A stretch of 46,490 bases of DNA from Pseudomonadota bacterium. Its GTDB lineage: Bacteria > Pseudomonadota > Alphaproteobacteria > UBA828. Under the pieces are notes generated by a model. It saw only the letters and a list, made by a program, of their open reading frames with translations, was not told the origin of the DNA and did not search any database. This document shows positions 1 through 46,490 of the stretch, piece after piece (position 1 is the stretch's first letter; every line of letters starts with the position of its first letter). Both the position numbers and the translations under genes were made by a program. Location of the stretch: contig JAQBTG010000030.1 of assembly GCA_027624955.1 (NCBI GenBank), positions 1 to 46,490 on the forward strand. Reading direction: 5' to 3'.

Positions 1-2
1 GT

Positions 3-680
3 CTCTGGCCGTCCAATTGCCGTCTGGTCGACGCTGAAGAGACAAAGCTCGCTGGGGCCGGTGACGGCAGCTTTCACATGGTCGTTCTCGGCTTCGAATC
101 CGGCGACCATCCGGTGGATGCGTGGATGGCGCGCGCGCTGGAATGCGTGCGCGACAAAGGTGGCCAGTTCAATGCGGCGGGCGAGCGCGATGAAACTGCT
201 GATGCCTGGCGCGAGGCGTTTATCAGCGCGCCGTTCAAGCGCGAGGGCCTGATTTCTTGCGGCATCCTGCACGATACATTCGAAACTGCGATCACCTGGG
301 AGCGCCTCGCCGATTTCCACACCAATGTGAAGGCGGCGACGCACGAGATTATCAAACAGGCAACCGGCGTGCCGGGGCATGTGAGCTGCCGCTTCACCCA
401 TGCCTATACCGACGGCTGCGCACCTTATTTTACCCTGCATGCGCAAACCACGCCGGGGCGCGAGCTGGCGCAGTGGAAAGAGATCAAGCAGGCGGCATCG
501 GAAGCGCTGATCCGCGAAGGTGGCACGATCACCCACCACCATGCGGTGGGGCGCGATCACATGCCGTGGTACGGCGCCCAGCGCCCGGCCCTGATGGGTG
601 AGGCGCTGGCGGCGGTGAAAGCGCGGCTTGATCCGAACGGCATGCTGAATCCCGGCGTCATCGTTCCGCACCGGCAATGA
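3..680 (+). CDS. FAD-linked oxidase, C-terminal part (alkyldihydroxyacetonephosphate synthase-like), 5' end outside window
   Basis: The reading frame is open from base 3, so the gene starts before the window; about 225 C-terminal residues are visible. The chain fits the C-terminal cap of VAO/PCMH-type FAD oxidases. Near the end it carries the motif THHHAVGRDHMPWY, the His-rich substrate-site signature of alkyldihydroxyacetonephosphate synthase-like enzymes, followed by the usual ending LDPNGMLNPG. Enzymes of this family replace an acyl by an alkyl group in ether-lipid synthesis or oxidise 2-hydroxy acids. In bacteria the substrate often differs, so I give no exact reaction. The stop overlaps the pdxA start as ATGA, suggesting translational coupling. 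The FAD-binding half is outside the window. Confidence 0.85.
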   Translation, partial: LWPSNCRLVDAEETKLAGAGDGSFHMVVLGFESGDHPVDAWMARALECVRDKGGQFNAAGERDETADAWREAFISAPFKREGLISCGILHDTFETAITWERLADFHTNVKAATHEIIKQATGVPGHVSCRFTHAYTDGCAPYFTLHAQTTPGRELAQWKEIKQAASEALIREGGTITHHHAVGRDHMPWYGAQRPALMGEALAAVKARLDPNGMLNPGVIVPHRQ

Positions 681-1714
681 GGGCGTCGGCGATGCACGCT
701 CCGATCGCTGTGACCATGGGCGAGCCGGCCGGTATCGGCAGCGAGATCGCGCTCAAAGCTTGGCGCGACCGCGCTCTGGGCGTGGCGCCGTTCTTCGTCA
801 TCGACAGCCCGGCGCGGCTGCAACAACTCGCAATCGACTTGGGCCTGGCGGTGCCAGTGCAAGAGATAGATGATCCGAGCGACGCCGCCCTCTGCTTTGA
901 GACCGCGCTGCCAGTCCTGGCGCTATCGCAAGAGGTCGAGGCACAAGCGGGCCAGCCGGAGACGAGCACTGCGGCGGCGGTCATCGAATCCATTGAGCGC
1001 GCTGTACAACTGGCCCAGAGCGGAGACGCCAGCGCTGTGGTGACCAACCCTATTCAAAAATCCGTCCTCACGGCGGCGGGGTTCGCCCATCCCGGTCACA
1101 CGGAATTTCTCGCCGCACTTGCCGGCCCGGATGCCGAAGCGGTGATGATGCTAGCGTGCGCGGAATTACGTGTAGTGCCGGTAACGATTCACGTCGCCCT
1201 GGCCGAGGCCGCCCGCACACTGACGGGTGATAAAATTATATATTGCGGGCGGGTGACGGCGGCGGCCCTGACGCGCGATTTCGGCATAGCCAAGCCGCGC
1301 CTGGCCTTCGCCGGACTCAACCCGCATGGCGGTGAGAAAGGCAGCATAGGGCAGGAAGAAATCAACATCATCGAACCGGCGCTCAGCCAATTGCGCGCCG
1401 AAGGCATCGATGCGCGTGGGCCCCTGCCAGCGGACAGCATGTTTCACAGCATCGCACGCAAGACATATGACGCGGCGATCTGCATGTATCACGACCAAGC
1501 CCTGATCCCGATCAAGACGATCGATTTCGAAGGTGGCGTCAACACCACGCTCGGCCTGCCGTTCGTGCGCACTTCGCCCGACCATGGCACGGCGCTCGAC
1601 ATCGCCGGCCAAGGTGTGGCCAGCGCAACCAGCCTGATCGCGGCGCTGAAGTTGGCGGCGGAAATGACCGAGAAGCGGGCGCTGTGGGATAAAGCGGTAG
1701 CGGTGAATTCCTAA
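677..1714 (+). CDS. pdxA: 4-hydroxythreonine-4-phosphate dehydrogenase (PdxA family)
   Basis: PdxA oxidises 4-phosphohydroxy-L-threonine with NAD in the DXP-dependent pyridoxal 5'-phosphate pathway. At 345 residues it has the usual family length. Visible signatures are TMGEPAGIG near the N-terminus, HPGHTEFLA, GLNPHGGEKGSIG, MYHDQALIPIK and TSPDHGTALDIAG; the histidines in the last three are the family's metal ligands. The ATG at 677 overlaps the preceding stop (ATGA); a second ATG at 692 gives a more typical N-terminus and is a valid alternative. PdxA paralogues acting on other hydroxy-acid phosphates exist. Pairing with an FAD-linked oxidase rather than pdxJ or ksgA leaves some doubt that this copy makes vitamin B6. 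Confidence 0.88.
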   Translation: MRASAMHAPIAVTMGEPAGIGSEIALKAWRDRALGVAPFFVIDSPARLQQLAIDLGLAVPVQEIDDPSDAALCFETALPVLALSQEVEAQAGQPETSTAAAVIESIERAVQLAQSGDASAVVTNPIQKSVLTAAGFAHPGHTEFLAALAGPDAEAVMMLACAELRVVPVTIHVALAEAARTLTGDKIIYCGRVTAAALTRDFGIAKPRLAFAGLNPHGGEKGSIGQEEINIIEPALSQLRAEGIDARGPLPADSMFHSIARKTYDAAICMYHDQALIPIKTIDFEGGVNTTLGLPFVRTSPDHGTALDIAGQGVASATSLIAALKLAAEMTEKRALWDKAVAVNS

Positions 1715-1916
1715 ATCGATACGCAGTTCAGCATGATGTCCTCCGCTGACCGAGGCCAATTACGCGAGGGCAGCGAAGACGAAATCTGAAGGAAGCTGCG
1801 AAAACAGGACAAAATCTTGACGGCAAGCTCAGGATGACCGCTCACGTGCGATGGGGTATCCTCCGGGCTGCTGATCGGGCATCGAGTAGCGAAATTTAAT
1901 AGTTTTGAGGGGCGAT

Positions 1917-2822
1917 ATGAAAATTGGTTTTATGCTTCCGGTGATGGGTGCGATGGCGACCCAGGGAAACATGGTCGCGATGGCTCAATTGGCCGAGGCG
2001 CGGGGCTTTGAATCTGTTTGGGTGCCCGACCATGTGATCATGCCAACCCGGATCGTGTCGACCTATCCCTATACCAAATCCGGTGGCTTTATCGCTGACC
2101 CGAAAGGGAGCCACCTCGACCCAATTACCGCCCTCGCCTTCGTAGCCGGCTGTACGAAGCGGGTGCGTCTCGGGTTTTCAGTGTTGGTCGCGCCCTATCG
2201 GCATCCTGTGGTGACTGGAAAGATGATGGCCACGATCGATGTGCTGTCGAACGGCAGACTCGATGTGGGTGTTGGCGCTGGCTGGCTCAACGAGGAATTT
2301 GAGGCGCTCGGCGTTCCGACCGAAAGAAAATGGGCGCGTACAGAGGAGCATATTCGGATCTGGAAGGAATTGTGGACCGCGGAGGAGCCCAAATATGACG
2401 GCGAATTTCATAGTTTCTCCCACGTCCAGTGCCGCCCCCAGCCCTTGCAGAAGCCGCATCCGCCGATCACCATTGGCGGCAACGGAAAAGCTTGTTTTAG
2501 GCGGGTTATTGCCTTGGCCGACGGCTGGCAGGTCGTGTCGGAAGCGCCGGATGACGTCTACAGTATGGGTGGAGATTTGAAGACGGCGCTGGCGACGCTT
2601 TATCAGATGGCCGAAGAGGCGGGTCGAGATCCAAAAACAATCGAGATAAACGCGGTGATAATTGCGGGCACCGCGGAGGGTGTGCTCAGAGATATTCCGC
2701 AATATGACCGCATCGGCGTGACACGCCTTATTCTGGATTTTCCATCATTTGTCTCTGACCCAAATGAGATGGCGTCTATCCTGGAAAAGATATCGGCGGA
2801 AGCGCCAATGGAAGTCACCTAG
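1917..2822 (+). CDS. LLM-class (luciferase-like) F420-dependent oxidoreductase
   Basis: This 301-residue protein has the luciferase-like monooxygenase TIM-barrel pattern: MKIGFMLPVMG at the start, FESVWVPDHVI, RVRLGFSVLVAPYRHP, the long substrate-lid segment GRLDVGVGAGWLNEEFEALG, and PPITIGGNG. This fits the subgroup usually annotated as probable F420-dependent oxidoreductase, although the choice between F420 and FMN cannot be made from sequence alone. I chose ATG 1917 because GAGG lies six bases upstream; a TTG at 1905 would add four residues without a better ribosome site. About 200 bases separate it from pdxA, and I see no RNA or clear terminator there. Confidence 0.85.
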   Translation: MKIGFMLPVMGAMATQGNMVAMAQLAEARGFESVWVPDHVIMPTRIVSTYPYTKSGGFIADPKGSHLDPITALAFVAGCTKRVRLGFSVLVAPYRHPVVTGKMMATIDVLSNGRLDVGVGAGWLNEEFEALGVPTERKWARTEEHIRIWKELWTAEEPKYDGEFHSFSHVQCRPQPLQKPHPPITIGGNGKACFRRVIALADGWQVVSEAPDDVYSMGGDLKTALATLYQMAEEAGRDPKTIEINAVIIAGTAEGVLRDIPQYDRIGVTRLILDFPSFVSDPNEMASILEKISAEAPMEVT

Positions 2823-2864
2823 AACAGTCAAAGACCACGCCTGTTCCTGCGCATTCTCTAATTT

Positions 2865-3749
2865 TTACGGTCGGATTTTTGCGCCTGTCTCGGTTTCAAA
2901 AAGGCTTGCCGCTGCGCTCATATCAGCATCCATACCATATTTAGCGATCGTGCGGTCGAGCATTTCTTGAGCAACTTTACCGAGTGCCATATCTAGGTCA
3001 TGCTTAAGGCCAATTTTTAGCGCCAAGCTACTATCTTTTTCCATCATAGCTGTAGAAAAGCCCTGATTCATTTTTCCCGATAAAATATTATCGGGCAACG
3101 TTATTTCTGTTGCGTAATTTCGACCTGAGCTTTTTTGGATAATATCAACTGCCATGGCTGGCGCCACACCCTCCCGAACAAGCATTGAGATTACCTCAAA
3201 TGTTCCCATCCGACAGATTAGATTCAGCAGATTATTTCCAAGTTTAATAGAATGCGCGCTTCCCAATGGCCCAGCATGTATAATGTTATGACTTATAAAA
3301 CCAAGTACTTTTTTAACGCGTTCAAACTGTGTATCAGAGCCACCCACCATAATTGCTATGGTGCCTTCCCGGGCGCCGCGCGGGCCACCGCTGACGGGGG
3401 CATCAATAAGCTCTATTTTTTTCTCAAGAATAAGCCCCGATATTTCCCGAGTTACTGTCGGGTCACCAGAGGTCATGTCCGCGATTAAACTTCCCGGTGC
3501 TAAGAAATTGGATATTCCATTTTCTCCTAGAACGATGTTTTTAACTTCATTAGAAGTTGGAAGGCAGGTGAGGACCACGTCAGATTCAAGCGCAAGTTCT
3601 CGCAAATTTTCTGCGACCGTAACTCCCTCCTGATTCCAAATATCTGGTCTCTTAATATCTGTATCAAATACCGTAAGGGGGACTTTTCCAACTAACCGGC
3701 TCGCAAGCGCACCACCCATATTACCAATACCGATAAAACCAACTTTCAT
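2865..3749 (-). CDS. NAD(P)-dependent beta-hydroxyacid dehydrogenase (3-hydroxyisobutyrate dehydrogenase family)
   Basis: This 294-residue protein has the full beta-hydroxyacid dehydrogenase layout. The Rossmann nucleotide site GFIGIGNMGGALASRL lies at the N-terminus, DAPVSGGPRGAREG is the substrate motif, and the catalytic-lysine segment is SIKLGNNLLN. The family oxidises 3-hydroxyisobutyrate, tartronate semialdehyde or related acids; the substrate here is not evident. The ATG at 3749 is preceded by AGAAGGA and begins directly at the nucleotide-binding strand, whereas an upstream extension to 3893 has no homology-like character. Its base composition is clearly lower in GC (mid-40s % by eye) than all its neighbours, with A/T-ending codons, suggesting recent acquisition. 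It converges with the F420-type oxidoreductase gene 42 bases away. Confidence 0.88.
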   Translation of the reverse strand: MKVGFIGIGNMGGALASRLVGKVPLTVFDTDIKRPDIWNQEGVTVAENLRELALESDVVLTCLPTSNEVKNIVLGENGISNFLAPGSLIADMTSGDPTVTREISGLILEKKIELIDAPVSGGPRGAREGTIAIMVGGSDTQFERVKKVLGFISHNIIHAGPLGSAHSIKLGNNLLNLICRMGTFEVISMLVREGVAPAMAVDIIQKSSGRNYATEITLPDNILSGKMNQGFSTAMMEKDSSLALKIGLKHDLDMALGKVAQEMLDRTIAKYGMDADMSAAASLFETETGAKIRP

Positions 3750-3996
3750 TTCATTTATTCCTTCTGTTTTTGGGAGAGCTTGCGGAGCGAGCGCAGCGTA
3801 GGCCGAGGGAACCAGCCTGAGCAAGATCGTTTCTGATGCCCGTGTCGATATCTCAGACACCTGTGTTATCACGGCATTGACAAATCGATTCAATCAGACA
3901 CGCTACCTTCATAGACCTGCGGGGCCTCAGCTATACCGCCACCATAGTGGATAGAGGCGAGCGAGCAGTGAAAAGAAGCCACAGGGAGACGACTTC

Positions 3997-4482
3997 ATGT
4001 CAGAGACTAAACAAGTTTGGCATTTTTCAGAGATTGGCACGGACGAAGAAACCAAACGGCTGATGCCGGGATTTGAAATCCAGTATGTCATCACCGACGA
4101 AACCACCAAGGACAACGACCAATCCGTCTTCGGCCATTGCGTTTTTCCGCCGCGCTCGCAACATTTCCCACATAAGCACACCGTCGCGTCAGAGGTCGTC
4201 TATGTCATCAAGGGCCGAGTGGTAAACGGCTCGGTCGACGAAAATGGCGAGATGGTGGAACAGGAATGCGGCCCCGGCACCGCTTGCTTCGTGAAGACCG
4301 GGCAAATCCACTGGACGCGCAATCCTTATGACGAGCCCTGCGAATTCGTCTTCGCGTATTACGGCACGCCAAGCCTGCACAAGAGCGGCTATATCGACCA
4401 TAAGGACGATATACCGGTTGAAAATACCATGGTGAGCGGCACGGCGAAGCTCGATCATGTGGTGGACAAGAGCCTGCTCTAG
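3997..4482 (+). CDS. Cupin-domain protein
   Basis: This 161-residue single-domain protein has cupin motif 1, with the PHKHTVASEVVYVIKG histidines and glutamate that bind metal, and motif 2 around PGTACFVKTGQIHWTRNP. The catalytic role is unknown; small cupins of this type act as dioxygenases, isomerases or binding proteins. The start at 3997 has AGGGAG nine bases upstream. It is directly followed by a damaged RidA-family gene. Cupin/RidA neighbours are common in amino-acid or aromatic catabolic loci, and the adenylating enzyme downstream would fit such a context, but no pathway can be named. Confidence 0.85.
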   Translation: MSETKQVWHFSEIGTDEETKRLMPGFEIQYVITDETTKDNDQSVFGHCVFPPRSQHFPHKHTVASEVVYVIKGRVVNGSVDENGEMVEQECGPGTACFVKTGQIHWTRNPYDEPCEFVFAYYGTPSLHKSGYIDHKDDIPVENTMVSGTAKLDHVVDKSLL

Positions 4483-4517
4483 GTCGAATTCAACGTACCG
4501 GGCATAGCGCCTTTCAT

Positions 4518-4850
4518 TTGCCAAGCATTGACGCCGTCGCATATTTTGAGGCGGCGCCGGGGACGAGCCGCACAGACAGCAGCCGAGTGCGGGTGAGCGC
4601 GGGATCGAACAACACTACGCGCAGCGTCTTCCAGCGCGCCGCGGCAGCGCTCGGCCAAGAGAATTGCGCGCTTTCGGATATCGTCGAGACGACCGTGCGG
4701 CTAAAAGACCCGCGCGACGTCATCGGCCTTAACGATTCTTATAAGGAATTCTTCAATCCGCCCCTACCAACTCGCGCCATCTTGCGCGCCGACTTTATGT
4801 TTGACGCTTTGGTCGAGGTGAAGGCAAGCGCCTATGAACCGCGCGTCTGA
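4518..4850 (+). CDS. RidA (YjgF/YER057c) family protein, N-terminally damaged, probable remnant
   Basis: The C-terminal two thirds match the RidA enamine/imine deaminase family: TTRSVFQRAAAALG, then SDIVETTVRL, NDSYKEFF and LVEVKASAYEP at the end. The N-terminal strand pair with the usual VSGQ-type motif is missing. The only start in frame is a TTG with no ribosome site. In another frame, just after the cupin stop (4483 onward), one can read VEFNVPGIAPF, which resembles a typical RidA N-terminus. A deletion or frameshift therefore appears to have separated the two parts. RidA proteins hydrolyse reactive 2-aminoacrylate-type imines as trimers; this copy is probably not functional. Confidence 0.55.
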   Translation: MPSIDAVAYFEAAPGTSRTDSSRVRVSAGSNNTTRSVFQRAAAALGQENCALSDIVETTVRLKDPRDVIGLNDSYKEFFNPPLPTRAILRADFMFDALVEVKASAYEPRV

Positions 4851-4972
4851 AGTTGCTCCAAGGGCGAGAGAATATCGGCACATTGCTATCTACAATATTT
4901 TGAAATAATTGCGGATTTACAAAGCAGAATCTAGCCCGCGTGCCGCTTGCCGACATGCTATCGTCCCGCCGC

Positions 4973-6355
4973 ATGACAGTAAATTCCGCGCTCCCCTCCC
5001 CGACGCCCAGCAAGGAAGGCAATTTGTGGCCTGCTGTTCCGAACCAGCGCTCCGCGATTATGCTGTCGCTGCTGTTTCAGCTCGAGCAGAGCCAATGGTG
5101 GGACCCGGAACGGCTTCAGGCGGCGCAATTTCGCCAGGCCGCCGAGGTGCTGCGCCATGCGCGGCGCACGACGCCCTATTACGCTGATCGATTATCCGAA
5201 ATCGGCTGGCGCCATGGCCAGCCGTTAACGGCGGACATATGGTCTGAGCTGCCGTTGTTGCGGCGCGAGGATATCCAGGATGCCGGAGAGCGGCTACATA
5301 GCCGAGCGTTGCCCAAAAGCCATGGCAAAACTGGAACCATCTCGACATCCGGCTCGACCGGCAAGCCGGTGCGGGTTCTGACCACCGATCTGACCGCCGC
5401 GATGTGGATCGCGTTTACGCTCAGAGATTATATCTGGCGGCGCTGCGATTTCGGCGCGAAGCTCGCCGCGATCCGTTACGACTCTTCCAACACCGCGCCT
5501 TACCCTGATGGCAAGCAGGCGCAGTCTTGGGGCGGGGCTTACGACGGAGCGCTGCCCACCGGCCCGGGGGCCATGCTCAGCATCATGACTCCGGTGGCGA
5601 AGCAGGTGGAATGGTTAGCGCGCCAAGACGCGAACTATCTGATTACCTACCCCTCAAATCTCGAGGCCATCCTGCGCCACTGCCAGGCCGAGAACATCCG
5701 CCTTCCGGAATTGCGCGAAGTGCAGACCATGTCGGAGCTGCTAAATCCGACGATCCGGGAGCTTTGCCGGGAGGTCTGGGGGGTGCCGCTTACGGATATG
5801 TATACCTGCCAGGAAGCCGGCTATATCGCGCTGCAATGTCATGGCCACACGCATTACCACGCGCAGTCGGAAAATATGATCGTCGAGGTATTGAGCGACG
5901 ATGGCAGTCCCACCGCGCCGGGAGAAATCGGCAAAGTGGTGGTTACCCATTTGCATAATTTTGCCTCGCCGCTGATCCGCTACGATATCGGTGATTTTGC
6001 CGAGGTCGGTGAGCCCTGCCCGTGCGGCCGGGGCCTGCCAGTCTTCAACCGTATTGTCGGGCGGGCGCGTGGATTGATCACTTTGCCCAACGGCGATCAA
6101 TTCTGGCCGTTCTTCAGCAACCGAAAATTCACAGAAATTGCGCCGATCCGGCAGTACCAGATTGTACAAAAAAGCCTCGAGCGCCTGGAAATCAAACTGG
6201 TGGCTGAGCGCAATCTTAGTGCGGAGGAGGAAGACAAGATGCGCACCCTCCTTGCCGAACGTCTGGGTTATCCATTCGCCATGACGTTCAGCTATTTCGA
6301 TGAAATCCCACGCAGTGCAAGCGGCAAATTCGAGGACTTCAAGTCGGAGCTTTGA
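4973..6355 (+). CDS. Phenylacetate-CoA ligase-like adenylate-forming enzyme
   Basis: The protein of about 460 residues belongs to the ANL superfamily, PaaK-like branch. The ATP-binding loop STSGSTGKPVRV sits about 120 residues in, YTCQEAGYIALQC is the adenine/substrate motif, and RYDIGDFAEV is followed by the PaaK-type segment PCPCGRGLPVFNRIVGR. A conserved lysine lies near the C-terminus (SASGKFEDF). Such enzymes activate aryl or other carboxylates to CoA thioesters via an acyl adenylate; the substrate here is unknown. The start is uncertain: ATG 4973 gives a natural N-terminus, while GTG 4940 and ATG 4955 would extend it. It converges with the methyltransferase gene with 16 bases between. 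Confidence 0.82.
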   Translation: MTVNSALPSPTPSKEGNLWPAVPNQRSAIMLSLLFQLEQSQWWDPERLQAAQFRQAAEVLRHARRTTPYYADRLSEIGWRHGQPLTADIWSELPLLRREDIQDAGERLHSRALPKSHGKTGTISTSGSTGKPVRVLTTDLTAAMWIAFTLRDYIWRRCDFGAKLAAIRYDSSNTAPYPDGKQAQSWGGAYDGALPTGPGAMLSIMTPVAKQVEWLARQDANYLITYPSNLEAILRHCQAENIRLPELREVQTMSELLNPTIRELCREVWGVPLTDMYTCQEAGYIALQCHGHTHYHAQSENMIVEVLSDDGSPTAPGEIGKVVVTHLHNFASPLIRYDIGDFAEVGEPCPCGRGLPVFNRIVGRARGLITLPNGDQFWPFFSNRKFTEIAPIRQYQIVQKSLERLEIKLVAERNLSAEEEDKMRTLLAERLGYPFAMTFSYFDEIPRSASGKFEDFKSEL

Positions 6356-6371
6356 GTTTTCAGCTCGCGCC

Positions 6372-7793
6372 TCACGCTCGAGTGGCAATAAATTCTGCGT
6401 ATTCGGCGCTTTGACTTGTGCCCGGCCCGGCCTGCGGCCGCCCCACTCTGCCGGCAACGGTGACGATGTTCAACATATCGAAGGTGAAACCCGATGCTGT
6501 GAAAAGAGTCCGCAGCTCATCCTCTGAGGTAAGCGAGAAGGACTTCATCCGGCGCATGTAATTTTCTGCTGCAGCAGCCAATTGCTCGGCGTCGATGCCG
6601 AGTACGCCCTGCCATTTCAACGCCTGCCGCTGCGCGTTTTCGCGAAACCCTTGCACCCGATCCAGATCCGGATGAATGTCGGCCTCGGTCCATTCGGGAT
6701 TGATACGGGTCGTCGAAACGACTTCCCCCCCCGGGCGCAGAACTCCCAGCCACTTCGCCACCAAGGACTGGCGCGCCGCAGCGGGCAGCATGGGGAGAAA
6801 GGAGTGCGTCACAATGAGATCAAATTGTCGCGTGGTTTCCCACTGAACAATATCTGAGGCCTGAGTCTCGATCCGCACGCCCTGCCGCGCGCCGTACCAT
6901 TTGCACAGCATCAATGGCGTTTCGCAGATATCGAGGACCATGATCTCGATATTCTCGATGTGCCCAGCATAGGCGTGAAGAAGATGCGCCAGCATGGCGT
7001 AATCCGCATTGGCCGAAATCAGAATGCGCGGATAATCCCCGCTTTTCGCCAAACCGCCCAATGCCTCGGCATAGAATCCAGCATGACGCTCGGGCGCGGC
7101 AACAATTCCGATAATGCGCAAATATTGCCAAAATCCGTGATACCAGGAGCAGTCTTCGTCCCCACCTCGGCGGCACAGCGCCGACGCCGCCAATTTTGCC
7201 AACGGCGCAGAGGTCAGGAGCGGCTCGTAGAGTTCCGCCGGGGCAAAGGCCCCCGCCACAACCGGCATGCTGTTGCGCCGCAGATTTTCGATGAGCGCCC
7301 GGCGGGTCGCAATGTCATCGGACCGGGCGGAGAGCATCCAACCTGGCGCCGCAGAGCCGTTGACCAAAAGACTGCTGCCGTCAGCGCCGCGCCACAGCGT
7401 GCAATCGAGAAGCAGGGCGATCGGTAGTTCGCTGGCGGCTATGCTCGGGCCGATATTGAGGATCGTGGTCCGGATGCCCGCCCCGCGGTCGAGCGCCAGA
7501 TGGTCGTCCAAGGCGCCATCCGCCGCCAAAGCGGGCTCCGGCAATAGATACAGGCGCTCAACAATATTGCCAGCGCGCGCTGCCCGGCGCGGCAATTCAA
7601 ACAGCGGCCCCGCACAGGCCGGTGCGCCCGGCGTGACGACACATTCATCAATGCATTCAAGCGGCCATGCATTTTCAAGACCGGCTGCTAGCAGCGCCTC
7701 GTCGCGCGCCATGCAGTGGAGAACGTCCTCACCGTCTTCCCGATGGCCTTTTTCCAAGGCGCTACCAAGTGCTGCCAACAAATCCGCCGTCAT
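6372..7793 (-). CDS. Class I SAM-dependent methyltransferase-like protein with a long unrecognised N-terminal region
   Basis: Of 473 residues, the part from about 230 onward has a Rossmann methyltransferase order. PRILISANADYAML takes the place of motif I, EIMVLDICETPL supplies an acidic residue, DLIVTHSFLPML follows, and VLRPGGEVVSTTRI looks like the post-motif strand. Motif I lacks the usual GxGxG loop, so SAM binding is plausible but not assured. The first 220 residues contain hydrophobic strands but no family I know. The gene lies 71 bases downstream of a ferritin-like protein on the same strand, probably as one operon. The product and substrate are unknown. Confidence 0.65.
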   Translation of the reverse strand: MTADLLAALGSALEKGHREDGEDVLHCMARDEALLAAGLENAWPLECIDECVVTPGAPACAGPLFELPRRAARAGNIVERLYLLPEPALAADGALDDHLALDRGAGIRTTILNIGPSIAASELPIALLLDCTLWRGADGSSLLVNGSAAPGWMLSARSDDIATRRALIENLRRNSMPVVAGAFAPAELYEPLLTSAPLAKLAASALCRRGGDEDCSWYHGFWQYLRIIGIVAAPERHAGFYAEALGGLAKSGDYPRILISANADYAMLAHLLHAYAGHIENIEIMVLDICETPLMLCKWYGARQGVRIETQASDIVQWETTRQFDLIVTHSFLPMLPAAARQSLVAKWLGVLRPGGEVVSTTRINPEWTEADIHPDLDRVQGFRENAQRQALKWQGVLGIDAEQLAAAAENYMRRMKSFSLTSEDELRTLFTASGFTFDMLNIVTVAGRVGRPQAGPGTSQSAEYAEFIATRA

Positions 7794-7864
7794 TGGGAAA
7801 CTGCCCTCTCAACCAGTCGTCCAGCATACAGGCCAGGCGTGACTGAGGCAGTTGGAAAACATCA

Positions 7865-8380
7865 TTATTTGTGGCGGTGCGCGCGCCCGGATGTCGATTG
7901 CGTGTCGGTCAAGAAATCCCGGATCGGCAAGAGAGAGTCTGCTGCGCCCGCCAACTCATGCTCGGCAAACGCAAGGAGCGCGGCTTCGTGGCGGACCAGG
8001 ACGTTGAGTGCGGGCTTGTCTTCGTCCGGGCCCTCGGCCTCCAGCGCTTTGAATTTCTCGATGAAGCCGGGATAGCGAGTGGTCATGTTTGTCATCAGAT
8101 CTCGCCACTGCCGCAGGGCGCGTTCCGTGACCCAATATTCTCCCCGCGCCGCCAGTGCAGGACGGTCGAGGGGTTTCAACCGATGGCGCTCTATTAATGG
8201 CAGGAGGATTGTCCATGTCCGGTGCTCGACTTTGGCCAGCTGCACCAATTTTTCCTGCTGGCTGGGTTCCGGAAACACGTCGCAAAGAGCGGTGAAGTAC
8301 ACTTCACCAGCCATTTCGGCCTCATAAGCTTGCAGGAGACCATCCAAATAAAATTGTTCGGCTGAAACGGAAATAGGCAT
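7865..8380 (-). CDS. Hypothetical protein, possible ferritin-like four-helix protein
   Basis: This 171-residue, helix-rich protein has four long helical stretches. Acidic and histidine residues are placed as in ferritin-like diiron folds: EAEMAGEVYF in helix 1, KVEHRTW in helix 2, and RHEAALLAFAEHEL in helix 4. That pattern suggests a diiron or ferritin-like domain, but I do not recognise a named family. I use ATG 8380; a GTG at 8398 would add six residues. It lies upstream of, and probably in an operon with, the methyltransferase-like gene. A bound cofactor and enzymatic role are inference only. Confidence 0.6.
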   Translation of the reverse strand: MPISVSAEQFYLDGLLQAYEAEMAGEVYFTALCDVFPEPSQQEKLVQLAKVEHRTWTILLPLIERHRLKPLDRPALAARGEYWVTERALRQWRDLMTNMTTRYPGFIEKFKALEAEGPDEDKPALNVLVRHEAALLAFAEHELAGAADSLLPIRDFLTDTQSTSGRAHRHK

Positions 8381-8538
8381 TGATTGAAGGCCGTCCACGT
8401 CAGGGTCCAGAGAGAGGGTAAATGGGCTGTGGCCACCAGTTTATGTTTTGACGACCCGTGCCAGCAGCTGACAGCAGGCTTGAACCTCCGCCCGGCAGAG
8501 CCGCACACGGCAGAGCCAACTGTATCTTGTGGGAGAGA

Positions 8539-11500
8539 TCAATCGGCTGAAGGGCTGGTCGATCCGATCATTTCGGCGATGCGCGTAGCCAACAATCCTT
8601 CGTCATAGGGCTTCTCGATAGTGTTAATTTCGCCCGGTTTGGTATCGCCCAATTGTGCGAAAATTTCTTTGCTGGAACCGAACAAGACCTTGAGACCGGG
8701 GAGCCGATGTAGCGCTTCCTCTACAATTTTTAGGCTGCCCATATCTCCCTCCAGCACGACATCGCTCAGCAGGAGTTTGATGTCCGGCGTGCTTTCCAGC
8801 GCTGCCAAAGCCGCCCTTCCGTCTTCCGCATGCAAGGGAACATAGCCGAGATTGGCCAGCATCCGCACGACTTCGCGCCGCTGGCGGTTGTCATCCTCGA
8901 CGACGAGTATTTTTTGGCCCGATCCGCGCGGATGATCCGCGCCGCCTTTTGTCTTCCCACCCGACAACGTCTCGATGATAGCCGGCAGAAAAATGGAAAC
9001 CGTCGTGCCCTTGTCGGGTGCGCTCGTGATGGTCATGTGCCCACCGGATTGCGTGACGAAACCTTGCACCATGCTGAGCCCGAGGCCGCTCCCTTTGCCG
9101 ACGTCTTTGGTGGTAAAAAACGGCTCTGAGATGTCGTCAATAATATCTTCGGCGATGCCGCTTCCGGTGTCGCTGACAGAAAGCACCACATAGTGGCCGG
9201 CGTCCACCGCACCGCGTTCCGCCTGCGCCGCGTCGAGAGTCACATTTGCCGTTTTAATGCTGAGTTCGCCGCCGTCCGGCATGGCATCGCGCGCGTTGGT
9301 GGCAAGATTAATCAACGCCGTCTCAAGTTCGTTCACATCGATCATTACCTGCGCCAATCCCGCTCTCGACAATGTTTCAATCGATATATGAGCGCCGAGC
9401 GTACGCTCTAACAAATTCAATATTCCGGTCATGACTTCGTTCAGATCCGCCGACACCGGCTGGAGCGTTTGACGGCGCGAATAGGCAAGCAGGCGGTGGG
9501 TCAGGGACGCGCCGCGCTGGCACGCTTCAAGAGCCTCTTCAACGAGCTGCGGCTGAAGGTTGGCATAATTTCCATCTTGCAGCATCGACAGGTTTATCTT
9601 CACGATCGTCATGAGATTGTTGAAATCATGCGCGATGCCACCGGTCAGCCGGCCCACGGCGTCCATTTTCATCGCTTGACGAAGCTGCTCTTCAGCCTTC
9701 GATTGCTCGGTAATATCCTGAACCGTGCCGGCACGGCGGCTCAATTCCCCGCCCTCATCGGTGAACGCTAGCGCGGCGACGCGGACCGTTCTTATCTCGT
9801 CGTCCGGGCGGACAATACGCAGTTCATACGAATAGTCTTTGCTGCCCCGTTCACTTCGTTCGAGCGCGCGCGACACGATCATTTGGTCGTCCGGATGGAC
9901 CATTTCAGAGAAGCTGTCGAGGTTCGGGCGAAAGACACCCTTCTGCACACCAAATATTCGATACACTTCATCGGACCAAGTGAGCTCCCCGGTTTGCTCG
10001 TTAAATTCCCAGCTACCTATGTTGGCGATGCGCTGCGCTTCTTGAAGATGGCTCTGGCTTTTGTGCAATGCCTCCTCGGCGCGCTCATTCTCGGTGATGT
10101 CGCGGCCAACGGAGAGTATCGACGGCTTGCCGCGATAGGTGAACGCGCGCCCTGCAATTTCGGCGATTATGATGCCACCGTCCTGCCGCAACAGGCGTCT
10201 TACGACGCGCGGGATTACGCTTCCCTTCGTCAGCATTTCGGAAATGCGCTGCGCGGCGGCGGCGTGCTCGTCCGGATGCAGGATGGACAGGATAGTCCTG
10301 CCGATCAGCTCTTCCGGAGACTTAAGCCCCAACGAATGGGCGCAGTAATCGTTACAGTAGACCAGGACGCCGTCGGTGTGGATCCAGATCAGTTCCTGCG
10401 CGAGATCAGCGACCGCGCGGTAGCGCTGTTCGCTCTCGCGCAATGCATCCTCGGCCAGTTTGCGCTCGGATATGTCGATCGTCGCGCCGGTCCAGTGGCT
10501 GCCCGCGAGCGCCTTATCCTTAAAAGATCGCGCCTTGGTGAGAAGGTATCGCACCTCACCACTGGGGCGCACGATCCGATGTTCCAAAGTATACGGCGTG
10601 TCAGGTTCCTCGCGCGCAGTGGACCATGAATGCTTCACCCGGTCGCGGTCTTCCTCATGCACATGGCGCAGGAAAGATTCGAAATCGGGGGGAACAGCAT
10701 CTTGCGCAATCCCGAAAATGCGGCAGAGCTCGGCAGACCATGCCGGTTCGATTTGTTTATTTCCCTCAATATAGACGCTCCAACTTCCGAGATTGGCGAT
10801 TTGCTGTGCTTCGGCCAGACGCGTCTCGCTTTCGTGCAGCGCGTCCTCAGTGTTTTTCAATTCGGTAATATCCTGAGACAATATGTAGTAACCGCGGACG
10901 ACGCCGCGCGACCCGAAGTCGGGCATGTAACGTGCGAAAACATATGATTTTCGCCCATCGGTCGAGACAAATTCGCCAAACCGGGTGGTCGCTTCTCCGC
11001 ACAGTGCTTTTCTGTGCGAATCTGAAATGACCGCAAAATTATCTGGCCCCATGACGTCTTCGACATGGCGTCCGACGATCTTGTCGACCGAGCGCGTGAA
11101 CCAGATTTCATAGTATCTATTGGCAAATCGGTAATACCCATCAACGTCTACATAAGCGACAAATGCGGGCAAATTATCGGTTATCAACCGAAGACGCCTT
11201 TCACTCTCTCTCTGCGCCTCCTCGCTGGCTTTTCGGTCAGTGATATCGATGCTTGAACCAACCATGCTCAGCGCTCTGCCATCGGCCGCGCGTATTGCCT
11301 GACCGGTCGAACGAATCCAAATATATTCGCCGCTCGGCAGGCAATAGCGATATTCAACTTGGTAGGGCGTATCGTTCTCTAGGTGATCGTGCAGGCGCCG
11401 CAATACCTCGGCATGGTCGTCGGGATGCAGGTTCGATGTCCACGGGTGGCCGCCATCATCAAGGTCGAATCCTCCGGCGAGTTCATCGTCGCCGCGCCCG

Positions 11501-11649
11501 AAAAGAGCCTGAACGCCGAGCGAGTTCCACGGCAAATTTTGTTCAATGTCCCAATCCCAGACAGCCGTGTTCGCCGCCTCTAGCGCGAGGGTGATGCGTT
11601 CCGCCAGCGCGGCACTGATTTTGCTATCGGGATCCGGATCACCGGGCAA
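8539..11649 (-). CDS. Hybrid sensor histidine kinase with about five PAS domains and a C-terminal receiver
   Basis: This 1036-residue protein has no obvious membrane segment, so it is probably cytoplasmic. Five PAS/PAC units run roughly 17-140, 150-270, 275-400, 405-525 and 530-650, each ending in a DIT-E or DIS-E PAC signature. The phosphorylated histidine lies in GGIAHDFNNL near 670. The ATPase domain has the N box NLATNARDAM and G boxes DTGSGIAEDI and GKGSGLGLSM. A receiver follows near 905-1025 with LLLSDVVLEG and the conserved lysine in IEKPYD. It starts at TTG 11649 behind a G-rich ribosome site. No partner regulator is adjacent. The 277 bases upstream hold no gene or clear motif that I can see. 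Confidence 0.9.
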   Translation of the reverse strand: MPGDPDPDSKISAALAERITLALEAANTAVWDWDIEQNLPWNSLGVQALFGRGDDELAGGFDLDDGGHPWTSNLHPDDHAEVLRRLHDHLENDTPYQVEYRYCLPSGEYIWIRSTGQAIRAADGRALSMVGSSIDITDRKASEEAQRESERRLRLITDNLPAFVAYVDVDGYYRFANRYYEIWFTRSVDKIVGRHVEDVMGPDNFAVISDSHRKALCGEATTRFGEFVSTDGRKSYVFARYMPDFGSRGVVRGYYILSQDITELKNTEDALHESETRLAEAQQIANLGSWSVYIEGNKQIEPAWSAELCRIFGIAQDAVPPDFESFLRHVHEEDRDRVKHSWSTAREEPDTPYTLEHRIVRPSGEVRYLLTKARSFKDKALAGSHWTGATIDISERKLAEDALRESEQRYRAVADLAQELIWIHTDGVLVYCNDYCAHSLGLKSPEELIGRTILSILHPDEHAAAAQRISEMLTKGSVIPRVVRRLLRQDGGIIIAEIAGRAFTYRGKPSILSVGRDITENERAEEALHKSQSHLQEAQRIANIGSWEFNEQTGELTWSDEVYRIFGVQKGVFRPNLDSFSEMVHPDDQMIVSRALERSERGSKDYSYELRIVRPDDEIRTVRVAALAFTDEGGELSRRAGTVQDITEQSKAEEQLRQAMKMDAVGRLTGGIAHDFNNLMTIVKINLSMLQDGNYANLQPQLVEEALEACQRGASLTHRLLAYSRRQTLQPVSADLNEVMTGILNLLERTLGAHISIETLSRAGLAQVMIDVNELETALINLATNARDAMPDGGELSIKTANVTLDAAQAERGAVDAGHYVVLSVSDTGSGIAEDIIDDISEPFFTTKDVGKGSGLGLSMVQGFVTQSGGHMTITSAPDKGTTVSIFLPAIIETLSGGKTKGGADHPRGSGQKILVVEDDNRQRREVVRMLANLGYVPLHAEDGRAALAALESTPDIKLLLSDVVLEGDMGSLKIVEEALHRLPGLKVLFGSSKEIFAQLGDTKPGEINTIEKPYDEGLLATRIAEMIGSTSPSAD

Positions 11650-11926
11650 GTCAACCGCCCCCCGGGTGCTGCGCCGCGTGATCGATAATCAGAGACTGCA
11701 ACAAAGACCGAATCATATATCTGACCGATATTTTCTAATTTCCATTTCCGCGCGGTCTTGCCGAACGGCGTGTCCCACAATATCGCATGACAAATTGCCA
11801 ATGATATTTATTTCGATATTCCGCGATGCCGTCCTAGAACGGCGACGCCTAGAAAGGCGCTCATACAAACAATGGGACCAACCGAAAGTGCTCGAGCCCG
11901 GTGCTGGCCCGATGTCAGCGCAGTGA

Positions 11927-12346
11927 CTAGTCGATGCCGTTGGCGCGCTGTACCTCTCGGATGAATTTGACGATGACGCTGACGTCGGCATCCGTCACCT
12001 GGGGCTGGGGCGGCATGTCGCCGAAGCGCCAATGATGCGCCCGTGAGCCTTGACGAACGGCGCGCTGGAACGCGAAGTCGCCGTGATGGTTGGGTTCGTA
12101 AATTTTGTGGATGAGGGGTGGGCCCTTGTCTGTGCCGCCGCCGACCATGCCGTGACATTGGGCGCAGTTTTGGATGAAGGCCTGGCCGCCGGCCCGCGCC
12201 TCGGGCGACAGCTCCGGCAGGGTTACAGATACCGTCTCGGCGGCGGCGGGCGCCGCAAGAAACAGCGCAACGGTGACGGGTGCGGCGAGCAACAGCGCAA
12301 AGGCGGCAACGGCGAATATCCGGGCGCCAATTATTCGCGGGTTCAT
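11927..12346 (-). CDS. Secreted class I cytochrome c
   Basis: This 139-residue protein begins with a hydrophobic signal peptide ending near APAAAE. The haem c site CAQCH lies at residues 61-65, and the distal methionine is probably in GDMPPQPQ. It is a single-haem periplasmic electron carrier of the cytochrome c class I type. Its start overlaps the stop of the upstream dehydrogenase gene by four bases, so it is the last gene of the operon running from 15647 down to here. The redox partner is unknown; linkage to an NAD-dehydrogenase and a deacetylase does not reveal one. Confidence 0.85.
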   Translation of the reverse strand: MNPRIIGARIFAVAAFALLLAAPVTVALFLAAPAAAETVSVTLPELSPEARAGGQAFIQNCAQCHGMVGGGTDKGPPLIHKIYEPNHHGDFAFQRAVRQGSRAHHWRFGDMPPQPQVTDADVSVIVKFIREVQRANGID

Positions 12347-13275
12347 TCTTCAGCTTCTTGAAAATGTTTGGCTAGCGCCATCAGCCGCTTATCGCGCCAC
12401 GCTTGGCGCGCCGGATGGTCGTCGAGCGGCACGCGGGCGCGCATTTCGCTGTCGGCCTTGGTGATGATCGCATCGGACCAGGGTTCCGCCGGCTCGCCCT
12501 GCTTGATGAATTCAAAAAATCCCGGGGCGAGGCGCGCAGCATAATCCTTGAGGCCCCCGGGCGCGTTGAGGTCGATGGTCTCGAACGGCCCGATGAACGT
12601 CCAGCGCCGCCCAAGGCCCGCCGAGATAGTCTTGTCGATATCCTCCGCCGTGGCGATTCCGGCTTCAAGCAGGCGAAACGCCTCCCACAGCAGCGCCGCC
12701 TGCAGGCGGTTGGCGATAAAGCCGTCGATTTCGCGGGTGAGCCGGACCGGCTCCATGCCGACCGCCAGCATGATATCCCAACAGCTCTGCACCGCCGCAT
12801 CGCCGGTCCACGGCGTCGGCACCACTTCGACCAGCGGGATGACGTAGGGCGGATTGATCGGATGGGCGATCAAACAGCGCGGCGCGCAAGCAAGGCCCTT
12901 GGTAAACACCGACGCCGGAATGCCGGAGGAAGAAGAGCCGATGACCAATTCCGCCCCCGCCACTTCGTCGATCTCGGCGTAGAATTTGGTCTTCACATCG
13001 GCGCGCTCGAAGACGCTTTCCTGGGCATAGACCGCACTATCCAACGCGTCGGCGAGGTTGGCGGCGATGGAGATACGCGCCAGGGCCGCTTCAGCATCGT
13101 CCAACAGACCGAAACCGACCAGTTCACGCATGTTGTCGGCGACTCGTGAAAGCGCTTGTTTTGATTGCGCCGCGTCGCCGTCAAACAGCGAGACTTCATA
13201 GCCGGCGCGGGCGAAGACGATGGCCCAAGCGCTGCCGACCAGACCAGCGCCCAGGATTGCGACTTTGTCAGACAT
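12343..13275 (-). CDS. 3-hydroxyacyl-CoA dehydrogenase-type enzyme (L-gulonate/carnitine 3-dehydrogenase-like)
   Basis: This 310-residue protein carries the N-terminal NAD site ILGAGLVGSAWA and the family motifs SSSSGIPAS, HPINPPYVIPLVEVVP and the C-terminal dimerisation segment GFIANRLQAALLWEAFRL. The short length and PPYVIPLVEV resemble the lambda-crystallin/L-gulonate 3-dehydrogenase and carnitine dehydrogenase branch rather than fatty-acid beta-oxidation enzymes. It probably oxidises a 3-hydroxy carboxylate with NAD; the substrate is open. It starts 28 bases after the CobW gene and overlaps the cytochrome gene, so it sits within a co-transcribed run. Confidence 0.85.
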   Translation of the reverse strand: MSDKVAILGAGLVGSAWAIVFARAGYEVSLFDGDAAQSKQALSRVADNMRELVGFGLLDDAEAALARISIAANLADALDSAVYAQESVFERADVKTKFYAEIDEVAGAELVIGSSSSGIPASVFTKGLACAPRCLIAHPINPPYVIPLVEVVPTPWTGDAAVQSCWDIMLAVGMEPVRLTREIDGFIANRLQAALLWEAFRLLEAGIATAEDIDKTISAGLGRRWTFIGPFETIDLNAPGGLKDYAARLAPGFFEFIKQGEPAEPWSDAIITKADSEMRARVPLDDHPARQAWRDKRLMALAKHFQEAEE

Positions 13276-13303
13276 ATTCTGCTCTCCTAACGGCGTGATG
13301 ACA

Positions 13304-14338
<1,035 letters not shown>

Positions 14339-14356
14339 GAACTACAACGGCGCAGG

Positions 14357-14698
14357 CTATTGTGCGCCGGCGGCGCGCGCTTCGAGGCGGCCGATCAGCT
14401 TGGCGTCGAGGGGATCGGCGAGCTTGCGGGTCATGTTTTCCATGGCCTGCCAGATCTGAGGCAGATTGACCACCACCTCGCTCGCGCCACCGCTGGCGTT
14501 TTGCACGACATATTGATTGCCCGCCCATTCCCGCGCGTTGCAGCCATAATGGCCGAGCACATCATTGATCAGGGTGATGCGGTAATCGCGCTCCAAATAG
14601 CGATCGCGCCCGGCGGGCGGATCGTCGGAGCGGCCCGCATTGGTTCCGGCTTCGGTCCAATGCGGGCCATCCATCAGCACACCACAGAGCGCGCACAT
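14357..14698 (-). CDS. Small conserved-looking hypothetical protein with N-terminal CxxC (MCALCG)
   Basis: This 113-residue protein begins MCALCGVLMDGPHWTEAG. The start at 14698 is supported by GGGGAG upstream; a longer in-frame ORF reading into the deacetylase gene is not needed. Later motifs include RITLINDVLGHYGCNAREWAGNQYVV, given here in outline only: a third Cys and several aromatics suggest a small metal- or nucleic-acid-binding fold. It lies between a polysaccharide deacetylase gene and a CobW GTPase gene with short gaps. I have the impression that this protein recurs beside CobW genes in alphaproteobacteria but cannot verify it. Function unknown; zinc binding is a reasonable guess. 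Confidence 0.7.
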   Translation of the reverse strand: MCALCGVLMDGPHWTEAGTNAGRSDDPPAGRDRYLERDYRITLINDVLGHYGCNAREWAGNQYVVQNASGGASEVVVNLPQIWQAMENMTRKLADPLDAKLIGRLEARAAGAQ

Positions 14699-14720
14699 AA
14701 GAGCGCTCCCCGGCCCCGGC

Positions 14721-15647
14721 CTATTTCTTTTTCTTGGCCGATTTTTTCTTCGCGTTTGGCCGCTTGCCTTTAAACGGGCTGCGCTTGATGAAGTCATCGG
14801 CGATTTGGTCAAACGTCATCCAACGCACGCCGGAATGCTTGTTAATATGGCCGAGTATGCGTTCCAGCATCATGAGAGTCTGCGGGCGGCCGGAAATATC
14901 AGGATGGATGGTCAAGGCGTAGACGGCGTAATCCATCTCGCGGTAGACCCAATCGAATTGATCGCGCCACCAATCCTCGATATCGCGCGGGTTGGTCCAA
15001 CCGCCACTGTTGGGCACGTTTTTCATGAACATCATCGGCGGTAGATCGTCGAGGTACCAACTGCCGGGAATCTGCACGATCGGGAAAGTCGTGCCCTTGT
15101 CCATTGGCTTCATCCAGCTTTTTGCTTGCTTGGAATAATCGATCAGGGTCCAGCTTTCGTTGATGCGCATCCAATAGGGCGTGAAATCGTTATGCATCTG
15201 GCTGTGGTCGTATTTGATGCCGCGTTCCATCAGCAAATGTGGCGTCGCAGCACTCATTTCCCACCACGGCGCGACATAGCCGGTGGGCCGCTTGCCGGCG
15301 AGTTTTGTGACCTGGTCAAAAGTTTTGTCCAGCACGTCGGCTTCTTGCTGGGGCGTCATGGCGATGGGGTTTTCATGGGTATAGCCATGCAGGCCGATTT
15401 CGTGCCCGGCGTCTGCGACGGCCTTCATTTCCTTGGGAAAGGTCTCGATCGTATGCCCGGGAATGAACCAGCTTGCCTGAATGCCGAGGGTATCGAACAG
15501 CTTCAGCATGCGTGGGGTGCCGACTTCGGCGGCAAATACGCCGCGTGAGATATCGGACGGCGAATTGCCGCCCGCGTAAGAACCGATTTGTCCGGCGACC
15601 GCATCAACATCGACGCCGATTGCGCAGATGATTTCCTTCTTCGACAT
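14721..15647 (-). CDS. Polysaccharide deacetylase-family protein (NodB-like fold)
   Basis: This 308-residue cytoplasmic-looking protein has no signal peptide. It shows the metal-site motif AIGVDVD at the start, SWFIPGHT, and the HxxxH pair in GLHGYTHEN, with a later APWWEMS and [11 protein letters not shown]. These match the family of peptidoglycan/chitin deacetylase-like and allantoinase/formamidase-related amidohydrolases (PuuE-like). The absence of a secretion signal favours a small-molecule amide substrate. ATG 15647 has GGAGGGCG immediately upstream. The C-terminus is strikingly Lys-rich (KKKSAKKKK). It is the first gene of a five-gene minus-strand run. Confidence 0.85.
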
Positions 15648-15807
15648 AACGCCCTCCATGGCATTTTAGAATTGCCGGGAGATTAGGCAAGCGGCGGTGT
15701 GATATCAAGCGCGCATGCCCGCCGCGATAAGTAATTTGTTCCGCATTAACCGGGTAATTAGGTGTGAACCCTGTCATCATGGATATGCGCAAGGAGGGTA
15801 GCGGCGT

Positions 15808-17517
15808 TTGTTAACGACGATAAGACTGACATCGGGTTTGGTGCTGTTCGCTTATGTGGGCACACATCTGATAAACCACGCCTGGGGCCTGGCCTCCATT
15901 GAGGCGCTCAATATAGGGCGCGACATTTTTGTTGCCGTGTGGCGTAGTTGGCCTGGCACGATCCTTCTGTACGGCGCCCTTCTTACCCATTTCATCCTGA
16001 TCTTGTGGAGCCTCTATAACCGGCGCACTTTCCGGGTGCGCGCCTGGGAGGCTGCGCAAATTTTGCTCGGCCTGGCGATCCCCTTTCTCCTTGCTGAACA
16101 TGCCTTGGGGACACGCGGGCTCAACGCCACGACCGGGGTCATCGATGACTACATTTATGAAATCCTGGTTCTCTGGGTTTACGCGCCGGAGAAAGGCGTC
16201 GTGCAAACCGTGCTGCTCGTCGTCGCATGGCTGCATGGCTGCATGGGCGTTCATTTTTGGCTGCGCCTGAAACCCGGGTACAAGAGCTGCTCACCTTATC
16301 TGTTCGCGTTCGCCATTATCCTGCCGGTCACGGCGGTGTTCGGCTTCGTCGCGGCCGGCCGCGAAATCAAGGTGCTGGCCGAAGATCCGATGTGGCTCGA
16401 GAGCATGACCCTCCACATCAACTGGCCGGACCAGGCGGCGGTCGTCTGGGTCGGCTATTGGAAGGAGATAATCTGGGAAATTTGCGGCGGGCTGCTGGCG
16501 CTGGTCGTGGTGGCGCGCGTTGTCCGCTGGGCGGTTGAACTCCGGCGCGGCTTCGTCCGACTCACCTATCCTGGCGGCCGCGTCGCACAAATTACACCCG
16601 GTATCACCGTGCTCGAAGCCAGCCGCGAAGCCGGTATCGAACATGCCAGTGTGTGCGGCGGGCGGGGGCGCTGCTCGACTTGCCGTATTCGTTTGGGTGA
16701 AGGGCGCGAGCATGTCGAGGCGGCGAGCGCGGACGAACAAAAGGTCCTCAAACGGGTGGGTGCGCCGGAGCATGTGCGCCTCGCCTGCCAGTTGCGCCCG
16801 ACGAAGGACCTTGAGGTTATCCCGCTGCTGCCGCCTAACGCTTCACCCAAGGACGGCCACCGCAGGCCCGCCCATCTTCAGGGCAGCGAGCGCGAAGTCG
16901 CCATTCTGTTCGCCGATATTCGCAAATTCACCCAGTTTTCGGAAAACAAGCTGCCCTATGACGTAGTCTTCGTCCTTAACCGTTACTTCCGCGCCATGGG
17001 TGAGGTGGTCGGCCAGACCGGCGGTGAATTGGACAAATTTATCGGCGACGGTGTGATGGCCCTGTTCGGCGCCAATACAACGCCCGAAGAGGGTTGCCGG
17101 CGGGCGCTTGAGGCGGCGCGCCTCATGAGCATAGCGCTCGATGACTTAAACCAATCACTGCGCGCCGATTTGGATGAGCCACTCAGAATCGGCATTGGCA
17201 TTCATCTCGGCATGGTGATCGTCGGCGAGATGGGGTTCTCAAATGCGATCTCTTTCACAGCCATCGGCGATGCCGTCAACACGGCGTCACGCTTGGAGCA
17301 GGCGACCAAGGAATATGCCTGCCAACTGATCGTCTCAGAGGATGTTTGCAAGCGCGCTGGGGTTTCTCTGGACAATTTCCCGCTGCATGAAATTCCGATT
17401 AGGGGGCGCAGCGCACCTGTGCAGATACGTTGCGTCGACAAGGCCTCGAATATGGCGGATGTCGATTTGGATCTTGGCCGGCGCACCAAGCGGGAGCGCT
17501 CTTCGGCGGCGGAGTAA
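15808..17517 (+). CDS. Membrane adenylate/guanylate cyclase with six-helix anchor and 2Fe-2S ferredoxin domain
   Basis: This 569-residue, three-part protein has residues 1-245 forming about six membrane helices rich in histidines (H20, H24, H61, H98, H143, H149), reminiscent of haem-b SdhC-like anchors. Residues 250-340 are a plant-type ferredoxin with C283, C289, C292 and C327 (CGGRGRCSTC, then LACQL). Residues 362-550 are a class III cyclase domain with metal aspartates D370 (LFADIRKF) and D414 (FIGDGVMALFG) and the AIGDAVNTASRLE motif. It probably couples respiratory or redox state to cyclic nucleotide synthesis. The start is TTG 15808 after AAGGAGGG. Rhizobial redox-linked cyclases have similar architecture. 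Confidence 0.88.
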   Translation: MLTTIRLTSGLVLFAYVGTHLINHAWGLASIEALNIGRDIFVAVWRSWPGTILLYGALLTHFILILWSLYNRRTFRVRAWEAAQILLGLAIPFLLAEHALGTRGLNATTGVIDDYIYEILVLWVYAPEKGVVQTVLLVVAWLHGCMGVHFWLRLKPGYKSCSPYLFAFAIILPVTAVFGFVAAGREIKVLAEDPMWLESMTLHINWPDQAAVVWVGYWKEIIWEICGGLLALVVVARVVRWAVELRRGFVRLTYPGGRVAQITPGITVLEASREAGIEHASVCGGRGRCSTCRIRLGEGREHVEAASADEQKVLKRVGAPEHVRLACQLRPTKDLEVIPLLPPNASPKDGHRRPAHLQGSEREVAILFADIRKFTQFSENKLPYDVVFVLNRYFRAMGEVVGQTGGELDKFIGDGVMALFGANTTPEEGCRRALEAARLMSIALDDLNQSLRADLDEPLRIGIGIHLGMVIVGEMGFSNAISFTAIGDAVNTASRLEQATKEYACQLIVSEDVCKRAGVSLDNFPLHEIPIRGRSAPVQIRCVDKASNMADVDLDLGRRTKRERSSAAE

Positions 17518-17527
17518 ACGCCGCCGG

Positions 17528-18832
17528 TCAGCGATACTTCGCCGTTCGTTCCTCGGGCAGCGGCGTGTCGGCGCGGAGATCGGTCGCAAATCCAGCGCTG
17601 GGGCGGACATCCGGCAGGCGCAGATATGCCAAGAGCGCAAGCAACACAATGGCTGCGAGAAAGCCAAAGACGGCGCGGTAGGCATCTGTCGGCGAAGCGC
17701 CGGCCACTTGCGGAAACGCCCCCATGATCAGGCCTGACGCGGATTGCACAATCGCCGGACCGCCCATCAGGGCGATCGCGATCATGGCAATGCCGCGGCC
17801 GGCCAGGCGGTCGGGAAATAGCGCCCGCCCATGTCCGGCGATAACGATGTTATAGGCGCTGCAAAAGCTGATCAGGACGAACAGCGCCGTGGCCAAGGCG
17901 AGCGGTGGGCGGGGAATGAGCGCCAGCAACAGGAAGGAAATCAGCACCAACGCAGCGCTCCCGGCGACCAACCATTTGCGCGTATCCAGCCGCTCTTCCA
18001 ATGGGCCATAGGCGATATTGCCGATGATCAAGGCGACCGCCATGATTAGCAAAATATTGCCGCTGGCGATCGTGTCGAGACCGTAGACATCGATCAAATA
18101 GGGACCGCCCCACAGACCGACAATGGCCGTCAGCACTGGGTAAGAAGCGAACGCCATGCCCATGACCGTCGGCAGGCGCGGCGTCTTCAAGACTTCAATA
18201 ACTCCGGTAACACTCTCTTTCAGGCCCTCGGGCTTGATGATATCGGGTTCCCTGCCTAGCGGTGAATCGCGGACCAGCAGAAAAATCAGCAATGCGCCCA
18301 ACGCGGTCACCGCGCCGGCGCCGTAGAACGCGTAGCGCCAACCAACGCTCTCGGCAATTAGGCCGAGCGGTGTGGTCGATAGCAGCACGCCGATACCGCC
18401 GATCGCGATCATCCGCCCCATCCAGGTGGCATAGCGCTCCGCCGGCACCCAGCGGCCGAACACGAACAACGCGCCGACCAGCACGCCGCTGACACCGAGG
18501 CCCATCATCAGGCGGCCGGCCAAAAGACTAGCGAATCCGCCAGCCAAGCCGTAAGTCACCGCGCCGGCGACGGCGAAGGTCAATATGACTGGCAGCGTCC
18601 GGCGCACGCCGAAACGGTCAAACAACATGCCAAGCGGGATCTGCGCCACCGCGAAGGATACGAAAAAGACTCCGGTCAGCCCGCCCAGCGCCTCTGCCGA
18701 TAGCGAAAATTCGGCGCTCAATTCCTTAGCTATGACGCCGTTGGACATGCGGTAGAATTGGCTCATCGCGTAAGCCACGCCGATGACGGTGACGATCGTG
18801 GCGAACTGGCGTTGGCGATTGTCAGATTTCAT
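17528..18832 (-). CDS. Major facilitator superfamily transporter
   Basis: This 434-residue protein has about twelve hydrophobic helices. The MFS loop 2-3 signature reads GMLFDRFGVRRTLP; RWVPAERYATWMG and a central loop after helix 6 with LVRDSPLG are also visible. These features resemble anion:cation/nitrate-nitrite-type or sugar-phosphate-type MFS porters, but the substrate cannot be read from sequence. It converges with the cyclase gene 10 bases away and diverges from the Sel1-repeat gene across 162 bases that hold no obvious RNA. Confidence 0.85.
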   Translation of the reverse strand: MKSDNRQRQFATIVTVIGVAYAMSQFYRMSNGVIAKELSAEFSLSAEALGGLTGVFFVSFAVAQIPLGMLFDRFGVRRTLPVILTFAVAGAVTYGLAGGFASLLAGRLMMGLGVSGVLVGALFVFGRWVPAERYATWMGRMIAIGGIGVLLSTTPLGLIAESVGWRYAFYGAGAVTALGALLIFLLVRDSPLGREPDIIKPEGLKESVTGVIEVLKTPRLPTVMGMAFASYPVLTAIVGLWGGPYLIDVYGLDTIASGNILLIMAVALIIGNIAYGPLEERLDTRKWLVAGSAALVLISFLLLALIPRPPLALATALFVLISFCSAYNIVIAGHGRALFPDRLAGRGIAMIAIALMGGPAIVQSASGLIMGAFPQVAGASPTDAYRAVFGFLAAIVLLALLAYLRLPDVRPSAGFATDLRADTPLPEERTAKYR

Positions 18833-18994
18833 CGGATGCTGGCCGGGTTAAACGAAACGGACGGTCTGTGCGGAATAACGGCGGCACGGCTTGGCCTGCC
18901 CGTCGGGCCGCGATAAACTTGACTACTATTAACTGGCTATGATGGTAAATTCGACTTAAGTGAATAGAATAATTATCAAAATGCTCGAAAGAAA

Positions 18995-20344
18995 ATGACG
19001 AGTTCGCGGGCATTCGCAAGAATCCTCACCCTTTGCGCTGTGCTTCTGGCTGGGATTTTTTCCACCCCGCCGGCGCACGCCGAGTTTGACGAAGGCGTGC
19101 AGGCCTATTTGGCTCAGGATTATGAAGCCGCGCTGGCTGCTTGGCGGCCGCTCGCTGATAAGGGCAACGCGGAAGCACAATTCGGCATCGGGCTATGCTA
19201 CGAGAACGGACGCGGTGTGGAACGGAACCTCACGCAGGCCGCCGTTTGGTATCGCAAAGCGGCTGAACAGGGCCTGGATGAGGCTCAATTCAACCTCGGC
19301 AATCTATATCTTAACGCCGCGGGCGTACCCAGGGATTTGGTCGAGGCGGTAAGATGGTATCGCCGCGCCGCTGAACAGGGCATGCCGCATGCACAGGTCA
19401 ATCTCGGCTATTCCTACGAGACCGGTTCGGGTGTGACGAAAGACGCTGAAAAGGCGGTGTCGTGGTATCGCCGCGCCGCCGAGCAGAATTTTCCCCAGGC
19501 GCAATATTATCTCGGCGCCGCCTATGAGCGTGGCAGTGGCGTTGAAGAAGACCTTCCCCTCGCTGCCGCCTGGTATCAACGCGCCGCCAAGCAAGGCGTC
19601 GTGCTCGCCGTCAAACGCCTGGAGGCGCTCACGGACAAAGATATAGAGCCGGCTGTGATCGTCGCAAACAGCGCGCCGGCAGAACGGGAACCCGTGGCGC
19701 CCAAAGCGCCGGCCGTGGCGGAGCAGAAGACGCCGCCTGAGACAACGGCAGTTGAGGCTGAGGTTGAGGCTGAGGTTGAGGTTGAGGCTGAGGTTGAGGT
19801 TGAGGTTGAGGTTGAGGCTGAGGCTGAGGTTGAGGTTGAGGTTGAGGCTGAGGCTGAGGTTGAGGCTGAGGTTGAGGCTGGGGCTGAGGTTGAGGCTGAA
19901 GTAAAAGAAAACAATCCGGTTGAAAGCGCACCGACACCCGAGCCTGAAGCGCCGAGCGCCGCCGCAACGGCAGCGCAAACAGCGACGGCGGCAGCGCCAG
20001 CAGGTGACATGCCGACAAACAACCAGACCGCGACCGCATCCGGTGCGGCGCCGACAACCGCCCGGGCCGGCGAGCGTGTGGAGAGCCTAAGCGGCAGTTT
20101 CCGCCTCCGGCTCGCTTCCTACCGCCAGCCAGCGAATGCCGAAAAAGGCTGGCGCATCCTGTCCACCAAGTACAATGATCTACTTGCCAGCTTCAACTAT
20201 GCTGTTGCTGAGGTGGATTTGGGCGCCGACAAGGGCATCTATCACCGCCTTGAGGCGGGGCCGGCGGGGTCTCTGAACGAGGCGCAAGAACTGTGTGCCA
20301 AAATCAAAGCGCGCGGCGATAGCTGCACCGTGGTGCAGCCGTGA
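18995..20344 (+). CDS. Secreted Sel1-repeat protein with Glu-Val/Ala low-complexity linker and C-terminal SPOR domain
   Basis: This 449-residue protein has a signal peptide ending at AHAEF, followed by about five Sel1-like repeats (residues 40-210). They recur as AxxNLGNLY, VRWYRRAAEQGMPHAQ and similar. The linker is dominated by alternating Glu and Val/Ala (about residues 253-303), encoded by a near-perfect GAGGTT/GAGGCT hexamer array. A SPOR domain (about 365-449, FRLRLASYRQPANAEKGW) ends the chain. SPOR domains bind denuded peptidoglycan at division sites, and Sel1 repeats mediate protein contacts, so an envelope or division-site scaffold is likely. The Glu-rich spacer may act as a stiff or charged spring across the periplasm; this is inference. 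Confidence 0.85.
   Translation: MTSSRAFARILTLCAVLLAGIFSTPPAHAEFDEGVQAYLAQDYEAALAAWRPLADKGNAEAQFGIGLCYENGRGVERNLTQAAVWYRKAAEQGLDEAQFNLGNLYLNAAGVPRDLVEAVRWYRRAAEQGMPHAQVNLGYSYETGSGVTKDAEKAVSWYRRAAEQNFPQAQYYLGAAYERGSGVEEDLPLAAAWYQRAAKQGVVLAVKRLEALTDKDIEPAVIVANSAPAEREPVAPKAPAVAEQKTPPETTAVEAEVEAEVEVEAEVEVEVEVEAEAEVEVEVEAEAEVEAEVEAGAEVEAEVKENNPVESAPTPEPEAPSAAATAAQTATAAAPAGDMPTNNQTATASGAAPTTARAGERVESLSGSFRLRLASYRQPANAEKGWRILSTKYNDLLASFNYAVAEVDLGADKGIYHRLEAGPAGSLNEAQELCAKIKARGDSCTVVQP
19751..19902 (+). repeat. Hexanucleotide tandem array (GAGGTT/GAGGCT) coding for Glu-Val/Glu-Ala
   Basis: About 25 units of GAGGTT or GAGGCT follow one another with only a few single-base changes (GGG near 19880, GAA near 19898). 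The unit is six bases, so gain or loss of units keeps the frame. The opposite strand reads as Pro-Gln repeats, which is a shadow. Confidence 0.95.
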
Positions 20345-20416
20345 CCCGGGCGCCTGGCGGCTAGCCAGCGCGCTTCCAGTCCGGCCCTATAACCCGTCCC
20401 GGGGATCAACGCGCAC

Positions 20417-21556
20417 ATGAATTCGGCGGCTCGCGAAGGATGGCTTGAACGGCAGGAGACGGCCGAGGCACTGGTACTCAGCCTCGGCGGTCGTTGGGAC
20501 ATGCGCTGCGCCGAGCGCTATGAGAAAGAGCTGCGCCACCTGACGATGCCGGGTGAGAAAAATTTGCGCATCGATTTTTCCGCCATCGAATCGCTTGATA
20601 CCGCTGGGGCCTGGCTGGTCCACCGTCTGGCGAAGCGGCTGCGCGACGACGGAATTGGCGTGGATTTCGCCAATTTGCCGGCGGCGCATGCCGATATTCT
20701 CGAGCGCTTGGCGCATATCGATAGCCATGTCGAGATCGAGCCGCCACGGCCAAACGCTATCGCGGCGGTGGTCGCCCGCTGCGGCAAAGGCGTGATCGAT
20801 ATTGGCGTCGAGATCCTGGAAAGTATCGCTTTCCTCGGCCTCACGGCGGTGAGCCTGGCGCGCGCGGTGGTGCAGCCGCGTTTGCTACGCGTGCCGGCCA
20901 TTTTTTATCACATGGAACAGGCCGGCCTGAACGCCATCCCGATTGTCGCCCTGATCGCCTTTCTCATCGGCCTTGTGATCGCCTATCAAGGCGCAATCCA
21001 GCTGCGTCAATTCGGCGCCGAAATATTCGTTGTCGATATGGTCGCAGTATCAATATTGCGCGAACTGGCGATCCTGCTGACCGCAATCGTCGTTGCCGGG
21101 CGCTCCGGCAGCGCGTTCACGGCGCAAATCGGCGCGATGAAAATCAATGAAGAAGTCGATGCCATGCGCACCATTGGCCTTGATCCGATGCAGGTATTGG
21201 TCTTGCCGCGTGTGATCGCGCTGATGATCGTGTTGCCGCTTCTCGGGTTTGTCGCCGATGTGATGGGGCTCATCGGCGGCGGTGTGATGTCGATGATCGA
21301 GCTTGGTATTTCGCCAGCGCAATTCATCGATCGCCTCGGGCAATCTTTCGCGCCCTGGACGCTCGGCACCGGCCTGGTCAAGGCACCGGTCTTCGCCGCG
21401 ATCATCTCGACCACGTCATGTTATATGGGTATGAAAGTTACTGGCAGTTCCGAAAGCCTCGGCAAACTGACGACGCGGTCCGTGGTGCACGCCATCTTCG
21501 CGGTGATCGTTGCCGACGCCGTGTTCTCCATATTCTTCGCCTATATTGGGATCTGA
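20417..21556 (+). CDS. MlaE-family lipid ABC permease with N-terminal STAS domain
   Basis: This 379-residue protein has a STAS domain at residues 15-105, with the typical RIDFSAIESLDTAGAWLV switch motif. The MlaE permease follows at 130-379, with IPIVALIAFLIGLVIAYQ, the family signature VAGRSGSAFTAQIGAMKINEE, and GLDPMQVLVLPR. MlaE-type permeases move phospholipids or other lipids between inner and outer membrane with an MCE protein and ATPase. In Escherichia coli the STAS protein MlaB is separate; here it is fused. It is the first gene of a tightly packed four-gene operon (20417-24034). Confidence 0.93.
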   Translation: MNSAAREGWLERQETAEALVLSLGGRWDMRCAERYEKELRHLTMPGEKNLRIDFSAIESLDTAGAWLVHRLAKRLRDDGIGVDFANLPAAHADILERLAHIDSHVEIEPPRPNAIAAVVARCGKGVIDIGVEILESIAFLGLTAVSLARAVVQPRLLRVPAIFYHMEQAGLNAIPIVALIAFLIGLVIAYQGAIQLRQFGAEIFVVDMVAVSILRELAILLTAIVVAGRSGSAFTAQIGAMKINEEVDAMRTIGLDPMQVLVLPRVIALMIVLPLLGFVADVMGLIGGGVMSMIELGISPAQFIDRLGQSFAPWTLGTGLVKAPVFAAIISTTSCYMGMKVTGSSESLGKLTTRSVVHAIFAVIVADAVFSIFFAYIGI

Positions 21557-21561
21557 CGGTG

Positions 21562-22371
21562 ATGGAAACAGCGAACGATATCGCCATTCGGGTTGATAAC
21601 ATCACGGTCGGTTTCGACCGGGTGACGGTGCTTGAAAATCTTAGCCTGGACGTCCGGCGCGGCGAAGTGATGGGGTTCGTCGGGCCCTCCGGTTCGGGGA
21701 AATCGGTTCTGCTGCGCACTATTGTCGGGCTCAACCAACGGCGCGCAGGGCGCATCGAGGTATTGGGCCAGGATTTGGATACGCTCAATCATCGCCGGCG
21801 CCGCGACCTAGAAGCGCGGTGGGGCGTTCTGTTCCAGAGCGGCGCGTTGTTTTCCTCTTTGACGGTAGCGCAAAACATCGAAGTGCCGCTGTTGGAACAT
21901 AGCAAGCTGCCGCGCGACGTGGTCGAAGAAATATGTGCCCTCAAGATCGGCCTGGTCGGACTGCCGCGGGAAGCGGCCGCCAAATTTCCGATGGAGCTGT
22001 CAGGCGGCATGCGCAAACGCGCCGGATTGGCGCGGGCGCTGGCGCTCGATCCCGAAATACTCTTTCTCGATGAGCCGACCGCCGGTTTGGACCCGATCGG
22101 CGCGGCGGCCTTCGACGAATTGCTGCGCAGCCTGCAGCGCAGCCTCGGCATCACCGTATTTATGGTCACCCATGATCTCGACAGCCTCTACGCGGTCTGT
22201 GACCGCATCGCTGTACTTGGCGACAAACATGTTATCGTTACCGGTACTGTGGAAGACATGCAGCAACAGGTGCACCCCTGGATCCGCGACTATTTTCATG
22301 GTCCGCGCGGGCGGGCCGCACAAATCCCGGGTCCGCGCGGGCAGGCCGCAAAAGGGGTGGAGAGCGCATAG
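21562..22371 (+). CDS. MlaF-family lipid ABC transporter ATPase
   Basis: This 269-residue ATPase has Walker A GPSGSGKS, the Q-loop in LFQSGALFSSLTV, the signature LSGGMRKRAGLARALA, Walker B ILFLDEPTAGLD and the H-loop TVFMVTHD, matching the MlaF/Ttg2A branch. ATG 21562 lies five bases after the permease stop. The C-terminal tail holds an in-frame 30-bp direct repeat giving GPRGRAAQIP then GPRGQAAKGV. It energises the MlaE-type permease and MCE protein encoded on either side. Confidence 0.93.
   Translation: METANDIAIRVDNITVGFDRVTVLENLSLDVRRGEVMGFVGPSGSGKSVLLRTIVGLNQRRAGRIEVLGQDLDTLNHRRRRDLEARWGVLFQSGALFSSLTVAQNIEVPLLEHSKLPRDVVEEICALKIGLVGLPREAAAKFPMELSGGMRKRAGLARALALDPEILFLDEPTAGLDPIGAAAFDELLRSLQRSLGITVFMVTHDLDSLYAVCDRIAVLGDKHVIVTGTVEDMQQQVHPWIRDYFHGPRGRAAQIPGPRGQAAKGVESA
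22300..22359 (+). repeat. 30-bp imperfect tandem repeat at the 3' end of the MlaF-type gene
   Basis: GGTCCGCGCGGGC begins at 22300 and again at 22330. The two 30-base units differ at several positions and are in frame (10 codons each). Confidence 0.8.
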
Positions 22372-22373
22372 AG

Positions 22374-23381
22374 ATGGAAACCAGGACCAATCATCTTTTG
22401 GTCGGCGCGTTCGTTCTGCTGCTAGTTGCAGGGTTGGTGGCGTTTATCATCTGGGCGGTCAAAGCCGATGTAGACGCCAAACACACCAACTACCATGTCT
22501 ACTTCAGCGGCTCGGTTTCCGGCCTTAGCAATGTCAGCGAAGTTCGCTATCGCGGTGTTCCGATCGGTACGGTGACGGATATCCGCATCGACCCCGACAA
22601 TGTGGAGCGCGTGCGCGTCACTCTCGACATCAGCGGCGAAACGCCAATCAAAGAGGATTCGATCGCATCGATTGAAATGCAGGGAATCACCGGCGTGGCG
22701 CTGGTGCAGATTTCCGGTGGCCGGCAGACGAGCTCGAACTTGAAAGCACGAGAAGGCGAAAAATATCCGATCATCAAATCAAAAAAATCCGGTCTTGAAA
22801 AACTCTTCACCGACGCGCCAGAACTTATCAACCGCGTTCTGACCCTGGTCGAGACCGCGACCCGCCTATTCGATGAGAAGAATATGGCGGCGATCAGCGG
22901 CACGCTCGCCAACACTGAAAAAATGACTGCCACCCTCGCCGGCAGCGCTGAGAAAATCGATGCGTTCCTGGTTGACGCCTCCGGTACCGCAGCGGAATTG
23001 CGCGCGACCATGAAAGAAATGCGCGGCGATATTGCACATTTGATGGCAAATGCGGATGCGACCTTGATCTCGGCACGTGCCACCATGGACACGATCGGCG
23101 ACGAAACTGCGGCATTGGGCGGTGACGCCCGCGCCTTGATCGCGGATCTGCGCGGCTCCGCGCATTCGCTCAGCAGTATGAGTGAAGAAATTCAGGGATT
23201 GGTGGCGGACACTCGCGTGCCGCTAAATGATTTCACCACCGAGGGCCTGTATGAATTTTCCCGCTTGATCACCGAGATGCGGACACTGGTGGCGAGCCTG
23301 TCGCGCATTGCCGACGGTTTGGAGAGTGACCCAACTGGTTACTTATTCGGCAACAAAGAAGGAGGGTTCAAAACGGAATGA
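22374..23381 (+). CDS. MlaD/MCE-family lipid-binding protein
   Basis: This 335-residue protein has one N-terminal membrane anchor (LLVGAFVLLLVAGLVAFIIW) followed by an MCE domain (about 38-118: VSGLSNVSEVRYRGVPIG, VTLDISGETPIKEDS, GITGVALVQISGG). A long, largely helical periplasmic C-terminus follows with heptad-like alanine and threonine. MCE rings carry lipid between the ABC core and the outer membrane; the extended helical part may form a tube or bridge. It starts two bases after the ATPase stop and overlaps the lipoprotein start by four bases. Confidence 0.92.
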   Translation: METRTNHLLVGAFVLLLVAGLVAFIIWAVKADVDAKHTNYHVYFSGSVSGLSNVSEVRYRGVPIGTVTDIRIDPDNVERVRVTLDISGETPIKEDSIASIEMQGITGVALVQISGGRQTSSNLKAREGEKYPIIKSKKSGLEKLFTDAPELINRVLTLVETATRLFDEKNMAAISGTLANTEKMTATLAGSAEKIDAFLVDASGTAAELRATMKEMRGDIAHLMANADATLISARATMDTIGDETAALGGDARALIADLRGSAHSLSSMSEEIQGLVADTRVPLNDFTTEGLYEFSRLITEMRTLVASLSRIADGLESDPTGYLFGNKEGGFKTE

Positions 23382-24034
23382 CCATAACTCAACAAATATA
23401 TTTGGCCCGAGGATGGCGGCGCATCGCCGCAGCAATGCTGGTGCTCGCAGTTGCCTTCACTGCTGGTGGCTGCTCGCTCGACGGCTTATTGGCGGGCAGC
23501 GGCCCGGCGCCCAGTCTCTATGTGTTATCGCCAAAAAGCACCTTTGCCGACGATCTGCCCTATGTGGAATCCCAGCTCGTCGTCGAGCTGCCGATCGCCT
23601 CGGAAGGGCTGAATACGCACCGGATTGCGCTGCGCGAGAGCCCGCTCACTCTCGATTTTTTTGCCGGTGCAAGATGGACCGAGCGGGCGCCGCAAATGGT
23701 GCAAACGCTGCTCGTTGAATCCTTCGAAAATACCGGCAAGATCGTGTCGGTCGCCAGACAAGGCGTCGATCTTAGGGCCGATTTCGTGCTCAAAACTGAG
23801 CTACGGGAATTTCAGGCGGAATACTCCGGCAATGATGAGGCGCCGCATGTTTGGGTCAAACTGAACGCAAAACTGGTGCGCATGCCAGCGCGGACCATCA
23901 TCGCGTCGGAAACATTCGAGGCGCGCTACGCCGTCGGCGGATCGTCGATGAAAGATGTCGTCGTGGCGTTTGATGAAACGCTCAACAAAGTGTTGAAGAA
24001 AAGCGTGCTCTGGACGATGGGCCGGCTACGTTAA
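23378..24034 (+). CDS. ABC-type transport auxiliary lipoprotein (PqiC/LbrB-like)
   Basis: This 218-residue protein has a signal sequence and a lipobox-like AGGC at C32. The following domain (YVLSPKSTF, QMVQTLLVESFENTGK, LKTELREFQAEYSG, ASETFEARYAV) matches the auxiliary lipoproteins found with MCE-type ABC operons. It probably sits in the outer membrane and receives or docks the MCE protein. The ATGA overlap with the MlaD-type gene shows it belongs to the same operon. Confidence 0.88.
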   Translation: MTITQQIYLARGWRRIAAAMLVLAVAFTAGGCSLDGLLAGSGPAPSLYVLSPKSTFADDLPYVESQLVVELPIASEGLNTHRIALRESPLTLDFFAGARWTERAPQMVQTLLVESFENTGKIVSVARQGVDLRADFVLKTELREFQAEYSGNDEAPHVWVKLNAKLVRMPARTIIASETFEARYAVGGSSMKDVVVAFDETLNKVLKKSVLWTMGRLR

Positions 24035-24047
24035 AGAGAATTAACCG

Positions 24048-24572
24048 TCAGGCGGGATAGCGCATAAGCGCTGTCGTCGGCAAGCCATCCAAGCGCTCGC
24101 GGCCGCCGAGGCCGATAAGCTCGATCAAGAATGCGGCGCCGACCACATTGGCGCCGACCTGATTGAGCAACTGCATGGTTGCCCGCGCGGTCCCGCCGGT
24201 CGCCAGAAGGTCATCAAGAATGACAACTCGTAGCCCCGGTTTGATGAAGTCTTTTTTTATTTCCACCGCATCGGTGCCGTATTCGAGCGAATATTCAAGT
24301 TTGATCGTATCGCCAGGCAGCTTGCCCTGCTTGCGAATCATGACGAAGCCACAACCCATTCTGTATGCCAGGGGCGCAGCCACAAGAAAGCCGCGTGATT
24401 CAATCCCGACCAGGAGGTCCGGCGCATACGGCCCGATCGCGTCGGCGAGCTGCTCAACGGCCTGGGCCCATGCGCCGGAGTGCGCCAATAGCGGCGATAT
24501 GTCGTAGAACAAAATTCCCGGTTTCGGAAAATCGGGAATTTCAGCGACATGATCCTGAAGTCTTATCGACAT
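24048..24572 (-). CDS. apt: Adenine phosphoribosyltransferase
   Basis: This 174-residue protein, the standard Apt length, has the PRPP-binding motif VVILDDLLATGGTA, the N-terminal IPDFPKPGILFYDI and GIESRGFLVA. It salvages adenine with PRPP to AMP in the cytoplasm. It converges with the lipoprotein gene 13 bases away, with no room for a separate terminator. A small cytochrome c gene ends 38 bases upstream of its start, on the same strand. Confidence 0.96.
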   Translation of the reverse strand: MSIRLQDHVAEIPDFPKPGILFYDISPLLAHSGAWAQAVEQLADAIGPYAPDLLVGIESRGFLVAAPLAYRMGCGFVMIRKQGKLPGDTIKLEYSLEYGTDAVEIKKDFIKPGLRVVILDDLLATGGTARATMQLLNQVGANVVGAAFLIELIGLGGRERLDGLPTTALMRYPA

Positions 24573-24610
24573 GATTTGAGCGCCGCTACGGAGTCAGCTG
24601 AACGCCCGGT

Positions 24611-24994
24611 TTACTTGGTCGCCTCTTTCAAATAGGCGATCAAATTGGCGCGTTGTTTATCCTTTTTGACACCCTTGAACGCCATCTTGTTTTTCGGGAT
24701 ATAGCCCTTGGGGTCCTTAATATAGTCGTTGATGGTCGTTTCATCCCACACAATGGCCGCAGTTTTCATAGCGTCCGAATATTTGAACCCTTCCAAGGTG
24801 CCAGACGTGCGCCCGAACAATCCGTGCATATTGGGCCCGACCTTGTTCTTTCCGCCGGCTTCAAGGGTGTGACAGGCTTTGCACTTCTTGAAAACTTTCG
24901 CGCCCTTTTCGGCGTCTCCGTCGGCAAACGCCGCGCTGCTGGCGATGGCAATTATGGCGGCGGCGCTCATCGCCAGAACGTTCCGTAAGATCAT
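24611..24994 (-). CDS. Periplasmic cytochrome c (c2/c-550-like)
   Basis: This 127-residue protein has a signal peptide ending SSAAFA. The haem site CKACH lies at 38-42, followed by [16 protein letters not shown] and a distal methionine in [10 protein letters not shown], all typical of mitochondrial/alphaproteobacterial cytochrome c2. ATG 24994 is preceded by AAGGAG. It is a soluble electron carrier, probably between the bc1 complex and a terminal oxidase or other acceptor. A P460-domain protein encoded upstream on the same strand could be a redox partner, but there is no direct evidence. Confidence 0.92.
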
Positions 24995-25139
24995 GACCTG
25001 TCTCCTTAAAACTGTGTCCGTGAGAGGGCGGAGAATATGCTGCGACCGCGCGCTGTTCAAGCGGCGCAATTGTCGCAGGTAAAACTTCCTCGCGCCGCAG
25101 ATTTACCATCGCACGCCGCCACCACCCGGAACTTGGAGG

Positions 25140-26213
25140 CTATTGTTTGCGATATTCCTCATCGAGGAAGAAGCGGCTGTCTTCCTCTTCCTGGACGGCA
25201 TGACACTCGATGCAAAATCCCACCTTGGCGGAACCTTTTCCACCCGTGGTGCCGAGAATCTTGCCGTTGGGCAGAATCAGCGTGTACCGCCAATCACCGG
25301 ATTCGGCATTGAACCCGGCGGCCATCTTCTCCATCAGGAACATGGGACCGGCGCCCACTTTGCCGTTCGGCTTGACCGAAAAACTATCTTTGGCAAGGAC
25401 CGTGCCCTCCGGAGACGGGCCGGCATTTTCAAACAAGCCGTAGTTGGAGCCTCTGGCGTTGGCGTAATTATTGACGAAACGGCCGCCATGCGTGCCGGAG
25501 GTGTAGGGCTGGGCCGCATAATTGGTCCAGGATTGGTAGGCCGTAACCCACTGATTTCCGGATTTGGCGTAGCCCGCCTTCAAACTGCCCTTAATGCAGG
25601 CATATGCCGCGTTCGCCTGAGCAGCGCTAAGTTCAACATCGTCCGCCGCACCGCACGGGCCGCAGGGATTGCAGGCGCCACACGGGTTGCACGGGTTCGC
25701 TGCCGCACAGGGATTGCAGGGATTGCACGCTGCGGCGCAAGGATTGCACGCGCCGCACGGATTACAGGGATTCGCTGCCGCGCAAGGGTTGCAGGCCGCA
25801 GCACAGGGATTGCATGCGCCGCACGGATTGCAGGGATTTGCCGCCGCGCAAGGATTGCACGGGTTGCAGGCGCCGCCCATGCCCGGGACCGTACACTCCG
25901 CCGCCGCGCCGCACGCTCCGGCCCCGCAGGGGTTACAAGGATTGCAGGCCGCGCCGCAGGGATTACATGGGTTACAAGCCCAACAAGGATTGCAAGCGCC
26001 ACAAGGATTTGCCGCCGCGCACGGATTGCAGGGATTGCAAGCGTTGCACGCCGCCAGAATAATCTGGCCGACATCGGCGCTACGCGCAACTGCCGCCGGA
26101 TTTTCGCCCCGGGTGGCAGCGTTGGCAGGCTGCATGCCGCTCACCGCTGCGACGCTGATGCCGATAACCATGGGGATGAAAGTGCTGGAGAGTAATTTAT
26201 TCTTCTGTTCCAT
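25140..26213 (-). CDS. Secreted cytochrome P460-domain protein with a long CNPC-repeat, cysteine-rich region
   Basis: This 357-residue protein has a signal peptide at about 1-33. From 56 to 187 there are about 36 cysteines in repeats such as [14 protein letters not shown] and AAANPCNPC, most spaced exactly three residues apart. Residues 195-340 look like a cytochrome P460 domain ([45 protein letters not shown]), with the haem c site CIECH at 334-338. P460 cytochromes oxidise hydroxylamine or nitric oxide using a lysine-crosslinked haem. The Cys region may bind metal or form disulfide or thioether links. ATG 26213 has GGGAG upstream. The repeat region is part of the same open frame, not an insertion with its own start. 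Confidence 0.8.
25653..26048 (-). repeat. DNA encoding the CNPC repeat region of the P460-domain protein
   Basis: This is a degenerate nine-base-periodic stretch (codons for Cys-Asn-Pro, Cys-Gly-Ala and Cys-Ala-Ala) spanning residues 56-187. On the other strand it produces a false Gln-Gly-Leu ORF. Variation between units is mostly synonymous or by whole triplets. Confidence 0.85.
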
Positions 26214-26352
26214 GCCGTGCTCCCTGGAAAAAATCTTGTTGTCACATTATTCAGATTTGAATATTCGTCGGTCGCCGCGCATCCGCAATGCAAACCCGGT
26301 CAAATTCTTGTGATTTTTCGCGGCGCGCCGGACCGATTAGCTTTGAACGGAG

Positions 26353-27240
26353 ATGAAAGCCACGCTATCCCACATGCCCCGGCTCTTGTTGGCAATCCTG
26401 TTCGGCTCCGCCTGTGTCTGGAGTGGCACGCGCGGCACGCTCGCCAATCAGGCTTTCGTCGCACCGCAATCTGTTCTGATCGCCGCCAGACCGTTTATCG
26501 CCGGCTCGGACGGGGCTGAGCGCGAAGCCGCCTATGTGCTGGACGAAGCGGCATACGGTCACAACCGCACACGCAAATCTGGCTGGTACGACCGCGAGCG
26601 TCAACGCGCCACGCTTCATTTGCCTGCGTATGAGATCACCCGCACGCCGATCACCAATGCGCAATATGCGGCGTTCATAGAGGACAGCGGCCACCCCGCG
26701 CCGGATGTCAACGAGGCGACTTGGAAAGGCTATCGCCTGGTTCACCCGTTTGCGCGCACCCGGCGGCATGCCTGGCGCGATCAACAGCTGCCGGTGGGCC
26801 GGGAGGCGCATCCTGTTGTCCTGGTGTCCCACGCAGATGCCGAAGCTTATGGCGACTGGCTCAGCGTCAAAACGGGGCAGTTATGGCGTCTGCCAAGCGA
26901 ACTGGAGTGGGAGAAAGCGGCGCGCGGAGAGGCCGGAACATATTTTCCATGGGGCGATCATTTCGAACCCGCCCACCTCAACAGCCACGATGCTGGACCG
27001 TTTGACACCCTTCCAGTTGGCCGCTTTCCCGCCGGCGCCAGTCCCTTCGGTCTGCTCGACGCGGCCGGGCAGGTGTTTGAATGGACGAATACAGCCGGTA
27101 ACCCAGGGCGATTTCTCGTCAAGGGTGGTTCGTGGGATGACAAGGGATGCGGCGTCTGCCGCCCAGCAGCGCGCCACGCCCGGCCAGCCGAAATCAAACA
27201 TATCCTAATAGGCTTTCGCCTGGTGTCGGCGAGGCAGTAG
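26353..27240 (+). CDS. Secreted SUMF1/formylglycine-generating-enzyme-like protein
   Basis: This 295-residue protein has an N-terminal signal peptide. The FGE-sulfatase (SUMF1) fold follows: ITRTPITNAQYAAFIEDSG, WRLPSELEWEKAARGE, TYFPWGDHF, PFGLLDAAGQVFEWTNT and VKGGSWDDKGCGVC, ending in GFRLVSA. True formylglycine-generating enzymes have two catalytic, copper-binding cysteines after GGS. Here two cysteines (266, 269) lie in the same segment but with different spacing, so activity is uncertain. It is divergent from the CNPC/P460 gene across about 140 bases. The enzyme family recognises Cys-x-Pro motifs, the same motif that is repeated in its neighbours. Confidence 0.82.
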   Translation: MKATLSHMPRLLLAILFGSACVWSGTRGTLANQAFVAPQSVLIAARPFIAGSDGAEREAAYVLDEAAYGHNRTRKSGWYDRERQRATLHLPAYEITRTPITNAQYAAFIEDSGHPAPDVNEATWKGYRLVHPFARTRRHAWRDQQLPVGREAHPVVLVSHADAEAYGDWLSVKTGQLWRLPSELEWEKAARGEAGTYFPWGDHFEPAHLNSHDAGPFDTLPVGRFPAGASPFGLLDAAGQVFEWTNTAGNPGRFLVKGGSWDDKGCGVCRPAARHARPAEIKHILIGFRLVSARQ

Positions 27241-27362
27241 AATTGCAGGTCATTTTCGGCAGCTGATCACATTAATTTTATGACCCTAACATTTTTGTGG
27301 AACATTACCGTTACGCTACCTAAGCTGGTGCGGTCCCTCACTCGTGCTTCAAGGTTTAGACC

Positions 27363-28145
27363 ATGTCTAAAAACATAGAGATCGCCGACAAACAACAGAC
27401 CCAACATCAATTGGATATGGCGACCCAACCCGCCAAGCGGCTACGCATGATGCTAGCTGCAGGCGAGGATGTTCTCGAAATTTGGCGCGTTCTTGCTCTG
27501 ACAGACGACAACGTCGTCGGCGAGATCCTTCGCCATCAGGGCATGTTTTACCGATGGGATCATTACCCCAAAGGCGATGTGTACGACCGCCAAAGCCATG
27601 CGCAATATTTCTATCACGCGCATTCGGTAGGTGGCCGCGATCCGGAGCATGGCCATTTTCATACCTTCATGCGCGCGAAGGGCATGGCGCGCGGTGTGAA
27701 GCCGATCAATCGCCCAGACCGTTCCGCCTGGCCGACCGGCACCGACGCGCTGAGCCATATCATCGGAATTTCGATGGACGCGAAAGGTATGCCGATTCGG
27801 TTGTTTACCACCAACCGCTGGGTTACCGGCGAGGCGTGGTACAAAGCGCGCGATGTGGTCAAGATGATCGGGCTTTATTCAATTGACCACGTGCAACCGT
27901 CCTGGCCATCCAACCGCTGGGTGAGCGGCATGGTCCGGCTTTTTTGGCCGCAGATCATCGTGTTAATTCAGGCGCGCGATCTGTGCATCCAAGCCTGGGA
28001 AAAACAAAATCCGGGAAAGGACGTTTTCGAGGACAGGGGCTTGGAGGTAACCTCGCAGGCCGATATCGACGTCGATGTTCAAATCGCCGCGGTCAAAGCA
28101 GCCCTGGCGGTGAAGGCGGACGCAAAACAAGCGAGAATGGAATAG
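27363..28145 (+). CDS. Conserved hypothetical protein, DUF6969-like
   Basis: This 260-residue soluble protein is rich in aromatic and histidine residues. The central part FYRWDHYPKGDVYDRQSHAQYFYHAHS and GHFHTFM, shown here in pieces, matches my memory of the DUF6969 family; I know no function for it. His/Asp clusters suggest a metal site. The gene starts 122 bases after the SUMF1-like gene on the same strand and ends facing the small Cys-ladder peptide gene, with a bidirectional terminator between. It has no signal peptide, so it would act in the cytoplasm. Confidence 0.7.
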   Translation: MSKNIEIADKQQTQHQLDMATQPAKRLRMMLAAGEDVLEIWRVLALTDDNVVGEILRHQGMFYRWDHYPKGDVYDRQSHAQYFYHAHSVGGRDPEHGHFHTFMRAKGMARGVKPINRPDRSAWPTGTDALSHIIGISMDAKGMPIRLFTTNRWVTGEAWYKARDVVKMIGLYSIDHVQPSWPSNRWVSGMVRLFWPQIIVLIQARDLCIQAWEKQNPGKDVFEDRGLEVTSQADIDVDVQIAAVKAALAVKADAKQARME

Positions 28146-28201
28146 CTCGAAATCTTACCGCCCAGTACCGGCCCGGCAAAATCTAATCACATAACCCAAA
28201 T

Positions 28202-28244
28202 AAAAAGACCGCTTCCCGCGTGACGCAGGAAGCGGCCCTTTTTT
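28202..28244. terminator. Bidirectional intrinsic terminator
   Basis: CCGCTTCC (28209-28216) pairs with GGAAGCGG (28228-28235), with an inner GCG/CGC stem and a TGA loop. A T6 run follows on the plus strand and an A5 run precedes it, so it can end transcripts from both the DUF6969-like gene and the convergent peptide gene. Confidence 0.85.
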
Positions 28245-28267
28245 GGATGTTAGGCTCCGTCAGGCGA

Positions 28268-28456
28268 TCAACCGCAAGGATTGCAGGCGCCACACGGATT
28301 GCACGGATTGCACGCCGCACATGGGTTGCACGGATTGCAGGCATTGCAGGATGCCAAAACGATGGGCTTCTCGCCCGCCGATACGGCGGAGGGAAGGAGG
28401 GCGGCACCAGCGGTCATGGTCACAACCGTCATTGCTACGATGGTTTCTTTCAACAT
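28268..28456 (-). CDS. Secreted 62-residue peptide with an unbroken Cys-x-x ladder (CNPCNPC)
   Basis: A signal peptide of about 27 residues (ending PSAVSA) is followed by a short spacer. The last 26 residues carry a cysteine at every third position: C37, 40, 43, 46, 49, 52, 55, 58 and 61. The residues between are Asn-Pro, Asn-Ala, Ala-Ala and Gly-Ala. The start at 28456 has AAAGGAG eleven bases upstream. The repeat matches that of the P460-domain protein encoded 2 kb away. It could be a metal-binding peptide, a substrate for a modifying enzyme, or a structural disulfide ladder. It is too regular to be a chance ORF, and the terminator right behind it supports expression. Confidence 0.8.
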
Positions 28457-28705
28457 TGTTTCAACATCTCCTTTGATTTCACATTTAGTTCTACCGGACT
28501 CATCGAAACCGCGAATGCGGGTATTCGAAACCTGGACAGTAAGGAGATAATGGGGGAAACAATGTCCTAAGAAAAGGGTCTCGCAGTCGAATCGCGATAA
28601 ATTGATGGCGAGTTACTTTTGACCCGTTCCTACTTTACGCACTCGACCCGCAAGCCTTTCCTACCTCTTATGTGAGCTCATATGTGAGCGAAAACGGCGA
28701 ACAAG

Positions 28706-29476
28706 ATGACTGTAAAAGATCGTGCAGCCCTAGCAGAATTAGCCCATGTCCTCGCGTTGCAGGCTGGCGAGGCGATCATGCGCCTCTACCGCCAAGGTAT
28801 CGCTGTGCAAACTAAGGACGATGCCTCACCGGTAACGGAGGCGGATGAAATTGCCGACGCGCTTATCGTCGCCGGGCTGGCCGCCGGCGCGCCCGGAATT
28901 CCCATCGTCTCCGAGGAAAGCGTGTCGCAAGGCCGCATGCCGGACATCAGCGGCGGCCGGTTTTGGCTGGTCGATCCACTCGACGGAACCAAGGAATTTA
29001 TTTCCTGCACGGATGAATTCACCGTCAATATCGCGCTGGTCGAAAACGGCAGCCCCGTTCTCGGTGCGCTGCATGCCCCAGCGCTGGACGAATGTTACCT
29101 CGCCGATGGCCGTGGCGCGTTTCTGATTGCCAAGGATGGCAACAGGACGCCGATTCGCGCGCGCCCGCTGCCGCCAGACGGTGCCGTTGTCGTTGCCAGC
29201 CGCAACCACCGCGATGCCGCAACCGACGAATTCATCGCCCGCCACCAAACATCGCGCATTACCAGCGCTGGCAGCGCCCTCAAATTTGGCTTGCTGGCCA
29301 AAGGCGACGCAGACCTCTACCCGCGCTTTGGCCGCACCATGGAATGGGACACCGCGGCGGGCCATGCCGTGCTGACGGCGGCGGGCGGCAGCGTAAGGCG
29401 CATGGATGGGACGGTGCTTCGCTACGGCAAGGACGGTCTCGACAATCCGGCATTCGTTGCCCGCGGCGTGGAATGA
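28706..29476 (+). CDS. cysQ: 3'(2'),5'-bisphosphate nucleotidase CysQ (inositol monophosphatase family)
   Basis: This 256-residue protein has the lithium-sensitive phosphatase motif WLVDPLDGTKEFI and the C-terminal EWDTAAGHAVLTAAGG metal motif. The N-terminal SPVTEADEIAD is also typical. It degrades 3'-phosphoadenosine 5'-phosphate formed in sulfate assimilation or related sulfo-transfer. Its stop overlaps the next gene as ATGA. The upstream 249 bases hold a TATGTGAGC direct repeat (28669 and 28681) that could be an operator but is unproven. Confidence 0.92.
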   Translation: MTVKDRAALAELAHVLALQAGEAIMRLYRQGIAVQTKDDASPVTEADEIADALIVAGLAAGAPGIPIVSEESVSQGRMPDISGGRFWLVDPLDGTKEFISCTDEFTVNIALVENGSPVLGALHAPALDECYLADGRGAFLIAKDGNRTPIRARPLPPDGAVVVASRNHRDAATDEFIARHQTSRITSAGSALKFGLLAKGDADLYPRFGRTMEWDTAAGHAVLTAAGGSVRRMDGTVLRYGKDGLDNPAFVARGVE

Positions 29477-30123
29477 ACATGCCATCGCGGGGCGTAAAAA
29501 GACTGACAGCGTCGGCAGGCGATATCGCGATTGCTGCCGATATTCTGCGCGCTGGTGGGTTGGTCGCCTTCCCCACCGAAACGGTTTATGGCCTCGGCGC
29601 CGACGCGCGAAACCAGGGCGCTGTGCGAAACCTTTTCGCGGCAAAAGCACGGCCGCCCGACAAACCGTTGATTGTTCTCGTGCAAGACTGGTGCGAAGCC
29701 GCGCGCTATGGCGTGCTGGACGAACAGGCTGATTGTCTTGCTAGCGCCTGCTGGCCTGGTGCACTCACGCTCATCGTAAATCGGCGTGAGCCATGCGCTC
29801 TGAGCATGGAAATTAACCCGCTCGGCGTGACTGTCGCGCTCCGCGCGCCAGGCAATGATACCGCCCTTCGCCTGCTGCGCGCCTTCAATGGCCCGATCAC
29901 CGCGCCGAGCGCGAATCCGAGTGGCGCCGAACCACCGATCACGGCAGGGGAGGTTGTCAGCGGCCTCGGCGTTGCGATCGATGCCGTGCTCGACGGCGGT
30001 CCCTGTCCGGGAAGTGAGTCGACAATCGTCGATCTCACAGGCGGCGCTCCCCGGCTGCTCCGCGAGGGCGCGATATCGCGGCGCCGGATCGCGGAAATAT
30101 TATATCCCCACCCCTTAAGGTAA
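29473..30123 (+). CDS. tsaC: L-threonylcarbamoyladenylate synthase (Sua5/YciO/YrdC family)
   Basis: This 216-residue protein has GGLVAFPTETVYGLGADA, KARPPDKPL, WPGALTLIV and TAPSANPSG, the classic YrdC-domain signatures for making threonylcarbamoyl-AMP from threonine, bicarbonate and ATP. The product goes to TsaBDE for the t6A modification of tRNAs reading ANN codons. It lacks the C-terminal Sua5 domain, so it is the short TsaC type. The ATG at 29473 overlaps the cysQ stop, so the two are co-translated. Confidence 0.93.
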   Translation: MNMPSRGVKRLTASAGDIAIAADILRAGGLVAFPTETVYGLGADARNQGAVRNLFAAKARPPDKPLIVLVQDWCEAARYGVLDEQADCLASACWPGALTLIVNRREPCALSMEINPLGVTVALRAPGNDTALRLLRAFNGPITAPSANPSGAEPPITAGEVVSGLGVAIDAVLDGGPCPGSESTIVDLTGGAPRLLREGAISRRRIAEILYPHPLR

Positions 30124-30224
30124 ACATCTGGACCGCCGAAATACTGGGTTGGTTGCGATCAGACAGCGAAGGAGCGTAGAGTTAGGGCTTAAAGTTGCTT
30201 AAATATGTATGGACGGCGTAGCGC

Positions 30225-30653
30225 ATGACAAAAATTCTGGTAATTGAGGATGAAGCCCCGATTCGGGACAAGATCGTTACCGTTCTCAAGTACGAAAACT
30301 ACGAAGTGATCGATGCCCGAAACGGTCGAGAGGGTGTTGCGTCGGCGCGCGAGAATCGCCCCGACTTAATCATTTGCGATGTGCTGATGCCGGATATGAA
30401 CGGCTATGGCGCTTTGGCGGCGTTGCGTGATGATCCTGGCACGTCCGACATACCGGTCATATTTCTCACCGCCGCCGCCAGCCGGGCGGACATGCGCAAA
30501 GGCATGGAAATGGGTGCGGATGATTACATCACCAAGCCTTACACGGTCGAAGAACTCCTCGCTGCGGTGCGCACCCGATTGGATCGCCAGGTAATCATCA
30601 AGAGCAAAAGCGCAATCGATGGTGAACATGGCGAAACCATCGCCGATTCATAA
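30225..30653 (+). CDS. Single-domain response regulator receiver
   Basis: This 142-residue CheY-like protein has acidic residues E8-D9-E10, the phosphorylated aspartate D52 (IICDVLMPDMNG), T82 and lysine 104 (TKPYT). There is no output domain; the tail of about 20 residues is unstructured. It could be a phosphate sink or an interaction-only regulator. No kinase gene is adjacent; the orphan hybrid kinase at 8.5-11.6 kb has its own receiver. The 100 bases before it contain two GCTTAAA boxes 13 bases apart, of unknown significance. Confidence 0.92.
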   Translation: MTKILVIEDEAPIRDKIVTVLKYENYEVIDARNGREGVASARENRPDLIICDVLMPDMNGYGALAALRDDPGTSDIPVIFLTAAASRADMRKGMEMGADDYITKPYTVEELLAAVRTRLDRQVIIKSKSAIDGEHGETIADS

Positions 30654-30743
30654 TCCGGTCGCGCGGCACTAACAGGCGCGCCGGGCGAGTGCGTGTCACG
30701 TGATGAGCGAACTCGAACTTTCTGCCCCCTCCTGTCTATTATC

Positions 30744-31736
30744 GTGAAGTTTCGCTGGCTCAGAATTGCTTCGGCTTTGGCGCTTGCAGCCACGCTCGGC
30801 GCCTGCGCTTCGCCGCACCAGCAATCTGTCGGGCCCTTCAATATCGCGTCGCATTTCGAAGCCGATATATTCGTCGCCGCGGACGGCGCTCGTCTGCCTT
30901 TGCGACACTGGCTTCCCGAAGGCGAACCCAACGCCGTGATCCTCGCACTGCATGGGTTTAACGATTACAGCAACGCGTTCGAGGAAGCCGGACAATATTG
31001 GCGCGGCCACGGCATTGCGACGTACGCCTATGATCAGCGCGGCTTCGGCGCGACGCAGCATGCGGGTGTTTGGCCGCCGCAAAACTCGCTCATCGCAGAT
31101 GTACAAGCGGCGATCGGAATTTTGCGCACGACCTATCCAGGCCGGCCGGTGCATGTGCTGGGGGAGAGCATGGGGGCTGCGATCCTGCTCAGTGCGGCGG
31201 CGGAGCAACCCTTGGATGCGGATAGCTTAATTCTCGCCGCACCCGCAGTGTGGGCCCGCTCTACCATGAATCCGTTCTATCGCGCTGCGCTGTGGCTGGG
31301 CGCGCATCTGTTTCCCGCCATGGAATTAACCGGCCGCGGGCTCGGCGTTGTCGCCTCTGACAACAGGGAGATGATCCTTGGCCTTCAAAGAGACCCGCTG
31401 GTGATCAAGCACACCCGTATCGACGCCATGTGGGGTCTGGTGAACTTGATGGATTCGGCGCTCGAAGGCAGCGCCGAGCTGAGTGCGCCGGCGTTGATAT
31501 TATACGGCGCCAACGACCAATTAATTGCCCCCGGCCCGACTTCCGAAATGGTATCGCGGCTGTCAGCGGATATACCGGTCGCGCTTTATGAAACCGGCTG
31601 GCACATGTTGTTGCGCGATCTTGCCGCCGAGATCGTGTGGGCAGATATCGTCGCATGGATTGCCGATGATAGAACGCAATTGCCGTCGGGCGCCGTTGCC
31701 GCCGGCAAAATCAAATTTTCTCGGCCGGCACGCTAG
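30744..31736 (+). CDS. Alpha/beta-hydrolase lipoprotein (lysophospholipase/monoacylglycerol lipase-like)
   Basis: From GTG 30744 the protein has 330 residues with a signal peptide and the lipobox LGAC at C21; a GTG at 30693 would destroy this signal, so I prefer the internal start. The fold has LALHGFNDYSN, the nucleophile elbow LGESMGAA, an aspartate in YGANDQLIAP and the histidine in ETGWHMLLRD, matching serine hydrolases of the monoacylglycerol lipase type. It is probably anchored to a membrane facing the periplasm. Its 3' end overlaps the convergent GGDEF-EAL gene by 26 bases. Confidence 0.88.
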   Translation: MKFRWLRIASALALAATLGACASPHQQSVGPFNIASHFEADIFVAADGARLPLRHWLPEGEPNAVILALHGFNDYSNAFEEAGQYWRGHGIATYAYDQRGFGATQHAGVWPPQNSLIADVQAAIGILRTTYPGRPVHVLGESMGAAILLSAAAEQPLDADSLILAAPAVWARSTMNPFYRAALWLGAHLFPAMELTGRGLGVVASDNREMILGLQRDPLVIKHTRIDAMWGLVNLMDSALEGSAELSAPALILYGANDQLIAPGPTSEMVSRLSADIPVALYETGWHMLLRDLAAEIVWADIVAWIADDRTQLPSGAVAAGKIKFSRPAR

Positions 31737-33321
31737 CTGGCTCACAGGCCACGCCGGGTTCTGGCTCTCCCCAATGGGGATCGTCAAGCCAGTCACTGAA
31801 TTTGTCTTCGTCCACAGGCCGGCTGATGTAATAGCCCTGGGCGCAATAGCAATCCATGTCTTTCAAAAGATCGTATATCTCGCGGTTTTCCACACCCTCG
31901 GCAACGACTTTCATGCCGAGATTATTGGCGAGATCGATAACCGAGCGCACGATTGTCTTATCGTCGGCATTCTTGTGCATGTTGAGCACAAAAGAGCGGT
32001 CGATCTTGATTTCCTGCGCCGGTAAACGCCGCAAATATGACAGGGACGAATATCCCGTACCAAAATCGTCGATGGCAATGCCGACGCCGAGTTCAGCGAG
32101 ACTGGTCACAACTTCCATCGCCTTGTCGGCATCGATCATGATGGCGGTTTCGGTTATCTCCAATATCAGGCAGTCGGGCGGGATTTGATGAAATTTAAGG
32201 CGCTCCGAAACATGCTCGGGCAAGCTCGCATCGTGCAGCACGCGCGATGACAAATTGACCGAAATGCTCTTCGGTTTGCCGGCCAGCTGCCAAATCCGCG
32301 CCTGCGCCAAAGCGGCGTCGAGAACCGCCAGTGTCAGGCTGTTGATGAGGCCGGTGCGCTCGACTAGCGGGATGAAATTGTCAGGGTAGATCAATCCCTG
32401 CTTCGGATGATTCCAACGTACCAAGGCCTCGGCGCCGATCACGCGGCCGTCATTCATGGCCACTTTTGGCTGATAATGAAGCGTGAGTTCGTTGTGATCG
32501 ATCGCATCGCGGATATCGCCGGCGAGAATCAATTTCCCGGATGGCGATCTGTTCTGATCCGGCGCGCAGGCAACGAAACCGCCGCCGGACCGCTTGGCCT
32601 CGTTCATCGCGACGAGAGCTAGACTGACTAAGCCCTTATCGTCCGAACCGTTATCCGGGTAGAGCGATATACCGATGCTCACGCCGAGCAACAAACGGTG
32701 ACCGTCAACCAGCATCGGGGCTTCCACGGCGCTGGCGATTTTTTGCGCAACCACCATGGCGCCGTCGATCGTGGCAGTTGTGGGCAACACGACGGCGAAT
32801 TCGTCGCCGCCCAAACGCGCCGCCGTGTCGGAATCACGCTCGACCTCTGAAATCCTGACCGCGACCTCCTTGAGAACGTGGTCTCCGGCTTGATGGCCGA
32901 GACCGTCGTTGACGTCCTTGAACGCGTTCACATCGAGCACCAGGAGAGGAAGTTTGCGCTTTTCACGCCGCGCAATGGCAATAAAGCCGCTCAATTGATC
33001 GTAAAACAGAGTGCGGTTCGCCAGCCCGGTCAGAAGATCATAACTGGTCAAGCGCTCAAAATCCCGGTTGACCCGGTCAAGTTGGGAGGCAAGACGGCCG
33101 AGATTGTCGTGCGATTTGCTGAGTTCGGCTTCGAGCTCCGTCAAACGCGATTGTGAAATCTCGGTAGTGTGCAACGCGAATCGATCGTGAGATGTTTCCA
33201 AGCTCTTGATTCCGAACTCTTTATGGCCACGAAAATCGCGGACAAGTGATGCGGTGCAGGTCTGGATTGCCTGCCTCGAAATAGGCAAACCAGGCGCCGA
33301 CACACATAGAGTAGGGAACAA
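31711..33321 (-). CDS. GGDEF-EAL bifunctional c-di-GMP protein
   Basis: This protein of up to 536 residues has a short N-terminal region and a coiled coil (about 58-92). A GGDEF domain follows with the intact motif RLGGDEFAVV (171-175), then an EAL domain with AEALVRW, EITETAIM, IDDFGTGYSSL and EGVEN. Both catalytic motifs are present, so it may make or degrade c-di-GMP. There is no membrane segment. The start is unclear: TTG 33321 has no good ribosome site, and later GTG codons are possible. Confidence 0.9.
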   Translation of the reverse strand: MFPTLCVSAPGLPISRQAIQTCTASLVRDFRGHKEFGIKSLETSHDRFALHTTEISQSRLTELEAELSKSHDNLGRLASQLDRVNRDFERLTSYDLLTGLANRTLFYDQLSGFIAIARREKRKLPLLVLDVNAFKDVNDGLGHQAGDHVLKEVAVRISEVERDSDTAARLGGDEFAVVLPTTATIDGAMVVAQKIASAVEAPMLVDGHRLLLGVSIGISLYPDNGSDDKGLVSLALVAMNEAKRSGGGFVACAPDQNRSPSGKLILAGDIRDAIDHNELTLHYQPKVAMNDGRVIGAEALVRWNHPKQGLIYPDNFIPLVERTGLINSLTLAVLDAALAQARIWQLAGKPKSISVNLSSRVLHDASLPEHVSERLKFHQIPPDCLILEITETAIMIDADKAMEVVTSLAELGVGIAIDDFGTGYSSLSYLRRLPAQEIKIDRSFVLNMHKNADDKTIVRSVIDLANNLGMKVVAEGVENREIYDLLKDMDCYCAQGYYISRPVDEDKFSDWLDDPHWGEPEPGVACEPASVPAEKI

Positions 33322-33382
33322 CGCCTAACCGTTCGTTAAGTATGGCGGATTGTTGTGAATTGTTTGCGGTTGCGCGGTCGCG

Positions 33383-35089
33383 CTAGTCGCGCAACGCCGC
33401 CAATTGGTCGCCATAGGGCGCCGGATCCACCGCCACGTCGATCAGACCGGCGCCGTCATGCGCCAAAGCAGCGCTGATTGCCGGTTGCAATGGCTCGTGC
33501 AGCTCTACCTTCCACGCGCGGCAGCCTTGGCCGAGCGCGGTCGCCGCGAAATCCACTGCCGGATAACGTACGCCGATCGGCCGATCCTGGCGGCGCTGTT
33601 GCTTCACGTCGATCAAGGAAAGCGCCGCATCGTTCAGCACAATCACGGTCAGGCGGCACCCCAGGCGGGCCGCAGTCGAGAGCTCGGCCATGCACATCAT
33701 CAGGCCGCCATCGCCGGTAAAAGCGATGGTTCGACGCTCCGGCTCGACTAGGGCAGATGCGATTGCCGCAGGTAGGGCGAATCCCATCGTCGAGAGGCCG
33801 GTGGATTTGAGCACCTGGCGCGCCTCAAAAGCCTGAATGCGCGCCATCGCGGAAACCATATGTGCGCCGGCATCAATGGTGAAGCGCGTATCGGCAGCCG
33901 TTCCGGCCAGCGCGGCGAGGGTCGCATCGATCACAGTTTCCGCCGTATGTCCGTCCCCACCGCCGAGTGTGAGACGCATGTTCATCCTGTCTTTTAGGCC
34001 TGCGACCTCATCCGTCGTCCAGGCTGAGCGCCGGCAAGAGGCGCTGAGCGCCGCGATCCCGTCGCTCAGGGGTCCGACCAATTCCGCCGTCGGGGCAAAC
34101 GGATAGTTCAGCCCGGTGCGATCGCTCAAAGCCAATACCGGCACATCATGGCGCCATGGCGCCGGAATGAGTTCAACCGGCTCGACGCCGGCCCAAAGGA
34201 TGAGATCGGCGCCCCGGATCGCTTCCGCTTCGCCGGCAGCGCCGGTAAGATGGCCGATCATTTGGCGGTGCGCATCCGCAATCACGCCTTTGGCCTTGTA
34301 GCTGGTCATGATGGGACAGCCGAGGCGCTCTCCGAATTGTAACAATCCGGCGGAAAATTCGGGGTTAGCGGCCTGAAGCCCGACCAAAAGGACGGGGCGC
34401 TGGCTGCTCGCCAGTAAATCGCGCGCTAGATCCATCGCATCCTTCTGGGCATCACTAACCTGCCGGCCGCCGGATTCCATCGTGACGCCGTTGGCCGATT
34501 CGTCATTCGCCGCTTGAAGTGTGGCGATCCTCGCCGCGTCCCCGGAAGAGAGTTCGACCAGAACCGGCCCCTCAGGAGGGCGCTGGGTTAACGCCACGAG
34601 ATCGGCGAACTGCGCAGCGCCGGATTCCGGCGCCAGACGTACGCATGCCTTGGCGATCGGGCGAAACATTGCCTGAAGGTCAAACACTTGATGCGGCGGA
34701 AGATTCTCGCCCGCATCGCGCGAATCGCAGATTAGCAGCAACGGCGCGCGCTCGAGGTGGGCATAGGCTACACCATTAACGGCGCTCGCCGCGCCCGGGC
34801 CAATCGCGGTCAAGACGATTCCAGGCGCGCCGGTCAACTCCGCCGAGACCGCTGCCGCGAGCGCAGCCGAAGTCTCACCCCGGCAAAGGATAAACGTCAT
34901 GCCCGCCTTGTCGGCCGCAGCGATCAAATCAAGGCTGGAGCCTCCGCCCGGGACGCCAAATAGAAACCGCACGCCACAAGATTTGAGCGTCGCAATCATG
35001 GCTTCGGCGAGGGTCAGGGACGAAATCTGTGACGTGACCTGTGAAGGAGCAGCTGGCGTCACCTTTGGGACCACTTTTGGCGCCGTCAT
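33383..35089 (-). CDS. Thiamine diphosphate-dependent enzyme (acetolactate synthase-like large subunit)
   Basis: This 568-residue protein has the three-domain ThDP layout. The pyrimidine domain has FGVPGGGSSLDL and the catalytic glutamate E72 (CRGETSAA), and a central domain follows. The PP domain contains FTGDGGLMMCMAEL with the downstream asparagine in VLNDAALSLID. It may be a 2-oxo-acid decarboxylase, sulfoacetaldehyde acetyltransferase or similar; no regulatory subunit gene is next to it, so biosynthetic IlvB is unlikely. The N-terminus has an extra Pro/Val/Ala/Ser-rich stretch before the fold. ATG 35089 is the start. Confidence 0.87.
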   Translation of the reverse strand: MTAPKVVPKVTPAAPSQVTSQISSLTLAEAMIATLKSCGVRFLFGVPGGGSSLDLIAAADKAGMTFILCRGETSAALAAAVSAELTGAPGIVLTAIGPGAASAVNGVAYAHLERAPLLLICDSRDAGENLPPHQVFDLQAMFRPIAKACVRLAPESGAAQFADLVALTQRPPEGPVLVELSSGDAARIATLQAANDESANGVTMESGGRQVSDAQKDAMDLARDLLASSQRPVLLVGLQAANPEFSAGLLQFGERLGCPIMTSYKAKGVIADAHRQMIGHLTGAAGEAEAIRGADLILWAGVEPVELIPAPWRHDVPVLALSDRTGLNYPFAPTAELVGPLSDGIAALSASCRRSAWTTDEVAGLKDRMNMRLTLGGGDGHTAETVIDATLAALAGTAADTRFTIDAGAHMVSAMARIQAFEARQVLKSTGLSTMGFALPAAIASALVEPERRTIAFTGDGGLMMCMAELSTAARLGCRLTVIVLNDAALSLIDVKQQRRQDRPIGVRYPAVDFAATALGQGCRAWKVELHEPLQPAISAALAHDGAGLIDVAVDPAPYGDQLAALRD

Positions 35090-35338
35090 TGCGGCCCACC
35101 AATCTTGTATTCGATTGACTTGATCACGTTTTCACACACCCGAATGGTTATTTCCGGCATCCTATTGATAGCTGTCCTTGGCTGCAATCCGTCAACGGCC
35201 ATCGCACGACCGAGCGGCGATACGACCAAATCGGACCGCGAGAACAAACTCTGAGAGGCACATTCTTTTTTGCGGCACAATGCGGGCACTAATTGTATAA
35301 CTCCCCGGATTGCAAACACGATCAAGGGTAAAAGTACC

Positions 35339-35938
35339 GTGAGCCAAAAGAGCAGCAGCGTCGGCGCCGCGAAATCCAAGGCGTCATCCACTGCCAAAGC
35401 GGCAGCGACCAAACCGTCCGCGTCAACAAAGAAAGCGGCCAAGAGTGCCAGTGACGCCAGCAGCGCGTCAGACACCAGCACCGAAACACCGGCTGATTCA
35501 GGCGCTGAAAAGTCTGCCGATTCCGGCGCGAAACAATCTGGTGATGCCGGCACGGAAAAATCGGCCAAATCCGGCGGAGAAAAAGCGCAGAAAGAGACCG
35601 TTTCCAGCAGCGATGTGCATTACGGATATTTCTCAAGCGTGCGCACACCCGCCTACCGCAAGGGCTGGGACGATATTTTTGGCAATAAGAAATCGTCAGA
35701 CGCCGACGATGAGGAAGACGGAACCGCGGTTCGCGCTAAAAACGCGCGCTCGACAAAAAGATCCACGATCAAACAGCCGATCACGCTCGAACTCGATATC
35801 GCCGAGCTACCGGAAGAGTTGCGCGCCGCGCTGACCGATGAGGTCCGCCGCAGGGTCAAACGCCAGCGCGTCAACTACGACAAGCTGGATAAAGCGGGTG
35901 CCGTGCGCTGGAACATCGTTTGCGAGATTAGGCGCTAA
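35339..35938 (+). CDS. Hypothetical protein with Lys/Ala/Ser-rich low-complexity N-terminus and conserved-looking C-terminal domain
   Basis: From GTG 35339 (GGG upstream) the protein has 199 residues. The first 100 are a disordered stretch with repeats such as SADSGAKQSGD and TEKSAKSGGEK. A compact C-terminal part follows: YGYFSSVRTPAYRKGWDDIFG, then LDIAELPEELRAALTDEVRR and VRWNIVCEIRR. A TTG at 35270 would lengthen it but adds atypical sequence. No family is recognised. The charged N-terminus and basic helix might suit nucleic-acid binding, but I do not assign a function. Confidence 0.6.
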   Translation: MSQKSSSVGAAKSKASSTAKAAATKPSASTKKAAKSASDASSASDTSTETPADSGAEKSADSGAKQSGDAGTEKSAKSGGEKAQKETVSSSDVHYGYFSSVRTPAYRKGWDDIFGNKKSSDADDEEDGTAVRAKNARSTKRSTIKQPITLELDIAELPEELRAALTDEVRRRVKRQRVNYDKLDKAGAVRWNIVCEIRR

Positions 35939-35946
35939 AACCGACC

Positions 35947-35968
35947 TTGCCGGCGACACACGCGGCAA
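35947..35968. terminator. Possible hairpin between the hypothetical gene and tRNA-Val
   Basis: TTGCCG (35947-35952) and CGGCAA (35963-35968) form a six-base stem with a ten-base loop. It follows the hypothetical gene by eight bases and lies after the tRNA on the other strand, but T runs on both sides are short, so it is a weak candidate. Confidence 0.35.
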
Positions 35969-35985
35969 GAATTTCTATGGGACGG

Positions 35986-36060
35986 TGGTGGGCACAGTTG
36001 GGATTGAACCAACGACCCCTACGATGTCAACGTAGTGCTCTCCCGCTGAGCTATGCGCCC
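35986..36060 (-). tRNA. tRNA-Val (anticodon GAC), CCA encoded
   Basis: On the minus strand the molecule starts GGGCGCA at 36060 and ends TGTGCCC-A-CCA at 35986. The seven-base acceptor stem pairs with one G-T pair. The anticodon stem CTACG/CGTAG encloses TTGACAT, so the anticodon is GAC (valine, GUC/GUU codons). The T loop reads GGTTCAATCC. All three arms fold well. Confidence 0.95.
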
Positions 36061-36104
36061 GTGAGAATTCGATTAGCATCCGAAGGGGGCGTGAGGCAAG
36101 TCCT

Positions 36105-36467
36105 CTATGCTGCGGCCAAAGCGCGATCAATCTCCTCTACCAGAGTGCGCAAGTGAAACGGCTTGGAGAGAACCCGAGCATCTGAATTTTTGGAGGCCTG
36201 GGTGTTAAGCGAAACGGCAGCAAAGCCGGTAATAAATATTACCTTCAGGCTAGGAATAGCCAACCTTGCGCGCCGCGCAAGTTCCAAGCCGTCCATGCCG
36301 GGCATGACGATATCGGTAACCAACAGGTCGAAATCGCCATCGGCGATATGCGGCAATGCCTCGAAGCCATCGCAGACCGAGCGGACCTCATGACCGACAC
36401 GATAAAGCGAGCGGGCCAGAAAGGAGCGCATCGATTCGTCGTCTTCTGCCAACAGTATTTTTGCCAT
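36105..36467 (-). CDS. cpdR: CpdR-like single-domain response regulator
   Basis: This 120-residue protein begins MAKILLAEDDESMRSFLARSL and carries the phospho-aspartate at D52 (LVTDIVMPGMDG), IFITGFAAVSLN and VLSKPFHLRTLV near the end, a very close match to CpdR of Caulobacter-type bacteria. CpdR in its unphosphorylated form docks ClpXP at the cell pole and primes degradation of cell-cycle proteins; the CckA-ChpT relay phosphorylates it. ATG 36467 gives the canonical length; a start at 36503 would be non-standard. It lies 44 bases from tRNA-Val on the same strand. Confidence 0.92.
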   Translation of the reverse strand: MAKILLAEDDESMRSFLARSLYRVGHEVRSVCDGFEALPHIADGDFDLLVTDIVMPGMDGLELARRARLAIPSLKVIFITGFAAVSLNTQASKNSDARVLSKPFHLRTLVEEIDRALAAA

Positions 36468-36625
36468 GCTGGCCCCGTTTCGCGCCATGTACCCGCCCAA
36501 CAAGGTGCGCGCGAGCTGTTAAGAAGTCGCTAATTGTGGCCTTCTAGTCGGTGTAAAATGGCCGCTACGGCGCGGCAGCGGGCGATCACCGTGACACTCT
36601 GGGAAATTTGGTCTACACCCGGAGC

Positions 36626-37558
36626 ATGAGAGCCAGGGAAGATATTCTCGATACGCCGACCAACGAAAAAATTGTGCGCCAACGAATCGGCGACGCCGTC
36701 CAGTTGCTCCTGCCACGCCAGCAGACGGCGCCTCTGGTGTGTTCCTCGCCGCATAGCGGCAGCGACTATAAGGATGACTTCCTCAGCGCTTCGAAGCTCA
36801 ACGCATTCGATTTGCGGCGCTCCGAGGACAGCTTTGTCGACGAACTTTTCGCGCATGCGCCATTACATGGCGCGCCGCTCGTAAGCGCTTTATTTCCGCG
36901 CGCCTACATCGACCCCAACCGCGAGCCCTATGAGCTTGACCCGAATATGTTTTGCGATTCCCTGCCGGCTTTCGTGAAGACACGATCCGATCGGGTGCGC
37001 GCCGGCTTCGGCAGCATCGCCCGGGTTGTTGCCAATGGCGCGGAGATCTATCACACGAAGCTAACTTTTTCCGAGGCAGAGGCGCGTATCAAAAATTATT
37101 ACACGCCTTATCACGATTCGGTCCGCCGCTTGGTGGATGAAACCCGTGAGCGCTTCGGCTTTGCCATCTTGATGGATTGCCACTCGATGCCCTCGGTCGG
37201 CGGGCCGAGTGACCGCGACGCCGGCCGGCGCCGCGCCGACATTGTTTTAGGCGATCGTTTCGGCACCTCCTGCGCGTCAGAGGTGATCGAACATGCGGAA
37301 TTGGCGCTGCTCGAGCTTGGCTTTCGGGTGGCGCGCAATGAGCCCTATGCCGGCGCACATACAACCACCCACTATGGCCGCCCGGCTGAAAACGTTCACG
37401 CCATACAAGTCGAAATCAGCCGAGGGCTGTATATGGATGAAGCACGCTATGCGCGCTCGGATGGACATGCGACGCTGACCCAGCGACTTGGAGAATTCGT
37501 GCGCATCATGGCTGAAATAGAGGCCCGCCCCCTTAAGCGGCGCGGCAACGGTTCCTGA
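36626..37558 (+). CDS. N-formylglutamate amidohydrolase family protein
   Basis: This 310-residue protein has the family motifs LVCSSPHSGSDY, YIDPNREPYELDP, LMDCHSMPSVGG and a late HTTTHYGRP, all with metal-binding or catalytic His/Asp/Glu. It would cut N-formylglutamate to glutamate and formate (last step of the HutFG histidine pathway) or a related formyl/acyl amino acid. No other hut gene is in the window. ATG 36626 directly follows GGAG; a TTG at 36608 is less likely. It is divergent from cpdR, an arrangement I believe is common in alphaproteobacteria. Confidence 0.88.
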   Translation: MRAREDILDTPTNEKIVRQRIGDAVQLLLPRQQTAPLVCSSPHSGSDYKDDFLSASKLNAFDLRRSEDSFVDELFAHAPLHGAPLVSALFPRAYIDPNREPYELDPNMFCDSLPAFVKTRSDRVRAGFGSIARVVANGAEIYHTKLTFSEAEARIKNYYTPYHDSVRRLVDETRERFGFAILMDCHSMPSVGGPSDRDAGRRRADIVLGDRFGTSCASEVIEHAELALLELGFRVARNEPYAGAHTTTHYGRPAENVHAIQVEISRGLYMDEARYARSDGHATLTQRLGEFVRIMAEIEARPLKRRGNGS

Positions 37559-37808
37559 CGGATATTCTTCGCGACGCAAATTAGCCGGTAAGCTGCATGC
37601 AGGTAGCGCCGGCAAAAATCGTGCGAGACCCAGGGAATCACTTGCTCACAGGCTTTCTGGCACGCGCCGTCTTTTCATAGTTTGGCGGCTTGTCCGGGCT
37701 CTGCCTTAGTTATTCTTCAAATATTCCTAGCAGTTATGCCGCTGTACTGCGGTTAGCTGGAATGTCGGCCAATCATTTGGCACGGTGCTTGCTTCCACAT
37801 TTAACGAA

Positions 37809-38517
37809 ATGCGCATGATTCTCCTGTTGCCAGCAACGATCGCGGCCGCACTTGCTGTGGTGGCCGTTAATTCATCCTCTTCACCGGCGAGGGCGGAGCA
37901 AACTGGATTGTCAACCGGCGAAATATGCGCGCGATACATAGCTGAAGCCGAGAAAAGGCTCGATATTCCGAGCCAGCTTTTGCTGGCTATCGCCATGGTG
38001 AAATCCGGCGTTTGGGACCGCGAGCGAGCGCGCAATATCGCTTGGCCGTGGACCGTTTACGCACGACAGAACGGCCACCGCTTTGCCAGCAAAGCGGAAG
38101 CTCTCGTCAAGATTCGCGAAAATTACAATCAAGGCGTGCGCAATATCGACATCGGCTGCATGCAGATAAATCTTCAATATCACGCTCATGCGTTCGGCAG
38201 CTTTGAAGAGCTCCTCGATCCAGCAAGTAATGTGGCCTACGCCGCGTTGTTGCTGAAGAGCCTCTTTTGAAGAGCTCCTCGATCCAGCAAGTAATGTGGC
38301 CTACGCCGCGTTGTTGCTGAAGAGCCTCTACCGCGATGCGCGCTCCTGGAGCACCGCCATCGCACGTTACCATTCCTGGACGCCTAGGCTGGCGCGTGTC
38401 TACCGCGATAAAGTCAAGCAGGCCTGGGCGGTAGCACGCCGGACCGCCTACGAAGACCGTGTCCAAGCGGATGCTGAACGCAACAAGCAGTCGCGCCAAG
38501 CGACGCATGCCGGGTAA
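37809..38517 (+). pseudogene. Lytic-transglycosylase-like gene disrupted by a 64-bp tandem duplication
   Basis: The first part (to the TGA at 38268-38270) encodes a signal peptide, then GEICARYIAEAEKRLDIPSQ, LLLAIAMVKSGVW and NIDIGCMQINLQYHAHAF, a soluble lytic transglycosylase-like (SLT) fold. The frame then breaks. A second frame continues with AYAALLLKSLYRDARSW, TAIARYHSWTPRLARVY and a Lys/Arg-rich tail to 38517. Bases 38202-38265 are repeated exactly as 38266-38329; removing one copy restores one open frame of about 214 codons. As written, the gene lacks its last third. The event is recent or an assembly error, because both copies are identical. Confidence 0.9.
38202..38329. repeat. Perfect 64-bp tandem duplication
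   Basis: Bases 38202-38265 and 38266-38329 are identical. The unit length is not a multiple of three and shifts the reading frame of the surrounding lytic-transglycosylase-like gene. Confidence 0.97.
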
Positions 38518-38634
38518 GTTCTCGCGTTCAATAACTTGCCGTCGTTACAGCGCTTGATCGGATTTCCGTTCCAGCGATAATGGGATCAGGATCGCCCGCA
38601 TGGGGCGATCCCTATAATCAGGGAGACGGAGGCT

Positions 38635-39882
38635 ATGAAACTCAGTCGCAGACAATTTTTCCAGGCCGCATCCGGCGCAGTTGCTTTTGCCAGCCTGCCG
38701 CATGTTCTCGGACGCGCGGGCATCGCCGCGGAAGAGCCAATTCGTGTCGGCAATATTCTCGACAGATCGGGCATCCTCAATATTTACAGCCTGAAGCAGA
38801 TTTCCGCCGCCGCCATGGCGGTGGACGAAATAAACGCTGCGGGCGGCCTACTTGGCCGACCGGTAGAGCTGTTGTTCTACGATTCGCAGTCGGACGGGCA
38901 GTTCAACACCAAATACGCTACGCAGGCGATGTTGAAAGACAAGGTGCATGTCATTCACGGCGGCATCACCAGTTCCTCGCGCGAGGTCATGCGCCCCGCC
39001 GTGCGCAAGTTCAAAGGCTTATTGTTCTATAATTCACTTTATGAAGGCGGCGTGTGCGACCGCCGACATGTCTCCACAGGCATGGTGCCAGCGCAACAAT
39101 TGGAGCCGCTGATCGATTACGTGGTCAAGGATCAGGGCGCCAAGAAGGGCTACATCCTGGCGGCCGATTACAATTACGGCCACATCACCAGCAAATGGAT
39201 GCAGAAACTCATCCGTGACAATGGCGGCGAAGATCTGGCGGTGGAATTTTTCCCGTTGGATGTGAGCAATTTCGCCCCGGCAATCTCGCGCATTCAGGCG
39301 GCCAAACCGGATGTGGTGTGGTCGGCGCTGGTCGGCGGCGCTCATATCGCTTTCTATCGCCAATTCGAATCCACCATTGGCAAAAAGAATATGATGCTGG
39401 CTTCGAGCACCTATGGCGTTGGTCTCGAGCAGACCCAGCTCAGCGCCGACGAGGGCGACGGCATTATTCTCGGCACCTCGTTTGTCGACGATCTGAATAC
39501 CGCAGCGGCCAAGGACTTCGTCAGCCGCTTCCACGCCTATACCGGCGACAATGGCTATGTCGGTGAATATGGCGAATATGGCGAACGCGGTATCAAGCTC
39601 TGGGCCGAAGCGGTGCGCCAAGCCGGCAGCCCGGATCCTGACGCGGTCATGGATGCGCTCTCCAAGGGTGGCGTCTCCGTAAATGGTGCCGGCGGCACCT
39701 ATACGATCGACGGCCAGACCAACCACACGACGATGGATATCCATATCGTGCGCGGCAATCGCAATAAAGGCTTCGACGTCATCAACTCGTTCTCGCAGCG
39801 ACCGCCGAAGGATACGCAGCTCGTGTGCGACCTTCACGCCAACCCGGACGATACGATGCAGTATGAAGTCGAGGTCAAATAA
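38635..39882 (+). CDS. ABC transporter periplasmic substrate-binding protein (amide/urea-type)
   Basis: This 415-residue protein has a twin-arginine-type signal (SRRQFFQAAS) and a type I periplasmic binding fold: IRVGNILDRSG, AVDEINAAGGLLGRPVEL, GLLFYNSLYEGG and GYILAADYNYG. It resembles the UrtA/FmdD/AmiC branch that binds urea or short-chain amides; the exact ligand is unknown. Export through Tat suggests folding before export. It leads a five-gene importer operon. Two 9-bp GAATATGGC units near 39566 give GEYGEYG, a small tandem repeat. Confidence 0.88.
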   Translation: MKLSRRQFFQAASGAVAFASLPHVLGRAGIAAEEPIRVGNILDRSGILNIYSLKQISAAAMAVDEINAAGGLLGRPVELLFYDSQSDGQFNTKYATQAMLKDKVHVIHGGITSSSREVMRPAVRKFKGLLFYNSLYEGGVCDRRHVSTGMVPAQQLEPLIDYVVKDQGAKKGYILAADYNYGHITSKWMQKLIRDNGGEDLAVEFFPLDVSNFAPAISRIQAAKPDVVWSALVGGAHIAFYRQFESTIGKKNMMLASSTYGVGLEQTQLSADEGDGIILGTSFVDDLNTAAAKDFVSRFHAYTGDNGYVGEYGEYGERGIKLWAEAVRQAGSPDPDAVMDALSKGGVSVNGAGGTYTIDGQTNHTTMDIHIVRGNRNKGFDVINSFSQRPPKDTQLVCDLHANPDDTMQYEVEVK

Positions 39883-39909
39883 GACCCAATAGCCGAAATA
39901 GCGTTTCTC

Positions 39910-39961
39910 ACGGCCACCCGCCAGCTGGCGGGTGGCCGTGCAGACGCAACCCTGCGTTTTT
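39910..39961 (+). terminator. Strong hairpin (attenuator-like) between the binding-protein and permease genes
   Basis: ACGGCCACCCGCC (39910-39922) and GGCGGGTGGCCGT (39927-39939) form a perfect 13-bp stem with an AGCT loop. A second short stem ACGCA/TGCGT (39944-39957) is followed by T5. This may end part of the transcripts or protect the upstream mRNA, so that more binding protein than permease is made. Confidence 0.6.
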
Positions 39962-39994
39962 GTCCGCCAAGTTCTGAATTTCCCGGGGCACCCG

Positions 39995-40855
39995 TTGGAT
40001 CAGGTCGCGATCTACGCCTATCAAATCGGCTTTTCTTTTGGCCTGTTTATTCTGGTCAGTCTTGGGCTTGCCGTTATCTTTGGCATGATGCGCGTTATCA
40101 ACCTGGCCCAGGGCGAGTTCCTCATGCTGGGCGCATATTTCTGTACCATCATCACCCAGGCCGGGGTGAGCCTGTGGATCGCAATATTTCTTTCCGGCCT
40201 TGCGGTTGGCCTGTTTGGCATTCTCGTCGAACGCGCGATCATCCAATTTCTCTATGGCCGCATCGTCGACACGCTGCTCGCGACTTGGGGCCTCAGCTTG
40301 TTTTTGGTCGGCGGAATTACCTGGATATTCGGTCCACAAACGGAAAGCATCTCTTCGCCGCTGGGCAACATACCAGTCGGCGACTATAGCGTTTCGCAAT
40401 ATAGCCTGGTGATGATCGCCTTCGCGATCGCTCTCCTGGTCGGCACTTATTGTCTATGGCGTTTCACACGGTTCGGCTTGGTGGTCCGCGGCACGATGCA
40501 GAACGCCAATGTTTCCGCCAGCCTCGGTATTAACACCAGCCTCATCTATATGCTGACCTTCGGCTTTGGGTCGATGCTGACCGGTATTGCCGGGGCGGTC
40601 CTGGTGCCGGTGATCGGCGCCTATCCCACGCTCGGCGTCGGCTATATCGCCAAGGCTTTTATCACCGTCATCTCAGGCGGCCAGATGGCGTTGTTGGGGA
40701 CAATTTCAGCGGCTGGATTGTTCGGCACCATCGACGGAATCGTTGCTTATATCGGCTCTTCGGTGATCGGCGAAATGAGCGTGCTGTTTGTTGCCATTAT
40801 TCTGTTGCGCCTGTTACCGCTCGGCATCACCGGCAAATTCAAACGCGGCGTTTAA
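39995..40855 (+). CDS. ABC transporter permease, branched-chain amino acid/urea type (LivH/UrtB-like)
   Basis: This 286-residue membrane protein of about eight helices has the LivH/UrtB features GLAVIFGMMRVINLAQGEFLMLGAY (in outline), the pore motif TRFGLVVRGTMQNANVSASLGIN and GQMALLGTISAAGLFG. I choose TTG 39995 (GGGG upstream), which gives the usual DQ-start of the family. The GTG at 39932 lies inside the strong hairpin and would add atypical residues. It forms the translocation pore with the permease encoded three bases downstream. Confidence 0.88.
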   Translation: MDQVAIYAYQIGFSFGLFILVSLGLAVIFGMMRVINLAQGEFLMLGAYFCTIITQAGVSLWIAIFLSGLAVGLFGILVERAIIQFLYGRIVDTLLATWGLSLFLVGGITWIFGPQTESISSPLGNIPVGDYSVSQYSLVMIAFAIALLVGTYCLWRFTRFGLVVRGTMQNANVSASLGINTSLIYMLTFGFGSMLTGIAGAVLVPVIGAYPTLGVGYIAKAFITVISGGQMALLGTISAAGLFGTIDGIVAYIGSSVIGEMSVLFVAIILLRLLPLGITGKFKRGV

Positions 40856-40858
40856 ACG

Positions 40859-41887
40859 ATGGCGCTTAAAATATTTGCCCTCGACCCGCCCAGCACGCCG
40901 CCGAAATGGTGGTGGTGGCTGTTCGTCGGCGCGACTTCTGTCATTTTACTGCTGATGCCGGAATATCTTGAGCTCTATGTCATTATCGACCTGACAAGCT
41001 ACTTCATCTTTGCACTGTTAGCCCTCAGCATGAGTTTTCTGTGGGGCTATTGCGGCATCCTCAGCTTTGGGCAAACCGCATTCTTTGGGCTTGGCGGCTA
41101 CGGCTATACGGTGCTGGCGCTGAATACCGGCGACACCACAGGTTCCATCTTCTTCGCCCTGGCCTTGCCCATGCTGTTCTCAGCCATCGTCGGTTATTTC
41201 ATGATCTATGGCCGCATCAGCGACATTTACCTGAGTGTCATCACCCTGGTCGTCACCTTGATCCTAGAAAAGGGCATCCGCGCCACGTCAGGTGAACAAT
41301 ATGTCATTGGCAGTGTGCGCCTCAACGGGCAGAACGGCATTCCCACCGTGCCGTCCTTGAAAATTCCATGGGACACTAGTGTGGAATTCAGTTTCGAGGG
41401 ATTTTTCCAACTTGCGGTGGTCCTGATGGTGTTGATCTATGTGGGTCTTCGGATGCTACTGTTGACCAAATACGGGCGCATACTAGTGAGCATCCGCGAG
41501 AATGAACGGCGCACCGAATTGCTGGGCTATGACTCGCGCAAATATAAACTCAGCGCCTTTGTCCTCGCCGGCGGCATAGCCGGGCTTTCAGGCGCGCTGT
41601 TCGCCATTTGGGGGCCACTTGCCCATCCGCAAATGTTTGGCCTTGGCCGCGCGGCGGACGTCATCATCTGGGTGCTGGTCGGCGGCAAGGCGACTCTGAT
41701 CGGCCCGATCGCCGGCGCCATCGGGATCGAGTATTTGAAGCTTTGGCTCGGCACGCAGGGTGTCGGCCAGGTGCCCTTCGTTCTCGGTTTGGTGTTGATG
41801 CTTTTCGTATTACTGTTTCAGCAAGGCGTGTTGCCGAGCGTCGGCATGGTGCTGTCCTACGCGCAGCAAAAATTACGCCGGCGCTAG
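40859..41887 (+). CDS. ABC transporter permease, branched-chain amino acid/urea type (LivM/UrtC-like)
   Basis: This 342-residue protein of eight to ten helices has WGYCGILSFGQTAFFGLGGYGY, NGQNGIPTVPS, IRENERRTELLGYD and VGGKATLIGPIAGAIG, typical of LivM/UrtC (given in pieces). It pairs with the LivH/UrtB-like permease three bases upstream and the two ATPases downstream. Start ATG 40859. Confidence 0.9.
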   Translation: MALKIFALDPPSTPPKWWWWLFVGATSVILLLMPEYLELYVIIDLTSYFIFALLALSMSFLWGYCGILSFGQTAFFGLGGYGYTVLALNTGDTTGSIFFALALPMLFSAIVGYFMIYGRISDIYLSVITLVVTLILEKGIRATSGEQYVIGSVRLNGQNGIPTVPSLKIPWDTSVEFSFEGFFQLAVVLMVLIYVGLRMLLLTKYGRILVSIRENERRTELLGYDSRKYKLSAFVLAGGIAGLSGALFAIWGPLAHPQMFGLGRAADVIIWVLVGGKATLIGPIAGAIGIEYLKLWLGTQGVGQVPFVLGLVLMLFVLLFQQGVLPSVGMVLSYAQQKLRRR

Positions 41888-41901
41888 TACCAAGGAGCGG
41901 A

Positions 41902-42630
41902 GTGGCGGTGGACGATATCATCCTTGAGACCCGCGGCTTAGAAAAGCGCTTTGGCGGTGTGCGCGCTATTGCCGGCGTTGATTTCAAGCTGGCGCGTGGC
42001 GAACTGCGCTGCCTGATCGGCCCCAACGGTGCCGGCAAAAGCACGTTCTTCAAGATGTTGACCGCTCAACTTAGGCCGTCCTCAGGGCGCATTATATTTG
42101 ATGGCAGCGACATCACTCGCGCGGCACCGCATCAAATTAGCCGTCTCGGCATAGGCATCAAAAACCAGGTTCCAGATGTCTATGACGGCCTCAGCGTGCA
42201 TGAAAATCTATGGCTTGCCGCGCGCTTTCGTCATGATTCGGAAAACACGCGCAAAGCCGTGAACACGGCGCTTGGACGCCTGGAGCTGGACGGGATTTCG
42301 GCAGACCTGGTCGGTGAGCTGGCGCATGGCCAACGACAATGGGTCGAATTCGGCATGATCATGGTGCTCGAGCCTCGCATCATCCTGCTCGACGAACCCA
42401 CCGCCGGTATGAGCGTCGATGAGACCAGCCGCACCGCCGATTTAATCCGAGAGATCAATCGGACAACGACGGTGGTCGTTGTTGAACATGACATGCAGTT
42501 TATTCGAGAGATCGCCAAGCAGGTTACCGTGTTTCATCAGGGTGGTATTTTGGCTGAGGACACGATGGAGAATATTCAGCAGAACAAGACAGTGCGCGAA
42601 GTCTATCTGGGGGTATCGGGACGTGCTTGA
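41902..42630 (+). CDS. ABC transporter ATPase (LivG/UrtD-like)
   Basis: This 242-residue protein has Walker A GPNGAGKST, the Q-loop in IKNQVPDVYDGLSVHEN, a degenerate signature LAHGQRQWVEFGMIM, Walker B RIILLDEPTAGMS and the H-loop VVVVEHDMQFI. GTG 41902 lies just after AAGGAG. The unusual signature AHGQRQW (instead of LSGGQ) is typical of UrtD-type ATPases. It powers the importer with the following ATPase. Confidence 0.9.
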   Translation: MAVDDIILETRGLEKRFGGVRAIAGVDFKLARGELRCLIGPNGAGKSTFFKMLTAQLRPSSGRIIFDGSDITRAAPHQISRLGIGIKNQVPDVYDGLSVHENLWLAARFRHDSENTRKAVNTALGRLELDGISADLVGELAHGQRQWVEFGMIMVLEPRIILLDEPTAGMSVDETSRTADLIREINRTTTVVVVEHDMQFIREIAKQVTVFHQGGILAEDTMENIQQNKTVREVYLGVSGRA

Positions 42631-43315
42631 AGTCGACACCCTGCATTCCGGCTATGGCCGAATTCCCATCCTGGAAGGCGTCTCGCTGTCGCTTCAGGAA
42701 GGCGAAATTGTCGGCATTCTAGGCCATAACGGCATGGGGAAAACCACGCTGCTGCGGACGTTGATCGGTGAAATCAAGACCAACCGAGGCACTATCCGTT
42801 TCAACGGAAAAGACATCACACGCCTTTCCAGGTTCCGTCGCGCGCGGCTTGGGATGGGCTATGTGCCACAGGGGCGCGACATCTACCCGCAACTCACCGT
42901 CCTGGAAAACATGAAGATGGGGGAGGTCGTACGCGGCGGCGAAAGTGCAATCCCCGAGATGCTGGAATATTTCCCGCTGCTCAAGGACCTGTTAAATCGG
43001 CCGGGCCGCGCGCTGTCCGGCGGCGAACAACAAATATTGGCGCTCGCGCGCTGCCTCGTTGGGCGCCCCAAACTTATTCTACTGGACGAGCCTACCGAAG
43101 GAATTCAGCCTTCGATCGTCGATCAGATCATGGAGAAGCTGGATACGCTGAGCACCGCCCTCGGCCTCACCATTCTCCTGGTGGAACAGGATTTGCAATT
43201 CATCGCCAAGCTGGCGGGCCGAGTCCTCATCATGCAGAAAGGGCGGATCATCACCAGCATTGCGCCATCGCAGTTAAACGACCAGGAGATCGTTGACGAA
43301 TATCTCGGAATCTAA
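42623..43315 (+). CDS. ABC transporter ATPase (LivF/UrtE-like)
   Basis: This 230-residue protein has Walker A GHNGMGKTT, the Q-loop segment MGYVPQGRDIYPQLTV, signature LSGGEQQILALARCL, Walker B LILLDEPTEGIQPS and H-loop ILLVEQDLQF. The GTG start at 42623 overlaps the previous gene by eight bases. It completes the importer: binding protein, two permeases, two ATPases. It converges with the acyl-CoA synthetase six bases away. Confidence 0.9.
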   Translation: MLEVDTLHSGYGRIPILEGVSLSLQEGEIVGILGHNGMGKTTLLRTLIGEIKTNRGTIRFNGKDITRLSRFRRARLGMGYVPQGRDIYPQLTVLENMKMGEVVRGGESAIPEMLEYFPLLKDLLNRPGRALSGGEQQILALARCLVGRPKLILLDEPTEGIQPSIVDQIMEKLDTLSTALGLTILLVEQDLQFIAKLAGRVLIMQKGRIITSIAPSQLNDQEIVDEYLGI

Positions 43316-43321
43316 GGCCCG

Positions 43322-44866
43322 CTACTTCGCCAAACTCGCTTCGGCCACAAGGCGGTCGCGAAGGTCGCGTTTCATCACTTTGCCGTAATTATTCTTGGGT
43401 AAACTGGCCTCAAATATATATTCCTTGGGCCGTTTGAACCGCGCGATATGAGCCAGGCAAAGGGTGTCCAGAGCCTCGGCAGTCACTTCTGGGCCTTCCG
43501 CTCGAACCACGAACGCCACCACTTCCTCGCCCCAATCGGCGTGCGGCCGGCCCACGACGGATATCTCGCGCACGCCCTCATGGCGCAGTAGCACTTCTTC
43601 GATTTCGCGCGGATAGATATTGGTGCCGCCCGATATGATCATGTCTTTGGAACGGTCCATGAGGGTCAGAAAACCGTCTTCATCGATACTGCCAATATCG
43701 CCGGTATGCAGCCAGCCACCGCGCAACGTCGTGGCGGTCGCCTCGGGGTTCTGCCAGTAGCCGGTCATCACCACATCGCCGCGCACGATCACCTCCCCAG
43801 CCTGTCCGGTTGGCACTTGTTTATCATCTTCATCGACCACGCGAAATTCCACATCGGTTCGCGCGATTCCAGTGGAGGCGATCCGCTCGGCATAGCGCGG
43901 ATGATCCGATTCCGCGTAGAAGTGTCTCGGCAGATAGCTGATAGTCATCGGCGCTTCACCCTGGCCATAAATCTGCACCAGCTTGGAGCCAAATATCTTC
44001 AGCGCTTGCACAACGTCGGCGACATACATCGGCGCGCCGCCATAATAGAGAAGCTTCAGATTTCTTGTATCGGCTGCGGCCATGGCGGGGCTGTTCATGA
44101 GCCGAACGATCATGGTCGGCGCCCCGAACAGGGTGACGCCGGAAAACTGCGGAATGAGACTGAGTACCTCTTCAGCTTCGAATCCACCGCTTTTTGGAAT
44201 GACGTTGTTGGCGGCCTTGGCCACGTGGGGAAGCGCGTAAAGCCCCGAGGCGTGAGAAAGGGGTGCCGCGTGAAGAACGCAATCTTCCGGGCTGATGACG
44301 TCCATATCGGCATAGTAGCTGAGCGTCATGACCAATAGATTGCGGTGGCTCAGCGTCGCGCCCTTGGGCCGCCCGGTGGTGCCGCTGGTATAGAACAGCC
44401 AGGCGGGATCCTCAGGCGCGCGGCTCTCATGAGGCAACGCCACACCACTGCATAATTTTTTATAAGCATCGCTGCCCGCGGCGATGACGGTTTCCAGGGA
44501 CACAAGTTCCGTCATCAATTCTTCAATGGCGGGCACAAGTTCCGGGCCAGAAAAACACAGCCGCGCGCCTGAATTATCAAAAATATAGGCGAATTCCGCC
44601 GGATGAAGCTTGGAATTGATCGGTACGGCAACGAGGCCGGCATACCAAATTCCGAACAGGGATTCTAGAAATTCAGGCCGGTTGGACATGGTAATCGCCA
44701 CTCGGTCGCCCGCTTGCAGGCCATAATCCCGTTTGAGCGCACCGCCTATGGCTCCCGCAGCACGGTGAAAACTGGCATAGTCAGACCATGTCTCGGTGCC
44801 CCAGGTGATGGCCGGTCTGTCCGAATAACTGAGGGCTGCTTTAGCCAGCAACGCCGCGATGTTCAT
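43322..44866 (-). CDS. Acyl-CoA synthetase (class I adenylate-forming, fatty-acid/aryl-CoA ligase-like)
   Basis: This 514-residue protein has the ATP loop LFYTSGTTGRPKGATLSH, the A5 motif YGQGEAPMTI, A7 GWLHTGDIGSIDEDGF, A8 DRSKDMIISGGTNIYPREIE and the A10 catalytic lysine in NNYGKVMKRDLR. It activates a carboxylate to its CoA thioester via an acyl adenylate. Substrate unknown. It faces the importer operon and so is separately transcribed, but both may handle the same carbon source. Confidence 0.9.
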   Translation of the reverse strand: MNIAALLAKAALSYSDRPAITWGTETWSDYASFHRAAGAIGGALKRDYGLQAGDRVAITMSNRPEFLESLFGIWYAGLVAVPINSKLHPAEFAYIFDNSGARLCFSGPELVPAIEELMTELVSLETVIAAGSDAYKKLCSGVALPHESRAPEDPAWLFYTSGTTGRPKGATLSHRNLLVMTLSYYADMDVISPEDCVLHAAPLSHASGLYALPHVAKAANNVIPKSGGFEAEEVLSLIPQFSGVTLFGAPTMIVRLMNSPAMAAADTRNLKLLYYGGAPMYVADVVQALKIFGSKLVQIYGQGEAPMTISYLPRHFYAESDHPRYAERIASTGIARTDVEFRVVDEDDKQVPTGQAGEVIVRGDVVMTGYWQNPEATATTLRGGWLHTGDIGSIDEDGFLTLMDRSKDMIISGGTNIYPREIEEVLLRHEGVREISVVGRPHADWGEEVVAFVVRAEGPEVTAEALDTLCLAHIARFKRPKEYIFEASLPKNNYGKVMKRDLRDRLVAEASLAK

Positions 44867-44941
44867 GCCCGTCTCCGTTTAATTGCCGCCCGTGTGAGAT
44901 ACCCTGAAAACCGGCCGTCTCGCCGTTCTATATAAATAGAA

Positions 44942-44979
44942 ACGGCGCGGAGGGACATATCATTGCCACGCCGCGCCGT
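44942..44979 (-). terminator. Inverted repeat, possible terminator of the gene upstream on the minus strand
   Basis: ACGGCGCGG (44942-44950) and CCGCGCCGT (44971-44979) form a nine-base stem around a 20-base loop. On the minus strand it is followed by TTTCTATTTAT, a weak T tract. It lies after the hypothetical gene at 45026-45685 and before the acyl-CoA synthetase start. Confidence 0.45.
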
Positions 44980-45025
44980 CCAATTAACTTACGCCTAGCC
45001 CCGGGGCGGCGTGCAAAATAAGGCT

Positions 45026-45685
45026 TTAGAACTGCCCCTCTTGAATCCGGTAGATATCCGGATTCTGCGGGTTCTCGATATAAGATAATCGCAGAGACAA
45101 TTTCTGGACTTTCGCATCGCCATTTTCACCTTGATCATCGGAAGCACGCGTGGCGTTCAACACCAGAAGCACCATGCGACTATTATCGTCGGTACCGCGG
45201 AACACCAGGGTCTTGCCAACTTCGACCGGCTGATTGACTTTTACGTTCTTATATCCAGCCGCACTAAAATAATTCCGCAAAATATTCGCAGTCGCGACAA
45301 GCTTTTGCGCGGTGGTTTCAGCATCCACCGAATGGCCCCAAACAATATTTACGTGAATAAGTTTCTTCGAGCCATAGCCGAATATATAGGCGACCTGCGA
45401 CGGGCCGCTTTCCGGAATCAAGTTATTGACCGGTACAATTAGGCTGGTGGTCTTCTCGAGGTTGTTCTCCTCGCGCACAACGGCATCGCCCTTAATGCCG
45501 AACTCCTTGGCGACCAGCTTCAGCACTTCCTCTTCGGTCATGCCAAAATGTGCGGTGCGAAACCCCTCGATAACCGCGGATTTTTCATCGCCGTCTGAAG
45601 ACGCCGCCATCGCGTGTTGCGTAGAAAAAATTAGTAGTGCGGCGAAAGCTGCCGCAACCAGGAACTTCATGGATTTAGTTTGCAT
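45026..45685 (-). CDS. Secreted hypothetical protein
   Basis: This 219-residue protein has a signal peptide ending STQHAMAASS. The mature protein starts VIEGFRTAHFGMTEEEVLKLV, a short helix-turn pattern seen in several periplasmic proteins with FGMTE-type motifs. Later segments are beta-rich (QVAYIFGYGSKKLIHVNIVWG, in outline; LSLRLSYIENPQNP). No known enzyme motif. The ATG at 45685 lies inside the end of the SapC gene (11 bases of overlap), so it was probably co-transcribed with SapC. Confidence 0.75.
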   Translation of the reverse strand: MQTKSMKFLVAAAFAALLIFSTQHAMAASSDGDEKSAVIEGFRTAHFGMTEEEVLKLVAKEFGIKGDAVVREENNLEKTTSLIVPVNNLIPESGPSQVAYIFGYGSKKLIHVNIVWGHSVDAETTAQKLVATANILRNYFSAAGYKNVKVNQPVEVGKTLVFRGTDDNSRMVLLVLNATRASDDQGENGDAKVQKLSLRLSYIENPQNPDIYRIQEGQF

Positions 45686-46367
45686 TGCTCTCACTCGTCG
45701 CTGTTCTATCAACTAATCCCGCCCAATTGCTGAGCGACATAAAATGAGAATATACCAAATGCAGCCAGCCACGTTGCCGCCACTCTAGAAAGACTTCGCT
45801 GGGCAGCGCATTGAACTTTCCTTCATCGATGATCCGGAAACCGCCGAGGGATAGTTTCTCACCGGATTTCAATGTCACTTCCGCAGCGCGCGCGCTCAAC
45901 AGGCCGTGTTCAGATACGGCCTCCGCAAATTGGCGGGTATATTCATGCTGTGCTTGAAAGGCCTGACAAAATTCCAGCGCGCGATTGGTAATATCGGTCG
46001 CTTCGCCGTTTTGGAACAGGCTGCGTTTGCCGCCAATCCCCAAGAGCTCTGACTCCGCATCCACGCAAAGCGTAAACTGCAAGCCATCGGAACTGCTCAT
46101 AAAGATGAACGGATAGCGCCGAATATAGGCCGGCACATAGACGTTGGATTCCCAAGCGCCGCCATTGTCGAGAAACATATTCTGGCCAGATCGAAGACCC
46201 AGTACGACGACCGGCAATGCCGGGTCGGCGCTTGTAAAAACGATGGGATAATGACGAACAGCGAGGCCGAACTCGACCGCGTTGAGAGGTACGGAATTGG
46301 TCGCCTTAGAAAAGCTGTAATCGCCGCCCTCTTTGATCGAGAGTTCGCTATGCTGTTCGCTATTGAG
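45675..46367 (-). pseudogene. SapC-family gene, 5' end cut off by an insertion sequence
   Basis: The frame reads, from 46367 down, LNSEQHSELSIKEGGDYSF, KATNSVPLNAVEFGLAVRHY, PVVVLGLRSGQNMF, YVPAYIRRYPFIF, QFTLCVDAESELLG and, at the end, VTLKSGEKLSLGGFRIID. This order fits the SapC family (surface-layer-associated or peptide-resistance-linked; poorly characterised). The open frame is broken by a stop (46380-46382) just inside the IS end, and the first about 10 residues and the start codon are missing. The part after 46217 (a TTG) is still long enough to look like a gene on its own, but the real gene extends to the junction. Confidence 0.8.
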
Positions 46368-46490
46368 TGTCCTGCCCCCCTATAACTGTGCCACGTAATT
46401 CGTGATATTTTACGAAGATGAGGAGGTATTTGGATGGCAAGGAAACGATATTCCGATGAGGATGTATTGAACCTGCTGCGTCAGATAGAG
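46368..46490 (+). mobile_element. Left end of an IS3-family-like insertion sequence (runs off the window)
   Basis: The element appears to begin at about 46368 with TGTCCTGCCCCCC, a TG-start, C-rich terminal repeat as in many IS3-group elements. The transposase orfA starts 66 bases inside. It interrupts the SapC-family gene. The right end, the inverted repeat partner and the target duplication lie beyond the window, so the boundary is approximate. Confidence 0.7.
46434..46490 (+). CDS. IS3-family transposase OrfA, N-terminal 19 codons only
   Basis: ATG 46434 follows AGGAGG by seven bases and encodes MARKRYSDEDVLNLLRQIE, matching the start of the helix-turn-helix OrfA of IS3-group transposases (KRYSDE then LLR-IE). 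The rest is outside the window. OrfA binds the terminal repeats; OrfB, reached by a frameshift, carries the DDE nuclease. Confidence 0.75.
   Translation, partial: MARKRYSDEDVLNLLRQIE

Follow-up and report, generated by a model that had tools for sequence, protein, structure and literature searches.

Cysteine-ladder genes and their neighborhood

The window analyzed here is the whole 46,490-nucleotide stretch of contig JAQBTG010000030.1 (assembly GCA_027624955.1), from an alphaproteobacterium of the UBA828 lineage. A short open reading frame on its minus strand translates to a 62-residue peptide, and the gene order around it is APRT, cytochrome c, ladder-P460, FGE-domain, DUF6969, peptide, and inositol-phosphatase family. 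The features are as follows.

24048–24572, minus strand: APRT
24611–25069, minus strand: exported cytochrome c, adjoining the ladder-P460 gene and often conserved in the cluster
25140–26213, minus strand: ladder-P460 protein, with a signal peptide, a ladder of about 36 cysteines, and a C-terminal cytochrome P460 domain (CxxCH at residue 334)
26353–27240, plus strand: FGE-sulfatase-domain (PF03781) protein with a signal peptide and an invariant GGSWDDxGCG[VI]CRPA loop (CxxC)
27363–28145, plus strand: DUF6969 (PF22308) protein without a visible signal peptide
28202–28242, minus strand: intrinsic terminator with a 19-pair stem, probably bidirectional and common to the convergent DUF6969 gene
28268–28456, minus strand: cysteine-ladder peptide, a 27-residue signal peptide and a 35-residue mature part with nine cysteines in a strict Cxx register
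28376–28456, minus strand: signal peptide and presumed recognition leader (MLKET...AVSA), judged from sequence
28468–28472, minus strand: AGGAG ribosome-binding site, with an 11-nucleotide spacer to the ATG
28706–29476, plus strand: inositol-phosphatase family protein

The translation bears out what the initial annotation had read in the peptide: nine cysteines (positions 37, 40, 43, 46, 49, 52, 55, 58, and 61) spaced by exactly three residues throughout, behind an evident signal peptide ending in AVSA. The ladder is built of five CNP triplets and one each of CNA, CAA, and CGA, ending in CG, so that cysteine makes up 26% of the mature peptide; there is no arginine at +4, as there would be in a CxPxR pattern. 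No family in either Pfam or NCBIfam matches the peptide. The ribosome site that had been called good is present at 28472–28468, though its spacer is acceptable rather than ideal, and the terminator that had been placed after the gene is found at 28242–28202. Because this inverted repeat lies between convergent genes and is flanked by T runs, it would serve DUF6969 too, and it probably ends the transcripts of both genes.

The annotation had also seen the peptide's signature in the P460-domain protein 2 kb away, and the same ladder does occupy that protein's N-terminal half, with 36 cysteines among the first 205 residues. The P460 domain (PF16694) scores 27.3 bits, just above the cut-off of 27, and a CxxCH heme site is also present. 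Both ladder proteins in the window have a short motif just before the ladder (IVLASC, IILAAC) that is present in more than half of all ladder proteins. The whole genome contains 33 CNPC-type DNA sites; these two genes account for 23 of them and the remaining 10 are isolated and dispersed, indicating that the genome's only ladder genes are the two that flank the FGE-like/DUF6969 pair. A further motif, C[VFI][VI]PRLA, recurs in the middle of the ladder in many P460-ladder proteins (for example L153 7026–8183, L168 8157–9314, and L176 6967–8145) and is degenerate (CTVPGM) in the ladder-P460 protein of the window. Beyond the cluster, an mla lipid-transport operon and APRT adjoin it (20417–24572), an arrangement common to Azospirillum plasmids (L216, L217, L220), and at 18995–20344 on the plus strand a Sel1-repeat/SPOR protein has a long Glu-Val/Glu-Ala low-complexity stretch between its domains.

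Selection on the peptide and association with DUF6969 and FGE-like genes

The opposite strand is also open over the repeat (ORF 28281–28550, plus strand), as might be expected if the peptide frame were a spurious product of a repeat-rich stretch. The minus frame, however, has dN/dS values of 0.04, 0.04, and 0.12 against three congeners (first 46 codons), and a phmmer search recovered homologues from 21 of 60 relative genomes, all with the start, signal sequence, and three-residue register in common; together these refute a spurious frame, to which we give a vanishingly small chance. The cysteine, asparagine, proline, and alanine codons within the ladder differ synonymously, which shows that selection acts on the protein and rules out an artefact of a DNA repeat. 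The small-ORF homology search that the annotation had proposed thus recovered homologues with conserved cysteine spacing rather than the absence that would have spoken against it, and the peptide ORF is a real, conserved gene under selection. Among congeners, its ladder changes length fast while the leader stays constant.

Ladders co-occur with DUF6969. Across 385 genomes of the class, counting a genome as ladder-positive if it had at least three ladder-pattern sites, 47 had both ladder DNA and DUF6969, 8 had a ladder without DUF6969, 43 had DUF6969 without a ladder, and 287 had neither (p=6e-27, a nominal value inflated by the relatedness of the genomes). The FGE-like subfamily is found in 32 genomes, 30 of which are DUF6969-positive (p=5e-19). 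Here the initial annotation was right to link the peptide to the P460 protein but missed the FGE-like gene and DUF6969 as core partners. The order ladder-P460, FGE-like, DUF6969, peptide is conserved within the family, and the order ladder, FGE-like, DUF6969 is seen also in contigs of the gammaproteobacterial Granulosicoccaceae. At loci without an FGE-like gene, secreted cysteine-rich proteins still adjoin DUF6969. A strict sequence test for such ORFs, with the same loci as control, gave a density within 2 kb of DUF6969 that was 10.6 times the density at greater distance (25 versus 4; p=7e-8). In Burkholderia glumae, for example, a secreted protein of the CAPKCAPK type lies directly before DUF6969. 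A plasmid of this species (L219, 4577–5669) has genes for a secreted cysteine-rich protein of 89 residues, DUF6969, a phosphorylase, and TIGR04283/TIGR04282 glycosyltransferases in order, with CcdA and thioredoxin genes upstream.

The association has exceptions. Fewer than three ladder-pattern matches are present in 43 of the 90 DUF6969 genomes, and 34 of 57 DUF6969 loci failed the strict test for secreted cysteine-rich ORFs, although some of these carry ladders that the strict test missed. In Azospirillum, DUF6969 lies behind mla genes and no ladder was seen there, and a Pfam tally of the neighbors of DUF6969 at loci without FGE-like or P460 genes gave no second common partner. Directly before distant DUF6969 homologues in two further loci (L189 6679–6975 and L227 2210–2506, both minus strand) is a lipoprotein-like protein with a 'CCAAEGC' repeat, which is unlike the CNP ladder.

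Besides P460 domains, ladders have a SoxA/TsdA-type cytochrome c domain as fusion partner in a genome from a different class of the phylum; this fusion adjoins DUF6969 beside a DUF3179 gene (L222 2220–3068, minus strand; L231 6765–7613, minus strand). Two other loci (L235, L236) have distant DUF6969 homologues with sulfur-transport genes (PF04143) on one side and a rhodanese gene on the other. Both neighborhoods, and the cytochrome c and P460 heme of the window cluster, could fit a sulfur relay or store, in which the ladder thiols would carry sulfane sulfur or a thiosulfate-derived group and the associated heme-c domains would load or unload them. We consider this improbable, since the scanned part of the window cluster has no sulfur-oxidation genes, P460-type domains are more familiar from NO/hydroxylamine chemistry, and the FGE-like protein would be left unexplained.

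Putative enzymes and the signal sequence as presumed leader

In DUF6969, five histidines (His85, His87, His98, His100, and His132) show no variation among 91 homologues, His67 is identical in 99%, and Asp72, Asp75, and Glu95 are nearly invariant, so the protein is a probable multi-histidine metalloenzyme, the metal site being read from the invariant histidines. As it has no visible signal peptide, it is probably cytoplasmic. A confident predicted model (pLDDT 84.5) hints at no function, with no match in a fold search at E <0.5 and none with Z ≥8. A search against PDB sequences gave ferritin-like matches only, which we dismissed as chance, and long ORFs in L152 and L172 that had suggested a DUF6969-FGE fusion are in fact overlapping frames. 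Cultured genera that carry the family include Azospirillum, Sinorhizobium, and Burkholderia, and a search of the open-access literature for DUF6969 or for ladder strings found no paper.

The FGE-like protein of the window matches PF03781 at 138.5 bits, and the N-termini of this subfamily are of signal peptide, Tat, or lipobox types. The cysteine pair in the FGE loop binds Cu(I) (PMC12123546). Where FGE has its copper pair in Cx4C spacing (CHDSYC in 6muj), the FGE-like proteins have a CxxC that is invariant in all 16 aligned sequences, indicating that the protein is not a canonical FGE. Sulfatase activation was also rejected as the job of this gene, because a search of the genome for a type I sulfatase (PF00884) found no protein.

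The signal sequences of the ladder proteins are unusually conserved. Between the same two clades (genera), and at the same loci, identity over the signal region is 0.72 for the peptide and 0.29 for both the FGE-like protein and the cytochrome c, although the mature part of the FGE-like protein is 72% identical between these clades. Among the P460 ladder proteins a second type of signal recurs, L[LM][SATG][STGA][TGSA], in 24 of 41 sequences with mechanically chosen starts; the control counts were 1 of 41 for FGE-like proteins and 2 of 91 for DUF6969. Four genomes (G010, G013, G015, and G017) encode, away from the cluster, paralogous peptides with the same leader as the window peptide; the stretches read there contained no DUF6969, as would be expected if the enzymes work in trans on a set of related substrates. 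A conserved leader, a variable core, and partner enzyme genes, all found here, are traits of RiPPs.

The initial annotation had left open whether the peptide binds metal or serves for storage, or is instead a precursor on which a modifying enzyme acts. The last option now has the most support, because two enzyme-like genes flank and co-vary with the ladders and because the signal sequence is abnormally conserved. Taken together, the data suggest a little-known bacterial system that makes and exports cysteine-rich proteins with chemical modifications and, probably, metal or redox activity. Judged from the sequences, the chances are roughly even that the peptide is one of two substrates of a RiPP-like export system whose ladders are modified or metallated by DUF6969, either alone or together with the FGE-like protein. 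In such a system the peptide and the ladder-P460 protein would be made as precursors, with their signal sequences doubling as recognition leaders that recruit DUF6969; the cytoplasmic DUF6969 would then modify or metallate the cysteine ladder before Sec export, and the exported FGE-like protein, with its CxxC in the copper-binding loop of FGE, would complete or oxidize the ladder in the periplasm. The mature cysteine array could serve as an array of metal (most likely copper) or redox/sulfur ligands beside heme-c proteins. A more specific form, which we put forward tentatively, is that DUF6969 is a new metalloenzyme of peptide modification, no relative of the MNIOs, which places a cysteine-derived ligand along Sec-exported ladders, with the exported, non-canonical FGE-like oxidase acting second; this would establish a novel class of ribosomal peptides and of modified cytochromes across Proteobacteria. 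Several points weigh against a RiPP-like system: the two putative enzymes would reside in different compartments, many DUF6969 genomes and loci fall short in the tests for ladders or secreted cysteine-rich ORFs, some distant DUF6969 homologues accompany sulfur-transport and rhodanese genes, the predicted DUF6969 fold offers no lead to a function, the loop has CxxC and not Cx4C, and the ladder has no arginine as in CxPxR.

Metal binding by the ladder is plausible, and it need not involve any modification. The free thiols of the exported ladder might bind a soft metal (Cu, Zn, Cd, or Hg) as an unmodified, metallothionein-like sponge, with DUF6969 and the FGE-like protein as metal-loading, sensing, or thiol-reducing helpers. 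The cysteine content and regular register agree with this, as does the tolerance of length variation among congeners, which is that of metal-binding repeats, and the invariant histidine cluster of DUF6969 and the CxxC of the FGE-like protein would suit metal handling. We think it unlikely, although it is an alternative to be taken seriously: the neighbors scanned include no metal-resistance gene, simple export does not need a conserved leader, and free thiols in the periplasm tend to oxidize. In a structural role, disulfide cross-linked ladders would form an envelope or filament scaffold holding cytochromes, and the FGE-like protein, through its CxxC, would be a disulfide factor dedicated to them. 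The repetitive cysteine arrays of varying length, the CxxC in an exported partner, and conservation beside mla envelope genes, here and in Azospirillum, point in this direction. Peptides of 35 residues would make poor scaffolds, however, and the cytoplasmic, histidine-rich DUF6969 would be left unaccounted for, and we hold a structural role to be a long shot.

Comparison with known systems

The RiPP-like reading joins three separate unknowns, DUF6969, an orphan FGE-like subfamily, and repetitive cysteine-ladder proteins that are often heme-fused, in one testable system. The searched open-access literature yielded no publication on a ladder/DUF6969 system, and each of the known systems nearest to it shares some features and lacks others. 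Metallothioneins resemble the peptide in the very high cysteine content of a short chain, but the peptide is exported and keeps a fixed three-residue register, and no metallothionein model in Pfam matches it. The neighboring ladder protein ends, like members of the cytochrome P460 family (PF16694), in a P460 domain with CxxCH; unlike them, it has a ladder of about 36 cysteines before the domain, and the 62-residue peptide is a ladder alone. With the FGE/SUMF1 family (PF03781; PMC12123546, PMC4505483) the system shares the FGE domain and an invariant cysteine pair in the loop where FGE binds copper. It differs in having CxxC in place of CHxSYC (Cx4C), in a genome without a sulfatase, and in a ladder whose CxP units have no following arginine.

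The closest likeness is to the bufferins, Sec-exported, copper-chelating, cysteine-rich RiPPs made by MNIO enzymes, for which the signal peptide has been proposed to act in recognition and of which rare fusions combine a cysteine-rich precursor with a cytochrome c and an FGE domain (PMC12452194). Both systems appear, from the sequences, to have a small cysteine-rich precursor with a Sec signal peptide, and both have partner genes nearby. The partners here are instead DUF6969 and the FGE-like protein, the precursor is a strict Cxx ladder with CNP units, and its large version is fused to a P460 heme domain. Bufferin family models (such as DUF2282) leave the precursor unmatched (0 Pfam, 0 NCBIfam), and a search of the whole genome, in an assembly that is 98% complete, found no MNIO (PF05114), so the peptide was rejected as an MNIO substrate. 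Since the logic is that of bufferins and the enzyme is different, the system is not a member of the bufferin family. By analogy, the ladder system may nevertheless work like the bufferin system and, if the ladder is modified, would be a second, MNIO-independent route to exported cysteine-derived metallophores or redox peptides.
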